In this document: piece after piece, positions 1 through 59,094 of the stretch | Position numbering within the stretch: the first letter of the stretch is position 1 | Layout: every line of letters begins with the position of its first letter | Source of the DNA: Bacillota bacterium | Lineage (GTDB): Bacteria; Bacillota; Clostridia; Saccharofermentanales; Fastidiosipilaceae | Assembly (NCBI GenBank): GCA_030057555.1 | Contig: JASGUU010000070.1 | Coordinates: 1 to 59,094 of the forward strand | Length of the DNA: 59,094 nucleotides | Direction: 5' to 3' | Position numbers and translations under genes: made by a program | The notes under the pieces: generated by a model | What the model saw: the letters and a program-made list of their open reading frames with translations, nothing else | Databases searched by the model: none | Told to the model about the DNA's origin: nothing

Positions 1-2
1 TC

Positions 3-287
3 CGGAATCGCTCGTTTCTCTTGAAACTTCTGATGGTTGAGCTAGTATCAGCAGCATCTAAGCTACTGCTGATACATCCTCAAAAAACCACTATTCAGGG
101 CTTGACATTATATAGCTGGTCTCAGAACTCGACTCTCGACACAATAGAAGAGGATTGGAAGTCATGGGTTGACTCTATGATGCCAAAGGTTCAGCTGGTG
201 CTGGATGACCTGAACTCTTTGGATTACATTCCTCAGAGCTATGAAGATCAGCTTGCGCACATAGAAGCGGGGACTTGGCTTCCTTAG
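3..287 (+). CDS. 3' end of an unidentified gene (partial)
   Basis: A reading frame is open from the window edge and ends at TAG-free TAG/TAA position 285-287; a TTG at 21 exists but has no clear ribosome site, so this is read as the tail of a longer gene. The tail is acidic and contains D-W-K-S-W-V. The product is not recognised. It is followed by a hairpin and then two sugar ABC permeases, the usual layout for a solute-binding-protein gene (lplA-type), so that is the best guess from context only. Base composition is AT-rich like the two permeases. Confidence 0.4.
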   Translation, partial: RNRSFLLKLLMVELVSAASKLLLIHPQKTTIQGLTLYSWSQNSTLDTIEEDWKSWVDSMMPKVQLVLDDLNSLDYIPQSYEDQLAHIEAGTWLP

Positions 288-303
288 TTCCCTGTGGAAA
301 GAG

Positions 304-348
304 GCTAGTGTGTTTCTTCCGGTAGAAATCGGATAACAACACACTAGC
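304..348 (+). terminator. Hairpin before permease genes (attenuator-like)
   Basis: The arms GCTAGTGTGTT (304-314) and AACACACTAGC (338-348) pair perfectly over 11 bp and are followed by TTTCTTCGTT. Such a hairpin between a first gene and permease genes is typical of ABC sugar operons, where it lowers permease expression or protects the upstream mRNA. Confidence 0.6.
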
Positions 349-383
349 TTTCTTCGTTATCGAAAGAGGCAAACAAGGATCAT

Positions 384-1331
384 GTGAATAAGCTACATTA
401 CATGCAACGATTTTCATCTGTTTCACTCGCAAAGATCCTGCGAACGGCTCGAGCGAAGAAACATATCTATCTTATGCTATTACCAGGACTTATGTTCTTC
501 ATTGTCTTCAAGTATATCCCCATTTATGGTTTGCAGCTCGCCTTCAAGCAGTATTCAGTCAATCTTGGCATATCGAAAAGCAAGTTTGTTGGTTTTTCCA
601 ATTTCCGCTTGCTGTTTGTCGATCCGGATTTTTGGGTTGCAGTCCGCAACACATTAATCATTGCGTTTATGCAGATCGTGGTGTTCTTTCCTTTTGCAAT
701 CATTCTGGCTCTTTTGCTTAATGAAGTGAGACAGCGTAGAACCAAGCGAGTTCTGCAGACTATCTTCACATTCCCGCATTTTTTGTCGTGGGTCATAGTG
801 TCTGGCATGGTTCTGAATCTCATGGGTTCTACCGGAGCGCTGAATAATCTCCTAAACGTACTCGGTGCCAAGAGAGTTGGTTTCCTGACAGACAAAGGTG
901 TTTTCAGGCAACTACTGGTTGGTGTCCTTATCTGGAAAGAGGCTGGTTGGAGCTGCATTTTGTACCTGGCAGCTATTACTGCAATTGATCCTTCTTTGTA
1001 TGAGTCTGCGATTGTCGATGGAGCCAATCGCTGGCATCGCGTCCGCTATATCACCTGGCCTGGCATCAGCATGATAGTTGTTGTTACGCTCATCTTGCGA
1101 GTTGGGTACATAATGGATGCCGGCTTCGAGCAGGTATTCAATATATATAATCCCACTGTTTATCCTGTAGCGGATATTATTGATACATATATTTATAGAA
1201 TCAGCTTTCAAAGAACAGCAAATTTCGGAGTAAGTACCGCAGTTGGTCTTTTTAAAGGAGCAACAAACTGCATTCTTCTCATCTTCACTGATTTCGTAAG
1301 CAGAAGAATAAGCGGCACGGGAATCGCGTAG
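384..1331 (+). CDS. Carbohydrate ABC transporter permease, LplB family
   Basis: Inner-membrane permease subunit of an ABC sugar (or oligosaccharide) importer. The 315-aa protein has a cytoplasmic basic N terminus and about six hydrophobic segments. The EAA loop that contacts the ATPase lies at about residues 206-227 (E-S-A-I-V-D-G-A-N then I-T-W-P-G). The N-terminal pattern L-P-G-L-M-F-F and K-Y-I-P-I-Y-G is typical of LplB permeases. The GTG at 384 is preceded by AAGAGG; an in-frame ATG at 402 is possible. It is followed 16 bp later by the partner permease. No ATPase gene is nearby, as usual for this family, which shares a distant MsmK/UgpC-type ATPase. AT-rich compared with everything after 2270. 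Confidence 0.9.
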   Translation: MNKLHYMQRFSSVSLAKILRTARAKKHIYLMLLPGLMFFIVFKYIPIYGLQLAFKQYSVNLGISKSKFVGFSNFRLLFVDPDFWVAVRNTLIIAFMQIVVFFPFAIILALLLNEVRQRRTKRVLQTIFTFPHFLSWVIVSGMVLNLMGSTGALNNLLNVLGAKRVGFLTDKGVFRQLLVGVLIWKEAGWSCILYLAAITAIDPSLYESAIVDGANRWHRVRYITWPGISMIVVVTLILRVGYIMDAGFEQVFNIYNPTVYPVADIIDTYIYRISFQRTANFGVSTAVGLFKGATNCILLIFTDFVSRRISGTGIA

Positions 1332-1347
1332 ACGGTGGGGGTGTGGC

Positions 1348-2265
1348 ATGCAGCCTGTGAAGGTGGATCGGTTATCAAATGTCAAGGCGAGGCCCACGAA
1401 GTCGAAGCTATATCGAAACAATGTGTTCGATTACATCAATCTCTTCGTCATGGGACTTTTAGCGATTACCATCCTTTATCCGTTCTACAACTCAGTCATG
1501 GTCTCCTTCTCACCAGAGTCTGTTTATGTCCGTACACCGTTTATGTTGTTCCCGAAAGAGATCACCCTGGACTCATATTATCTGGTCTTTCGCTTTAAAG
1601 TGATCTTCACTGGCTACGGAGTCACGATCTTTATCACGATTGTCGGGGTTGCATACAACATTCTGCTCACCGTTCTTCTGGCACACGCTTTAAACCAATC
1701 GTTTCCGGGAAAGAAGATAGTTTTTGGTTTGATTATGTTCACCATGTTTTTCAATGGTGGACTGATCCCATACTATTTACTCGTCAAAGACCTGAATCTC
1801 ATCGACAACCTCTTTTCCATGATCCTGCCAACGGGAGTCTCCATCACGTATATGACTGTTATGCGAAAGTACTTCGCTGCCCTGCCTCAAGAGCTTGAGG
1901 AGTCGGCAAAGCTTGATGGCGCTTCGGATGTAGTGATTCTTTTCAAGATCATACTACCGTTGGCCAAGCCGATGATCGTCACGTTCATGCTCTATTATGG
2001 CGTCGAAAGATGGAATGAATGGTGGAACGGTATGCTATTTATTAAATCCCCCTTCAAACAGCCGTTGCAGCTCGTCCTCCGTGGGATCATCAACTCAACA
2101 GGTAATGAAATGACATCTAGCATTGAGCATGCCAACATCATTCCCTTCACAGAAGGCGTCAAAATGGCCAGTGTAGTCGTCACGATGCTGCCGATCATGT
2201 GCCTTTATCCATTTATGCAGAAACATTTCGTACAGGGACTTGCCATCGGTGCAGTGAAAGGCTGA
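1348..2265 (+). CDS. Carbohydrate ABC transporter permease, YtcP/LplC family
   Basis: Second membrane subunit of the same importer. The 305-aa protein has a hydrophilic start and six membrane segments. The family hallmark M-F-F-N-G-G-L-I-P-Y-Y-L is present near residue 130, and the EAA loop is at about 185-205 (E-E-S-A-K-L-D-G-A-S with I-I-L-P-L-A-K-P). ATG at 1348 follows a GGTGGGGGTG purine stretch. The gene ends TGA-TAG, and the sequence changes character within the next few bases: composition jumps to GC-rich and a decapitated gene follows. The downstream substrate-binding or catabolic genes that should follow these permeases are therefore missing or replaced. Confidence 0.9.
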   Translation: MQPVKVDRLSNVKARPTKSKLYRNNVFDYINLFVMGLLAITILYPFYNSVMVSFSPESVYVRTPFMLFPKEITLDSYYLVFRFKVIFTGYGVTIFITIVGVAYNILLTVLLAHALNQSFPGKKIVFGLIMFTMFFNGGLIPYYLLVKDLNLIDNLFSMILPTGVSITYMTVMRKYFAALPQELEESAKLDGASDVVILFKIILPLAKPMIVTFMLYYGVERWNEWWNGMLFIKSPFKQPLQLVLRGIINSTGNEMTSSIEHANIIPFTEGVKMASVVVTMLPIMCLYPFMQKHFVQGLAIGAVKG

Positions 2266-2271
2266 TAGTAT

Positions 2272-2343
2272 GAGGCGGACGGCGACCCGGTGCCGGGCCT
2301 GTATCAGTCGCTCGGCTATATCACCGGCGTGCTCGCCGACTGA
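2272..2343 (+). pseudogene. C-terminal remnant of a GC-rich gene
   Basis: A frame open from about 2272 reads E-A-D-G-D-P-V-P then GLYQSLGYITGVLAD and stops at TGA 2341-2343, 29 bp before the amidohydrolase start. It has the composition of the operon that follows, ends at the right distance for an operon neighbour, and has no start codon or ribosome site of its own. I read it as the last 23 codons of a gene whose body was lost at the boundary with the AT-rich block. The family is not recognised. Confidence 0.55.
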
Positions 2344-2372
2344 AAGAAGCAGACTTAGAAGAGGAGCGAGGA

Positions 2373-3629
2373 ATGGCAGACAGCTACGATCTCATCTTGC
2401 GCAACGGCCACGTGATCGATCCGGCGAACGGGATCGACGAGGTACGGGATCTGGCGGTGCGGGATGGCCGCATCGCTCTTTGTGCAAAGGACATCCCCAG
2501 CGACTCGGCCGACCGCGTCGTCGACGTCACGGGCAGCTATGTCACGCCCGGCCTGATTGACATCCATTCCCATGTCTATCCGCTGCTGCCGCAGGGCGCC
2601 GCCAACACCCTGCTGACAATCGACGCCGACACCCACATGCTGCGCAGCGGCGTGACAACGACCGTCGACGTGGGCACGGTGGGCTGGCGCGACTTCCTGG
2701 ACTTCAAGGAGCGCGTGGTCGATGTCTCGCACGTGCGCGTCCTGGCCATGCTCAACGTCGCTTCGGGCGGCATGGTCGACATGAACACGGAGCAGAACCC
2801 TGCCGAGCTGCACCCCGGGATCACGGCGGCTGTTGCCCGGCAGTATCCCGACATTGTCGTGGGGATCAAGGCCGCCCACTACTGGGTCGGCCGTCCCTTC
2901 GACGAGATTCACACTCCCTGGGCCTCGGTCGATGCCGGTCTCGAAGCGGCGGAGCTCGCGGGCCTGCCCTTCATGATCGACTTCTGCCCGAATCATGCAA
3001 AACCCGGCCGCAGCTACGAGGACCTCGTGACCCACAAGCTGCGCCCCGGCGACATCCATACCCATGTCTTCGCCCAGCAGTTCCCGATCCTCGACGAGAA
3101 CCGGCGCGTCCGGCCCTTTATGTGGGCGGCGCGCGAACGCGGCGTCTTCTTCGATGTCGGCCATGGCGGCGGCAGCTTCTGGTTCAGAAACGCAAAGCCC
3201 GCCTTTGACGACGGCTTCGTGCCGGATACGATCTCGACCGACATGCATGTGCACAGCGTGCTCTTCGCCGGCCTCGACCAGCTGCAGACCATGTCGAAGT
3301 TCATGGCCATCGGCATGTCGCTCCAGGAGGTCGTGCGGCGCTCGACCAGCGAGGCCGCCCGCCTCATCCGCCGCCCGGACCTCGGCACGCTCACGCCCGG
3401 CGCCGGCGCCGACATCGCCGTCATCCGGAAACTCGACGGCTCCTTCAACTACGTCGACTGCGGGAAGGCCCGCCTCCGCGGAACGAGCCGCCTCGACTGC
3501 CTCATGACCATCCGCGACGGGAAAATTCTCTATGATCCCAACGGCCTCTCGCTGCCCGACTGGGAAGAGGCACCCGCGGCCTACTGGAAAATCCCCTTTC
3601 TGCCGACTGAAGATGAAGGAGAACAATAA
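2373..3629 (+). CDS. Amidohydrolase/deacetylase family metallohydrolase (EF_0837/AHA_3915 type)
   Basis: Binuclear-metal amidohydrolase of 418 aa, expected to hydrolyse an amide (often an N-acyl group) in the cytoplasm. Visible ligands are H65 and H67 in D-I-H-S-H, K166 in G-I-K-A-A-H (the carbamylated lysine), H229/H231 in D-I-H-T-H, H264 in D-V-G-H-G-G-G, and D290 in S-T-D-M-H. ATG follows GAGGAGCGAGGA. The next gene, 5 bp on, encodes a SelA/DgaE-like PLP enzyme; this pair recurs in amino-sugar acid and amino acid catabolic loci. The order suggests deacylation before ammonia elimination. The true substrate is unknown. Confidence 0.88.
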   Translation: MADSYDLILRNGHVIDPANGIDEVRDLAVRDGRIALCAKDIPSDSADRVVDVTGSYVTPGLIDIHSHVYPLLPQGAANTLLTIDADTHMLRSGVTTTVDVGTVGWRDFLDFKERVVDVSHVRVLAMLNVASGGMVDMNTEQNPAELHPGITAAVARQYPDIVVGIKAAHYWVGRPFDEIHTPWASVDAGLEAAELAGLPFMIDFCPNHAKPGRSYEDLVTHKLRPGDIHTHVFAQQFPILDENRRVRPFMWAARERGVFFDVGHGGGSFWFRNAKPAFDDGFVPDTISTDMHVHSVLFAGLDQLQTMSKFMAIGMSLQEVVRRSTSEAARLIRRPDLGTLTPGAGADIAVIRKLDGSFNYVDCGKARLRGTSRLDCLMTIRDGKILYDPNGLSLPDWEEAPAAYWKIPFLPTEDEGEQ

Positions 3630-3634
3630 GCACC

Positions 3635-4762
3635 ATGGGACTCTATGAACGCCTCGGCGTCAAACAGTACATCAATGCGGCGGCGACCCTGACCGTCTAC
3701 GGCGGCTCGCTGATGCCGCCGGAGGTGATCGAGGCGATGAGGGAGGCCGCCGGGAGCTTCGTCGACCTTCTGGAGCTTCATGCCAGGGTCGGCGACCGCA
3801 TCGCCGCTCTGACCCACAACGAGGCCGCCTTCGTCCCGAACGGCGCCGCCACCGGCCTGATGCTCGCCACCGCCGCCGCCATCGCCGGCTCCGATCCCGA
3901 AAAGCAGGCGCTGCTGCCCTTCACCGACGGGCTCAAAAACGAGGTCGTCCTCTCCGAAGCCGGCCGCGTCCGCTACGACTATGCAATCAAGATGGCCGGC
4001 GGCAGATACGTGCCCTTCGGCGACAAAAAGCACGGCACGGTGGAGCAGCTCGAGGCCGCGATCACCGAGAAGACGGCGGCGATCTTTGTCTTCTACTTCG
4101 AGCATAAGATGACGAACCAGCCGGACTTCGCCGACTATATCCGCATCGCGAAGAAATACGATGTGCCGCTCTTCGTCGACGCGGCCGCCCAGCTGCCGCG
4201 CAAGGAAAACCTCTGGCGCTACACGGCCGAGGGCGCGGACCTCGCCATCTTCAGCGGCGGGAAGGGCCTGCGCGGCCCGCAGGCGAGCGGCCTGATGGTC
4301 GGCAGGCGCAAATGGATCGACATCATCCGCGGCATCGCGAGCCCGAACCCCGGCTTCGGCCGTCCGATGAAGGTCGGGAAGGAAGAGATCGTGGGCCTGC
4401 TGCGCGCGGTCGAGCTCTTCATGGAGACCGATGAGTCGGAGACGCTGGCCGGCTACGAGCGCGACGTCGAACGCGTCGTCGAAGCCTTCGCCGCTGTCCC
4501 GGGCGTCACCGTGACGCGCGACTTCCCGAGCGAGGCGGGACAGCCGATGCCCTGGGCCCTCGTCAAGCTGCAGCCGGGCGCCTTCGACACCGATGCCACG
4601 GGCATCCTCGCTGAGCTCAAGGCCGGCGAGCCCGGCATCCTGCTCTCGGGCCACGGCGACTTCCTGCACATCAACCCGCAGACGCTCGGAGCCGGCGAGC
4701 TCGACATCATCATCCGCCGCCTCGGAGAGGTGCTGGATTCCCATCGTATTTCACAGGCATAG
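3635..4762 (+). CDS. SelA/DgaE-like PLP-dependent enzyme
   Basis: Fold-type I PLP enzyme of 375 aa related to D-glucosaminate-6-phosphate ammonia-lyase and selenocysteine synthase-like proteins. The N terminus L-G-V-K-Q-Y-I-N-A-A-A-T-L-T is the family signature. The PLP lysine is K210 in F-S-G-G-K-G-L-R-G-P-Q, and D at V-D-A-A-A should contact the pyridine nitrogen. Known relatives remove ammonia by beta-elimination and release enamine/imine products. Three RidA genes follow directly, which is consistent with such intermediates. The ribosome site AAGGAG (3617-3622) is rather far (12 nt) from the ATG. A role in selenocysteine synthesis is unlikely in this setting. Confidence 0.85.
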   Translation: MGLYERLGVKQYINAAATLTVYGGSLMPPEVIEAMREAAGSFVDLLELHARVGDRIAALTHNEAAFVPNGAATGLMLATAAAIAGSDPEKQALLPFTDGLKNEVVLSEAGRVRYDYAIKMAGGRYVPFGDKKHGTVEQLEAAITEKTAAIFVFYFEHKMTNQPDFADYIRIAKKYDVPLFVDAAAQLPRKENLWRYTAEGADLAIFSGGKGLRGPQASGLMVGRRKWIDIIRGIASPNPGFGRPMKVGKEEIVGLLRAVELFMETDESETLAGYERDVERVVEAFAAVPGVTVTRDFPSEAGQPMPWALVKLQPGAFDTDATGILAELKAGEPGILLSGHGDFLHINPQTLGAGELDIIIRRLGEVLDSHRISQA

Positions 4763-4773
4763 GAGGTATATGC

Positions 4774-5238
4774 ATGAACGCAGAAACGAGACTCGCGAAG
4801 ATCGGGATCGAACTCGACCCCGTCTGCCGCAAAGGTCACAGCACGACCGCCATCCGGCGCTACGGCGACCTGCTCTTCCTGTCGGGCTTCGGGCCCGTCG
4901 ACAGCGAGGGCCGGCCGCTGATGCAGGGCTGCGTCGGCGTCGAGCTGACCCAGGAAGAGGGCTTCGAGGCCGCCCGCCTCTGCGCCGTCGCCATGCTGCG
5001 GGCGCTGAAGGACTATCTCGGCGACCTCGACCGCATCGAGGAGTGGATCAAGGTCCTCGGCCTGGTCAACTCCGGCGGCGACTTCTGGGGCATGCCGGCG
5101 ACGATCAACGGCTTCTCGAACGTCATCGTCCAGACCTTCGGCGAGCGCGGCCGCCACGCCCGCGCCGCGATGGGCTCGGCCAACCACGAGTCGCAGTACC
5201 CGGTCGTCGTTGACGCCATCGTCCGCATCCGCGAATAG
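4774..5238 (+). CDS. RidA family protein (first of three)
   Basis: YjgF/YER057c/UK114-fold protein of 154 aa. RidA proteins form trimers and hydrolyse reactive enamines/imines to ketones plus ammonia. The S-G-F-G-P-V-D strand, the R-I-E-E-W-I-K-V segment and the conserved Arg in H-A-R-A-A-M-G are present. The acidic residue that follows two strands later in RidA (E120 of TdcF) aligns by eye to Val in P-V-V-V-D-A-I, with Asp two residues on, so this is a divergent subfamily member. AGGAGG sits 7 nt before the ATG. It lies 11 bp after the PLP enzyme, the likely source of its substrate. Confidence 0.88.
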   Translation: MNAETRLAKIGIELDPVCRKGHSTTAIRRYGDLLFLSGFGPVDSEGRPLMQGCVGVELTQEEGFEAARLCAVAMLRALKDYLGDLDRIEEWIKVLGLVNSGGDFWGMPATINGFSNVIVQTFGERGRHARAAMGSANHESQYPVVVDAIVRIRE

Positions 5239-5276
5239 GCGGGGGACGGTCCTGAGACTTTGCATAGAAGGAGAAC

Positions 5277-5765
5277 ATGCTCATGAACGAGACGAAATTC
5301 ACGGACTTCCTCGAGCGCGCCTTCGCGGAATTCGAGGTCCCCTATATTGACTACCGCAACCGCACTCTGGTTGATGTGCGTGAGGCGAATGGCCTGGTCT
5401 TCGTGTCCGGCACCGCCTGCGAGGACCACCTGAACGGCGGCCCCCTCTGGGTGGGGAAGATCGGCGCCGAGGTCACGCCCGAGGAGGCGTATAAGGCGGC
5501 GCGCTGGTGCGGCCTGATCCAGCTCAACATGCTGCACAACGCCTACGGCCTCGACCGCATCGAGCGCATCGTGCGCTCCTTCGGCCTGATGCAGGTGGCG
5601 GACGATTTCTACGACCTCAATAAGGTCTACAACGGCTACTCCGACGTCATGTACGCGGCCCTCCGGAAGCGCGGCATGCATGTGCGCACGGTGATGGGCA
5701 CGCGCAATCTGCCGAACCATCACGTGACGATTGAGGTCGAGACCATCGCGAAGCTGCGTGACTAG
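5277..5765 (+). CDS. RidA family protein (second of three)
   Basis: Second RidA-like protein, 162 aa, clearly a diverged paralogue of its neighbours rather than a recent copy. It has S-G-T-A-C-E-D in the strand region, R in H-V-R-T-V-M-G and, unlike the other two, the Glu pair in T-I-E-V-E-T-I-A that aligns with catalytic E120 of TdcF. It may therefore be the classical imine deaminase of the three. AAGGAG precedes two ATGs at 5277 and 5283; either could be used. Confidence 0.87.
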   Translation: MLMNETKFTDFLERAFAEFEVPYIDYRNRTLVDVREANGLVFVSGTACEDHLNGGPLWVGKIGAEVTPEEAYKAARWCGLIQLNMLHNAYGLDRIERIVRSFGLMQVADDFYDLNKVYNGYSDVMYAALRKRGMHVRTVMGTRNLPNHHVTIEVETIAKLRD

Positions 5766-5789
5766 CCCCGGGCTGCGAAGAAAGGTTGG

Positions 5790-6263
5790 ATGATTATGGC
5801 TTATGAACTGGAACGTCTGCAGGCGATCGATCTCGAGCTGCCGCCGATCCGCCTGACCGGGCGCGGCGTCGTCAACTATCAGATTGTCGATGACCTGCTC
5901 TTTATCGGCGGCGTCGGGCCGCTCAACGAGAAGGGCGAACTGGAGTTTGTCGGGACGATCGGCCGCGAGCTGACGGTCGAGGACGGCTGCCGGGCCGCGC
6001 GCCTCGCCGGCATCAACGTGCTGCAGCGGATCAAGGACGCGCTCGGCGGCTTCGACCGCGTCGAGGCGGTACTGCGCTGCTATGTCTGCGTCGCGGCGGT
6101 GCCGGGCTTCGGCGAAATCTATCAGGTGGCCGACGGCTTCTCGGACGTTCTGACCGAGGCCCTCGGCGCGCGCGGTGTCCATGCGCGCAATGCCATGGGA
6201 GCGGCGACGCTGGAGGGCAACAGTCCGGTGCTCTGCGACGCCATCGTACAGATCCGGAAATAA
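5790..6263 (+). CDS. RidA family protein (third of three)
   Basis: Third RidA-like protein, 157 aa. It shows G-G-V-G-P-L-N, F-D-R-V-E-A-V and R in H-A-R-N-A-M-G. The C terminus P-V-L-C-D-A-I resembles the first paralogue and lacks the TdcF-like Glu. Because RidA proteins are trimers, the three could form a heterotrimer or act on successive intermediates; neither is shown. In-frame ATGs lie at 5790 and 5796. It is 15 bp upstream of the SDR pair. Confidence 0.87.
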   Translation: MIMAYELERLQAIDLELPPIRLTGRGVVNYQIVDDLLFIGGVGPLNEKGELEFVGTIGRELTVEDGCRAARLAGINVLQRIKDALGGFDRVEAVLRCYVCVAAVPGFGEIYQVADGFSDVLTEALGARGVHARNAMGAATLEGNSPVLCDAIVQIRK

Positions 6264-6278
6264 GAAGGAGCTGAGGGC

Positions 6279-7172
6279 TTGGTCCTGAACTACGAAGAGA
6301 TCAACTATGAGCGTTTACTCCAGGGCTACCGCATCCTGATTACAGGCGGAGCATCGGGAATCGGGCGGGAGACGGCGCTGCTCTTTGCAAAGCACGGAGC
6401 GACCGTCGCCATCGCCGACCGCGACAGGGCCGCCGGGCGCCGGACGGAAGCCGAACTGCGGGATATTTCTCCCGCGAGCTTCCTCGTCGTCGCCGATCTC
6501 GGCCGGCTGGAGGAGGTTGACCGGGTCGCCGATCTCGTCATCGAGCGCTTCGGCAGCCTGCATTCGCTGGTCAACAACGTCGGCGTCTTCGAGCCCGGCT
6601 TCCTGATCGAGCAGCCGATCGAGGCGCTCGGGCGCATGCTCGACGTCAACGTCACCGGCACCATCCGCATGACCCAGCGCATCCTGCCGGCGATGTTCGA
6701 AAACCGCAACGGCACCCTGGTCCACATCCTTTCAGACTACTGTCTGCGCGGGGCGCCGGGGGTCAGCCTCTTCGCCGCGACGAAGGGGGCGATCTACTCC
6801 TTCTCGCGCGCCATCGCCTACGAATACAGCCGCTACAACATCCGCAGCAACTGCATCCTGCCGGGCATGAACATCGGCTCCCACGGCGAGCGCTATATCG
6901 AGCACTATGGGGAGACGGAGGCGGAGGAGGACTTCGCCCAGTTCCAGCCGCTGGCGGGCCGCGGCAGCACGCTCGACGTGGCCAATGCCGCCCTCTTCCT
7001 GGCCTCGGAGCTCTCGCGCTTCGTCAACGGTGACCAGATCGACATCACCGGCGGCGCCGGGGCGAAGGCCCACAAGCAGTACCGGCGGCGCGAGGAGGGG
7101 AACTGGAAGCAGTTCGCGACCTTCCTGACCGTGCCGACGACGGAAAAGCTGCAGGCGGGAGGGCTGAAGTGA
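6279..7172 (+). CDS. SDR family protein lacking the catalytic tyrosine
   Basis: Rossmann-fold short-chain dehydrogenase/reductase-like protein of 297 aa. The cofactor motif T-G-G-A-S-G-I-G and the N-N-V-G motif are intact. Ser152 and Lys169 occupy the usual catalytic spacing, but the Tyr of YxxxK is Phe165 (codon TTC at 6771-6773, in L-F-A-A-T-K-G-A). Normal hydride chemistry is doubtful, so it may bind NAD(P)H as a partner subunit or perform another reaction. The TTG start at 6279 is supported by AAGGAG ending 8 nt upstream. The stop overlaps the next start (TGATG), so it is translationally coupled to an SDR with an intact triad. A C-terminal extension of about 40 aa follows the SDR core. 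Confidence 0.85.
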   Translation: MVLNYEEINYERLLQGYRILITGGASGIGRETALLFAKHGATVAIADRDRAAGRRTEAELRDISPASFLVVADLGRLEEVDRVADLVIERFGSLHSLVNNVGVFEPGFLIEQPIEALGRMLDVNVTGTIRMTQRILPAMFENRNGTLVHILSDYCLRGAPGVSLFAATKGAIYSFSRAIAYEYSRYNIRSNCILPGMNIGSHGERYIEHYGETEAEEDFAQFQPLAGRGSTLDVANAALFLASELSRFVNGDQIDITGGAGAKAHKQYRRREEGNWKQFATFLTVPTTEKLQAGGLK

Positions 7173-8122
7173 TGAATTATGCCAGACTGCTGGAGGGCCG
7201 CCGGGCGGTCGTGACCTCGGGTGCGCATGGGATGGGCTTTGCCATCGCGAAGCTCTTTGCAAAGCATGGGGCCAGAGTGGCCATCTGCGGCCGCAGCCCT
7301 ACGGGTGTCGAATCCGCGACACTGCTGCAGGGCTTCTGTCCCGAATGTTTCTTCTTCCAGTGTGACGTCACGCACCGCGACGAGCTGGATGCCTTCTGCG
7401 ATGCGGTGCTCGAGCGCTTCGGCTATGTCGACACCATCGTCAACAACGTCGGCATCAACGTCCGTGAGCTCAGCTACGAGGTGACGGATGAGGCGTTCGA
7501 GGCGGTCTTCACGACCAATCTGAAGCCCATCGTCCACCTGAACCGCCGCCTGCTGCCCGTCCTGATCGAGAAGGGGAAGCCGGGCTCGGCGATTCACATC
7601 TCCTCCGTCCACGGCCGGGCGACGATGACGGCGATGGCCTCCTATGCGGCGTCGAAGGGGGCGATCGAGGCCTTCTCGCGGGCCATGGCGGTGGAGCTCG
7701 GCCCCTACGGCATCCGCTCGAACGTGGTGGCGCCGGGCGGCGTCTTCACGATGCCCGCCTACAACCGCATCCTGACCTGGATGACCGAACATCCCGGGCA
7801 GTCCTATCGCGACGAGGTCATCGCCAAGATCCCCCTCGATCCCCTGTACGGCGACGCCGCGCTTACCGACGGCCGGGCGGAGGACATCGCCCACGCCTGC
7901 CTCTACTTCGCCTCGGACATGAGCGCCTATGTGACCGGCACGGTGCTGATGCAGGACGGCGGTGCGGGCAGTCAGGCGCACCGGGCGCGCGAGTTCCCCG
8001 TGCCGGACTACTTCGAGGAGCTCAAGCGGGAATACCTGATGGCGATGCCCTATCCCGAGCCCGGCGACACCGCCGTGCGCAACACCAGCGGACAGGTGGA
8101 TCTGCACAGAGGAGAAAGCTAG
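7172..8122 (+). CDS. SDR family oxidoreductase (intact triad)
   Basis: NAD(P)-dependent short-chain dehydrogenase of 316 aa, probably acting on a hydroxy or keto group of the pathway substrate. Ser145, Tyr158 and Lys162 (S-Y-A-A-S-K-G-A) form the catalytic triad. The cofactor loop is T-S-G-A-H-G-M-G, with Ser in place of the first Gly. It shares the N-N-V-G motif and the basic C-terminal extension of its neighbour, and the start overlaps that gene's stop, so the two probably make a hetero-oligomer or act in turn. A GTG at 7169 is an alternative start. Confidence 0.88.
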   Translation: MNYARLLEGRRAVVTSGAHGMGFAIAKLFAKHGARVAICGRSPTGVESATLLQGFCPECFFFQCDVTHRDELDAFCDAVLERFGYVDTIVNNVGINVRELSYEVTDEAFEAVFTTNLKPIVHLNRRLLPVLIEKGKPGSAIHISSVHGRATMTAMASYAASKGAIEAFSRAMAVELGPYGIRSNVVAPGGVFTMPAYNRILTWMTEHPGQSYRDEVIAKIPLDPLYGDAALTDGRAEDIAHACLYFASDMSAYVTGTVLMQDGGAGSQAHRAREFPVPDYFEELKREYLMAMPYPEPGDTAVRNTSGQVDLHRGES

Positions 8123-8123
8123 G

Positions 8124-9008
8124 ATGAAGATCTATTCCGTGGCCTGGGGCTGGACCCCGATCCCCGAAGACATGCCCGAGGGTGACAGCCTGATGCGGAT
8201 TGCCGATGAGGTCGCCGCCCTCGGCTTCGACGGTATCGACTATCTCTCGACTTTTGAGTCGCTCGACGGCTACTTCACGGCCGGGCGCTGCCGGGAGATC
8301 CGTGAGCACTGCGCCGGGCTGGGGCTCGGCATCGGGGGCTTTGTCTTTCAGAGCAGCTGCTGGAACAATCCCGATCCTGCGGTGACGGGCGGGCAGCTTG
8401 AGTATTTCCGGAAGTGTGCGGCGGCGGCCGTGGAGCTCGGTGCGGGAACCATCTCCTGCATCATTCCGGGACCCTACGGGGCCCGCGGGACCCGGGCGGG
8501 CGCCTCGCCTTCCGAACCGCGCAGCCTGAAGCTGCCGGCTGACTACAGCTGGCAGCAGGACTGGGACCGCTTCGTCGGCTCTCTGACGCAGGCTGTCGAC
8601 ATCGCCGCCGATCACGGGCTCGCCGTCGCCCTCGAGTGCTTCCCGGGCTCGCTCTGCTCGACCCCGCACGCCATGCTCCAGGTGCTGCGGGATGTCGGCC
8701 GGCCGAACTTCGGCATCCAGCTCGACACGGCGCACCTGATGAACCAGCATATCGACGTCGAGACGGCCGTCTACATGCTCGGCGGGCAGAATATCCGCAA
8801 CGTCCATCTGAAGGACTCGGACGGCCTGACGCGCGGCAACCTGCCGCCGGGCAGCGGCCTCATCGACTACGTGGCCTTCCTCGCGGCGCTCGAGAATGTC
8901 GGCTATGCCGGCAACGCTTCGATCGAGGTCGAGTTTACCGACAATCCGCGGCGTTACATGAAGCAGGGGCTGGGCCACATCCGCCAGATTCTGGACGGGA
9001 CGCTGTAG
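8124..9008 (+). CDS. Sugar phosphate isomerase/epimerase-like TIM barrel protein
   Basis: AP-endonuclease-2-fold TIM barrel of 294 aa, the family of xylose isomerase-like epimerases and IolE/IolI-type enzymes. Metal ligands are visible as E171 (A-L-E-C-F), D201 (L-D-T-A-H-L), H228 (N-V-H-L-K-D) and E268/E270 near the end. It probably epimerises or isomerises a keto or hydroxy intermediate. It begins one base after the SDR stop and has AGGAG upstream, so it belongs to the same transcript. A hydrolase or dehydratase role is also known in this fold. Confidence 0.82.
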   Translation: MKIYSVAWGWTPIPEDMPEGDSLMRIADEVAALGFDGIDYLSTFESLDGYFTAGRCREIREHCAGLGLGIGGFVFQSSCWNNPDPAVTGGQLEYFRKCAAAAVELGAGTISCIIPGPYGARGTRAGASPSEPRSLKLPADYSWQQDWDRFVGSLTQAVDIAADHGLAVALECFPGSLCSTPHAMLQVLRDVGRPNFGIQLDTAHLMNQHIDVETAVYMLGGQNIRNVHLKDSDGLTRGNLPPGSGLIDYVAFLAALENVGYAGNASIEVEFTDNPRRYMKQGLGHIRQILDGTL

Positions 9009-9021
9009 GGAGGATCTGACG

Positions 9022-11106
9022 ATGCGGCGGGAGGCGACGGCCCGGGTCCGGGCGCTGCGCGAGGCGGCGCTCGCGGCCGCCGTGCCGGGGTTGCGAAGTG
9101 CCGAGGGGCGGCTCCACTGGCTGCGCGGCTGGGACGAGGCGGCGGGGCTGCCCTCGCACATTGAGCGCCGGGCGGCGGCCCGGGCGGCCCAGCTCGCCGC
9201 GGCGACGCCGGTGATCCGGGACGGCGAGCTCATCGTCGGGAAGCCCTGCTACCGTGAGCTGACGGCGGCCGAAGCGGCCGAGCTCGGGGAGCGTGAGCGG
9301 ACGGCGCCGCCCTGGCCCGGCGGTCAGGAAAGCCACATGGCGATCGACTATGAGAAGCTGCTCAGGCTGGGGCTTCGCGGCATCCGGGCGGAGGTTGCGG
9401 AGCGGCGCAAGACGGCGACGGGAGAGAACGCGGCATTCTACCGCGCCTGCCTGATTGCCCTCGACGGCCTCGCTGCCCTGGCGGCGAACTATGCCGCCAC
9501 TGCCGGTCGGGAGGCCGGGCTTTGCCAAAATCCCGAACGTGCCTGTGAGCTGCGCGAGATCGCGGCGCGGCTGGGGCGGGTGCCGGCGGGGCCGGCCGGG
9601 AATTTCCGCGACGCCCTGCAGGCGGTGCACTTCGTCACCTGGGCTCTCGAGGGGCTCTATCAGCTGGGGCGGCCGGACCGCTATCTGATTGCTTTCTACC
9701 GTGCCGATGTGGCGGCGGGGCTGTTGACCGAGGAGGAGGCGCTCGAATGGCTCGACTGCCTCGCGATCCTCTACAACTGCTATGTGCCGCGTGGACTGGC
9801 GGCGGGCTGGATGGTCGGGGGCCGGAATGCTGACGGCCGCGATGTCTCAAACGAGCTGACGCGGCTCTGCCTCGAGAGCATCGGCCACGTGCGCATGATC
9901 TATCCGGGTATCGGCTTCTGCGTGCATCCGGGCACGCCGCCGGAGCTTATGGACCTGGCGATGGAGCAGCTGGCCGCTGGCTGTTCCCACCCGGCGCTGT
10001 TTAACGATGTCGTCATCACCGACGGGCTGCGGGCGCTGGGGCTGGGGCCGGAGGAGGCCTGCCACTACATCCACAGCACCTGTGTCGAGATCACGCCGGC
10101 GACGTCGTCAGCCGTCTGGGTCGCGAGTCCCTACCACAACCTGCCGCAGCTGCTGTTGGACCTCATTGAGGCGGGGGAGGAGCCGGCGGATTTTGCCGCC
10201 CTGAAGGTGGGGGTCAGGGAGCGGCTGCGGGCCGTGGTGCGGGCCGAGGCCTGTGAACAGAACCGCATCCAGCGGCTGCGCCGTGAGCAGGGCGGGGATC
10301 CTCTGGTGTCCTGCTTCGTGAATGACTGCCTCGAGCGGGGGCTCGATGTCGACTGGGGCGGGGCGCGTTACAACTGGATCATGCCGTCCTTTGTGGGGCT
10401 GGCGAACCTGGCTGATTCGCTGGTGGCCGTGGAGCGGCTCGTCTATCGCGAGGGGCGGCTGACGCTGGCCGAACTGCGCGAGATTCTGGCGGCGGATTTC
10501 GCAGGCCACGAGCGCCTGCGTCAGGAGATCGTGAACCGCTTCCCGAAGTACGGCAATGACGATGATGAGGTCGACGCCCTGGTCTGCGAGATCACGGAGT
10601 GGATCGTGGATGCCGTCGGCGAGCATGAGACCGCGCGCGGCGACCGCTTCGTGCCGAGCCTCTTCTGCTGGATCATGCATGAGCAGCTGGGCAGCGTGAC
10701 CGGCGCGACGCCCGACGGCCGGGTGGCGGGCTTCCCCCTCGGCGACGGCTCGGGGCCGGCCCAGGGGCGCGAGCGGCTGGGGCCGACGGCGTCGCTTTTG
10801 TCGTCGACCAAGTGGGAGCACCGGCCCTTTATCGGCGGGGTGGCGGTGAATCTGAAGTTTGATCCGGACCTCGCGGGACCCGGGGCGTTTGCGGCGCTGC
10901 GGGCGCTGGCCGTGACCTATCTCGAGCGCGGCGGCTTCGAGCTGCAGATCAACGTCGTCGACCGGGCGACGCTGCTCGAGGCGCAGCGGGATCCGGAGCG
11001 CCACCGCGACCTCGTCGTGCGCGTCGGCGGCTACAGTGACTACTTCGTCCACCTCTCGCCGGCGATGCAGGCGGAGGTCATCGCGCGTACGGGGCACCGG
11101 CTCTGA
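9022..11106 (+). CDS. Compact glycyl radical enzyme (putative eliminase/dehydratase)
   Basis: Glycyl radical enzyme of 694 aa, shorter than characterised eliminases of this superfamily (about 780-850 aa). The radical loop near the C terminus is R-V-G-G-Y-S-D-Y-F with Gly670 as the radical site. The thiyl residue is Cys354 in S-T-C-V-E-I-T, with Glu356 in the place of the base of the C-V-E motif seen in dehydratases and C-N/C-S lyases. Pyruvate formate-lyase instead has a Cys-Cys pair, so this is not a PFL. The ATG follows GGAGGATC. The dedicated activase begins 5 bp downstream. The substrate should be the product of the upstream deacylase/PLP/SDR genes, for example a vicinal diol or amino alcohol; this is inference. 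N-terminal truncation is not evident because spacing and ribosome site are good. Confidence 0.88.
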   Translation: MRREATARVRALREAALAAAVPGLRSAEGRLHWLRGWDEAAGLPSHIERRAAARAAQLAAATPVIRDGELIVGKPCYRELTAAEAAELGERERTAPPWPGGQESHMAIDYEKLLRLGLRGIRAEVAERRKTATGENAAFYRACLIALDGLAALAANYAATAGREAGLCQNPERACELREIAARLGRVPAGPAGNFRDALQAVHFVTWALEGLYQLGRPDRYLIAFYRADVAAGLLTEEEALEWLDCLAILYNCYVPRGLAAGWMVGGRNADGRDVSNELTRLCLESIGHVRMIYPGIGFCVHPGTPPELMDLAMEQLAAGCSHPALFNDVVITDGLRALGLGPEEACHYIHSTCVEITPATSSAVWVASPYHNLPQLLLDLIEAGEEPADFAALKVGVRERLRAVVRAEACEQNRIQRLRREQGGDPLVSCFVNDCLERGLDVDWGGARYNWIMPSFVGLANLADSLVAVERLVYREGRLTLAELREILAADFAGHERLRQEIVNRFPKYGNDDDEVDALVCEITEWIVDAVGEHETARGDRFVPSLFCWIMHEQLGSVTGATPDGRVAGFPLGDGSGPAQGRERLGPTASLLSSTKWEHRPFIGGVAVNLKFDPDLAGPGAFAALRALAVTYLERGGFELQINVVDRATLLEAQRDPERHRDLVVRVGGYSDYFVHLSPAMQAEVIARTGHRL

Positions 11107-11111
11107 GCGCT

Positions 11112-12092
11112 GTGAGTACCCTGGGCGCACAGAGCAATCAGAACTCTCGGAGCTCTCAGAGCGCGGCTGCCGGGCTGCGGGGGCGCGTCTTCGCGGTGCA
11201 GCGCTTCAGCACCGATGACGGGCCGGGCATCCGTACAACCGTCTTTTTTCAGGGCTGTCCCCTGCGCTGTTACTGGTGCCACAATCCGGAGTCGCTTGGG
11301 GCCGGATCGCGCCTGCAGTGGTTTCGAAGCCTGTGTGTGGGCTGCGGCGCCTGCGTGGCTGTCTGCCCGTCGGGGGCGCTGGCGGGGCCGACACCGGCGC
11401 ACGGGATCCGGCGGGAGCTTTGCGTTGGCTGTGGAGCCTGTGTGGCGGCCTGCATGGCCGGGGCGCTGGCGCTTCCCGGTGAGTGGCGTGGGTTTGGGGA
11501 ACTGCTCGATCTGCTGGAGCGGGACCGCCCCTTCTATGAGCGCTCTGGCGGCGGGGTGACGCTGTCGGGCGGGGAGCCGCTGCTGCAGGCGGATTTCGCT
11601 GCGGCGCTGCTCGAGGGCTGCCGGGCGCGGGGGCTCGGGACGGCGGTGGAGACGGCGGGGGCTGTGCCCTGGGCGGTGTTTGAACGTCTGCTGGAGCTCG
11701 TCGATCTCTGGCTCTTCGACCTGAAGTTGATGGATCCCGGGCGGCACCGGGAGGCGACGGGGCGCGGCAATGCCGGGATCCACGCGAATCTGGAACGGCT
11801 CGCGCCTCGTACGCGGGCGCTGCGGGTGCGGGTGCCGCTGCTGCCGGGTGTCAACGATACGGAGGCGGAGCGTGAGGCGATGGCGGACTTCGTCGCGGGG
11901 CTCCGGCGGCCTGAGGGCGGCTCTGCGATCGTGGTGCAGCCCATGCCCTATCATGAGCTCGGAGCGGGGAAGTATGAGAGCCTCGGGCTGGACTACAGGG
12001 GCGGCGGCCTGCGGGTGCCGACAGCGGCGGAGGTGGAGGCCTTCGCGGCGGCGTTCAGGCGGCGCGGGATCCGGGTGCTGCTGGAGAGCTGA
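11112..12092 (+). CDS. Glycyl radical enzyme activase, radical SAM with ferredoxin domain
   Basis: Radical SAM activase of 326 aa that installs the glycyl radical on the preceding enzyme using SAM and a 4Fe-4S cluster. The cluster ligands are C49, C53 and C56 (G-C-P-L-R-C-Y-W-C-H). Two further ferredoxin-type motifs C-V-G-C-G-A-C-V follow at C75-C85 and C104-C114, the insert found in activases of non-PFL glycyl radical enzymes. The S-G-G-E-P SAM motif is intact. The gene starts at GTG after a 5-bp gap. An N-terminal Ser/Ala-rich leader of about 20 residues is unusual. It ends the operon. Confidence 0.92.
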   Translation: MSTLGAQSNQNSRSSQSAAAGLRGRVFAVQRFSTDDGPGIRTTVFFQGCPLRCYWCHNPESLGAGSRLQWFRSLCVGCGACVAVCPSGALAGPTPAHGIRRELCVGCGACVAACMAGALALPGEWRGFGELLDLLERDRPFYERSGGGVTLSGGEPLLQADFAAALLEGCRARGLGTAVETAGAVPWAVFERLLELVDLWLFDLKLMDPGRHREATGRGNAGIHANLERLAPRTRALRVRVPLLPGVNDTEAEREAMADFVAGLRRPEGGSAIVVQPMPYHELGAGKYESLGLDYRGGGLRVPTAAEVEAFAAAFRRRGIRVLLES

Positions 12093-12095
12093 ACG

Positions 12096-12482
12096 GGCTG
12101 CCGGTAGTTCTGGGTAGAGTATGCATGAGCAAAATTTCCGTTTGACACAGGTTTTCCGCTCGCCCAGCGCATAAATATGCATGAGTATGCATATAGGGGC
12201 CGGAATATGCAGCGCGATGAATAAATATGCGGCCGGCTGTCAGAAGACGTAAATTTTGCACAGAGCGGGATTATGCAGTTACGGTGGGTGATAACAGGCT
12301 GCCGGTAGTTCCGGGTAGAGTATGCATGAGCAAAATTTCCGTTTAGCGCAGATTTTTCGCTCGCCAAGCGCATAAACATGCATGAGTTTGCATAAAACCT
12401 TCAAGAAATGCAGAGTTGTGGGTGTTTATGCAGCCCGGCTGTCAGCAGACGGAAATTTTGCACAGAGCGGGATTATGCAGTT
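12096..12482. repeat. Direct repeat, two copies of 186 bp
   Basis: Two copies (12096-12281 and 12297-12482, period 201) start GGCTGCCGGTAGTT and end GAGCGGGATTATGCAGTT. Both carry GGGTAGAGTATGCATGAGC and several TGCAT/TGCATA boxes. The copies differ at scattered sites and by local replacement in the middle, so the duplication is not recent. The GGGTAGAGTATGCA core also occurs in the elements at 15031-15202 and 48484-48666. No coding sequence is credible here; this fills the gap between the activase and luxS, which converge on it. Confidence 0.85.
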
Positions 12483-12498
12483 TCGTGGCTGACGGGGT

Positions 12499-12969
12499 TT
12501 AGGCGAGCGAAACCGGCCGCCGCTCGAAGGCGTCGGAGCTGATGCCCTGTTCAAGTACCCGGCGGGCGATGTCCCGGGCGGCGGCTAGGTCATGGTCCTG
12601 GTAGTTGCCGCATTCGGTGGCGGTGGTGGCGGGGATGCGGTCGACGGTGGCGAGGCTTTCGAGAGAACGTCCCAGCGCCTTCGCCACTTCGTCCGTGCCG
12701 GCCTCGCCCCAGGCGATGAGATAGAAGCCCGTGCGGCAGCCCATTGGCGAGAGGTCGATGACGCCGTCCATTTCCTCGCGCAGGCGTATGGCGAGCAGGT
12801 GCTCCAGGGTATGGATGGCCGCGGTAGTGAGCGGAGTGGTGTTGGGCTGGATGAGGCGGACGTCGTATTTGCTGATCGTGGCGCCATCGTGGGTTTCGGT
12901 CATTGCCCTGCGGACATAGGGGGCCTGAACGGCCGTGTGGTCCAGCTGGAAGCTTTCTACGCTGTGCAT
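12499..12969 (-). CDS. luxS: S-ribosylhomocysteine lyase LuxS
   Basis: LuxS splits S-ribosylhomocysteine into homocysteine and the AI-2 precursor DPD in the activated methyl cycle. The 156-aa length is typical. Metal ligands H53 and H57 lie in H-T-L-E-H with E56, and C120 lies in E-C-G-N-Y; C78 in M-G-C-R-T is the active-site Cys. The start at 12969 is chosen because GAGGAG lies just upstream; longer frames to 13017 have no ribosome site. It stands alone on the - strand and is divergent from an MFS transporter, with 156 bp between them. Confidence 0.97.
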   Translation of the reverse strand: MHSVESFQLDHTAVQAPYVRRAMTETHDGATISKYDVRLIQPNTTPLTTAAIHTLEHLLAIRLREEMDGVIDLSPMGCRTGFYLIAWGEAGTDEVAKALGRSLESLATVDRIPATTATECGNYQDHDLAAARDIARRVLEQGISSDAFERRPVSLA

Positions 12970-13125
12970 GGAGTTCTCCTCGTTTCGGGACTGGTATGCT
13001 GTCCTGTATCTTAGCATCGCCGGGGATCCTCTTTTATTGTGTTTTGTTTAGAATAGGGGGGAGAATCAGCGACCCCAGGGCACTCTTCTGTGCATCTTCT
13101 GGCTATTTTGGACGAGGTCGACAGC

Positions 13126-14346
13126 ATGAATACCAAACACCACCCCGACCAGCTCTGGAACCGAGACTTCATTCTGCTCCTTCTGGTTTTTTTATGTTCT
13201 TCCTATGCCATCAGCATTCTGATGTCGCTTCTGCCGGTCCATGTTCTGGCTGTTGGCGGCAGCAACACGATCACCGGACTGATGACGACCGGCATGACCG
13301 TTTTGACGATGTCAACCAACCTGATCGTGGCTCCCCTGATCGACCGGGTCGGGCGGAAAAAGCTCCTGGTTCTGGGCAGCGCTCTTTACTTTCTCAACCT
13401 CCTGCTCTTCTGCTTTACAAATGAGCTCGGCGTTCTGTTCGTCCTTCGCGTTTTCTGCGGCTTTACGCAGGGCATATTCTTTCCGGTGATGATGACGATG
13501 GTGGCGGACATCGCCCCGGAAGAACAGCTGGTCGATGCCCTGGGCATTTCGGGCGCCGCGTCTTCCGTGGCCTTTGCCATCACCCCGACGATTGGCCTGG
13601 CCATCTACACGCATCTCGGCTCCCGGGCCATGTTCATCTCGGCCGCGCTGATGGGCGGCCTCGCCTTTTTGTTCACGCTCCTTATACGGGAGCACTTTCA
13701 CAGCCCGCAGCCGGCAAGAGAAAAGAAAAAAGGCAAAAAGGCCGGCTCTTTCAGCCTGGCCTCGCTCTCCGTGATCCTGCTGCCCGCCTTCGTCAGCATG
13801 ACGGTCATCTTCGCCAACAGTTCCGTCGTCAACTTTCTGACGCCGTGCGGTCTCAGCAGGGGGCTGGAGCAGATCAGCCTCTACTTCCTGGCCAATCAGG
13901 GAACCGTGTTTTTCGTGCGACTCTTCGTCGGCCGGGTGCTGCAGCTGATCTCCAAACGCCTGTGCACGGGGATCGGGCTCCTCCTGACGGCAGGCGGCAT
14001 CGCCCTGATCGCGATCGCCCACACGATACCGGCCATGCTGGTCTCCGCGATCCTGATCGGTCTGGGCTTTACCGCCGTGACCCAGATCTTCCAGGCGGAG
14101 ACACTTGTCGCGGTATCCAGCGATCGCCGTGGTCTGGCCAGCACCGTATATATGCTGCTGGTCAGCTTCGGTAACGGCAGCGGCTCGGCTCTCTGGGGAG
14201 CGATTTCTACCGTCAGTGGCTACACGCTGACCTATGCGCTGGCGGGGCTGTCCGCCCTGGCCGGAATTGTCCTCCATCAGATCTACTGGCGCAGGCAGTC
14301 CGGAGAGCTGCGGGAAGCCGCTCCGGCGGGGGATGCCGGGATATAA
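13126..14346 (+). CDS. MFS transporter
   Basis: Major facilitator superfamily protein of 406 aa with 12 predicted membrane helices and a central basic cytoplasmic loop (E-K-K-K-G-K-K). The loop 2-3 signature D-R-V-G-R-K-K and the R-V-F-C-G-F-T-Q-G segment are visible. It resembles drug/sugar efflux pumps of the YfcJ/AraJ kind. ATG at 13126 follows GAGG; a longer GTG start at 13090 lacks a good ribosome site. The flavoprotein gene 30 bp downstream may be cotranscribed. Confidence 0.85.
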   Translation: MNTKHHPDQLWNRDFILLLLVFLCSSYAISILMSLLPVHVLAVGGSNTITGLMTTGMTVLTMSTNLIVAPLIDRVGRKKLLVLGSALYFLNLLLFCFTNELGVLFVLRVFCGFTQGIFFPVMMTMVADIAPEEQLVDALGISGAASSVAFAITPTIGLAIYTHLGSRAMFISAALMGGLAFLFTLLIREHFHSPQPAREKKKGKKAGSFSLASLSVILLPAFVSMTVIFANSSVVNFLTPCGLSRGLEQISLYFLANQGTVFFVRLFVGRVLQLISKRLCTGIGLLLTAGGIALIAIAHTIPAMLVSAILIGLGFTAVTQIFQAETLVAVSSDRRGLASTVYMLLVSFGNGSGSALWGAISTVSGYTLTYALAGLSALAGIVLHQIYWRRQSGELREAAPAGDAGI

Positions 14347-14376
14347 GGGTGTTGTGCCTGAAAGGAGATGGGCCCA

Positions 14377-14997
14377 ATGAAGATACTGTTGCTGAACGGC
14401 AGCCCGCATGAGCGCGGCTGTACGGCCACGGCGCTGCTGGAGCTGGCCGGCAGTCTGGAGCGGCAGGGGGTGGAGACGGAGCTTCTCCATGTCGGGGTGA
14501 AGCCGGTTGCCGACTGCAGCGGCTGCGGTGTCTGTGCCGGGGCCGGGCTCTGCGTGTTCGATGATGCCGTGAACGAGCTGCTGGAGCGGCTGGATGAGTT
14601 TGCGGGTCTGGTGGTGGGCTCGCCCGTCTACTATGCCGGGCCGACCGGGGCGGTGACGAGCTTCCTCAACCGCCTCTTTTATGCCGGCAGCCGGCGCATG
14701 GCCGGGAAGCTCGGGGCCGCTGTGGTGTCCTGCCGGCGGGCGGGGGCGACAGCGGCGCTGGATCGCCTCTATAAGTACTTCACGATCTCGAACATGGTGC
14801 TGGTGGGCTCGCAGTACTGGCCGATGGTGCACGGCTCGACGCCTGACGAGGCGCGGGCCGACGTCGAGGGGATGCAGATCATGCGGACGCTGGGCGAGAA
14901 CATGGCCTGGCTGCTGCGGGAGCGGCAGGCGGGGCGGGAGGCCGCCGTCCGGCCGGCCGCGTACGAGCTGCGGGTGACCATGAGCTTCCACCACTGA
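14377..14997 (+). CDS. NADPH-dependent FMN reductase-like iron-sulfur flavoprotein
   Basis: Flavodoxin-fold reductase of 206 aa. The N-terminal L-N-G-S-P loop binds FMN phosphate. The compact motif C47-x2-C50-x2-C53-x5-C59 matches the 4Fe-4S site of iron-sulfur flavoproteins (Isf family), which take electrons from ferredoxin and can reduce oxygen, quinones or peroxide. The segment G-S-P-V-Y-Y-A-G-P-T-G follows. The start at 14377 is preferred over ATG 14368 because AGGAG lies 9 nt upstream. A role in oxidant defence is plausible in an anaerobe. Confidence 0.88.
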   Translation: MKILLLNGSPHERGCTATALLELAGSLERQGVETELLHVGVKPVADCSGCGVCAGAGLCVFDDAVNELLERLDEFAGLVVGSPVYYAGPTGAVTSFLNRLFYAGSRRMAGKLGAAVVSCRRAGATAALDRLYKYFTISNMVLVGSQYWPMVHGSTPDEARADVEGMQIMRTLGENMAWLLRERQAGREAAVRPAAYELRVTMSFHH

Positions 14998-15030
14998 GAC
15001 GGCCGTGTGCATGGAGGTGGCGGAGGGGCG

Positions 15031-15202
15031 CTTTGCCTGCTGCATAAAGGGGGAGCGAGCAAAAAAACAACTTATACGCGAATTCCCGTGTATAAGTTGA
15101 ATTATTGAGCAGAAAACCCTTCAATCTGAGCAGAAATTCGAGTTATACACGCCGAAACGTGTACAAACCAGATTTTTGCTCATTGCATACTCTACCCAGG
15201 TC
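15031..15202. repeat. Palindromic intergenic element, copy 1 (172 bp)
   Basis: Element bounded by CTTTGCCTGCTGCATAAAG and TGCATACTCTACCCAGGTC. An inverted copy lies at 48484-48666. It contains two hairpins: AACTTATACGCG/CGTGTATAAGTT (15069-15098) and GTTATACACG/CGTGTACAAAC (15142-15168). The repeated boundary words, opposite orientation and conserved hairpins suggest a small non-autonomous mobile or structured-RNA element. Confidence 0.75.
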
Positions 15203-15264
15203 CCGGAGGCCGCCATGCCCCGGAGCGCCGCCTTCTGCGGTCCGGCGCGGCCCCGAAGCGCTGC

Positions 15265-17841
15265 TCAGGCCCGGTATGCCAGCGTCAGCGGCCGTTCCGG
15301 GGTGATGTGCACGGCGTCAAAGACCAGCTCGTCGCCCACGACCGCGAAATCGAGCTCCTCACCGCCCAGCCGCAGTCCCGCAGCCGCCCCCGCCCGCGGC
15401 AGCTCCAGCCGCCGCAGCACGAGTCCGCCCTCGCGGACGCTGAGGCAGGCGCCCGCGGCGTCGATCGCGATCTGCCCCCAGCCCGTGCCCGCCGCCCAGA
15501 AGTAGCGGTGCTCCGCGAGCTCCTGCAGCGGCCGAAAGCCCAGCGACTGCCGCACGAGGTCGCAGCGGAAGCCGGAGAAGACCGGCAGCAGCGCCCAGCT
15601 CGCGAGCGAACGGGCATAGTTGCTGCCGCACTCGAACTCATTCCAGGGATTGCGCTTTTCGCCGTCATAGCGGTCGCGGATCGAGCGCACGATCATAAGC
15701 CCCTCATCGACCATGCCGTGCGCGATCATGTGGCTGGCGACCTGATACTCGAAGCCGTGCATGCTCTCCTCGGCATAGGGGATCGGCACGGCCGGCTTCC
15801 GGCTCTCCCCGGGCCAGGTGCAGATAACCACACCCGCCTCGTCGTTGAGGCCGTAGATCCGGCAGGGGTTGAAGTGGTGGCGGAACGAGGGCAGATAGTT
15901 GTGGCGGAAAATCGCAGCCAGGGCCCGCTCGACCAGTCCGCGGTCGACGATCTCGCCGACGCCGCAGAGCTCCGCCATCCAGACCGCCAGCACCTGGTCG
16001 ATGTGGCAGCCGTCGGCAATCTGGTACTTGATCTCCCCCGTTTCCTCATTCCAGTAGGCGCCGAGCGTCGACGCGCCGGTCAGCGTATCGCCGTCAAGGT
16101 AAGGCTCGAGCAGCGTCCGGTCTGTCACGTCGATGTCCTGATTGAAGTACTCGCCGTTGAAGAGCCGCTCCTCTGTATAGCGGCGCCCCTCGGCAGCGAG
16201 CTGTTCGTAGAGTTCGGCATCAGGATCGCCCAGCGCCTCGGCCATCAGCGCCGCCGCCCGCAGCGCCGCGACATAGAAGAGCTCGAGCCAGGCATTCGGC
16301 CCGAAGAGTTCCATGTCCAGCGTGTGATGCTGGCGCCCGGTCAGGATGCCCGTCCGCCCGGGATCCCAGCGGTCGGGGTTGTCGGGCGACCAGGCGTAGT
16401 GCAGGGACTTTTTCACCGCCGGCCACCAGCGCCGCAGCCAGTCCGTATCGCCGCAGATCTTCCACTCGCGGAAGACCTTCAGCACACCGCCCATCTGGCC
16501 GTCGACGCAGGGGCGGAAGTCCGAGCGCGGACTGCCGAGCGGCAGCTGCAGGCGGAAGGGCATGCCGCCGTCGGGGCGCAGGTTGTAGCTGTAGTCGAGT
16601 TCGCGCATGGAGCGCTCGAGCCGCGGGAAGAGGTAGGGCAGGGCGAAGGCATAGTTCCAGACATGAGTGCAGGAGCCTTCACAGCTGCCGGCGGTGGTAT
16701 GGCAGCCCTCCCAGCCATAGAATTCGCCGTCCGTCAGGCGCAGAACCGTCGGCGACTTCAGGACCGCCAGGTTGCCGGTCAGGGCCTCGAGGGCTTCGGA
16801 GGGGAGGGTTGAGCTTTGCAAAGTTTCACGGAAGCTCCGTGTCCTCGCGGCGAGTTCGTCCCAGCGGCCCATGCAGTGATTGACGACAGCCGTCGCATCG
16901 GCGAAGCGGGTCGCATAGTAGTTGGTCCAGCTCTTTTCCCACGGCTCACGCTCCGGATGTTTCCAGTAGGCCCAGTAGTGGGGCACGTGCCAGGCGATGA
17001 GGAAACGCACGCGGCGCGTTTCACCCGGCGCGAGGCGGAAATGGGCGGCCAGGACGGCGACGTCTTCGCCGTCGGGGCCGTGGCAGTCGCGGTTGCGGAA
17101 GGGGCCGGGCGTGTTGAGGTCGCGCCAGAAGAGGTTCAGGTTGTCGAACCAGCCGCCGTGGTACCAGTACTGCTGGAAGCTGATGTCGGCGGCATCGGTG
17201 GCCATGGCGAGCGTGCCCAGCTCGTGGGGCAGTTCGGGCGCGGGATTGCCGCGAAGCAGCATCCGGTGCCAGGGGCCGTCGGGGGCCAGGTTGCTGCGCG
17301 GCGCCGGGAAGGGGTTGTTGAGGCTGAGTACCGCCGTGTAGTCGAGCGTCGCCTCCGTGCTGTTCGTGAGGCAGACGGTGAAGAAGGCCGCCGGCAGGCT
17401 CGAGTTCAGATCGTCGTGGGGGATGAAGGGGCTGAAGGCCTCGAGTGCGACCCGGCCGGGGAAGCTGTCGTCGCGGAAATCGAGCCGGGCTTCGGGGAAG
17501 CAGCCGTAGAAGCTGCCGTCGGCGAAATGGGGGACGCCGGCCAGCAGATGGCGGTGGGGGCCGAAGCCGTATTCGCGGAATTCGGCACCGGGAATCGGGC
17601 GGCCGGTGTAGGGCGGCGCCAGATCCGTGTGCAGGGCGCGGGCGTCGATGACGCGACCCGCCTCCTCCGCCCGGATGAAGAAGGCGGAGAAGCCGTTGTA
17701 GGAGCCCTTGTTCGGGCGGTTGAAAATCTCCCAGTCGCGGAGGCGCCCGCTGCCGTCCAGCGAGATGCTCCCCGCACCCATGCCGCCGAGCGGGAAGAGA
17801 ATTTCGTTGCGCCTGCTGCCCTCGTATGTATAACGTGCCAT
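15265..17841 (-). CDS. Glycoside hydrolase family 116 protein (GBA2-like)
   Basis: Large cytoplasmic glycosidase of 858 aa related to GH116 beta-glucosidase/beta-xylosidase/glucosylceramidase enzymes. The N terminus has the family pattern P-L-G-G-M-G-A-G-S. The (alpha/alpha)6 domain shows C-T-H-V-W-N-Y-A-F-A-L with L-F-P-R-L-E-R-S, T-L-D-M-E-L-F-G and N-P-W-N-E-F-E-C-G-S-N-Y. There is no signal peptide. The start at 17841 has GAGGTGA upstream. It lies 85 bp downstream of the NTPase/RN-x3-H pair on the same strand, so read-through is possible, but function links it to the other glycosidases. Confidence 0.85.
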   Translation of the reverse strand: MARYTYEGSRRNEILFPLGGMGAGSISLDGSGRLRDWEIFNRPNKGSYNGFSAFFIRAEEAGRVIDARALHTDLAPPYTGRPIPGAEFREYGFGPHRHLLAGVPHFADGSFYGCFPEARLDFRDDSFPGRVALEAFSPFIPHDDLNSSLPAAFFTVCLTNSTEATLDYTAVLSLNNPFPAPRSNLAPDGPWHRMLLRGNPAPELPHELGTLAMATDAADISFQQYWYHGGWFDNLNLFWRDLNTPGPFRNRDCHGPDGEDVAVLAAHFRLAPGETRRVRFLIAWHVPHYWAYWKHPEREPWEKSWTNYYATRFADATAVVNHCMGRWDELAARTRSFRETLQSSTLPSEALEALTGNLAVLKSPTVLRLTDGEFYGWEGCHTTAGSCEGSCTHVWNYAFALPYLFPRLERSMRELDYSYNLRPDGGMPFRLQLPLGSPRSDFRPCVDGQMGGVLKVFREWKICGDTDWLRRWWPAVKKSLHYAWSPDNPDRWDPGRTGILTGRQHHTLDMELFGPNAWLELFYVAALRAAALMAEALGDPDAELYEQLAAEGRRYTEERLFNGEYFNQDIDVTDRTLLEPYLDGDTLTGASTLGAYWNEETGEIKYQIADGCHIDQVLAVWMAELCGVGEIVDRGLVERALAAIFRHNYLPSFRHHFNPCRIYGLNDEAGVVICTWPGESRKPAVPIPYAEESMHGFEYQVASHMIAHGMVDEGLMIVRSIRDRYDGEKRNPWNEFECGSNYARSLASWALLPVFSGFRCDLVRQSLGFRPLQELAEHRYFWAAGTGWGQIAIDAAGACLSVREGGLVLRRLELPRAGAAAGLRLGGEELDFAVVGDELVFDAVHITPERPLTLAYRA

Positions 17842-17926
17842 CGCTGTCACCTCTTCGCGTGTCCGGCGGCGGAAGCGGACGCCGGAAGATCAGGCTGCTG
17901 CCGTCAGCATAGCACGGGAACGTCTG

Positions 17927-19186
17927 TCAGTAATCGTCATCCAGGAAGCCGTCTGCTCTCTCGCCTGCGGCAAAGTCCGCCTCCTCCGGCAGCTCATCCG
18001 TCTCCGGCGCAGGGATGAACGGACGGTCCGGATTGGCCCAGAAATAGGGGCATTCGTCGAGGAAGCGCCGGACCTGCCCATGGTCGCAGAGCTGACGGTG
18101 GGCCAGGAGATTGCGCATTTCCCGCAAAAGCAGCAGCTGCTGCCAGTCGGGTCTGGGCAGATAGAGCAGGCGTTCCTCGTGGTCATCGGCGCGGTGGACG
18201 GCGGTCATCGACGCCAGCGTGCCCAGTTCCGCTTCATGGGGATCCGTGAGCTCCTGACCATACTGCCTGAACAGCGGCCAGGTCTCGTCTCTCGACGCCA
18301 CCCAGTAGGGCACGCCGAGAATTCCGCGGATGCGCTCTTCGTAGGCGGCAATAAGCCGCAGGCGCTCCTCCTCCAGCAGCGGGAAGAGAACCTGCAGCTG
18401 CGCCATCCAGAGACGCCGCTTCAGAGCGGGATCCCGGGCCGCAGCCTCCCCGCAGCCCAGCGCCGAGAGCGGATCCTCCCCGTGTGTCGTCATGCGTTCG
18501 AGCAGATCGAGCGCCGCCCGAACATCCAGCTGACAGAGCTCCGTGGCCGCGACGGCGAGGTAGCGCTTCCAGCCGTCGCCGAGCTCGAGCTCGGCACACA
18601 TGGCGCTGTTGAAGAGCAGGGCGTCGAAATAGTCGATGTAGTTTTCCTGCCTGAGCACGGCGAGCTGCTGCGGGCGGTTTTCGCTGGCGGGCAGCAGCCG
18701 CTGCTGTCCCGGTCGCAGTTCGAGAATCACGGAGCCGTCCTGCCGCTTCGGCGGCGGACAGCGCCGCAGAAAGTCGAGCCAGGCCGCGAGCTCTCTGTCA
18801 TCGGGGTCGCGCACCCAGAAGCAGCGCTCCCGGAAGACACCGCAGCGGGCGAGATACTGGGCCTTTGTCTCTGTGCCGAGAGGGTCATAGGCCTGCCGTA
18901 CTTCCGCTACCGTGTACCAGTTCAGCAGGTAGTCCTCAATGGCAGTCCCGTTCTCCTTCCCATCCGCGAAGGGCCAGGACGCGTCCAGCTGTTCCACCAT
19001 CCAGTTGCCATCGAGATCGCGCAGCCGCTCCGTGACGGTCCGGCGCAGCTGCTCCGGCCAGTTGAACGGCCTGTCCGAGCAGACGGCGACGTGGCGGCTG
19101 CGGTCGAACTCGCCGACGATGCCCTCCACCAGCCGGGCCGGACCCGTGATATCCGTCCACCAGCGCTGCGCGGGCCGCCTAAACAT
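17927..19186 (-). CDS. Unknown protein with C-terminal RN-x3-H (HEPN-like) motif
   Basis: Protein of 419 aa that I do not recognise. Near the N terminus H-V-A-V-C-S-D-R-P sits where a P-loop NTPase would have its first strand, but no GKT is present; a degenerate NTPase fold is possible. A strand C-F-W-V-R-D-P-D-D follows. Near the C terminus L-R-E-M-R-N-L-L-A-H-R (R358, N359, H363) fits the RN-x3-H signature of HEPN RNases in a helical context. The end is highly acidic. AGAGG lies before ATG 19186, which overlaps the stop of the giant NTPase gene by 8 bp, so the two are translationally coupled and likely interact. A toxin/effector role is inference. Confidence 0.6.
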   Translation of the reverse strand: MFRRPAQRWWTDITGPARLVEGIVGEFDRSRHVAVCSDRPFNWPEQLRRTVTERLRDLDGNWMVEQLDASWPFADGKENGTAIEDYLLNWYTVAEVRQAYDPLGTETKAQYLARCGVFRERCFWVRDPDDRELAAWLDFLRRCPPPKRQDGSVILELRPGQQRLLPASENRPQQLAVLRQENYIDYFDALLFNSAMCAELELGDGWKRYLAVAATELCQLDVRAALDLLERMTTHGEDPLSALGCGEAAARDPALKRRLWMAQLQVLFPLLEEERLRLIAAYEERIRGILGVPYWVASRDETWPLFRQYGQELTDPHEAELGTLASMTAVHRADDHEERLLYLPRPDWQQLLLLREMRNLLAHRQLCDHGQVRRFLDECPYFWANPDRPFIPAPETDELPEEADFAAGERADGFLDDDY

Positions 19187-22100
19187 GGCTGTCCTCTCCG
19201 CCTGCCGTCTGCTGGAAGGAGCGCTCGATGCTCTCCACATCGGGTCCGATGGCATCCAGGAAACGGCGCTGGCGCAGGCGGAAGTGATCGTCGCCCGGTG
19301 CGATGAGAATGCCCATGCCGATGAGCTCAAGCAGCAGGTCGCGGCACTCGCGCTCACTCAGCCGGGCCGCCTCGGCCTCATCCAGAATGTGGGCATAGTC
19401 CAGAATCTCATGTGTCCGGTAGCCGAGCTTCCGCTGCTCGGGCTCCAGATGATAGAGCAGAGCAACGGCCGAGGCCAGCAACCTGTAGCGCGGGTCGACC
19501 GCGATGGTCATGTTGATGCGTTCGTTGACCAGGTCGTTCAGATGATTTTCGCTCAGGATCCTGTCGATCTGGTGGCGGCTCAGGGTAAAGGGCGGATTGC
19601 CGCGGTTCGCCTGATAGTAGTGCGGATAGTCCGAGATCAGGTTGTTGATCAGGGTATGGCCGATGTGATGGATGATGCCGGGGTAGTTGTTGGTGGCAAC
19701 CAGTATGTGCTCGAGCTCGGCGGGCTCGATACGGAAGCCGAGGAAGAGCAGCGGACGGGCGATGAGCTCGAAGGCGTCCCGGGCCCGCAGCGGCCCGATC
19801 GCGAGCGATGTGCCCAGCTGGCCGAAGATGGAGTTGGGACTGCGGGTGCTGCGGCAGACATTGTGCAGGCCGGCGAGCACGAAACGGAAGTGGCTCTGAG
19901 TATCATGGCGCAGGCCCAGCAGCGGCTGCAGTTCACGATGGGCGGGCTCGGAACGGCCGAAGATCTCGAGGATGCGATCGGCCTCGTCGATCATCAGGAC
20001 GATGCGCGACCAGTGCTGCTTCCAGGTATTCTTCAGCAGACGGCAGAGGGCATCGAGCGTGGCGACCGTCCCCTGAGGGCCGGCAGGGACGAGGCCCTCC
20101 AGCCCGGCCGCCTCCAGCTCCTCCACAATCGCAGCCACCAGCAGCGCTTCGCTGTCGATGTTAAGTGCATCGATGAGGACCGCATACTCCTGACTTTCAG
20201 GCAGATGAGAGAGGCTGCGCGCACGGCGCAGCAGGGCGGTCTTCCCGAGCTGGCGGCCGCCATAGAGGACGATGTTGCCATCGGGATCCAGAATGCGCGC
20301 GAGTTCGTCCCGACGGCCGATGAACATTTCATCGGCGACGGCGCCGCTGTCGACAAAGGGCTGGTGCACGGAGGTGTAGGCGAGGGCCGAGGCGAGGAAG
20401 GCGGGCAGCCGCTCGCGCTGCGGCAGGCCGGCCAGATGCAGCATCAGGACGAGATCCAGCAGCAGGATGGACTGCAGTGACCGGCGCACGCGGTGGAAGT
20501 GATCGGCGAGCTGGCGCCGCTGGGCGAGGTTCAACCTCCCCTCCATGATGACAATGGGGTTGCGCAGCTTCTCGAAATGGCGCAGGCGCTCGAGCAGATC
20601 CTGGGGTTCGAGCTGCTCGAAGACGAAGACGACATCGATCTGATCCGGCATCCGCGTGCCCATGAAGCTGATCGGGTGGGCATATTCACGCATGTCGAGG
20701 CGGGGCTTGTTCACGGCGACCCTGAAGTGCTGCAGCTGCCCGCGTGCTTCTTCGAGACGGGCATGTGTCGCTTCGATGCCCAGCTGCCTCAGCAGCGACT
20801 CGACATTGGCCGTACGGATCCTGTCTGCAGCAGGGAGCAGCTGCAGCCAGGCTTTGGCCTCGGCACCCAGCTGCAGTCCGTCGACGTTTCGCGGCAGGCT
20901 GGTCCGCTGCTGCTGGCTGCGCCTCGCGAGCAGCTGCTGCCAGCTCTCGGCAACCGGCAGCAGCCGGGCGAAGTTATCCTCTTCGATGAACTGCAGGTAG
21001 AAGCTCGCAGTGGGGCTGGTGTCCAGATCCATGCTGCCCATGAGGCCGCTGTCGAAGCGGTTGATGTAGTCCTCGGCCAGAATGAAGTTGGGTTCCGGGG
21101 CGCTCACCATGTCGTAGGCCCGCTGCAGCACGGGCAGATATTCGGGCTGAACCCCCTTCTCGAGCCGTGAACCGAGGTCGTGCAGCAGATCCAGCCGGCG
21201 CTGCCGGTGCGCGTCCTCGACCGTCTGCCGCAGCGCGTCAATGAGGGGGGCGACCGGTACCGCCGGTTCATCGAGCTGAATCAGGTTCTCACAGAGCTCG
21301 AGGTTGTACTGGTGCGTCTCGCGTTCGTTTTCCGTGATATAGCCATTGGCAAAGGCACGCTGGAGTTCCGCACGAAAGTCGGCGATCTGCCGTGCCGCCG
21401 CCTGTTGTGCTGTCAGCATGGCATTCGTGGTCTCCGGCGCAGTCGCCGCAGGCCCGCTGACGGTCTGGCCCGCGCCATCAGACTGCAGAACCATATGGCG
21501 CGCGTCATCGGACTGCAGAACGATATGCCGCAGAGCCAGTCTCCAGGGTTCGTGGTAGCGGATCTGGCTGAGTTTCTGGTCGACCAGCGGCAGTCCGTCC
21601 CGTCCGAGGGCGAAGATGCCGGTATCCGTGAGGCTCACAAAGAGCTCACCGCGGGTCGGAGATTTGTCGTCGAGAATGAGCTGGCAGTCATGCAGGGTGT
21701 GGTAGAGGATGGCCCGGTCCGCCGCCCCGGGAATATTCTCGAGCTGTGCCAGTGCCTGTTTGATCTGCAGGCCGGCCTCCTGATGCAGAGAGGCAAAATC
21801 AGGGGTGTTGACCTGCTGCTGGCCGCTGTCGCTCTGGGCGATATCGAGCCATTGCCTGGCGAGCTGCAGGCGCTCCCGGTAATAGCCGCGCAGCTGCCGC
21901 CGCATGGGATCGACGAGCCGCCAGGTGTTGTGGTGTGGCAGCTCCAGCTGCCGGGTGACATCATCGAACAGGGCATCGATCCGTTTATCCGAAATGGCCT
22001 GTTCGCCGGACTCGCTGAACTGTGCAACGAACCGGGCGACGGTGGCGGCACGTTCCGAGCGATTGTCGACGATAGTCATCATGGCTTCTGCGATGGCGCT

Positions 22101-24080
22101 GCCATGGCCGAAGCAGCTGCCGACCAGCTGGTAGATGGGACCGCTGTTGGCATTGATGTTCGGGCGGTCTTTCAGAGCCGTCGCCTGTCGGGAGAGTTCC
22201 TGCAGCTGCCGCCGCTCGGATTCGTGGGCGCCGAGCTGACGCATGGCCTTGGCGGAGAAGGAGCCGGGATTCTCGCGGCAGACTTTGCATAGATAGTTGT
22301 AGACCTTCTGCAGCGGCAGAAAGTCAGGGAAGACTTCGTGGTAGGCCTCCTCGATGCTGTTCGCATAATCCCACAGGTCGTAATCGCGCTCCAGCGAGGG
22401 GCGGAAGAGGGTGCGCAGCAGGGCCGCGAGGTGCATGGCGCTGCCGCGGATGCCAACCGCGTCCCCTTCGAAGACCATCATGATGCTCGTGCTGTCGTAG
22501 CGGTGCTCCGAGAGAGGAGAGTCGAGGGCGAGGGCGAGGGCGGAGGCGTGCTGGGGGTGCGGGGTATCGCTCTCATCCGCGAGACTCCGGCTGAGCAGGA
22601 GGGCGGAGGCGAGGGCCCGTTCGCCGGCGGGGGCGAGCGATTCGGCGAGGAGGCTTTCGAGGAGGCGGCGGAAGGGGGCAGCCTCAGCGGGCTCCCGGCG
22701 CTGTTCGAGGAGGCGGGCGGCGAGCCCGGCCGCGGTCAGGTCTTTGTCCTGTCCGTCGTCTGTGCCGTCCGCTGTCTGCAGCTCTCTTTTGAGCTTTTCA
22801 CCGGCCCGGAGGACGTCGGCTCTCAGCCGCTCCGGTTCGCCGAAGCTGTCGGCAGCTGTTCGCGGGGAATCACCTTCGGTTGCGGCACCCACACCGGCTG
22901 GCAGGTCTTCCGGCACGGCAGGGCTGTCCGTAGCCGGGACCGGGTCGTCCGCGGGTGACAGCGGCGGCTCCCCGGTCTCCGGTTCAGGCGGAGTCTCTGC
23001 CGCGACCGGGCTTTCGGGCGTTGCCGAAGCTGTTGCAGGAACCTCACCTGCCGCTTCCTGTTCGCCGGCAGCAGCCGGCCCGGCGCTGCCGTCTCCGTAT
23101 GTGCTTATGTAATGCGAGACGCTGGACCGGATGACTGTTTTGAGCTTATAGCGCCGTCTGCCTCCCTCGTGAAATGGCGGACAGGGGACGGGCAGACCAT
23201 ACGGCCTGAAGGCGATCTGATCTCCCTGCTGCGCCAGCTCCTGAATATAGGACTTCAGTTCCTCGGGGTCTTTTGTGGGAGTGCTTTTTTTCGTGTCCGG
23301 AGCGCTTTCGCGCTTCCGGGTCCGTCGCCCGCGTCTGTCCGGGGTCGGAGGCGCCGCCTTTTCAGCCGCTGCGGCGTCGGCTTCCGCATTCTCTGTCGTC
23401 ACCTCTGCCTCAACAGCTGCCTCAGCTGTCTCCGCACGCTCTTCTGGCGCCGGAGCTGGCTCGCTGCCGGGTGTTGTTTTCTTTTCTGCCGTCTGAGGGG
23501 CCTCGATGTCCGCTGCTGCTTCCTCTGCCGTCTCAGTCGGATAAATGCTTTTCTGTGCCAGTGCCACGATAAGCCAGACGTCAATGTGCTGATTAAGCTT
23601 CTGCGATTCCCGGCCTATGCGGACGGAATCCTCGCAGAGCGCGAGTTCGCAGAAGAGCCGCAGCGGCTCGAGATCCTGTTCCTCGTCGAGCGCGAGCAGT
23701 TCGTCGTCGTCCAGTGCGGCGAGGCGCGTCTGCCAGCTGCCCAGCGCGGCGTCCGCATGGGGATTGTCAGAACGGAGCTTCGCGAACAGGGCGAGCAGAT
23801 CGCGGATGGACGCCAGCCGCTGATCATGGAGGGCGGCCAGGTCGGCCTCAATGGCGCTGAGGCTCGCGTCATCGGGAATCTCACGTTTGAGGCGGGCTGC
23901 CGCGATCTCGCGATAGCGGGCTTCCGCGTCCGCAACCGCCTCGAGTCTGGCGATGCTTTCCCGGATCAGGCCCACAGGGTAGAGCCTGTGTTCGCTGCGC
24001 CCGACGTCGAGTTGCTCCAGAAGCGCGCCGAGCTCCCTGCGCAGTTGGGAAAGTTCGTCGAAGAGGGCGGAAGAATCCAT
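19179..24080 (-). CDS. Giant STAND-like NTPase with disordered linkers and C-terminal winged helix
   Basis: Protein of 1633 aa. Residues 1-170 are helical and charged. Residues 181-272 and 329-415 are long Ala/Pro/Glu-rich low-complexity linkers around a conserved block (275-328). Residues about 430-1240 are mostly helical. The NTPase begins at F-I-G-R-R-D-E-L (about 1252), with Walker A G-G-R-Q-L-G-K-T (K1280) and Walker B I-V-L-M-I-D-E-A-D (D1365, E1366), and ends in a winged-helix-like region (about 1520-1633). This resembles STAND/AAA regulators that couple ligand sensing to an effector. ATG 24080 is preceded by GGGAGGTG. It overlaps the RN-x3-H gene downstream. No BREX, DISARM or restriction partner is nearby. 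The assignment to defence is inference. Confidence 0.75.
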   Translation of the reverse strand: MDSSALFDELSQLRRELGALLEQLDVGRSEHRLYPVGLIRESIARLEAVADAEARYREIAAARLKREIPDDASLSAIEADLAALHDQRLASIRDLLALFAKLRSDNPHADAALGSWQTRLAALDDDELLALDEEQDLEPLRLFCELALCEDSVRIGRESQKLNQHIDVWLIVALAQKSIYPTETAEEAAADIEAPQTAEKKTTPGSEPAPAPEERAETAEAAVEAEVTTENAEADAAAAEKAAPPTPDRRGRRTRKRESAPDTKKSTPTKDPEELKSYIQELAQQGDQIAFRPYGLPVPCPPFHEGGRRRYKLKTVIRSSVSHYISTYGDGSAGPAAAGEQEAAGEVPATASATPESPVAAETPPEPETGEPPLSPADDPVPATDSPAVPEDLPAGVGAATEGDSPRTAADSFGEPERLRADVLRAGEKLKRELQTADGTDDGQDKDLTAAGLAARLLEQRREPAEAAPFRRLLESLLAESLAPAGERALASALLLSRSLADESDTPHPQHASALALALDSPLSEHRYDSTSIMMVFEGDAVGIRGSAMHLAALLRTLFRPSLERDYDLWDYANSIEEAYHEVFPDFLPLQKVYNYLCKVCRENPGSFSAKAMRQLGAHESERRQLQELSRQATALKDRPNINANSGPIYQLVGSCFGHGSAIAEAMMTIVDNRSERAATVARFVAQFSESGEQAISDKRIDALFDDVTRQLELPHHNTWRLVDPMRRQLRGYYRERLQLARQWLDIAQSDSGQQQVNTPDFASLHQEAGLQIKQALAQLENIPGAADRAILYHTLHDCQLILDDKSPTRGELFVSLTDTGIFALGRDGLPLVDQKLSQIRYHEPWRLALRHIVLQSDDARHMVLQSDGAGQTVSGPAATAPETTNAMLTAQQAAARQIADFRAELQRAFANGYITENERETHQYNLELCENLIQLDEPAVPVAPLIDALRQTVEDAHRQRRLDLLHDLGSRLEKGVQPEYLPVLQRAYDMVSAPEPNFILAEDYINRFDSGLMGSMDLDTSPTASFYLQFIEEDNFARLLPVAESWQQLLARRSQQQRTSLPRNVDGLQLGAEAKAWLQLLPAADRIRTANVESLLRQLGIEATHARLEEARGQLQHFRVAVNKPRLDMREYAHPISFMGTRMPDQIDVVFVFEQLEPQDLLERLRHFEKLRNPIVIMEGRLNLAQRRQLADHFHRVRRSLQSILLLDLVLMLHLAGLPQRERLPAFLASALAYTSVHQPFVDSGAVADEMFIGRRDELARILDPDGNIVLYGGRQLGKTALLRRARSLSHLPESQEYAVLIDALNIDSEALLVAAIVEELEAAGLEGLVPAGPQGTVATLDALCRLLKNTWKQHWSRIVLMIDEADRILEIFGRSEPAHRELQPLLGLRHDTQSHFRFVLAGLHNVCRSTRSPNSIFGQLGTSLAIGPLRARDAFELIARPLLFLGFRIEPAELEHILVATNNYPGIIHHIGHTLINNLISDYPHYYQANRGNPPFTLSRHQIDRILSENHLNDLVNERINMTIAVDPRYRLLASAVALLYHLEPEQRKLGYRTHEILDYAHILDEAEAARLSERECRDLLLELIGMGILIAPGDDHFRLRQRRFLDAIGPDVESIERSFQQTAGGEDSHV

Positions 24081-24256
24081 GTCTGACACCTCCCAAGGCT
24101 GGTGTTTCAGGAGGCTCCCGGGCAGAAGCCCCGCTGTCGACAAGCGGTACTGAACAAGTGCCTTTTTACAGTATCACAAGCGGGAAGCAGGGGCGGAAAT
24201 GCGGGTTATGTATGCAAAGGATCAATCACTCTGCACAGGTGAAGCAGCCGGGCGTC

Positions 24257-25570
24257 TCAATCCGCGCTGTCGAGCCGCAGCACCCAGTCCTCGCCGCGGC
24301 CTGTCGTGGGCGGCCGGAGTTTCGGGGCGGCGGAGCGGTTCTCGATCGTCCCGATCGCCGTCGTCTCACCGCTTCGCGGGCTGAACCAGGCCGCCTCGAG
24401 GCACCCGCCCGGCAGGATGCCCGGCGCGATGTCGATGCCCAGCCCGTTGGGTGTGTAGATGAAGGCGTAGCGCTCGCCCCGCGCGGCGATCTGCACATTG
24501 GCGCCCGTGCCGTTTGACGCCAGCAGCTCGGGTGCCTCGCGCCGCTCGAGCAGGGGCCGCGACTCGCAGAGCCGGCGCAGCCACTGAACCTGGCTGGCCC
24601 CGGGCCGCTCGAGGGCCCGCTCCCAGGTCAGCGGAAAGTAGTCCGAGGGCTCCCGCACCATGCGCCAGACCGAGTGGTGGCCGTAGGTCACACCGGCACT
24701 GCCGGCGAAGACAGCCCAGTAGAGTGCCTGCCTGACATCGGCGGCATCGAAGTAGCCATTCTGCGCATCGAAGTTAACCGGGTGGTCCTCGTAGCGAGGC
24801 TCTGCTTCCAGAGTCGGCTTGACAGGGGAGAGACTGCAGTCTTTGCGTACGTATTCGTAATTGGGATCGTTCCGGCGGCTGTGGCCGGACTGGAACATGT
24901 TGAAGTCGAGCCAGCTCTCTTCGTGCAGCTGCTCCGAGGAGGAGCTGCCGCCGGCGGGGTGATAGGTCATCAGCTGCCGCGCCCCGGCCTGCCGGATGCC
25001 GACCGCCATGCCGGCGATGGCCTCATGCTGGCGACGCGTCTCGAGGCGGCGGTCACCCCCGAGCACCCAGATAACGTTCGCATACCCTGCATAGCGCGCA
25101 CCGATGAACTGGCCGTAGCGGCGGCCCGTCCCGCCGTCGAAGATCTCGGGGCCCTTCCCCCAGAGCCGGTTGACCTTGTCACCCCAGGTCGGCAGCAGGG
25201 CGATGTAGAGGCCGCGCCGGGCTGCCTGGTCGATGATGTAGTCGACGTGGTCCCAGTAGGAGCAGGGGCCGGTGAGATCCGGTTCGATGTCGCCGTAACC
25301 GTGGTTGCCTTCGCGGCGGAGCAGGGGCAGGCGGCCGTGGGCATTGGGCTCGGTCAGGCCGTCCATCTCGGCGAGGGCGACGGCCTGAATCACGTTGAAA
25401 CCCTGGCGCGCGCGGGTGTCGAGGTAATGGCAGGCCTCCTCGCGGCTGAGGCGGTGGAAGAGCTCCCAGGCCGTGTCGCCGAGCCAGAAAAAGGGCGTGC
25501 CGTCGGCGCGTGTCAGGTGGCGGCTGCTGCTGCTGATGGCGAGGGGCTGTAGCGGATCGCTGCTGTGCAT
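24257..25570 (-). CDS. DUF4038/GH140-like glycoside hydrolase
   Basis: TIM-barrel glycosidase of 437 aa of the apiosidase-like DUF4038 type. Family marks are F-F-W-L-G-D-T-A-W-E-L-F near the start, R-Q-G-F-N-V-I-Q, W-V-L-G-G-D-R and the C-terminal F-I-Y-T-P-N-G-L beta domain. Family members remove branched or terminal sugars such as apiose from plant pectin side chains. No signal peptide, so it acts on imported oligosaccharides. AGGAGG lies before ATG 25570. It is divergent from the GH95 gene with 169 bp between them, where both promoters should lie. Confidence 0.82.
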   Translation of the reverse strand: MHSSDPLQPLAISSSSRHLTRADGTPFFWLGDTAWELFHRLSREEACHYLDTRARQGFNVIQAVALAEMDGLTEPNAHGRLPLLRREGNHGYGDIEPDLTGPCSYWDHVDYIIDQAARRGLYIALLPTWGDKVNRLWGKGPEIFDGGTGRRYGQFIGARYAGYANVIWVLGGDRRLETRRQHEAIAGMAVGIRQAGARQLMTYHPAGGSSSSEQLHEESWLDFNMFQSGHSRRNDPNYEYVRKDCSLSPVKPTLEAEPRYEDHPVNFDAQNGYFDAADVRQALYWAVFAGSAGVTYGHHSVWRMVREPSDYFPLTWERALERPGASQVQWLRRLCESRPLLERREAPELLASNGTGANVQIAARGERYAFIYTPNGLGIDIAPGILPGGCLEAAWFSPRSGETTAIGTIENRSAAPKLRPPTTGRGEDWVLRLDSAD

Positions 25571-25739
25571 GGGAACCTCCTGCGGGCGGGTCGGGACTCT
25601 GGTGCCCGTATGGGCTCTGTTGTCTGTGATTCTAGCATCGGAGCGTTCATGCCGTTCGGGCACGTGATAGGATGGCGGCGGCAGCGGCGGGAATGCCCCG
25701 CCGCCGGATCTGGACAACATGGACAGGAGATCAGCAGCC

Positions 25740-28193
25740 ATGCGTACAAATGAAGTTCTGCTCTACCGGCAGCCGGCCGACCGCTGGATTGAGGCGCTGC
25801 CGCTCGGGAACGGCCACATCGGGGCGATGCTCTTCGGCCGTCTTGACAGCGAGCGCATCGCGCTCAATGACGACAGCTTCTGGTCCGGGGCCCCGCAGGA
25901 CGGGACAAACCCCGATGCCCGAGCCGCGATGGCGGAGGTGCGCGAAGCCATCCGGCGCCGCGATTTTCGGGCGGCGACAAAGCTCGCCGGGAGAATGATG
26001 GGTCCCTGGTCTCAGGGCTATCTGCCGGCAGGCGACCTGCTGCTGGATTTCGGCGGGGAGGCCTGCCTCGAGGCGGATGAGGATGAAAGAGGATGCTACC
26101 GGCGCCTGCTCGATCTCGAGACGGCGGTGGCGGCGACCCTGCTGGAGCGGCCGGATGGGTCACGGAGGACGGTGACGGCCTTTGCCTCCTATCCTCATGA
26201 TGTTCTGGTCCTCGAAATCCGTGACGATGTCCGCCCGATCGATGTTGACATACGACTCGACACCCGGCATCCCGGCCATGGCCGTGCCTGGCTCGAGGCC
26301 GACAGGGCGCGCCTCGTCGAGTCGGTGCGCGCGCCGGTTAAGACCCTGCCGGTCTATGTTGCCGACCCCGAACCGGTTCGCTACGACCCCGATGACCGCC
26401 TGACCAGCCTGCGGCTGGTGCTGGCGCTGGAGATCCGCGCGGACGGCGGCCGCCTCGAGGTCGTCGACGACCGCATCCGCCTGCGCGGGGCCCAACGCGT
26501 GGAGCTGCGCCTCGTCAGCCGGACCAGTTTCAGGGAAGAGGGGCACGGCATCGACCCGGACGCCGGCGCGCAGGCGGCCGATGAGCTCGTCGAGCGGCTG
26601 GAGAGTGCTGCCGCCGCGGAGCTGGATGCATTTTCGGAGCTGACGTTCGCCGAGCTGCTGGCTGCGCATGTCGAGGATTATCAGGCACTCTATCGGGCGG
26701 CCTGGCTGCGTCTCGATGACGAGGCCCCGGCATATGCGCCGACACATGTCGACAGATGGCTGGACCGGGCCTGCGGACATGCCGGGACGGCTGAGGATAC
26801 CTATGGGCGCATTCTGGCTTCGGAGCTGGCGGGAGCGGGGCCGGGTGCGGACCTCAGCGAGCTGCTTTTCAACTTCGGCCGCTACCTCCTGATCGCCTCC
26901 TCGCGCGCAGGCACCCAGGCGGCGAATCTGCAGGGTATCTGGAACGAGTCGCTGCAGCCGCCCTGGAGCTCCAACTACACGATCAACATCAACACCGAGA
27001 TGAACTACTGGCCGGCGGAGGTCACCAATCTCGCCTCCTGTCATGAGCCGCTCTTTGCATTGATTGAGCGAATTGCTGCGAACGGTTCCCGTACAGCAGC
27101 GGTGAACTATGGCGCCCGTGGCTGGGTGGCGCATCATAATTCGGATCTCTGGGCCAAGTCCGAGCCCGTCTCCGGCGATCCGGTCTGGGCCGTCTGGCCG
27201 ATGGGCGGCGTCTGGCTCTCGCTCCACCTGATCGAGCGTGCCCGCTATGGCTGCGATGCCGTCTGGACGCGTGAGACGGCCTGGCCGCTGCTGCTGGGGG
27301 CGGCGCGCTTCTGCCTCGATTTCCTCAGCGAAGACGAGGACGGCTTTCTCGTGACGGCGCCGTCGACTTCGCCGGAGCATAAGTTTCGCTGGGAGGGGGA
27401 GGCGCTTTCGGTTTCGGCGATGGCGACGATGGACCGGGCCCTGATTGTGGAGCTCTTTGACGGTGTGCTGGAGCTCGCCGACCGGCTGGGAATCGAGGAT
27501 GCGATGCTTGCTGAGGTACGGGAGGCCGGGACGCGGCTTTTGCCCTGGCGGATCGGGCGTGAGGGGCGCCTGCAGGAGTGGTCGCTCGACTTCGAGGATA
27601 ACGAGCGCCGCCATCGCCATGTTTCGCATCTGCTGGGCGTGTATCCGGGGCGCAGCATCAGCTGGGAGGAGACGCCGGAGCTGATGGCGGCGGCGCGGAC
27701 GTCGCTCGAGATCCGCGGCGACGAGGCGACCGGCTGGGGCATGGGCTGGCGCATCTGCCTGTGGGCGCGCTTCCGGGACGGGGATCGTGCGCATCGGGTG
27801 GTGCAGAAGATGCTGCGTCCGGCCGCGGCGGCAGAGGGTCGGGCGGAGCGTGGCGGCCTCTACCCCAACCTCTTCAGCGCCCATCCGCCGTTCCAGATAG
27901 ATGGCAACTTTGCCTTCCCGGCCGGTGTCGCGGAGATGCTGCTGCAGACGCATCTGGGCTCGATTGACCTGCTGCCGGCGCTGCCGTCGGCCTGGCCGGC
28001 GGGGCGGGTGGGCGGCCTCTGCTGCCGTGGCGGCATCGAGGTGGAAATTGCCTGGTCCGCCGGGCGTCTCGAGCGGGTGAGGCTGGAGGAGAAGCTGGGG
28101 CGGGATCGCGTCTTAGTCCTGCGCTCGGGAACTGCGGAGAAGAGCGTGGAGCTCGCGGCCCGCGAGACGCTTGCGGTCGAGTGGGACGTGTGA
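25740..28193 (+). CDS. Glycoside hydrolase family 95 alpha-L-fucosidase-like
   Basis: Cytoplasmic inverting GH95 enzyme of 817 aa, expected to release alpha-1,2-linked L-fucose (or L-galactose) from glycans. Seen in order: N-terminal beta domain with L-P-L-G-N-G-H-I-G, the helical barrel motif Q-G-I-W-N-E-S-L-Q-P-P-W-S-S-N-Y, then N-T-E-M-N-Y-W-P-A-E, and H-R-H-V-S-H-L-L-G-V-Y-P-G near the active site. The start at 25740 has AGGAG at 25724-25728; an upstream ATG at 25719 is weaker. With GH29 at 48963 this gives two fucosidase types in the window. Confidence 0.92.
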   Translation: MRTNEVLLYRQPADRWIEALPLGNGHIGAMLFGRLDSERIALNDDSFWSGAPQDGTNPDARAAMAEVREAIRRRDFRAATKLAGRMMGPWSQGYLPAGDLLLDFGGEACLEADEDERGCYRRLLDLETAVAATLLERPDGSRRTVTAFASYPHDVLVLEIRDDVRPIDVDIRLDTRHPGHGRAWLEADRARLVESVRAPVKTLPVYVADPEPVRYDPDDRLTSLRLVLALEIRADGGRLEVVDDRIRLRGAQRVELRLVSRTSFREEGHGIDPDAGAQAADELVERLESAAAAELDAFSELTFAELLAAHVEDYQALYRAAWLRLDDEAPAYAPTHVDRWLDRACGHAGTAEDTYGRILASELAGAGPGADLSELLFNFGRYLLIASSRAGTQAANLQGIWNESLQPPWSSNYTININTEMNYWPAEVTNLASCHEPLFALIERIAANGSRTAAVNYGARGWVAHHNSDLWAKSEPVSGDPVWAVWPMGGVWLSLHLIERARYGCDAVWTRETAWPLLLGAARFCLDFLSEDEDGFLVTAPSTSPEHKFRWEGEALSVSAMATMDRALIVELFDGVLELADRLGIEDAMLAEVREAGTRLLPWRIGREGRLQEWSLDFEDNERRHRHVSHLLGVYPGRSISWEETPELMAAARTSLEIRGDEATGWGMGWRICLWARFRDGDRAHRVVQKMLRPAAAAEGRAERGGLYPNLFSAHPPFQIDGNFAFPAGVAEMLLQTHLGSIDLLPALPSAWPAGRVGGLCCRGGIEVEIAWSAGRLERVRLEEKLGRDRVLVLRSGTAEKSVELAARETLAVEWDV

Positions 28194-28212
28194 CGCAGTC
28201 AGACGGATGTGG

Positions 28213-28244
28213 CAGGAGCCCGGCCGGCGATGGCCGGGCTCCTG
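28213..28244 (+). terminator. Strong hairpin after GH95 gene
   Basis: CAGGAGCCCGGCC (28213-28225) and GGCCGGGCTCCTG (28232-28244) pair perfectly over 13 bp around a 6-nt loop, 20 bp after the stop codon. No clear T-run follows, so it may act as a 3' stabiliser or a weak terminator. Confidence 0.6.
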
Positions 28245-28367
28245 CCTGCTTACATAACCCGTCCGGCACCCTGCAGTTCATTTGAGTTCCATTTTGGGAG
28301 TGCACGTCATATTTGTCGGGAAAGTTAAACTTTTGAGCCTTCCTCAAACACATGAAACACCGGAGTT

Positions 28368-28590
28368 TTAGCGTAGCTTGTCTGCAGGCATATGGAAGAT
28401 CTCTTCTTCCATTGCCCGCGTAGCGATCAGCCTCACAAACAGCCGGAATGTGAATGCGAGAGGAATAGGATAGCGGGCAGCGAGGCTGACAGGCACGATC
28501 TGGCACGTTCCAGGTGGTTGTGAAACGATCCAGGTTCTGTTGCCCTGATGCCGTATGATAAAGGCGATTCTGACAAGCAGCGCGCCTCTC
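28368..28590 (-). pseudogene. 5'-truncated ORF abutting the 71-bp repeat array
   Basis: A - strand frame runs from the edge of the repeat array to TAA at 28368-28370 and reads like real protein (R-H-Q-G-N-R-T-W-I-V, then A-R-Y-P-I-P-L-A-F and a tail ending H-M-P-A-D-K-L-R). It has no start codon or ribosome site; the upstream part appears to have been replaced by the repeats. The family is not recognised. It may be chance, but base composition differs from the neighbours. Confidence 0.3.
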
Positions 28591-28938
28591 GTGGTCAGAA
28601 TGGCGAGTAATCCAAATGGTTTTTTGGAAAACTCTTCGTTTTGACCAGAAACGGCCCCTTTGTGGTCAGGATAGCGAGTAATCCAAATGGTTTTTTGGAA
28701 AACTCTTCGTTTTGACCAGAAACGGCCCCTTTGTGGTCAGGATGGCGAGTAATCCAAATCATTTTTTGGAAAACTCTTCGTTTTGACCAGAAACAGCCCT
28801 TTCGTGGTCAAGATCGCGAGTAATCCAAATCATTTTTTGGAAAACTCTCCGTTTTGACCAGAAACGGCCCCTTTGTGGTCAGGATGGCGAGTAATCCAAA
28901 TTATTTTTTGGATTACTCTTCGTTTTGACCACCAGAAG
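28591..28938. repeat. Tandem array of five 71-bp palindromic units
   Basis: Units start at 28591, 28662, 28733, 28804 and 28875. Each begins GTGGTCA, contains GAGTAATCCAAA...TTTGGA..ACTC and ends TTTTGACCA, so each unit is itself an imperfect palindrome able to form a long hairpin. The last unit has perfect arms (GAGTAATCCAAA/TTTGGATTACTC). Middle positions vary (TGG, TCA, TTA). The same outer words frame the two 127-bp units at 43822-44078. Confidence 0.9.
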
Positions 28939-29804
28939 TCCACAGGCTGCTTTCTCCCCCTGCCAGCCGTCCTCCTGGCATGCTCACCCGTTTCCTGACA
29001 CGCTTGACGTGCACCCCCATTTTGTCGAAGGAACATGCATCCGCTGGGGTCGGCGGCAAACTTTCGTTTTTCATGTCCGTGAATGGCCGCATGAGCCTGT
29101 TTGCCTGCGGATGCAGTCGGACACGCGCGCTTTTGGGCGCAGCTTTGCTTCATCTCATCGCTGTCGTCTGAAAAAAGCAGCCGGCTCCCTGGTAACAACA
29201 TGCGTGCGCCCACAGACGCTCCGTGAGCTTGACATGGTCGAGTTTGAGGAGATCCAGAGAGATCAGAGCCTTCCTGTAATCTGGATCATCCATGCCATGG
29301 ATGACGTGGCTCTCGTATCCCGTCTTTTCCCGATAGATGCCTTTACTCTTGTCGTAGAACTGGTAATGAGCAGAATTTGTCAGAGCCTGGCTGCCGCGGC
29401 CGACCATCCGCTTCCCACCCGTGCGCGCCTCCTGCCGTTCTCTGTCGTGGTCGAAAGGATCAGCACATGAAGCAAAGCGCGAGGGCTGCTATTCCACTGC
29501 CTGGAATCTCAGTGACTATGTTCATCCAGCAGTCGGGCAAAGGCGATTTCGTCCCAACTCCGGTTCGTAACCGGCATCGGGAGGGGAAGCTTCTTCGGTC
29601 TGCGGCGGGCGGCTTGAAAATGTTGGGTGCACAGCACACCTCGAAACGTGTTTCATCCATTTTCAGGTGTGCGGTCCATGTTGTGGTCTCAGACAGTTTG
29701 TCTACTTCCTGCAGTCTCCTCTCAGGGGTGCCGGACAAGTATTACATGATGACTTTCCTTACTTTCAATGCGGTATGGAAATGGGCTTGGCGAAACAGGT
29801 GAGT
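28939..29804. other. Decayed intergenic stretch, no supported gene
   Basis: Mixed composition with short frames on both strands, none with a convincing start or family. The - strand frames at 29150-29407 (85 aa) and 29460-29738 (92 aa) have protein-like segments but no ribosome site and no continuity, so they may be remnants of one or two dead genes. The stretch separates the repeat array from the RraA gene. Confidence 0.4.
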
Positions 29805-30512
29805 TTACCTGACAGTATCATCCAGAGGCATATTCAGATCGAGATAGAGCTGCCTGCGCGCTTTCTTGTCTGCCGAGGCTTCCTGCCATGCGTATTTTGC
29901 GACATCCCTGGCGACCTTTCTCGGGACAACGATGACGCCGTCACCATCTGCCACGACTACGTCACCAGGATAGATGGCCACTCCGCCAATCCCGATGGGG
30001 CAGTCCTTTTCAATGTAGCGGATCCGGGCCTGATCCATGGGCTGAGAAATGAACCGGGACCAGACATGGACCTTTTGAATCACGCATTCGTCGGTGTCGC
30101 GAATGCCCCCGCCGTTGGTCATGAAGCCGACTGCCCCACGCTTCATGCAGGCCAGCGTGTTGTTGCTTCCGAGAAGACCAACATCGAGACCGGCGATGTC
30201 AAGGCAGATGAAATCGCCCTCCTGTATGTCCTCCGCCCACTTATCCGTGCAGATCTCGCGATAGTACATGGCGACCCAGGAGGTATATTCGTCTCTGGTG
30301 AGCATCGGTACGGGGCCTTCATAGGGTACATAGCGCCCGGTACGGGCAATGCCGATGATGCTGGTATCCGGGCGGAACAGCGGTCGGATGGAGTGGTGCA
30401 CCGAGCCATAGTGGTGGTAGCCCATCCAGTCCATGCCGTCACGAACATCTGTTGTCCGCAGCCTCTCAAACATCTGGATGAGAATCCTGTTTTCCTTTTC
30501 GTCGTAGTCCAT
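29805..30512 (-). CDS. RraA family protein (aldolase-like)
   Basis: RraA/HMG-aldolase superfamily protein of 235 aa. The C-terminal signature G-V-A-I-Y-P-G-D-V-V-V-A-D-G-D-G-V and the preceding G-G-G-I-R-D-T block (Arg and Asp of the metal site) are intact. In bacteria such proteins include metal-dependent aldolases/decarboxylases for oxaloacetate-like or hydroxy-methylglutarate-like acids; the RNase E inhibitor role applies only to the E. coli type. It lies downstream of rpiB in a - strand cluster of sugar genes, pointing to sugar acid catabolism. GGAGG is 9 nt before the ATG. Confidence 0.85.
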   Translation of the reverse strand: MDYDEKENRILIQMFERLRTTDVRDGMDWMGYHHYGSVHHSIRPLFRPDTSIIGIARTGRYVPYEGPVPMLTRDEYTSWVAMYYREICTDKWAEDIQEGDFICLDIAGLDVGLLGSNNTLACMKRGAVGFMTNGGGIRDTDECVIQKVHVWSRFISQPMDQARIRYIEKDCPIGIGGVAIYPGDVVVADGDGVIVVPRKVARDVAKYAWQEASADKKARRQLYLDLNMPLDDTVR

Positions 30513-30632
30513 GATGCCACGCCTCCTGTGCCTCGTTTTGTTCCTGATGCCGATCTGTCAGTCTGCCGCTGCTGCGGATGTGCCCGCCTCCCCGCAGCCA
30601 GCATTTGAACAGGAGCCCTGCAGCGACAACCC

Positions 30633-31091
30633 TTATCCGTCTTGTGCCCCGCGCTGATCCAGGTCGTCCAGCTTCTTTATTCTCTGACGAAACTCTTCTG
30701 TGTCATGGAATTCTGCGTGCAGAAAAATATCAATAAGATCGCAGGCTGCCTGATAGCCTATGATGTCCTGACCGATTGCCATGACGGTGACGTTGTCATG
30801 CTCCACACACTGGCGGGCGGTATAGAGATCATGAACGACAGCAGCGCGTATGCCGGGGGTCTTGTTGCAGGCAATGGCTGCGCCAACTCCACTGCCACAG
30901 ATCATGATGCCGCGCTCGGCGGTATGGTCCGTAATGGCGGCGCAGACCATGCGGGCAATGTCCGGGAAGTCAACCACGTCCGGCGTGAAAGAGCCTGCAT
31001 GGAGGACTTCATGTCCGTCGGCAGACAGCTTTTTGAGGATCTTTTCCTTCAGATCGTAGCCTGCGTGATCGCCGCCAATGACAATTTTCAT
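30633..31091 (-). CDS. rpiB: RpiB/LacA/LacB family sugar-phosphate isomerase
   Basis: Isomerase of 152 aa that interconverts ribose-5-phosphate and ribulose-5-phosphate, or allose/galactose-6-phosphate equivalents. D8-H9 (G-G-D-H-A-G-Y) bind substrate, C65 in I-C-G-S-G-V-G is the catalytic base of the RpiB type, and H98 in E-H-D-N is the conserved ring-opening region. GAGGTG precedes the ATG. It lies 53 bp after the DUF4091 gene and 120 bp before the RraA gene, so it probably serves this sugar cluster and may prefer an unusual hexose phosphate. Confidence 0.9.
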   Translation of the reverse strand: MKIVIGGDHAGYDLKEKILKKLSADGHEVLHAGSFTPDVVDFPDIARMVCAAITDHTAERGIMICGSGVGAAIACNKTPGIRAAVVHDLYTARQCVEHDNVTVMAIGQDIIGYQAACDLIDIFLHAEFHDTEEFRQRIKKLDDLDQRGAQDG

Positions 31092-31144
31092 GTTTCACCT
31101 CGATGATGCATGCGACTCGGAGGATGCAGCTATGTATTTGCCGT

Positions 31145-32713
31145 TCATGGAGTCAGGTTTATCGTCTGCCGGGAGGCGGCTGCATCGAGCAGCTCGCGCC
31201 GCGCGGCCTCAAAGACCGCGAGGTCCTTCTCCGCATCATCAAAGCCGCGGAAGACCAGTGCGGCGATGCGGTCGGCCTCGGCGCGGTCGTGTGCCGCGAC
31301 CTCGAACAGCAGCTCGCAGTCCTCGAGACCTGAGCGCATGGCCTCGAGCCGCAGACTGCGCCAGGCTTCGCCGCGGCCGGGATAGACGATATGGCTGTCA
31401 CCTGATGGCAGGAGCACGCGGTCTTCGCCGTGCTCGGGATTCGTCTGTTCGAAGGCATCCTCGCCGTTCTGGAACATGTTGAAGCCCCAGTGCAGATAGC
31501 CCTCGAGCCCGTAGACATGGTGGCTCCAGTGCAGCAGGCGGGTGTTCAGCAGCGGGGTGTCGATGAAGCGGTTCAGCCACGGTCCGGTCGGGTGCAGACA
31601 GGTATAGAACCACAGCTGGTCGCCCGAGGTGCGGATGCCCTCGCAATAGGCGCGGTAGTCGGAGAAGCCTTTGCTCGTAGGCACATAGATGTCGAGTGCA
31701 CCGGCGAGCTCCTCGTACATGACGGCGTCGATCAGGGGGACGCCGGGCAGGAGCTTCCGCACGATGCCGGCGAGAATGCGGTAGTCAGCGGCCGAGCGCT
31801 CGATGGGCTCGTCGGCAATGTGCTGGATCAGCAGGTCGTACCAGCCGTGTTCCTCGAGAAAGCGGCGCCAGGCACCGAGAAAGTGAACCAGGAAGCGATA
31901 GCCCTCGTGCGAGGTTGCCATGATTTCGCGGTTGGCAAAGAGGCTGTGCTGCACCGAGTTTTTCCAGGAGACCCGGCCGGCGATGTGGCCACCCTCAATG
32001 CCGGTGAGGCCGATGTCCAGAAAGAGGCGGATCAGGCGCTCCACACGGCTGAAGTCGAATTCGGGCGCTTCGGGGCTGCCGCCGATCCCGACGAGGGAGA
32101 AGGGGATCCAGAAATGCGTCTGGCGCGCCTCGTGCATCAGACGGGCGTAGCTCTCGATCATGGCCCAGTGGGCTTCGGACCAGGGCTCGAGGTCGTGGTA
32201 GCTCGCCATCAGGTTCAGGTTGAACCAGTTGGTAACGGCGATGCTGCGGGTGGCGGGGACGACGGCTGCGCTGACTTCGATGCAAAGGGGCAGCCGCTCC
32301 TCCGCTGTACCCGCCTGGAGGCGGAGCCGGCAGCTGTAGAGGCCCGGCTCGCAGTCGGCCGGGATCGCCCAGCGCAGATAGAAGGCGGTGACAGGGGTGC
32401 TGCTTTCGGTCCGGCGTTCGGGCAGCGGTTCGAGCACCTCGTAGACGCGGAAGGGGGCGGGGCGCGTCACCCAGGGGGCTGCGGCAGAGTTGCGCCTGAC
32501 CGGGACATCGCGGAGGCGGAAGACCTCGAGTGCGTCGGCGAGTTCGGCGTTGCCCTCGAGCAACCAGCTGAAGGGGCCGCTGCCCCTGACCAGAACCTGG
32601 ACGGCGGCATAGCTGCCGCGGGCTGCCAGAATCTCGATCGCGGGGCTGGGCGTTGCGGGGAAGGGACTGTCCGGATAGAGCCAGTCATTGGCGTGGGCGA
32701 TGCGAATCTGCAT
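31145..32713 (-). CDS. DUF4091 protein, GH123-like glycosidase
   Basis: Protein of 522 aa with an N-terminal beta-sandwich and a TIM-barrel glycosidase part ending in DUF4091. Seen: Y-L-H-W-G-F-N-M-F-Q, G-D-S-H-I-V-Y-P-G and S-L-R-L-E-A-M-R-S-G-L-E-D-C-E-L-L, the usual DUF4091 end. The H-I-A-D-E-P-I segment fits the catalytic Asp-Glu arrangement of GH123-like N-acetyl-hexosaminidases, although GH123 activity is not assured. No signal peptide. GGAGG lies 8 nt before the ATG. Confidence 0.8.
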   Translation of the reverse strand: MQIRIAHANDWLYPDSPFPATPSPAIEILAARGSYAAVQVLVRGSGPFSWLLEGNAELADALEVFRLRDVPVRRNSAAAPWVTRPAPFRVYEVLEPLPERRTESSTPVTAFYLRWAIPADCEPGLYSCRLRLQAGTAEERLPLCIEVSAAVVPATRSIAVTNWFNLNLMASYHDLEPWSEAHWAMIESYARLMHEARQTHFWIPFSLVGIGGSPEAPEFDFSRVERLIRLFLDIGLTGIEGGHIAGRVSWKNSVQHSLFANREIMATSHEGYRFLVHFLGAWRRFLEEHGWYDLLIQHIADEPIERSAADYRILAGIVRKLLPGVPLIDAVMYEELAGALDIYVPTSKGFSDYRAYCEGIRTSGDQLWFYTCLHPTGPWLNRFIDTPLLNTRLLHWSHHVYGLEGYLHWGFNMFQNGEDAFEQTNPEHGEDRVLLPSGDSHIVYPGRGEAWRSLRLEAMRSGLEDCELLFEVAAHDRAEADRIAALVFRGFDDAEKDLAVFEAARRELLDAAASRQTINLTP

Positions 32714-33065
32714 GGTTCGTTCCTCCGATCGTGCTTCGTGCCTGTGGGTGTCTGGGGGAGTCCGGGCTTTGTTGGAAGCGCAGAAATGAGCTCAGGGGCG
32801 AGGCGCCGGTCATGCCGCTGGTACCGTTAACCAGCGTCCGGATCGCCTGAGAGGATCGTATCACGAGCAGTTCGCTGTGTGGGCGCAGATGATCAATCCC
32901 GGGGAGGCGGGAGTGTCCTGCTGCGGTGGCTTTTCCAAGTCCAGAGGATGGCGGCTTCATTTCCCTGGATGGGCTCAGACAGTATGCTTCTAACTTCCAT
33001 ATGGCAAACATGAGATTCATCTGGCTGCCCATGCTCCAGACACTTGAGGTGCCAGTCACTGGTGG
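32714..33065. other. Intergenic region, no gene seen
   Basis: 352 bp between the GH2 stop and the DUF4091 start. It contains short opposing frames only. A promoter for the - strand DUF4091-rpiB-rraA group probably lies here, but I could not pick a convincing -35/-10 pair. Confidence 0.4.
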
Positions 33066-36000
33066 TTAATGACCATATCCCATGAGCGCCCGCAGCAGTT
33101 CCTCCGCTGTCACCTCTGGCAGATCCAGCCTCCCGAGTGTGTCAAGGTTCATCAGAATCAGGCGCTCCCAGGCACTGCGGACCGGATCGTCGGCCGCGGC
33201 CGCCTCGATGATGCCGTCTTCTGTCAGCCGCCGCAGCGTGGCGTCGCTCTCGTCGCCGCCAGGTGCCGCGACGGTCCCGGGTGTCGCCGCTCCGTCAAGC
33301 ACGACTACACTCCGGCCGACGCGCACGACGGCAAGCAGGCCAAGGATACGGGTCGTGACGAAACTGTCAATCATCTGGGCGGGCAGCGCGGTGGCGAAAG
33401 GGACTTCGCCAGCAGCCTGACGCCCGGCCGCCGCAAGCAGCAGCCCGGTCAGATCGGCTACGCGGCCGCCCTGGAGCAGGGCCCACCACTGCCAGTCCGT
33501 ATGGCCGGCGGTCGGGAAGCCGGCCAGCAGCGGGTGTTCGGGGCGCACGAGCAGGCCATAGGTGCCGACCTGCCGCTTCATATTGGGATTCCAGAACGTC
33601 GTGGTGAAGACGGCCGGCAGCGCCCGAACGTCAGGATCGGCGGCGAAGCGGAAGCGGATGCGCGGTTCGTGGTCGAGGGCGGCGGCGAGGTCGGCAAGCG
33701 AATCGACGGTGATGCTCTCAGCCGCGGGTGCCGCGGGAGAAGCGGTGGGGAAGAACCAGAGCGGCCAGCTGTTCTCGACGAGGACGGGTTCACCGTCGGG
33801 TGCTGTGGCGCTGAGCCTGAGTTCGAGAGTGAGAGCGCGCGGCGCAGACCAGGCCGGCCAGTGCTGCCAGGCGATCTCGGCGAGATCGGCAGGTCCTGTG
33901 ACCACGAGCGGCTCGGCGAGTGCGAGCTGTCCGCCGGCGATGGCTGCCCCTGTCGCCTGATCGACGAGGCGCCAGCCGAGCCCTGCGCCCGTCAATGCCG
34001 TGCCGGTGTAGTCCGCCAGCTGAACGGTGACGGCGAGGACACTGCGCTCGGTCAGGATGTAGTCGGCAAAGCGTGCCAGCAGCACCCGGTCGCCACAGAA
34101 GCGGCGGTGGGCGGCGGGGGAGAGGAGGTTCTTTGTCTGCCAGAAGGCATTGAGCAGCCCCACCGTGGACGTGCCCTGCCCGGGATAGTCGAAGAGACGC
34201 AGCTCCTGGAAGCCCGACAATCGCTCCGAGCGCAGGCAGGTCTCGAGTTCCGCCTTCATGAGCCGTGCACTCAGTGCCCCCGATGCCGTCACATAGTCGC
34301 TGCTGAGGCCCAGCTGACCGTGTGCCCGGAGCCGCTCGCGGATCGAGGCCAGGTTCGTCGCCTCAAGGACGCCGGTGTAGTGTGGGATTTCGCGCACATC
34401 CGGAAAGACAGCCCACTGGCCGAGCTCATGTGCCACGAAGACCGCCTCCGTGCCCGTGAGCCCCTCGTCGTAGCTGTGGAGGGAGTTCGGGCGCCGGCGG
34501 CACCAGCGCGAGGTCAGCCGTGGATCCGATCCGCCCCAGCGAATGCCGGCGAGAAAGCCGTCCTCCGCACTCTCGTACTGGAACCAGCTGCCGTTGCAGA
34601 GCCAGCTCGCGCGGCGCTGTTCCCCGCGCGGTGTCCATGAACTGACGTAGAAGTCGTCAGGGCGGCCCGCGGTCCAGGGGTGACTCGTCGCCGTGTAGAG
34701 CTGTCTCGGATCTGTTGTCTGCGCGTAGGCGACGCGTGCGGCCAGCACCGCTCCATGTGCCTCAAATACCTGTCTGTTCGATGTTACGAGCTGCTCGTTG
34801 CCCATGCTGGCGAACGCAAAGCTCGCATGGCTCCCATATTCCCGCAGCAGTGCCTCCAGCGAGCGGTCGAGGAAGTCGCGCTCGGCAGCCGTCTCTTCAC
34901 GCTCGGGGCAGGAGGAGCCGGGCAGCTCGGCCTGCAGCAGGATGCCGAGGCGGTCGGCGGCGGCCAAGGCCGCCGCCGGCGGGCACCAGGAATGGAAGCG
35001 GATGTGGTTCAGCCCGTAGTCGCGGACTGTGCTCAGGGTGCGCTCCCACCAGGCCTCGTCCATCGCCGGTGCGAGTGTCAGCGGGAAGGTGTGGTCTTCG
35101 AGTGTGCCGCGCAGGAAAATGCGCCGGCCGTTGAGCAGGAGACGGTGGCCGTCAGCGCAAAGTTCGCGGGCGCCAAAGATGAGCTCGTGGTGCTGCGGGG
35201 GCATGGCGTGTAATGGCGACGTCAGTGACAGCTCGAGCCGGTAGAGGCAGGGCTCGCGATCCGACCAGGGCCGCAGCCTGACAGCCAGGTCGAGTGGCAG
35301 GCGCAGCCGGGATTCCCTGCCGGCCTCCAGACTGACAGCCTGCTGTCCGGTGCCTCCGCCTGTGCCGCCGTCGAGCGCCGCGATGGTCCATTGGAGGAGG
35401 AGCATCCGGTCCGCCGCCTCGCTGTTGACCAGCTCGAGTTCCAGCATGGCTTCGGACTGATCCGGCAGTGCGTGGATGTCCAGATGGCGGATGAACTGCC
35501 GTTCGCGCACTTCGAGCTCCACGCGCCCGATCGCGCCGCACCAGTTGGTATCCATCAGGAAGAGAGTGTGGTGGCCGCCGATATGGAGCCACATTTTCTC
35601 CGAACGCGCACTCGAGAGATCACGGTGACGCTGGGCCGCCGCGTCTGCGGCTTCGGGTGCGGGCGGACGCAGCTCGGGATCCGGGTCATCAGGCAACAGA
35701 AGCAGGTCCGCCTCCGCCTCACTGTACCAGGGTCTGGCGCTGTTGCTGTTGTCGAAGACGAGAAGCAGTTCGTGTTCGTCCGCCGGCAGACCGGCGGGCA
35801 GCTCATAGACATGCGGCGCGTTCAGCAGATCACAGCTGCCTGCCCGGACTCCATCGATGAAGAGGGCACTCGTCCAGCAGACACGCTCGAAACGGAACGC
35901 GAGCGGCCTGTTGGCCGCTGCATCGCCGATGTCAATCGTGCGCCGCAGCCAGAGGCGACCCATGAATTCGCGACGGCGATGCAGGTTTTTGAGGATTTCA

Positions 36001-36176
36001 CGTGGCTCGAGCGCGAGTCCGATACGATTGGAATCCGTTGTGCCCGGCAGTTCGAAGGGGCAGCTCGGAAGCCGGGCATCGAGCTCGGCCACGGTGGGTG
36101 CCTTCTCCATGGAGAAATGTTTCATCAGGTCGGGCCAGGCCTGCCAGTTGCCGGAAAGGTCGATGATGTCTGCCAT
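33066..36176 (-). CDS. Glycoside hydrolase family 2-like enzyme
   Basis: GH2-type retaining glycosidase of 1036 aa. The sugar-binding domain occupies about residues 1-200, an immunoglobulin-like domain follows, and the barrel starts near L-L-N-G-R-R-I-F-L-R-G-T. The acid/base Glu is in S-M-G-N-E-Q and the nucleophile candidate is in A-H-E-L-G-Q-W. The long C-terminal part (about 750-1036) is beta-rich and unassigned. Beta-galactosidase, beta-mannosidase or beta-glucuronidase activity cannot be told apart. The start at 36176 is chosen because GAGGAG precedes it; longer frames lack a ribosome site. No signal peptide. Confidence 0.85.
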   Translation of the reverse strand: MADIIDLSGNWQAWPDLMKHFSMEKAPTVAELDARLPSCPFELPGTTDSNRIGLALEPREILKNLHRRREFMGRLWLRRTIDIGDAAANRPLAFRFERVCWTSALFIDGVRAGSCDLLNAPHVYELPAGLPADEHELLLVFDNSNSARPWYSEAEADLLLLPDDPDPELRPPAPEAADAAAQRHRDLSSARSEKMWLHIGGHHTLFLMDTNWCGAIGRVELEVRERQFIRHLDIHALPDQSEAMLELELVNSEAADRMLLLQWTIAALDGGTGGGTGQQAVSLEAGRESRLRLPLDLAVRLRPWSDREPCLYRLELSLTSPLHAMPPQHHELIFGARELCADGHRLLLNGRRIFLRGTLEDHTFPLTLAPAMDEAWWERTLSTVRDYGLNHIRFHSWCPPAAALAAADRLGILLQAELPGSSCPEREETAAERDFLDRSLEALLREYGSHASFAFASMGNEQLVTSNRQVFEAHGAVLAARVAYAQTTDPRQLYTATSHPWTAGRPDDFYVSSWTPRGEQRRASWLCNGSWFQYESAEDGFLAGIRWGGSDPRLTSRWCRRRPNSLHSYDEGLTGTEAVFVAHELGQWAVFPDVREIPHYTGVLEATNLASIRERLRAHGQLGLSSDYVTASGALSARLMKAELETCLRSERLSGFQELRLFDYPGQGTSTVGLLNAFWQTKNLLSPAAHRRFCGDRVLLARFADYILTERSVLAVTVQLADYTGTALTGAGLGWRLVDQATGAAIAGGQLALAEPLVVTGPADLAEIAWQHWPAWSAPRALTLELRLSATAPDGEPVLVENSWPLWFFPTASPAAPAAESITVDSLADLAAALDHEPRIRFRFAADPDVRALPAVFTTTFWNPNMKRQVGTYGLLVRPEHPLLAGFPTAGHTDWQWWALLQGGRVADLTGLLLAAAGRQAAGEVPFATALPAQMIDSFVTTRILGLLAVVRVGRSVVVLDGAATPGTVAAPGGDESDATLRRLTEDGIIEAAAADDPVRSAWERLILMNLDTLGRLDLPEVTAEELLRALMGYGH

Positions 36177-36356
36177 GGGATTCTCCTCGCTTGATCGGAG
36201 ATCGTGAGGCCGCTTCATGCGGGGGCTTGGTTCCGTCAACATCCTGTCACCGGCCGCGGCATCTCAGACGCAAAGGACCTGGTGCTGAGAGAGTAAAGGC
36301 GGTAAGTCGTGACCTGAGACTCGAGAAGTGCCCCGGAATGGAGATACGGCCCTGAT

Positions 36357-36455
36357 AACTGGTTCCAGCATGGCAAAAACCCAAGTTGTGACAGACAATC
36401 CTGTCACAACTCACAAAACGGTCCTGCCACAACAAAGCGAAGCGTAAAAATGGAG
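36357..36455. repeat. GTTGTGACAG hairpin repeat, copy 1
   Basis: Perfect 11-bp hairpin AGTTGTGACAG (36384-36394) / CTGTCACAACT (36401-36411), preceded by GGTTCCAGCATGGCAAAA and followed by a second C-CACAAC word. Related copies: 42594-42706 and 58895-58926. Confidence 0.7.
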
Positions 36456-36505
36456 CCCGGAGTTCGCCACTTGTACCTGCTTTCCAGTTCATTGTTTTTG
36501 AGCGC

Positions 36506-36769
36506 GGCCAAATTTTCCGTTCCTGCCCCGATGAGCGGGTACCAGCGGCTTTATTGTCCATCCCTGGTCAAATTTTCCGTTCCTGCCCCGATGAGCGGGC
36601 ACCAGCGTAATTTTTGTCCATCCCTGGCCAAATTTTCCGTTCCTGCCCCGATGAGCGGGCACCAGCGAATTTTTTGTCCATCCCTGGCCAAATTTTCCGC
36701 TCCTGCCCCGATTGGCGGGCACCAGCGAGATTTTGTTCCCCCCGTGGCCAAATACTCCGCCGGTGCCCG
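36506..36769. repeat. Tandem 60-bp repeat, about 4.4 copies
   Basis: The unit GGCCAAATTTTCCG...CCTGCCCCGATGAGCGGGC...ACCAGCG...TTTGTCCATCCCTG recurs exactly every 60 bp, with small changes around TCCAT and the A/T stretch and a degenerate last copy. TGCCC/GGGCA in each unit can form a short hairpin. Because 60 is divisible by three, frames on both strands stay open and produce repeat peptides; there is no ribosome site, so this is treated as non-coding. It fills the gap between the Gfo/Idh gene and the GH2 gene. Confidence 0.9.
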
Positions 36770-36865
36770 CCAATACACAGAATCAGTTAATCGGGTCAAT
36801 CCTGGCGAACCAGCCAGGCCACGAAACCATACGGTCCGCGCCCCGCATCCCCGCCACCCGCCGGC

Positions 36866-37846
36866 CTACTCGAACGCGACGATCGTCTGATCCCGATCCG
36901 AAACGTAGGCCTGCTCGAGCAGGTTGGTCAGCGCCTCGCCCTCGGCGGTGCCAAAGGGAATCGGACTGTCGTTCAGGATGCCGTCAAACCAGAGGGCCAT
37001 GGTGCTTTTCATGGGCTTCGGCAGAGCGGCCGGGATCACCCAGCCATCGACGCCGAGCTTCTTCGAGCGCAGCTTGACCACGCCGTCCGTCATGACCAGT
37101 GCGCCCTCGGTGCCGAGCAGCTCGGTGCAGCCACCCGACCACGGCGTCACGAAGCCCGTCTCGAGCACGGCGATCGCACCGTTCTCGAACTCCACCACGG
37201 ACACGGCGTTGTCATCGACATCGTTCAGAGCATAGCTGTTGTTGAACATCGAGGTGATGCGCTTCGGCTTTCCGAGCAGCCAGGCCGCCGTGTACATCGG
37301 ATGGCAGCCGAGGTCCATCATGGCGCCGCCGCCGGCCTTCTCGACGTCGTACCAGTAGTCCGGCAGCCAGCCACCCGAAGAACCGTCGTGGGCGGAGCGC
37401 AGGCGCAGAAACTTGACCTCGCCGAGCAGTCCCTCCGCCAGCACCTTTTTGGCGTACTGGACAAAAGGCGATGTCAGCTGCGGATGCGAAATCGCGAACT
37501 TCACGCCGTTCTTCTCCACCGCCGCCGTGATCTCGCGGCACTCAGCCAGGGTCGGCGCCATGGCCTTCTCGGTGAAGATATGCTTCCCGGCGTTGGCGGC
37601 CGCGACCATGACATCGCGGTGGTCGCTGGTCGGCGTGTCGATGACAACGGCGTCGACATCCTCACGGGCGAGGCAGGCGGCGAGGTCGGCCTCGAAGTCG
37701 ACACCCAGTTCTTCGGCCCAGGCACGGCCGCGCCGGGCATCCTCATCCCAGACGCAGGTGATTTTGGCGACACCGGAGTTCTGTACATCACGGGCATAGC
37801 CCTCGGCGTGTACGTGCCACTTTGACAGCATGGCAACACGAATCAA
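36866..37846 (-). CDS. Gfo/Idh/MocA family oxidoreductase (second of two)
   Basis: NAD(P)-dependent sugar oxidoreductase of 326 aa. The N-terminal Rossmann domain has an atypical first loop (M-L-S-K-W-H-V-H in place of G-x-G-x-x-G), as in some family members. F-T-E-K-A-M carries the E-K motif and D-L-G-C-H-P-M-Y the catalytic His. It probably oxidises a sugar or inositol-like hydroxyl. The TTG start at 37846 is fixed by GGGAGG 8 nt upstream; no ATG fits. It follows a paralogue on the same strand. Confidence 0.87.
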   Translation of the reverse strand: MIRVAMLSKWHVHAEGYARDVQNSGVAKITCVWDEDARRGRAWAEELGVDFEADLAACLAREDVDAVVIDTPTSDHRDVMVAAANAGKHIFTEKAMAPTLAECREITAAVEKNGVKFAISHPQLTSPFVQYAKKVLAEGLLGEVKFLRLRSAHDGSSGGWLPDYWYDVEKAGGGAMMDLGCHPMYTAAWLLGKPKRITSMFNNSYALNDVDDNAVSVVEFENGAIAVLETGFVTPWSGGCTELLGTEGALVMTDGVVKLRSKKLGVDGWVIPAALPKPMKSTMALWFDGILNDSPIPFGTAEGEALTNLLEQAYVSDRDQTIVAFE

Positions 37847-37965
37847 TTCATTTTCCTCCCATCATGGACTGCCCATAACGGCAGCCCGACCTGCCGCAGC
37901 TCAACGCTCATTCGGGCGGGCAGGCGCTGCGGCAGCTGCGCCCACCCGGCCTGCAGCCCATTTCC

Positions 37966-39063
37966 CTAAATCTCCGGGATGTCGATCACGACCTCACGCC
38001 CCAGCATGGCCGAGCGGTAGATGCCGTCGCAGATGGCCTGATTCATCAGGATCTCCTCGCCGGGCACCGGCGCCGGGCCGCCCTCCAGAATGGCATCGCA
38101 GAACGCCCGCATCTTCTGGTCGAAGATGTTGTCGAACTGCGGCCTGGCATAGGCGTTGAACGGATACGACGGCAGCACGAAGCTGTCGGTATGCATGCCG
38201 TTGACATCGGTAAAGTACATGACGCGCGACGGCAGGTCGGCACGCTTTGTCGGGCTGTTCAGGATCTTGATGCCGCCCTCGGTGCCCAGCCAGAGCGTGT
38301 CGCCGAGCGAATCGGCATGCATGGCCCAGGACTGCTTGAAGACGAAGGTGATGTCCCCCTCGAGCCTGACGAAGGCCACCGAGAAGTCATCCACCTGGAA
38401 GTTCTCGGGATCCGGCCAGTACTTGGGATTCGTGCCGAAGTGGTTCGTCGCCATCGCCGAGACCGTCAGGGGCTTCGGATAGCCAACCGCATGCAGGCAC
38501 TCGTCGATCGAGTAGCAGCCGATGTCGCCGAGACAGCCATAGCCGGCCTTTGACGCATCAACGAAGGTTCCCGCCGGAATCCCGCGCCGCCGCCCGCCGC
38601 CGGACTGGATGTAATAAACCTTGCCCAGAGCGCCCGAACCGATGATGTCATCGACCTTCTGGCGCATGTAGTCATAGCGCGGCTGGAAGCCGATCGTCAG
38701 CATCTTCCCGCTCTTCCGCGAAGCGCGCACCATGTCGACACCCTCCTGGAGTGTGAACGACATCGGCTTTTCGCAGAGCACATGCACGCCCGCCTCCAGC
38801 GCTGCAATCGCGCACTCGGCATGGGTGGTGTTGTAGGTGCAGACACTGACACCGTCCAGCTCGACATTGGCGAGCATCTCGGCGGCGCTCTCAAACGCCT
38901 CGGCCTCCGTCAGTTCATGGCGGTCGAGGAAGTCCCGCGCCTTCCCGGGCACAATATCCGCTCCGGCGACGACCTCGACATCCTCGAACTGCGCATAGCC
39001 GTGCATGTGTGCCCCGGCGATGCCGCCCGTCCCGATGATTCCGATACGCAGTTTCCGTTCCAT
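37966..39063 (-). CDS. Gfo/Idh/MocA family oxidoreductase (first of two)
   Basis: NAD(P)-dependent oxidoreductase of 365 aa. The dinucleotide loop G-I-I-G-T-G-G-I-A-G-A is canonical, C-E-K-P-M supplies the catalytic Lys, and G-D-I-G-C-Y-S-I-D-E replaces the usual D-x-G-x-H, so the typical His is not in place (Tyr follows Cys). It lies 51 bp after the GH38 gene and 119 bp before the second Gfo/Idh gene. The pair may carry out oxidation and reduction around a 3-keto sugar, a scheme known for such gene pairs. AGGAGG precedes the ATG. Confidence 0.88.
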   Translation of the reverse strand: MERKLRIGIIGTGGIAGAHMHGYAQFEDVEVVAGADIVPGKARDFLDRHELTEAEAFESAAEMLANVELDGVSVCTYNTTHAECAIAALEAGVHVLCEKPMSFTLQEGVDMVRASRKSGKMLTIGFQPRYDYMRQKVDDIIGSGALGKVYYIQSGGGRRRGIPAGTFVDASKAGYGCLGDIGCYSIDECLHAVGYPKPLTVSAMATNHFGTNPKYWPDPENFQVDDFSVAFVRLEGDITFVFKQSWAMHADSLGDTLWLGTEGGIKILNSPTKRADLPSRVMYFTDVNGMHTDSFVLPSYPFNAYARPQFDNIFDQKMRAFCDAILEGGPAPVPGEEILMNQAICDGIYRSAMLGREVVIDIPEI

Positions 39064-39114
39064 TTCATCCCTCCTGCAGGATCTGGATCGATTGTTGACC
39101 CGGCAGCCGCCGCG

Positions 39115-41739
39115 TCACAGGCCCTCCGTCAACGTACACTCGGTCAAAGTCCGCCCGGCGCTGTCCAGCAGGAAGCTGCGAATGGCAAAGGGCTCAAACT
39201 CCACCGTCTCCCGCAGACCGAGCGCCGCCATTTCCACGACGGCCGTCTGGCGTTCACCGCTGCCCTCATGCAGGCGCAAAATGAATTTTGTCTGCTCCTC
39301 AGCTGTCCTGTCGGCCTGCTCCTCGGCAAGCTTCAACGCACTCATTGTAATGGATGGATTGTCAATTGTGAGGAAAGTTTCAGAAACCACTGCCGGAGCC
39401 TCCCCGACCGTGTCATAGGCCTCCCGCCCGAGCGGTCGGAAGGGCACCGCGCAGATGCCCTCGTTGAAGCACTGCGCCAGCTGGTCCACCCGCCGTCCGA
39501 GCGCCACGGCCTCGCCGCCCACGATACGGAAGGCGAAGTGCCGCCGTCCCTGCTCCATCCTGGGTGCCCACTGATCTGCACTGTAGGCCGGCTCCATCAG
39601 ATCCGACGCCGTATAGCCCGCCGAGCGCAGCAGCGTCAGCTCCAGGCTGCCATCACGCCAGCTCACCCCGTGCGTGCCGCGGTTGAGCACCGCCAGCGCC
39701 TCGCCATCAGCCCGCTCGGCCATGACCCACTTCTGGTGCACATCCTCGCGTCCGTCCATGAACATCCGGTCGCGCCCGAACATGATCTGTCCCCAGAGTT
39801 CGGCCGCCTCGCCGCCCGCGAGCGGCAGGCCGAGTTTCAGCGTCTGCTCCGGCTCACGGAAATCGACGACGAGCTCGAGATCAATGTAGCTGCCGCGCTT
39901 CGGGAGAATATAGCGAATAAGCGCGCGGGAATGCTGGCAGGCAAAGACCGCCTCCACGACCGTCCGCACCGCCCCGTCCTCGATGACCCGGATCGGCTGG
40001 ATCACACGCCCGACGAGGCCCGCGAAACGGGCGGTTTCATGCCCGTCGGCGAGGGCGAAGGGACGCCGCGCCTGCGAGTGGCTGCTGCCGATGCCCCAGG
40101 GGCTGTAGCCGTCGTCAACCGTAAACAGACCGCCGCCCGTCGGCGCGAGATACTCGACATCTCCGCTGCGGTAGCGGCTCATGAGGCCCGTCTCGAGGTC
40201 GATCGTGACCTCCATGTCATCACTGCGGAACGAGTACTCCCGCTCCCCCATGATCGGCTCGTAGCGCGGTCGGGCCGCAAGTGGCCGGAAGCTGAGGTCG
40301 CAGCGGCTGACCGACGAGGGTGCGAGATCGACCTCGACGACGACGCGCTTGCGCCAGTCGAGACTGAAGTTGCTCTCCTCCTTCTCCGCCTGGGTCGGCA
40401 GCGGCACGCCATTGATGCAGGCCTCGGGATAGAGGAAGAGATGCTCATGGCTCCAGTTCTGGCGCGGCATGCTGGTCTCGAAGACCACCGTGCCCCGATA
40501 CGGATACGGATGCGGATTGCAAAGCACCACCGTCGCCATATCCTGCGGCGCCGTCTCCAGCTCCTGCGACAGACAGAGCACCGCGGCGAGCTTCTCGCGC
40601 CGGACGATCTCGAGCCCGTGCCCGAGCCGCTGCAGCGTGTCTTCCTCGACGCCGGGCGTCCCCGTGCCGGGCAGGGCATCGTGGAACTCCGCGAAGATCA
40701 GGTCCCGCAGCGCCTCGCCAAACTGCTTCGCCGGATACGGACGCCCGTAGAGCAGCGTCGCCCGGCTCGCCAGCTTCTCGGTGCTGTAGAGCTCGTTTTC
40801 GAGCTCGCGGTGCTTCTGCTTGACCCGCACCTGCGTCGAGTAGCAGCCCTGGGACGTCGGATTCAGGTGGTGCCGGTACACGGTCAGCGCTTCGCTGTCA
40901 AGCGGCATGTCACCCGCCTCGCGTCCTTCGCGCCCGGCGACGAATTCCTTCAATTCGGCAAAGTAGGCATCCGGATCACTGTGGCGGATCTGTTCGCCTT
41001 CGCTCGAGCGGATGAGTTTGTCGAGATCGTCGAGGTCCGTGCGCGTCGGCCCGCCGCCGTGGTCGCCGACACCCCAGAGGAAGAGCCGGACACTGCGTGC
41101 CCCGGCCGGATCCACCTCCGGATGCGCCTGATGTGGCGGCCTCTCGAGCTCATGTCCCAGGAACATGCGCAGCTTGTCCGCCGCGAAGCCCCAGACCGAG
41201 TTGTAGCCCTCATGTGAGCGGTGCATGACAACCTGGCTGCCGGCGAGGCCACGCCACTCGAAGTCATGATCCGGGAAGGGGAAGGCCCCGGGTCCCGGAC
41301 GGTAGCTGAGATAGGCGTCGAAGCCGGCCTGCTCCAGGATCTGAATCAGGCCCAGCGAGTGGCCGAAGGCATCGAAGTTGCAGGCCGTCCGCGGCCTGAC
41401 ACCGAAGTGCTCCCTGAAAAAACCGAGGCCCAGAAGGATGTTCCTGACCATCGACTCGCCGCTTGGCATGTTGCAGTCCGGCTGCAGGTACCAGCCGCCC
41501 ATGATGCGCCAGCGCCCGGCTGCCACATGCGCCTGAATACGCCGGAACAGACCCGGCGTCAGCTCGCGGACCCACTCATAGAGCAGGGCCTCGTTGTGGC
41601 AGAACACGAAGTCCTCATATTCGTCGAGCAGGTCGCAGACGGTGTGGAAGGTCGAGATGGCTGCCGTACAGCCCTCCTCCCAGCGCCAGAGCCAGACGGG
41701 GTCGAGGTGGGCGTTGGCTACCAGATGAATCGATTTCAT
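39115..41739 (-). CDS. Glycoside hydrolase family 38 alpha-mannosidase-like
   Basis: Zinc-dependent retaining glycosidase of 874 aa that should release alpha-linked mannose or a related sugar. N-A-H-L-D-P-V-W-L-W carries zinc ligands H11 and D13, C-N-F-D-A-F-G-H-S carries nucleophile D123, and G-G-W-Y-L-Q-P-D follows the family pattern. The beta-sandwich C-terminal half is complete. Start at 41739 with AAGGA upstream. No signal peptide. It leads a three-gene set with two Gfo/Idh enzymes; upstream lies a broken regulator/transporter locus that probably once supplied its substrate. Confidence 0.92.
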   Translation of the reverse strand: MKSIHLVANAHLDPVWLWRWEEGCTAAISTFHTVCDLLDEYEDFVFCHNEALLYEWVRELTPGLFRRIQAHVAAGRWRIMGGWYLQPDCNMPSGESMVRNILLGLGFFREHFGVRPRTACNFDAFGHSLGLIQILEQAGFDAYLSYRPGPGAFPFPDHDFEWRGLAGSQVVMHRSHEGYNSVWGFAADKLRMFLGHELERPPHQAHPEVDPAGARSVRLFLWGVGDHGGGPTRTDLDDLDKLIRSSEGEQIRHSDPDAYFAELKEFVAGREGREAGDMPLDSEALTVYRHHLNPTSQGCYSTQVRVKQKHRELENELYSTEKLASRATLLYGRPYPAKQFGEALRDLIFAEFHDALPGTGTPGVEEDTLQRLGHGLEIVRREKLAAVLCLSQELETAPQDMATVVLCNPHPYPYRGTVVFETSMPRQNWSHEHLFLYPEACINGVPLPTQAEKEESNFSLDWRKRVVVEVDLAPSSVSRCDLSFRPLAARPRYEPIMGEREYSFRSDDMEVTIDLETGLMSRYRSGDVEYLAPTGGGLFTVDDGYSPWGIGSSHSQARRPFALADGHETARFAGLVGRVIQPIRVIEDGAVRTVVEAVFACQHSRALIRYILPKRGSYIDLELVVDFREPEQTLKLGLPLAGGEAAELWGQIMFGRDRMFMDGREDVHQKWVMAERADGEALAVLNRGTHGVSWRDGSLELTLLRSAGYTASDLMEPAYSADQWAPRMEQGRRHFAFRIVGGEAVALGRRVDQLAQCFNEGICAVPFRPLGREAYDTVGEAPAVVSETFLTIDNPSITMSALKLAEEQADRTAEEQTKFILRLHEGSGERQTAVVEMAALGLRETVEFEPFAIRSFLLDSAGRTLTECTLTEGL

Positions 41740-41765
41740 ACACAGTACATCCTTCCAGATAAGAT

Positions 41766-41812
41766 GATCCCCCGAAACCGCGCAGCCAGCCAAGTGGCAG
41801 TTCCGGGGGATC
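41766..41812 (-). terminator. Hairpin downstream of the broken solute-binding-protein gene
   Basis: GATCCCCCGAA (41766-41776) and TTCCGGGGGATC (41801-41812) form a stable stem. On the - strand it follows the solute-binding-protein stop by 25 bp and precedes the GH38 gene. The tail is only weakly T-rich, so it may be an attenuator between binding-protein and downstream genes. Confidence 0.55.
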
Positions 41813-41836
41813 CAGCGAGAGACTCAGGCTGACAGG

Positions 41837-41985
41837 TTAGTTTTGACTGCTGATAAAGTCATTCAGCTCGTCGATGGCCTCCGGCAGTTTGTCGATCTCG
41901 GCTTCGCCGTCCAGAATGGCATTGAAGGCGGGACTCCAGACCTTGTTGGCATCGTTGGCCCAGGGCCTGGAGGCCGGCCATCGAA
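41837..41985 (-). pseudogene. C-terminal fragment of a sugar ABC solute-binding protein
   Basis: The frame reads W-A-N-D-A-N-K-V-W-S-P-A-F then L-D-G-E-A-E-I-D-K-L and ends I-S-S-Q-N-stop at 41837-41839. This is the typical end of an extracellular solute-binding protein, with the aromatic/F-N-A-I-L-D-G pattern and amphipathic last helix. Only about 45 residues remain and there is no start; a GntR-like gene start is joined to it in a different frame. Confidence 0.65.
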
Positions 41986-42054
41986 GCTGTGATTCTGGAT
42001 ATCACGCAGCAGTTCGCGGTAGATTTGCTCGTAGAGAGGGAGATTCGTATTCAT
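41983..42054 (-). pseudogene. N-terminal fragment of a GntR family regulator
   Basis: ATG at 42054 starts M-N-T-N-L-P-L-Y-E-Q-I-Y-R-E-L-L-R-D-I, the start of a GntR winged-helix domain (P-L-Y-x-Q-I-x-x-x-I/L). After about 24 codons the frame turns into low-quality Pro/Thr sequence while another frame continues as the solute-binding-protein tail. The join lies near 41980-41995. A deletion removing the rest of the regulator and most of a transporter operon explains this best. Confidence 0.6.
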
Positions 42055-42593
42055 ATCGTTGCCTGCATGATGATACGTTCTTTTGAGAGTTCCTTTAAGT
42101 ATAGCTTTATCCGGGAGAGTCGGGAGCTTCAGGGTCTGCTTTTTCCCAAACTGCGTCTGACGGGATCATGGCATCCGTCCCCATTCGCCTGCACGAGGTC
42201 AATGAACAGTATGTAGCTTTGCATTCGTTTCATTACTTAACCTATGTGTTCCTGTACTCAGTGGCCATGCCAGGCATGCAGCCGGAGACTTGATAATGAG
42301 CTGCCGCACCAGTCACAATCATGAAGCAGGGTGAAAAAGGTCCGCTTTCACATGACCAGCATCTACCAGAAAACCCTGATCGGAGCGCGGATGATCGGAG
42401 CGCGGATGGAGCTGCTCGGCAGGCTGATCCCGCGTTCCTGACAGTTTTTTGACCTGTGGAATGAGATGTAGCCGAATGCCTGAAACACGTGCGTTTCGGA
42501 TATTTCACATTTCCAGCCCGGACGTCCGTCTGGCGAGGAGAACGGTTCCAGCAATAGAATCTGAACTTGATTCAATGAGCGAAAACACGCAAG
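42055..42593. other. AT-richer intergenic region, no gene seen
   Basis: Region upstream of the scar. The only clear structure is a 15-bp direct duplication (GATCGGAGCGCGGAT twice, 42379-42408). Frames on both strands are short and without ribosome sites. Confidence 0.4.
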
Positions 42594-42706
42594 CAGGGTT
42601 CCGAAATGCCAAAATACCGAGTTGTGACAGGAAAAGCTGACACAACTCGAAAAGTTGTTGTCACTCATGGCCTTGAAAAGGCCAAACCACTGTGTCCCGG
42701 CTCCAT
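42594..42706. repeat. GTTGTGACAG hairpin repeat, copy 2
   Basis: CGAGTTGTGACAG (42618-42630) pairs with CTGACACAACTCG (42637-42649), one mismatch. It is preceded by GGTTCCGAAATGCCAAAATA and followed by another GTTGTTGTCAC word and by CCCGGCTCCAT, matching the surroundings of the copy at 36357-36455, so the homology reaches beyond the stem. Confidence 0.7.
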
Positions 42707-42820
42707 ATGAAGTTTATCCTCGGGGTCTGAATTGGCCAGCCCTGGATGTATATCTGGTCCGGAAGTAATCCGACGCCGGTGTTTTCTCTTTGGTATTTCG
42801 CAGGAAACCGGAGTTAGCAA

Positions 42821-42851
42821 AAGGACGAACACAGATTCCGTGTTCGTCCTT
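42821..42851 (-). terminator. Intrinsic terminator for peptidase E gene
   Basis: AAGGACGAACAC (42821-42832) and GTGTTCGTCCTT (42840-42851) pair perfectly over 12 bp with a 7-nt loop. On the - strand the stem is followed by TTTTGC, fitting a rho-independent terminator 135 bp after the peptidase stop. Confidence 0.8.
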
Positions 42852-42985
42852 ACTGTCTGTTGCCGTAGTCCGGTCTGCAGGCTGCCCGGATGTGGGGATT
42901 ACCCGGGTTCAGCTCTGAAACGGGTGCAGGCTGTTAGTCGATCGCCGTGTCCGGCACTTCCGGATATCGCCGTGCCGGGACAGGG

Positions 42986-43681
42986 TCAGTTGAAGTCGCT
43001 GAAGACGCCGTCCGCCAGCAGCACCACCTTCCCCCGCCATTCCTTTTTCCCCTGATTGACATAGAGATAGGTGCCATCGGGAATGACGTAGAACTGATTG
43101 CCGAAACTGTCCCCTTTGGCAATCTCGTCAATCATCTTCATCCCGTCCACCTCGACATCTTTCAGGATCTGCGAATGTGGGATCACCCTTTCCTCTACCA
43201 GGCCCAGACCCGGGAGGAAACGCTGGTAATCGGGGTCTACTGCTTCCCCTTCCTCTTCCGGCAGGGCATAGACTTCGGCAGCCATGTTCATGGATCCGGC
43301 ACTGATGCCCATGATGATTTTGTCACTGTCTGCCAGCAGCTCCTTCAGGCCGATTTCCTGGAAGAATCTGTTCTGGGTCGGGACATGGCCGCCAAAGAGG
43401 ATAATGACATCTGCACGGTCGATCAGGGCTGCGGCGTCCTGACAGTTGCGCCTGTCCAGAAAGACCATTTCGTTGATGGCGAAGTCTTTGGCGAGAAAGG
43501 ATGCCCTGGTGAGTTCCAGCATCTGGTCATTCATTTCACTCGTGTCGGGAGCGGCGGCAATGATCAGGTAGTTGCTGGCGGCGTTGCCGGTGTCCCGGCG
43601 AAGTGAATCCAGAAGCCCGTTTTCGGGGTTAAGGGCTGTCAGATCCGGGGTAAACAGATTGCTCGTCAGATAGATAATCAT
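42986..43681 (-). CDS. Peptidase E / S51 family serine peptidase
   Basis: Cytoplasmic S51 peptidase of 231 aa, related to alpha-aspartyl dipeptidase (PepE) and cyanophycinase. The nucleophile is S127 in G-I-S-A-G-S-M-N; F-G-G-H-V-P-T-Q-N precedes it, and E/H residues of the triad lie downstream. ATG 43681 follows GGAGGTG; longer frames to 43735 are not supported. Single gene with its own terminator. Cleavage after N-terminal Asp is the likeliest activity. Confidence 0.88.
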   Translation of the reverse strand: MIIYLTSNLFTPDLTALNPENGLLDSLRRDTGNAASNYLIIAAAPDTSEMNDQMLELTRASFLAKDFAINEMVFLDRRNCQDAAALIDRADVIILFGGHVPTQNRFFQEIGLKELLADSDKIIMGISAGSMNMAAEVYALPEEEGEAVDPDYQRFLPGLGLVEERVIPHSQILKDVEVDGMKMIDEIAKGDSFGNQFYVIPDGTYLYVNQGKKEWRGKVVLLADGVFSDFN

Positions 43682-43821
43682 GTGGCACCTCCTGCAGGTA
43701 AAGGTCAGACAATTGGTTTGGATGCTACCGGACAAATACTAACACGGATGCAGCCCCGGCAGCCGGGAGGCGGCCGACTGCAGCTGCTTTGCCGGATGCT
43801 CGTAGCGTTCGCTGCTCTGCG

Positions 43822-44078
43822 GTGGTCAGGATCGTGAGAAATCCAAAACTTTCTGGGTAAATATGCACAGTTCTGCATATAGTCTCGGGAATATTCGTTT
43901 TCGTGAATAATTGTGCAAAGCCATTTGGATTACAGCCAAAGTTGACCAGCGGTGGTCAGGATCGCGAGAAATCCAAAATCTTTTGGGTAAAGATGCACGG
44001 TTCTGCATAGAGGCGCGGAAATATTCATTTCCACGGATAATTATGCAAAGCCATTTGGATTACAGCCACAGTTGACCA
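43822..44078. repeat. Two 127-bp palindromic repeat units
   Basis: Units at 43822-43948 and 43952-44078. Each starts GTGGTCAGGATCG.GAGAAATCCAAAA and ends GCCATTTGGATTACAGCC then AGTTGACCA, the same outer words as the 71-bp units at 28591-28938. The interior is replaced by about 60 bp rich in TGCACA/TGCATA and GAATATTC words that itself forms a stem (TGCACA with TTGTGCA). So this is a longer subtype of the same family. Confidence 0.88.
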
Positions 44079-44226
44079 GAGAGCTCAGGTTGGCCCCTGG
44101 CCTAAGCTGAGCAGCGGCGGGCGCAGCCCGGCCTGGCCGGCGAGTCCGGCCGGCATGGCTGGTTCAGGCCGGCCCGGGCCGACCGGCAGACGTCTCCAGG
44201 CCCTGCCGCAGCTCCGGAGAGCCCAT

Positions 44227-44269
44227 TGTGACGAAACGCACAGAAATCCGTATCCGGATGCCCTAAAAT
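44227..44269 (+). promoter_or_regulatory. CRP/FNR-type site and promoter P1 for pflB
   Basis: TGTGA-CGAAAC-GCACA (44227-44242) matches the CRP-family consensus TGTGA-N6-TCACA at 9 of 10 positions. A -10-like TAAAAT lies at 44264-44269. If transcription starts at 44276, the site is centred at -41.5, the class II activator position. Confidence 0.65.
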
Positions 44270-44279
44270 CTATCCCATC

Positions 44280-44322
44280 TGTGATCGCGATCACTGCACC
44301 CATTCCGCTTTATCTCTACACT
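44280..44322 (+). promoter_or_regulatory. CRP/FNR-type site and promoter P2 for pflB
   Basis: TGTGA-TCGCGA-TCACT (44280-44295) is a near-perfect palindrome with 9 of 10 consensus positions. A -10-like TACACT lies at 44317-44322. With a start at 44329 the site is again centred at -41.5. A half site TGTGATCA at 44322-44329 overlaps the predicted start. The fused regulator encoded downstream is the natural candidate to bind here. Confidence 0.65.
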
Positions 44323-44402
44323 GTGATCAACTGAGAAACGACCCACTGTCCGGCGGTGCGGAGACCTGTCCGGACGTGAATGACACTAAAAGAAGGGGAG
44401 AC

Positions 44403-46688
44403 ATGACGCAGATGAACCAGGTTCCAGAGAACACAGCCACCACCACAGCCGTGCCGGCGTTCCGGCCGGGCGTCTGGCAGGAGCGGATCGATGTCCGTAA
44501 CTTTATCCAGACCAACTACACGCCCTATGAGGGTGACGACGACTTTCTGGTTGATGCGACCGAAAAAACCAGAGCGCTCTGGGCGAAGGCCGATGCCATG
44601 GTGCAGGAGCAGGTGCGGACAGGACAGGTTGATGTGGCGCTGGATCGTTTCAGCGGCATCGATGCCTACGATCCCGGCTATCTCGACCGCGAACTCGAGG
44701 TCATCGTCGGCTTCCAGGCCGATGCACCGCTGCGGCGCATCATAAATCCCTACGGCGGCTTCCGCATGGTCGAGAATTCGCTCAAGGCCTACGGGCTGGA
44801 AATGGCGCCGGGCCTGGCCGAGAGCTTCAACGAATACCGCAAATCCCACAACCAGGGCGTCTTCGATGCCTATACGCCCGCGATGCGCGCCGCCCGCAGC
44901 GCCGGCCTCCTGACCGGTCTGCCCGACGCCTACGGCCGCGGCCGCATCATCGGCGACTACCGCCGCGTCGCGCTCTACGGCCTTGACCGCCTGATCGCCG
45001 CACGCCGGGCGGACCGGGCGGCCGACAGCGGCCCGGCTACCGAGGAGCGTATCCGCCACCGTGAGGAGCTCTCGGAGCAGATCCGCGCCCTCGAGGAGAT
45101 GAAGCGGATGGCAGCCCGCTACGGCTACGATATCGGGCGCCCGGCCGAGACGGCGGCGGAGGCGGTGCAGTGGGTCTACTTCGGCTATCTCGCCGCGATC
45201 AAGGAGAACAACGGTGCCGCCATGTCCTTTGGCCGCAACACCACCTTCCTGGACATATACATCGAGCGCGATCTGGCGGCCGGGCGCATTACCGAGGCCG
45301 AGGCGCAGGAGCTCATCGATCAGCTCGTCATCAAGCTGCGGCTGGTCCGCCATCTGCGCACGCCGGAGTACGACGACCTCTTCGCCGGCGACCCCACCTG
45401 GGTGACGGAGTCGCTCGGCGGCATGGCGACGGACGGGCGGACGCTGGTGACGCGGACGACGATGCGCTTTTTGCATACATTGACCACGCTTGGACCCGCA
45501 CCGGAGCCTAACATGACCGTGCTCTGGTCGGAGGATCTGCCCCGCGACTTCAAGGAGTACTGCGCCCGCCTGACCATCCAGACCGGCTCGATCCAGTATG
45601 AGAGCGATGACCTGATGCGCCCGCTCTACGGCGACGACTATGCGATCGCCTGCTGCGTGTCGGCGATGCGGATCGGCAGGGACATGCAGTTCTTCGGGGC
45701 CAGAGCCAACCTGGCGAAGGCGCTGCTCTACGCGATCAACGGCGGCCGCGACGAGAAGCGCATGGACCGCGCCAGCGGGAAGCCGATGCAGGTTCTCGAG
45801 GGAATAGAGCCCATCACCGATGAGGTGCTGGACTATGAGTGTGTGAAGGAGCGCTACTGCCAGGTTCTCGACCAGCTCGCCGGGCTCTATGTCGACACCA
45901 TGAACACGATTCACTACATGCACGACAAATACGCCTACGAGGCCGGGCAGATGGCCCTGCACGATCCCGAGGTGCACCGCTACATGGCCTTCGGGGTGGC
46001 GGGAATCTCGATTGTCGCTGACTCCCTGAGCGCGATCCGCTATGCCGAGGTGCGGCCGGTGCGCGACGAAAACGGGATGGCGATGGACTTTGAGATCACG
46101 GGTGGCTTCCCACAGTACGGCAACGACGATGAGCGCGTCGACAGCCTGGCCCGTGAGGTGGCCAAGTACTTCAGCGATGCCCTGAAGCGCCATCCCGCCT
46201 ACCGCGGTGCCGAGCACACGCTTTCGCTGCTGACGATCACCTCGAATGTGGTCTATGGCAAAAAGACCGGCACGACGCCCGACGGCCGCAAGGCGGGCGA
46301 GCCCTTCGCCCCCGGCGCCAACCCGATGCACGGCCGCGACCGCTCCGGCGTGCTGGCTTCGCTGAACTCCGTCGCCAAGCTGCCCTATGCCGGCGTCTGC
46401 CAGGATGGCATTTCGAACACGATCAGTGTCGTGCCGCGCACGATCGGGCGCCATCCGGGCGAGCGCATCCAGCACCTGACCGGCATCCTGGATGGCTATT
46501 TCCGTCAGGGCGGCTTCCATGTCAACGTCAACGTGATGGACCGCGAGATGCTGATCGACGCCATGGAGCACCCCGAGAAGAATCCGAATCTGACGATCCG
46601 CGTGTCGGGCTATGCGGTGCACTTCAATCGCCTCTCGCGCGAGCAGCAGCTCGAAGTCATCTCGCGCACCTTCCATACCCGTGTCTGA
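44403..46688 (+). CDS. pflB: Formate acetyltransferase (pyruvate formate-lyase)
   Basis: Glycyl radical enzyme of 761 aa converting pyruvate and CoA to formate and acetyl-CoA in anaerobic fermentation. The catalytic pair is C417-C418 in A-C-C-V-S-A-M, as in true PFL, and the radical is G736 in R-V-S-G-Y-A-V. Length matches E. coli PflB. AAGGGGAG precedes ATG 44403; ATG 44412 is the alternative and GTG 44376 is less likely. Upstream lie two CRP-type promoters. The activase-regulator fusion starts within the last codons, giving an 8-bp overlap. Confidence 0.96.
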
Positions 46689-48318
46689 GCAGGGGACGAC
46701 ACCGTCGGCGGCTGTTGCTGCCGCCGACGCGGCAGCGGCGCCGGCCGCAGGCGGGGCCGCTGCGGCAGACCGCGGCACGATCGGGTACATCCACTCGATT
46801 GAGACCATGGGCCTGCTCGACGGACCCGGCATCCGCACGGTCATCTTCCTGCAGGGCTGCCCGCTGCGCTGCGCCTACTGTCACAATCCCGACTCGCAGC
46901 CGCTGCGGTCGGAGGCGGCGACGGAGATGACGCCGGCCGAGGTCCTCGCCCTGGCCGAGCGCCAGCGCAGCTACTTCGGCGAGGAGGGCGGGGTGACCTT
47001 CTCGGGCGGAGAGCCGCTGCTGCAGGGAGCCTTTCTCTATGAGTGCCTGCGTCTGCTGCGTGACGCCGGCATCACGACCGCCGTGGACACCTCCGGCTTT
47101 GGCGATCCGAACTGGTATCGGCAGGTGCTGCCGCTTGTTGACACGCTGCTGCTCGATGTCAAGGCTTTCGACGCCGAGCGCTTCCGCGACCTGATCCAGG
47201 GCTCTTTCGCGACCTGGGTGAACTTCGCCGACTCGCTTGTCGAGAACGGCTTCGAGGGGCAGATCTGGATCCGCCATGTCATGCTGCCGGGCTGGAGCGA
47301 CGACGAGGCCTCGATGGACCGGCTCGTCGAGACGGTGCTGCCGCTTGGCTATCTGGTCGACCGCATCGATATCCTGCCCTATCATACGATGGGCATCGAA
47401 AAGCACACCGCCATGGGGCGCCCCTATCGCCTCGAAGGGCTCCCGCCCATGGATGAGACCAGGGCCTGGGAGCTCGAACGCTACGCCAACCGCCGCTTTA
47501 TCGAACGTCTGGCGGCAGGGCGCGAAACCGGTGCCGGGACCAGGACCCCTGCGCCACGGAGAAAGGAAGCCGAGATGAACCAGGTCAGAGAAAGCCCCTA
47601 TGCCGTGGATCCGGATACGAGTCAGATCTGGCTGCGCGACGGCATCGACCTGCGAAAGCTGCCGCTCGTGCGCCACCTCAGCATCGCCGCCTTCGAGGAG
47701 ATGATGTCGGATTTCAGGATGCTCCAGGTACGCAAGGGCGATGTCTTCTTCCGCTCCGGTGATCCCGCCGACCGCCTCTATATCGTGGCGACGGGACAGT
47801 TCAAGATCTACCGCTACACCGTCGACGGCCGCGAGCAGATCCTCTATATCTACAATCCCGGCGATTTCGTCGGCGGTCTCAATCTGCTCACGGGCCATCG
47901 CTATGTCTACAATGGCCAGGCCCTCGAAGACAGCCTGATCTGCACCATGTCAAAGGACTTCTTCGACCGCCACTGCCTCGACAACCCCCACATCCTGCGC
48001 CAGATCCTCGAGAAGAGCTACGATCGCATCCGCTGGGCCGAGGACCTGATCTCCCGCCTCTCCTCCGCCAATGCCGGCATCAAGACCGCCGAGCTCATTC
48101 TCCGCTTCGCCGACCGCTACGGCGTCCAGACTCCCGAAGGCATCCGTATCGAGCTGAACCTCAACCGCGAGGAGCTCGGCAGCTATGCCGGTCTCTCCCG
48201 CGAGACCTTCACCCGCAAGCTCGGCGAATTCCGCGAGCTCGGCTACCTCGACTTCTCCGGCAACCGCATCATCCTGGTCAAGGATCCCGACGCGCTGATG
48301 GCCTACTTCGAGGGCTGA
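46681..48318 (+). CDS. PFL activase fused to CRP/FNR-family regulator
   Basis: Single frame of 545 codons. Residues 1-33 are an Ala-rich leader; 34-290 are a radical SAM PFL activase (C60, C64, C67 in [15 protein letters not shown]), without the ferredoxin insert. A linker (about 285-300) leads into a CRP/FNR-like protein: cyclic-nucleotide-binding-type beta barrel about 320-430 ([12 protein letters not shown]) and helix-turn-helix about 480-520 ([12 protein letters not shown]). There is no N-terminal FNR cysteine cluster. Start is GTG 46681, coupled to pflB. An internal ATG at 47575 follows AAAGGAAG, so a free regulator could also be made. No stop separates the parts. Confidence 0.85.
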
Positions 48319-48359
48319 CGGCCGCCCACTCCCTGCCACCCCGGCGTGCTCTCCGGACA

Positions 48360-48392
48360 ACGGCCCCCACCGGCATAACGGCGGGGGTCGTT
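48360..48392 (+). terminator. Terminator-like hairpin of pfl operon
   Basis: ACGGCCCCCACCG and CGGCGGGGGTCGT form a GC-rich stem with two non-Watson-Crick positions, about 40 bp after the fusion gene, followed by TTTGCTGCC. Confidence 0.65.
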
Positions 48393-48483
48393 TGCTGCCC
48401 GGCAATCGCGCCCCGGCCCTGTTGATCCTGGAGCTGTTTCGCTGCCGGATCGCCATTTTCGCATACCGTAAACAGCGTGTTTT

Positions 48484-48666
48484 GACCTGGGTAGAGTATG
48501 CAGTGTGCAAAAAAGCGACCTGTACACGCCCCGGCGCGCACAACTCGAATTTTTGCAACAAAATCGGCTGCGAGTGGTGGTTTTGATCTCAAAAAAACGA
48601 CTTATGCACGATGGTCCGTGTATAAATTGAAATAATGCTCACAAAGCCTTTATGCAGCAGGCAAAG
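48484..48666. repeat. Palindromic intergenic element, copy 2 (183 bp, inverted)
   Basis: Begins GACCTGGGTAGAGTATGCA and ends TTATGCAGCAGGCAAAG: the reverse complement of the boundaries of 15031-15202. Internal hairpin words (TGTACACGCC.../GTGTATAAATTG) are kept though diverged. The following stretch to 48962 holds no gene I can support. Confidence 0.75.
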
Positions 48667-48962
48667 CACGGTGCCGGCAGGCTCGTTACGGAAGCAGCCG
48701 GCCGTCGTTTTCCAGGGTGTCATGCGGCCGCCGTCCTTTTGCCGGTCGTCACCGCCGGGAAATATGCGTTTCGTCGCCCTGCTGCTGCCTCTCGCCTGCC
48801 TCGGCCCCTGATCTCTCGAGTCAGATCAGGCAGGAACAGGGCAAATGTAGTAGATTGAGCGCTGTATGCGTGCGCACACGCGCAGACAGGAGCGCCCGAG
48901 CCGAGACGCCGACAGCAGCCGCCGACGACCCCGAGACAGCAACGAGACCCCGAGGAGAATCC

Positions 48963-50333
48963 ATGCCACAGCCCGCCGCCAGCCCTGTTCATCAGCCGAC
49001 GACCCACAACGACGCCTTCGTCGCCCGCGCTACCGCCATCCGTCCCAGCGAGCGCCAGTATCACTGGCAGCAGCTTGAGTTCTATGCCTTCGCCCATTTT
49101 GGCATGAACACCTTCACCAACCGCGAGTGGGGCATGGGCGACGAGGATCCGGCCCTGTTCAACCCCATCCACCTCGACACCGACCAGTGGTGCCGCAGCT
49201 TCCGCGCTGCCGGCATGCGCGGCGTCATCCTGACCGCCAAGCACCACGACGGCTTCTGCCTCTGGGACACAAAACAGACCACCCATTCCTCCATGCACAG
49301 CCCTCCGGGCCGCGACGTCCTCGCCGAGCTGGCCGACTCCTGCCGCCGCCACGACCTGAAGCTCGGTGTCTACCTCTCGCCCTGGGACCGCCACGAGCCC
49401 AGCTACGGCCGGGGCCGGGCCTACGACGACTTCTTCTGCGCCCAGCTCGCGGAAGTGTTGACCGGCTACGGCGAGCTCTTCAGCCTCTGGTTTGACGGTG
49501 CGAACGGCGAGGGCCCCGACGGCAGAAAACAGGCCTACGACTGGTCCCGCTACTATGCGCTCATCCGCCGCCATCAGCCCGGGGCCGTCATCTCCGTCTG
49601 CGGCCCCGACGTGCGCTGGTGCGGCAACGAAGCCGGCCACTGCCGCAGCAACGAATGGAGCGTCGTCCCCGCCAGTCTCCGCGTCGCCGAACGCACGCAG
49701 GCCGCCTCCCAGCAGTCGGACGACAGCAGCTTCCGCAGCCGCTTCACCTCCGCCGACGAGGATCTCGGCAGCCGCGCCGTACTCGATAACGTAGCGGACC
49801 TCGTCTGGTACCCGGCCGAGGTCAACACCTCCATCCGTCCCGGCTGGTTCTACCATCCCGAGGAGGATGACCAGGTGAAGTCGCTCGAAGTTCTGCAAAG
49901 CATTTACCTGGCCTCCGTGGGCGGCAACGCCACCTTCCTGCTCAACGTGCCGCCGGATCGCGACGGCCTCATCGCCCCGCCCGATGTCTCCCGTCTCGGC
50001 GCGTTCGGTGCCTGGCTCCGCGAGAGTTTCCGCGACAACCTGCTCGCCCCGGCCACCGTTGCCCGTGCCGCCGACCGGGTGACCGCGACGCTGCCCGCCG
50101 CGATCCGGCCCCGCTGGCTCGTGGTCCAGGAGGACATCCGCCAGAGCCAGCGCGTTGAGGCCTTCGCCCTCGAAGCCGAAGGCGACGGCGGCTGGCAGGA
50201 GATTGTCCGCGGCACCACCATCGGGCACAAGCGCATACTGGCTCTGCCCCGGGCTCCCGAGGCCGGCCGCTGGCGCCTCGTTACCCACGAGAGCCGCGGT
50301 CCTGCGCAGCTCGCAAATTTCGCCCTTTACTAG
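48963..50333 (+). CDS. Glycoside hydrolase family 29 alpha-L-fucosidase
   Basis: Retaining alpha-fucosidase of 456 aa. F-A-H-F-G-M-N-T-F and A-K-H-H-D-G-F-C-L-W line the sugar site; nucleophile D178 is in S-L-W-F-D-G-A-N-G. The sequence resembles subfamily B (alpha-1,3/1,4-fucosidases). ATG 48963 follows GAGGAG; longer frames run into the non-coding region. No signal peptide, so fucosylated oligosaccharides must be imported. It ends tail-to-tail with the peptidase gene, overlapping by 4 bp. Confidence 0.93.
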   Translation: MPQPAASPVHQPTTHNDAFVARATAIRPSERQYHWQQLEFYAFAHFGMNTFTNREWGMGDEDPALFNPIHLDTDQWCRSFRAAGMRGVILTAKHHDGFCLWDTKQTTHSSMHSPPGRDVLAELADSCRRHDLKLGVYLSPWDRHEPSYGRGRAYDDFFCAQLAEVLTGYGELFSLWFDGANGEGPDGRKQAYDWSRYYALIRRHQPGAVISVCGPDVRWCGNEAGHCRSNEWSVVPASLRVAERTQAASQQSDDSSFRSRFTSADEDLGSRAVLDNVADLVWYPAEVNTSIRPGWFYHPEEDDQVKSLEVLQSIYLASVGGNATFLLNVPPDRDGLIAPPDVSRLGAFGAWLRESFRDNLLAPATVARAADRVTATLPAAIRPRWLVVQEDIRQSQRVEAFALEAEGDGGWQEIVRGTTIGHKRILALPRAPEAGRWRLVTHESRGPAQLANFALY

Positions 50334-50938
50334 AGCGAGTCGAGGGCGGCGGCGAGCGCGGCGACGAGGCCGCGGCGCATGTCCTCGAGGGCGAGGCTCG
50401 GCCGGTCGTGGCGCAGCAGGGCCTGCTGCGGCGTCAGCGGCAGATGGATGAAGCCGACGGGCGGCGGTGGCGCGAGCTCACGAGCAGTCATGAGGGCGAC
50501 ATAGAAGACGTGGTTGCAGACATAGGTCCCCGCCGAGTTTGAAAGCTGGGCGGGGACGCCGGCGGCACGGATGGCCTTTTGCATGCGTGTGAGAGGCAGG
50601 GGACTGAAGATCCCGTCCGGACCGTCCGCGAGGATGGGCCGCTCCCGTGGCTGATCACCGGCGTTGTCGGGCATGTAGGCATCGTCGAGATTGATGGCGA
50701 TGCGCTCGAGCTCGAGGGCCGTCGCCCCGCTCTTCAGGCCCAGGCAGAGGACGAGGTCAGGCAGCTCCTCCGTCAGCGCCGCCGCGATCTGCCAGCCGGC
50801 ATCGACGAAGACGACCGGCAGCACCTGTTTGACAATCTGAATCGGGCCAAGCATGTCGGGCAGCAGGTCCAGAACCTCCCCAGAAGGGTTCCCCTCCACA
50901 CCGCCAAAGGCTTCAAAGCCCGTTACCAGTACCTTCAC
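50330..50938 (-). CDS. pcp: Pyroglutamyl-peptidase I
   Basis: C15 cysteine peptidase of 202 aa that removes N-terminal pyroglutamate. Catalytic residues are visible as E78 (E-R-I-A-I-N), C141 (G-T-Y-V-C-N-H) and H165 (G-F-I-H-L-P), matching the usual E81/C144/H168 layout, and V-T-G-F-E-A-F-G opens the protein. Monocistronic, convergent with the GH29 gene; their stop regions overlap. Confidence 0.95.
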   Translation of the reverse strand: MKVLVTGFEAFGGVEGNPSGEVLDLLPDMLGPIQIVKQVLPVVFVDAGWQIAAALTEELPDLVLCLGLKSGATALELERIAINLDDAYMPDNAGDQPRERPILADGPDGIFSPLPLTRMQKAIRAAGVPAQLSNSAGTYVCNHVFYVALMTARELAPPPPVGFIHLPLTPQQALLRHDRPSLALEDMRRGLVAALAAALDSL

Positions 50939-51052
50939 GGCAGCTACCTCCCTGTTTCGCGCTCAAGTGTAGCGAATTTGGTAACGCCGGGCGATCCATG
51001 ACATACTGGATGTGTTCTTTGTCTGAATCGCACAACGATTAGGAGGGTCAAC

Positions 51053-52192
51053 ATGATACGTAGAGCCTGCAGGCGGCTGCCTGTTTTCCTGCTGCCGCTG
51101 ACCTTGCTTTGCCTTTCGCAGCTGCTGCCGTGCCCGGAGAGCCGGGCGGTGGCCGCCGCTCCTGAGGTACGCCACTTGGAAGAGGAGGACATCGTCAGCG
51201 CCATCGGCCTGAGCCGCCCGGAAGTGCTGGACCTTTTTGACCTGGATGACACGGACGACAACTGGCCGGCAGAGGAGTTTGACAGTGTGTACTGGCCGGG
51301 AGACTTTGTCTTTGAGGACTATACGTATAAGGTTCGGATCGAGCTGTTTGAGGGGCGTCTGGCGACACTGCACCTGGAGGGTGAGGAAGTTGAGAATGAC
51401 AGGCTCGTCGAACAGGCACGCCGGCTGGTTGGCAGCCGCTCGCGCTACTACGATGATCCCGTCACCGAAGACGATACCAGAGGACGCCTGCTGACGGCGC
51501 TCGCGAGTTTTGAGCCTTATCTCAGTGGTTCGGAGGCACCGGAGAGATGGCTGATCGCGGACAGCTACTGCGGCCGCCCGGAAATCAAGCTGGTCTGTGA
51601 GCTTTCCATCAGCATGGGGCCCGGTACCGGGTCGAACAGGCCGAACTATCACGCCATCAATTTGAGCTTTACGCTGCATATCGACGACGCTGCCCTGGAG
51701 CCGGCGTATCTGTCGTCGCAGGATTTTGTCGGGAGTCTGGGTCTGGATCGTGACAGGGAGGTGGAGAAGCTGGAGCTTCTTCTGCCCGCAAGCGGCTGGG
51801 TGGCCGGGGATCCGGCGATCACGGAACTGCCGGGTTTGTATCTTTTTGAGATCTACCGCTTTCAGGTGGAGCTGGAGACGGTGGGCGATGTCCTGTATGG
51901 GGTCCAGCTGAACTCCGGCCCGCTTGATGCCTGGCGGCTGCGCTGGTGGGGCGACATCTACTGCACGATATTCGAGGAATATTTCGGCGAAGCTCTGCCT
52001 CATCCCGATCCTGGCCGGCGGGTGTGCGGCCTGGTGGGGCGTGAGGAGGTGGATCTGCGCCAGGTCGTGGCGGAGAGCTGGCCGGCCGGAGAGGGTCCGG
52101 ACGGCGAGCCCATCATCTGCCGCCTGGGTATCCGTATGTTGAGTGATAACTATGGTGAGTTCTATATCCGCTTTGAACTGGCCGGCGACTAG
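51053..52192 (+). CDS. Secreted protein with an internal duplication, unknown function
   Basis: Protein of 379 aa that I do not recognise. It has a clear signal peptide (basic R-R-A-C-R-R, hydrophobic L-P-L-T-L-L-C-L, cleavage likely after A-V-A-A-A). The mature part has two related modules: D-I-V-S-A-I-G-L at about 47 and D-F-V-G-S-L-G-L at about 225, each followed about 35 residues on by an aromatic strand pair (F-V-F-E-D-Y-T-Y-K-V-R-I-E and Y-L-F-E-I-Y-R-F-Q-V-E-L-E). It is strongly acidic. AGGAGGG lies 7 nt before the ATG. It stands alone between pcp and the ROK gene; a cell-wall or extracellular binding role is only a guess. Confidence 0.75.
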   Translation: MIRRACRRLPVFLLPLTLLCLSQLLPCPESRAVAAAPEVRHLEEEDIVSAIGLSRPEVLDLFDLDDTDDNWPAEEFDSVYWPGDFVFEDYTYKVRIELFEGRLATLHLEGEEVENDRLVEQARRLVGSRSRYYDDPVTEDDTRGRLLTALASFEPYLSGSEAPERWLIADSYCGRPEIKLVCELSISMGPGTGSNRPNYHAINLSFTLHIDDAALEPAYLSSQDFVGSLGLDRDREVEKLELLLPASGWVAGDPAITELPGLYLFEIYRFQVELETVGDVLYGVQLNSGPLDAWRLRWWGDIYCTIFEEYFGEALPHPDPGRRVCGLVGREEVDLRQVVAESWPAGEGPDGEPIICRLGIRMLSDNYGEFYIRFELAGD

Positions 52193-52320
52193 CTCCTGCG
52201 CTCTGCTTCGCGCCTGATCTGCCGCCCGGACACGGGCGGACAGGCGTCCCCGGCCGGCTGGTGCTGCCGTCTGAGGGGCGGCGATCCGGTACCGACATGT
52301 TCCGATATTCAACAACTGAC

Positions 52321-52383
52321 TTGAAAAATGTTTGCATTTACGGTAAATATTAGGAACTTAAACTGTTTGTCAGGCGATCTGAC
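52321..52383 (+). promoter_or_regulatory. Promoter and operator-like palindrome before ROK gene
   Basis: TTGAAA (52321-52326), 17-bp spacer and TAAATA (52344-52349) make a good vegetative promoter. Just after the expected start lie TTAAACTGTTT (52358-52368) and the palindrome GTCAGGCGATCTGAC (52369-52383). TTAAACTGTCAGGCGA recurs at 52472-52487. This fits autorepression by the ROK protein. The rest of the 375-bp gap shows nothing else. Confidence 0.55.
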
Positions 52384-52567
52384 GAAACGAGCCATGCAGA
52401 CAACATCGCCTGTCCGTGCCTTCATCCGACGTTGAAAGCCTGGCGGAACGACGGCAGAGGCAACATTCGCGTTAAACTGTCAGGCGAATTCAATCGCACT
52501 TTGCATATCAAATTAGGCAGAATGCTGCGGTGCAGCCAGCGAAATAAAGACAGGACTGGTACGTATT

Positions 52568-53680
52568 ATGCTGCAGAGCGATATCAAAAACATGAACAAG
52601 CGGATTGTCTTCGACCTCTACCGTGAGCACCTCGAGCTCACGCGGGTTGAGGTGTCGAAAATGTCCGGCATCAGCATGCCCTCGGTGATCAAGGCCGTGA
52701 AGTCGCTGGTTGATTCGGGCATTCTGGTGGAGATGGGGGCGAGACAGACCGCCGTCGGGCGCAAGCCGCTCGATCTGCGCTTCAACCCCGATGCCATTTC
52801 GGCCTTCGGCGTCTCCTACGAGGGTGACCGCTTCTCTGTTGGCCTGGTCAAGATCGACGGCACAATCGAAGCCAGACACGAGGTGCGTCTGAGCCAGGAG
52901 ACCGCCCGGGATATCGGCGATCGCCTGATTGAGTCGGTGCACTCCATTCTGGATCAGGTTGACATGACCAACCGCCAGGTTGCCGGCATCGGCGTCGGCA
53001 TACCGGGCGTGGTGGAGCCGGGGAAGAAGCGGATTGCCTTTGCGCCGCTGATCGGGGTGGAGGAGATGATTGACATCAGCCCGATCATGGACCGGGTCCA
53101 GGCGGAAACGGGCCTCGCGGTCTATATAGACAACGATGCCAATGTGATGGCCCTGGGCGAGATGCTGACGCGACGCGTGCAGCGCCATGAGCACATGCCC
53201 GACCTGATGTATCTGAACCACGGCACGGGCCTCGGCGCCGGCCTGATTCTGGATGGCGAGGTGCGCCACGGGGCGCAGAATCTCTGCGGTGAAATCGGCT
53301 ACTACATCACCTCCTCCGACGCCCAGGCGGTCAGGGCCCAGAGCGGCTGGCTCGAGCGCCAGGTCAACATCCAGGCGCTGCGGGAGCGCTTCGGCTTCGA
53401 CGACACCAACCCGAGCTCCCAGGAGGCTGTCATCGACCATATTGTCCGGCACCTGACGCCGGCCATCGGGAACATCATGATGCTAATGGACATCGACCTC
53501 GTGGTCTATGGCGGCCTGATCGCCGAAGCGCTCGGCGAGGCTCTGATCACGCGCATCAATGAAGCGGTGAACTACGTCTCGTTCAAGCCGGTCCGGATCG
53601 AAGCGCAGGTCTCGGAAGAGCCCGGCATCATCGGGGCCGCAGCCCTCGTCATCAACTACAAGCTCGACGAACTCGTGTGA
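52568..53680 (+). CDS. ROK family transcriptional regulator (NagC/XylR type)
   Basis: Repressor of 370 aa with an N-terminal winged helix (T-R-V-E-V-S-K-M-S-G-I-S, about 25-60) and a C-terminal ROK sugar-binding domain (G-I-G-V-G-I-P-G, D-N-D-A-N, N-H-G-T-G-L-G-A-G). The Cys-rich zinc motif of ROK proteins is reduced to one Cys in Q-N-L-C-G-E-I-G, so zinc binding is doubtful, as in many ROK repressors. It probably senses a sugar handled by the kinase-GH4-MFS operon downstream, in front of which a TAAACT-A-AGTTTA palindrome lies. The ribosome site is weak; ATG 52592 is an alternative. Confidence 0.88.
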   Translation: MLQSDIKNMNKRIVFDLYREHLELTRVEVSKMSGISMPSVIKAVKSLVDSGILVEMGARQTAVGRKPLDLRFNPDAISAFGVSYEGDRFSVGLVKIDGTIEARHEVRLSQETARDIGDRLIESVHSILDQVDMTNRQVAGIGVGIPGVVEPGKKRIAFAPLIGVEEMIDISPIMDRVQAETGLAVYIDNDANVMALGEMLTRRVQRHEHMPDLMYLNHGTGLGAGLILDGEVRHGAQNLCGEIGYYITSSDAQAVRAQSGWLERQVNIQALRERFGFDDTNPSSQEAVIDHIVRHLTPAIGNIMMLMDIDLVVYGGLIAEALGEALITRINEAVNYVSFKPVRIEAQVSEEPGIIGAAALVINYKLDELV

Positions 53681-53725
53681 TACGGTCAGACAGCGGTACG
53701 GTGTTCTGTTGTGATGCCCCTATCC

Positions 53726-53749
53726 TAAACTAAGTTTAATATGTATAAT
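53726..53749 (+). promoter_or_regulatory. Promoter with overlapping operator for kinase-GH4 operon
   Basis: A consensus -10 TATAAT lies at 53744-53749. Directly upstream, TAAACT-A-AGTTTA (53726-53738) is a perfect 13-bp palindrome in the -35/-10 spacer. Related TTAAACT words stand before the ROK gene. No good -35 is visible, so activation or a weak core is possible. Confidence 0.55.
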
Positions 53750-53824
53750 TCAGGCATACGCCAGTGCGGCACGCTGGGGAGTGCCCTGCTTTTCTGAGCC
53801 GCCGGAGGAAAGCGAGGAGAATCG

Positions 53825-54934
53825 ATGCCTGACCGTGAGCGGATCCTGCAGGCGCTGAAATCGCTGTCCAAAGGGACGCGCGCGCGAATGCTGCTGGGTT
53901 TTGACGCCTTCGTTGACCTGATCGTGCGCCCCATTCGAACCGGCAGCGCGATCTACCCCGAAAGCTACTACGAGCGGATGGAGAGCCTCGGCCGCTTCAT
54001 GATCGAGCGCTCCGGCCGCAACGGCTCGCTGGAGCTCGACATCATGCGACGCAAGCTCGGGGGCAATGCGCCGAATGTCGCGGCGGCGCTGGAATGCTTC
54101 GGCGTCTCGGCCGACCTGATCGGGCCCTTCGGCGAGGAGGAGGTGGATCCGGTTTTCCGCCGCCTCGAGGAGCGCGGCCGCCTTTTCAGCACCGGCAATC
54201 CGGGCCTGAGCTATGCGCTCGAATTCGCGGACGGGAAGATCTTTCTGGCCATGAATGAGGGCAACAACTTCATCGGCTGGGACCTGATCCGGCGGCGCGT
54301 GGGCCTGGAACGGCTGCTTGAGCTGGCGCGGGCGAGCTCGCTGATCTTTCTGGTCAACTGGAGCGAGCTGCCGGATGCGACCTCGATCTTCCGCGGCTTC
54401 CTCGAGGAGATCCTGCCCGCGCTTGAGAGGCGGCTGCCGCTCGTGGTGGACCTCGCTGACTGCACCCGCAAGGGCATCCCGCAGCTGCTCGAACTGCTGC
54501 AGGTGATCCGCTCCATGGCCGCTCTGGCGGAGGTGACGCTGAGCCTGAACCAGAATGAGTCCGATCGGGTCTGCCGTGCGCTGCGTGTGCCCATCGAGCG
54601 CTCGGAGCCCGAGCGTGCCATGCTGGTGCGCGAGGATCTCGGCATCGCGGCGGTGGCCTTTCACCGCCGTGACGAGAGTCATCTCGCGACGGCGGCGGGC
54701 TGCTGTTCGCGGCGTACGATCCTGAACCGGCCGGTCCTGCTGACGACGGGAGCGGGCGACAACTTCAACGCCGGGCTGGGTCTGGGCAGCCTGCTGGGGC
54801 TGCCGCCGGCGGATCGGCTCTTCCTCGCGGGGATGGTTTCGGGGCATTATGTAGAGCGGGGCACGAATGCCAGCCTCCCGGAACTGATCCGCTATATCCA
54901 CGACATGTGGGTCCATGAGGAGAGACAAAGATGA
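53825..54934 (+). CDS. PfkB-family carbohydrate kinase-like protein
   Basis: Ribokinase-fold protein of 369 aa. G-F-D-A-F-V-D opens the substrate site, G-G-N-A-P-N-V-A-A-A-L is the first family signature, and T-T-G-A-G-D-N-F-N-A-G-L contains the catalytic base D312 and anion hole. It probably phosphorylates the sugar released or imported by its operon partners. GAGGAG precedes the ATG. Its stop overlaps the GH4 start (ATGA). Substrate unknown. Confidence 0.85.
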   Translation: MPDRERILQALKSLSKGTRARMLLGFDAFVDLIVRPIRTGSAIYPESYYERMESLGRFMIERSGRNGSLELDIMRRKLGGNAPNVAAALECFGVSADLIGPFGEEEVDPVFRRLEERGRLFSTGNPGLSYALEFADGKIFLAMNEGNNFIGWDLIRRRVGLERLLELARASSLIFLVNWSELPDATSIFRGFLEEILPALERRLPLVVDLADCTRKGIPQLLELLQVIRSMAALAEVTLSLNQNESDRVCRALRVPIERSEPERAMLVREDLGIAAVAFHRRDESHLATAAGCCSRRTILNRPVLLTTGAGDNFNAGLGLGSLLGLPPADRLFLAGMVSGHYVERGTNASLPELIRYIHDMWVHEERQR

Positions 54935-56316
54935 GAGAACTGCGAATCGCGATCATCGGAGCGGGGAGCGCGAGCTTCAGCCCGGCCACGATCGCGGATA
55001 TCCTGCTGAGCGGAGCCTTCGCGGAGCAGGCGGTTGACCTGCGCCTGATGGATATCCGCCTCGAGGCGGCGGAACGGGCGGCCCGCTTCGCCCGGGCACA
55101 TGCCGGCAGGCTGGGCCGCCCGCTGCGGGTCCGGGCGACGGACGAGCTGCAGACGGCGGTGGCGGGGGCCGACTTCGTCATCGCGGCGATCGAGGTCGAG
55201 CGCTATCGCTACTGGGCGCAGGACTTCCACATTCCGCGGAAATATGGCTTCCGTCAGGTCTACGGCGAGAACGGCGGACCGGGCGGGATGTTTCATTTTT
55301 TGCGCAATCTCGAACCCATGCTCGAAATCGCGCGGGCCATGGAGCGCGGCTGTCCCGAGGCCTGGCTGCTGAGCTACACGAATCCCGAGGCCAAGCTCGT
55401 CGAGGCCATCGCCAGACTGACGCGCATCCGGGTCGTGGGGCTCTGTCACGGCGAGCAGATGGGGATCGACCAGCTGGCGCGCTTCCTCGAGCTGCCGCGT
55501 GAGCGGATCGCGGCGGAGGCGGCGGGGCTCAATCACTTCGGCTGGTTTACGGCGATCCGGGACAGCCTGACGGGCGAGGACCTCTATCCGCGCCTCGCGG
55601 AGCGGGAGCGGCGGGCGGACTGGCTCGCCGACTGGGACGAATACGCGCTGACGCGGATTTTGTTCCGGGTTTTCGGACTCTGGTCCTATCCGGGCGCCAA
55701 CCATATCGGCGAGTACCTCGCCTGGTCGGACCAGTATCTGGCTTCGGCCCTGCTGCAGTTCGCCCACGATCCGCTGGCGGGGCGGCCCTGGGATGAGGGG
55801 GCGGCGGCCGAGTTCGTCTATTCACTGGCGGGCAATCCGACGGCCCGCGGGCTCTTCGCGCCGGTGTCCGGGGCATCCGCCCCGGCGGGGGAGGCGGCCT
55901 ATCTGGAGAGCTTCGCCGCAGACGGGCCGCTCAGGCCCTCAAAGGAATACGGCATCCCGATCGTCGAGGCCATCTGGTTCGATCGCGCGACGCGGGTGGG
56001 GGCGGTGAATGTGCCCAACCGCGGCTATGCGCCCGGCATCCTCGAGGGCATGGTGGTCGAGGTGCCCGCGTTCGTGGACGGGCGCGGTGTGCGGCCGCAG
56101 GCGACCACGGCGCTGCCGACCGCGATCCGCGCACTGATCAACCGGCAGGGGGCGATCCACCAGCTGCTGCTGGAGGCGTATCAGGAGCGCTCGCGGCGGA
56201 AGCTGCTGCAGGCGGTGCTGCTCGATCCGACGGTGTCGACCTACGCCAACGCCGTCGCCATGATCGACGAGCTCTGCGAACTGCAGGCCGAGCTGCTGCC
56301 GCCGCTGGAGTGGTGA
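54931..56316 (+). CDS. Glycoside hydrolase family 4 enzyme
   Basis: NAD- and metal-dependent glycosidase of 461 aa that works by transient oxidation at C3. I-I-G-A-G-S-A-S-F is the NAD loop, N-P-E-A the following loop, and C172 (G-L-C-H-G-E-Q) and H202 (N-H-F-G-W) the metal ligands. Family members hydrolyse alpha-galactosides, alpha-glucuronides or 6-phospho-glycosides; the lack of a PTS gene and the presence of MFS transporters favour a non-phosphorylated substrate. Coupled to the kinase gene upstream and to the MFS gene downstream (TGATG). Confidence 0.9.
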   Translation: MRELRIAIIGAGSASFSPATIADILLSGAFAEQAVDLRLMDIRLEAAERAARFARAHAGRLGRPLRVRATDELQTAVAGADFVIAAIEVERYRYWAQDFHIPRKYGFRQVYGENGGPGGMFHFLRNLEPMLEIARAMERGCPEAWLLSYTNPEAKLVEAIARLTRIRVVGLCHGEQMGIDQLARFLELPRERIAAEAAGLNHFGWFTAIRDSLTGEDLYPRLAERERRADWLADWDEYALTRILFRVFGLWSYPGANHIGEYLAWSDQYLASALLQFAHDPLAGRPWDEGAAAEFVYSLAGNPTARGLFAPVSGASAPAGEAAYLESFAADGPLRPSKEYGIPIVEAIWFDRATRVGAVNVPNRGYAPGILEGMVVEVPAFVDGRGVRPQATTALPTAIRALINRQGAIHQLLLEAYQERSRRKLLQAVLLDPTVSTYANAVAMIDELCELQAELLPPLEW

Positions 56317-57578
56317 TGCCGGTGCAGGGGAGCGTCCGCTGTCCGGAGCATTTCAGGCCGAAGTTTCGTATCATCCCTCTCATGGCTACTCTGCTTCTGC
56401 TGCTCACCTATCTGCTCTTCGTGGGCCTCGGCCTGCCGGCTGCCCTGCTCGGTTCGGCCTGGCCTGTGCTCCATGTTGACTGCGGTTTTCCGGTCGCCTG
56501 GGCCGGCATCCTCTCCGCCCTCCTCGCCCTGGGGCGCATTCTTGCCAGCCTGCTGACGGCGCGCCTCGGCCGCCGCCACAGTACCGGCCAGATCAGCCTG
56601 GGCAGCCTGCTGCTGATGGCGGTGAGCGTGCTGGGCTTTGCCCAGAGCAGAAGCTTCGCCCTCATGGCGGCCATCATCCTGGCCTATGGCTTCGGCAGCG
56701 GCGTCCTCGATGCCGTCGTGAACCACTATGTCAACCTGCACTACCGCGCCTGGCAGCTGACCTGGCTGCATCTCTCGTTCTCCTTCGGCCAGGCCATGGG
56801 TCCCGTGCTGCTCGGCCTGGCGCTCGCGGCCGGCCGGAACTGGACGGGCGGCTACCGCCTCATCGCGGTCCTGCTGCTCGCGATCGCTCTGGTCCTGCTG
56901 CTGAGCTTCCGGCTCTGGTCCCGCTGTCCTGATACGCAAAGCTTCACCCGTCTCCCGCCCGCCTCCGCTGTCGAGGCTCCTCCCGCGGCCGGCCGCAGCC
57001 TTCTCGCCCTGCCCGGGCTCGTCCGGGTGCTTCTGGGCTTCTTCTGCTTCACCTCGTTCGAGGCCCTGATCTGTGTCTGGATCTCGACCTATCTCGTCGC
57101 GGTGCGCGGCCTCGCGCCGGAGCGGGCAGCCGCGCTCGCCGGGCTCTACTCCTTTGGCGTCATCGGCGGGCGTGTGGTCAGCAGTTTCATCGCCGATCGC
57201 CTCGGTGCGCGGCGGATGCTGGCGGGCGGCAGTGCCGGACTGCTCGCGGGCATCGTTCTGCTGCTGCTGCCGACGCGGGCGGCGGGCTTCGCCATCGTCG
57301 CCTTCGTGCTGATCGGGGTGGGGGCAGCGCCGATCTTCCCCGCCGTCATCCGCCAGATTCCCGAGCGCTTCGGCAACGCGAACAGCCAGGCGGTGACGGG
57401 CCTCCACATGGCCGCGGCGGCGGCCGGGGCGCTGGTGCTGCCGCCTCTGCCCGGCCTCCTCGCCAGGCGCGTCGGGATGGCGGCGCTGCCCTGGTTTGTG
57501 CTGCTGCTCTGGGGGCTGATGGTGCCGCTGCTGCTGATGCGTCCGCGCCGGCGCCGGGCCCGGGCGGACCGGGTCTGA
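56316..57578 (+). CDS. MFS sugar transporter-like protein (first of tandem pair)
   Basis: Twelve-helix MFS protein of 420 aa. The first helices carry L-P-A-A-L-L-G-S-A-W-P, and the loop N-H-Y-V-N-L-H-Y-R-A matches the neighbouring paralogue. It resembles the FucP/GlcP/YbjJ-like group. The start ATG 56316 overlaps the GH4 stop and has GGAG 5 nt upstream; ATG 56382 is a possible shorter start. Likely brings in the GH4 substrate. Confidence 0.85.
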   Translation: MPVQGSVRCPEHFRPKFRIIPLMATLLLLLTYLLFVGLGLPAALLGSAWPVLHVDCGFPVAWAGILSALLALGRILASLLTARLGRRHSTGQISLGSLLLMAVSVLGFAQSRSFALMAAIILAYGFGSGVLDAVVNHYVNLHYRAWQLTWLHLSFSFGQAMGPVLLGLALAAGRNWTGGYRLIAVLLLAIALVLLLSFRLWSRCPDTQSFTRLPPASAVEAPPAAGRSLLALPGLVRVLLGFFCFTSFEALICVWISTYLVAVRGLAPERAAALAGLYSFGVIGGRVVSSFIADRLGARRMLAGGSAGLLAGIVLLLLPTRAAGFAIVAFVLIGVGAAPIFPAVIRQIPERFGNANSQAVTGLHMAAAAAGALVLPPLPGLLARRVGMAALPWFVLLLWGLMVPLLLMRPRRRRARADRV

Positions 57579-57580
57579 CC

Positions 57581-58816
57581 ATGGTCTCGCTCCTGATCGC
57601 ACTCATCTTCCTGGCCTTTGTCAGCCTCGGCCTGCCGGTTTCGCTGGTGGGCTCGGTCTGGCCGATTCTGCATGCGGACATCGGGGTGCCGCTGACCTGG
57701 GCGGGCATCGTGTCGACAATCATCTCGCTGGGCAAGATCGCCGCCAGCCTCAGCTCCGCCCGTCTCGGCCGCCGCCTCAGTGCGGGCTGGATCTCGGGCC
57801 TCGGTACGCTGCTGACGGCGGTGGCCCTCTTTGCCTTCTCGCTCTCGCGCAGCTTCTTCGCCATCTGTGCCTGGTCGCTCGTCTACGGCTACGGCTCCGG
57901 TGCGATCGACGCCGCCCTGAACCACTACGTGACCCTGCACTACCGCGCCCGCCACCTCAGCTGGCTGCACTGCTTCTGGGGCGTGGGGGCCGCGATCAGC
58001 CCGTACATCATGGGCTGGGCGCTCGCGCGCGGCAGCGGCTGGCCGGGCGGCTATCAGGCCGTCGCCCTGCTGCAGCTGGGGCTGGCGGTCGTGCTGCTGG
58101 CGACGCTGCCGCTCTGGCTGCGCGACGGCCGGACGGCGGGCTACGCGCGCCTGGGAGCCGGGGCAGCTGGGGTGGCGGGTACGGCGGGTGCGGAGGAGGG
58201 AACGAAGCGGACGGAGGCCCCGCGGCCGCCGGGTCTGCCGCAGCTGCTTCGTGTGCGTGGCCTGGGTTCCATGCTGCTGGGCTTCTTCAGCTACTGTGCC
58301 GTTGAGACGACAACCTATATGTGGGCGTCGACCTGGCTCGTCGAGCAGCGCGGCGTTGATGCCGGGACAGCGGCGACCTGCGCCTCACTGTTTTTCATCG
58401 GCCTGACGCTGGGGCGTTTTCTGAGCGGCTTTGTCTCCGACCGCCTCGGGGATCGCATGATGATCCGCCTCGGCAGCGCAGTAGTTCTGCTGGGTATCGT
58501 GCTGGTGCTGATGCCATTTGCCGCGAGCTGGCCGGCGCTGCTGGGTCTGGTTGGCATTGGTATCGGCTGTGCGCCGATCTTTCCCTCCATCATCCATGCG
58601 ACTCCGGCGAACTTTGGGACGGAGAATGCACAGGCCATCATCGGCGTCGAGATTGCCAGTGCCAACGCCGGGGCCATCCTGATTCCGCCGTTCTTCGGTG
58701 TGGTGGCGGGGCGTCTCGGTATCCATCTCTTCCCGGTCTTCCTGCTCGTCTTTGCCATATTGATGATCCTGCTGACGGAGCGTCTGAACCGGATTCTGCG
58801 CTACGATCGACGCTGA
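57581..58816 (+). CDS. MFS sugar transporter-like protein (second of tandem pair)
   Basis: MFS protein of 411 aa, clearly a tandem duplicate of the previous gene: L-P-V-S-L-V-G-S-V-W-P and N-H-Y-V-T-L-H-Y-R-A-R-H-L line up with it. It keeps W-L-H-C-F-W-G-V-G-A, the form usual in this group, where the first copy has W-L-H-L-S-F-S-F-G-Q, so the two differ in the pore-lining helix 5. Start 2 bp after the previous stop, so coupled. Possibly import plus export, or two related sugars. Confidence 0.87.
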   Translation: MVSLLIALIFLAFVSLGLPVSLVGSVWPILHADIGVPLTWAGIVSTIISLGKIAASLSSARLGRRLSAGWISGLGTLLTAVALFAFSLSRSFFAICAWSLVYGYGSGAIDAALNHYVTLHYRARHLSWLHCFWGVGAAISPYIMGWALARGSGWPGGYQAVALLQLGLAVVLLATLPLWLRDGRTAGYARLGAGAAGVAGTAGAEEGTKRTEAPRPPGLPQLLRVRGLGSMLLGFFSYCAVETTTYMWASTWLVEQRGVDAGTAATCASLFFIGLTLGRFLSGFVSDRLGDRMMIRLGSAVVLLGIVLVLMPFAASWPALLGLVGIGIGCAPIFPSIIHATPANFGTENAQAIIGVEIASANAGAILIPPFFGVVAGRLGIHLFPVFLLVFAILMILLTERLNRILRYDRR

Positions 58817-58875
58817 GGCCGGCATTCGGCTGTGAGGCTGACATTTGGTTCGAACTTCCAGCGGGAGTTCTTGGA

Positions 58876-58967
58876 GCCGCGCATGCCAACTTTTCGAGTT
58901 GTGTCACTGTTTCCCGCCACAACTCGCATTTTTGACCATCTCTGGGCCGCGCATGCCAACTTTTCGA
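58876..58967. repeat. 70-bp-spaced direct repeat with GTTGTG hairpin
   Basis: GCCGCGCATGCCAACTTTT followed by CGA occurs at 58876-58897 and 58946-58967. Between them CGAGTTGTG (58895-58903) pairs with CACAACTCG (58918-58926), relating it to the hairpins at 36384 and 42618. No gene is seen from 58817 to the window end. Confidence 0.7.
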
Positions 58968-59094
58968 TGGTCCTACGTCAAGAAAACGTACAAGTTAGAT
59001 TCGCCAATCTCTATCCATCCTCAAGCTGCACATTCGGCAGCGTCTTCCTTGTGCCTGTAGTATTCTGCCTCCCACTGCATCGGTGACAGATAAC

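Follow-up and report, generated by a model that had tools for sequence, protein, structure and literature searches.

We consider it likely that positions 44280-44322 of the 59,094-nt stretch analysed here (the window) form a single main class II promoter for the operon pflB - pflA-crp, that this operon activates itself, and that a second, distal TGTGA-type site is ancillary. A dimer of a Crp/Fnr-type regulator would bind [AT]GTGAT-N4-RTCAC[TA], centred 41.5 bp upstream of a predicted start at 44329, where it would overlap the weak -35 region and recruit RNA polymerase to a -10 hexamer at fixed spacing. The second gene encodes the enzyme that activates the fermentation enzyme pyruvate formate-lyase (PFL), and the carboxy-terminal part of that protein is, in this species, the predicted regulator, so that the operon would activate itself. 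The distal site at 44227-44242 would either assist the main promoter in a class III-like manner from -94.5 or drive a minor promoter at 44276. Activation, as the direction of control, is inferred from the position of the site. The features are as follows.

44227..44242, + strand: distal site TGTGACGAAACGCACA, centre 44234.5, which is -41.5 from 44276 or -94.5 from 44329
44264..44269, + strand: TAAAAT, -10-like, spaced from the distal site as in class II promoters; the start predicted from it is 44276
44280..44295, + strand: proximal operator TGTGATCGCGATCACT, centre 44287.5, which is -41.5 from the predicted start 44329
44296..44297, + strand: GC directly 3' of the proximal operator, -33 and -32 relative to the predicted start
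44317..44322, + strand: TACACT, -10 hexamer of the main promoter (start predicted at 44329), with the same six bases in the sister species
44322..44326, + strand: TGTGA half site at the predicted start 44329, probably there by chance
44403..46688, + strand: pflB, formate C-acetyltransferase (glycyl radical enzyme; TIGR01255 at 1158.5 bits, cut-off 994.2; PF02901, PF01228)
46681..48318, + strand: pflA-crp fusion, PFL activase (radical SAM) plus Crp/Fnr-family regulator (PF04055, PF00027, PF13545; TIGR02493)
47575..48318, + strand: regulator part with its own ATG after the Shine-Dalgarno sequence AGAAAGGA, a possible internal start

The first-pass annotation described two TGTGA-N6-TCACA sites, each matching at 9 of 10 positions and 53 bp apart, with a -10-like hexamer at the same distance from each. 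All of this holds: there is one mismatch per site, both hexamers begin 37 bp past the start of their site, and both centres fall at -41.5 from the predicted starts 44276 and 44329. The half site that it placed over the second start does exist, but the sister species has TATGA there. These are the only two sites with no more than one mismatch in the whole 59 kb, a count that is not itself unusual, being reached by 20 of 100 shuffles. Their proximity is another matter: since there are 44 sites of this type in 2.9 Mb genome-wide, another falling less than 100 bp away from the first is expected with p ~0.003. A TTGACA/TATAAT promoter was not found in the region upstream of pflB, where the -35 is poor; this is to be expected if the promoter is read as activator-dependent. 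Farther upstream, at 43819-44078, lie two direct copies of a 130-bp sequence (87% identical), pieces of which repeat at some 60 genomic places, frequently with a spacing of 71 bp, and repeated stem-like elements (AGTTGTGTCA...TGACACAACT) are seen upstream of pflB in the sister species (L132:1-110). No Rfam family reaches its gathering score within the window.

The pflB upstream regions of 26 distinct genomes with linked pflB-pflA-crp were compared. This sample includes G016, where just a helix-turn-helix (HTH) remnant follows pflA, and G095, where the contig (L142) stops within pflA and the fused crp part lies on another contig (L036). A site aligning with the proximal operator is found in all 26 genomes, which as relatives are non-independent samples and which share little in these regions beyond the operator and the -10; the comparison that had been proposed thus bears out the proximal site in 26 of 26 genomes and the distal one in the sister species. 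The consensus is [AT]GTGAT-N4-RTCAC[TA]GC, with the -10 at the same distance. Invariant throughout are G, T and G at operator positions 2-4, T, C, A and C at positions 12-15 (0-based 11-14, hence the label T11 below) and the G that follows; counted from zero, positions 1-4 and 11-14 are nearly invariant, and the flanks are low in information. That G (-33) is followed by C (-32) in 21 of the 26, and the pair is perhaps a remnant of a -35 element. Leave-one-out scores of the 26 sites run from 13 to 22, against a 95th percentile of 8.6 for the best score in 500 bp of shuffled sequence. Among 58 control pflB promoters without an operonic crp (mainly Clostridium and Lachnospiraceae), only three, all from Clostridium and without an adjacent crp, score above 13; the operator therefore follows linkage to crp (26/26 vs 3/58).

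The distance to the -10 is equally constrained. In 25 relatives, agreement with TATAAT at offset 37 averages 4.16 matches, compared with 2.06 (sd 0.50) over all offsets, and by leave-one-out the best -10 falls exactly at offset 37 in 14 of the 25. Searching 98 genomes with the composite of operator and -10 gives 24 hits vs 0 for backward controls, and in the window's own genome the single hit is this pflB promoter. With the 26 relatives aligned, the activator site thus stands at about -41.5 in a fixed -10 register, as in promoters of the class II CRP/FNR type. This is strong evidence that the proximal site is an operator in class II position, its operator function being a prediction, and the fixed register supports activation from -41.5. 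The proposal of tandem class II promoters accordingly survives for its proximal half, but the distal half lacks both a -10 in the sister species and T11.

Outside the window, the distal site occurs in the sister species (G001) alone, with 14 of its 16 bases retained; among remoter relatives, the second-best sites show no common spacing. It scores 8.3-8.6, at the edge of the shuffled range, compared with 13-22 for proximal sites, and we propose that it is a weaker, recent addition. For its role, a class III-like helper site and a second promoter at 44276 seem equally likely to us. As a helper, a possibility we hold tentatively, it would act on the main promoter from upstream (-41.5 plus -94.5) and would be no promoter itself. 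The spacing to the proximal site, 53 bp in the window vs 62 bp in the sister species, is in both cases close to a whole number of helical turns, and the resulting positions, -94.5 and -103.5 from the main start, can be set beside the peaks of E. coli Crp motifs at -41.5, -61.5 and -93.5, the last of which has been named class III (PMC5957442). Such a helper is, however, confined to two species, and it leaves unexplained why a good TAAAAT stands in register.

Two independent tandem promoters, P1 at 44276 and P2 at 44329, activated by the same regulator, would explain that hexamer, and this reading is possible if somewhat doubtful. P1 in the window has its site, a G at -33 and TAAAAT in exact register; since TAAAAT is the best -10 among the 218 hexamers of the region, its occurrence at the one right position has a chance of about 1 in 218, and the pair of sites is itself improbable by chance, as noted above. 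Against this, the hexamer at class II distance in the sister species is AAAAGG (score -1.1), so that the site is retained there and its -10 is lost, the site occurs in no other relative, and it lacks T11, a base invariant in 26/26 proximal sites.

The single main promoter that we favour could also be read with the opposite sign: the regulator would repress by blocking the -35 region, which the operator does overlap, and direction is unreadable from sequence. We think this improbable, given that repressor sites allow varied positions, whereas the spacing between this operator and the -10 is constant across many genera, and that the -35 is poor.

The likely start of pflA-crp is the GTG at 46681, which overlaps the pflB stop, and from there a single open frame runs to 48318. 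The activase part scores 233.1 bits with TIGR02493, above the curated cut-off of 231.75, and its CX3CX2C motif is invariant across 13 fused proteins. An AlphaFold model of the fusion (mean pLDDT 76) shows two folded parts joined by a low-confidence (disordered) linker at residues 249-271; the first matches the E. coli PFL activase 3cb8 (TM 0.80 by target) and the second matches Crp-family proteins. A free regulator of 247 residues may also be produced, because an ATG with a Shine-Dalgarno sequence precedes the regulator part within the frame. This arrangement is present in the window, in the sister species and in two genomes of another genus, g21, where a perfect TAAGGAGGT with ATG is found within the fused frame at L144:3879 and L145:4341. 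A word search of the literature, limited in its reach, found no description of a PflA-Crp fusion.

There are two clear Crp-family proteins in the window's genome, the fused regulator and one encoded on contig C69. The recognition helix of the former, SRETFTR, aligns with SRETVNK of GlxR and of Mycobacterium tuberculosis CRP, and within this genome the RE-type helix of TGTGA binders occurs in the fused protein only, the C69 protein having RPSFSR. Because the fused protein is thus the sole clear Crp-family protein here with a TGTGA-type helix, autoregulation is likely and is the simplest reading. A further alternative, in which the operator belongs to another regulator, either Rex or the C69 protein, without a feedback loop, takes something from the presence of a rex gene in this genome and from the resemblance of the site to the Staphylococcus Rex box TTGTGAAW4TTCACAA (PMC2883068), but we regard it as improbable, given that the base after TGTGA in the 26 operators is T (22), C (3) or G (1) and never the A that Rex requires, that the C69 helix differs, and that the operator tracks linkage to crp.

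The feedback loop predicted by the first-pass annotation, with the cotranscribed fused regulator activating pflB, therefore has its most plausible binder in this genome, as judged from the helix, but it does not apply throughout. In genus g13 the helices of the fused proteins have diverged (RDSLTR, RESLIR or RQALAR), and in G016 the regulator is mostly gone; yet the operator stays. Since the HTH has drifted there and the operator remains, operator conservation by itself leaves the fused protein unproven as the binder. Every such g13 genome examined encodes a stand-alone paralogue with the canonical helix RETMTR, which probably does the regulator's job in this genus. In the case of G016, PflA ends in a degenerate HTH remnant (L141:3080-4102), apparently a decayed fusion, and the genome retains a stand-alone regulator (L198) and the pflB operator despite the near-loss of the fused one.

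Fusion of activase and regulator is common to about 22 genomes. On the regulator tree the 22 fused regulators group together (two label changes, a number as low in none of 500 shuffles); one member, L139, has apparently been split again. In some other loci, among them L062, L064, L068 and L069, the regulator has a gene of its own, located behind pflA. The Fnr-like regulators of these four named loci resemble the fused proteins in their place downstream of pflA and in having the operator upstream of pflB, but they are unfused and carry a 4-Cys motif (CxxCxxCxxxxC-like) near the amino end that the fused proteins lack; the distant outgroup regulator of L208 has a similar Cys-rich stretch. The operator is probably older than the fusion, since it is present with both fused and separate regulators. 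The tree was midpoint-rooted on a long branch, and so any order of events is a suggestion only.

As to the signal, the cAMP-binding motif GEL...RTS of CRP is not kept (GGL...YVY in the alignment with GlxR and M. tuberculosis CRP), the linker of the fused protein contains no Cys, and the regulator part has no Cys cluster. The amino-terminal Cys cluster of FNR, the 4Fe-4S oxygen sensor, is likewise absent, and the window holds no FNR-type TTGAT-N4-ATCAA site with one mismatch or fewer. Neither cAMP nor an FNR-type cluster is therefore predicted, and we infer that the signal is probably the redox or Fe-S state and not cAMP, with redox input via the activase half as a possibility. A more specific idea, which we rate as speculative and rather unlikely, is that the activase half does the sensing, with the Crp half switched by the state of the activase's [4Fe-4S] cluster or by SAM or PflB binding. 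This would stand in for the 4-Cys motif that unfused relatives retain.

Outside pflB, the strict operator occurs in the window's genome at one further place, inside an amidohydrolase gene. A broad regulon there was considered and rejected, as near-matches scoring above 4 are without a comparable -10 in register. In G013, the operator TGTGACGGCGGTCACA and a TATAAT in the same register lie upstream of pyruvate:ferredoxin oxidoreductase (L233:1502-1545), which fits a predicted regulator of the pyruvate node. In four g13 genomes, G026, G055, G081 and G021, operator and -10 are followed by a noncoding stretch that is conserved and lies downstream of rsmG (operator at locus position 1501 in L272, L274, L276 and L277, respectively, on the minus strand in L274 and L277). 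In this stretch, GGTAATC-TCCCCC-GATTATC makes up a hairpin whose loop is rich in C (only the L272 copy was folded), and a terminator-like hairpin follows, with a T-rich tail in some. The whole resembles a C-rich sRNA activated by Crp/Fnr, a candidate for which Rfam gives no convincing match.

Class II Crp/Fnr-dependent promoters of E. coli have a site centre at -41.5, a weak -35 and CRP-type half sites, and the Fnr site of Bacillus subtilis is TGTGA-N6-TCACA. The pflB promoter shares those three features with the class, but differs in that its operator serves essentially one operon in this genome and in having a conserved, asymmetric GC at -33/-32. E. coli focA-pfl is controlled by FNR, and control of pfl by the Crp/Fnr family is predicted here too; in this case, however, the half site is TGTGA, not TTGAT, and the regulator is in the operon, fused to PflA and without the 4-Cys motif. 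PutA, BirA and NadR are enzymes that regulate their own operons. The fusion is like them in joining a metabolic protein and an own-operon DNA-binding regulator in one polypeptide, here with a radical-SAM PFL activase and a Crp/Fnr module instead.

The promoter architecture is thus textbook; what is gained is a well-defined operator for a family of regulators joined to a radical-SAM enzyme, and with it a search pattern for the rest of the regulon, such as pyruvate:ferredoxin oxidoreductase and the candidate sRNA. The tree allows the apparent loss of the 4-Cys motif and the fusion to be ordered. For fermenting bacteria, this offers a testable example in which an enzyme activase would double as its own transcription factor and, if the activase half were indeed the sensor, pfl transcription would be coupled directly to the capacity of the cell to activate PFL.
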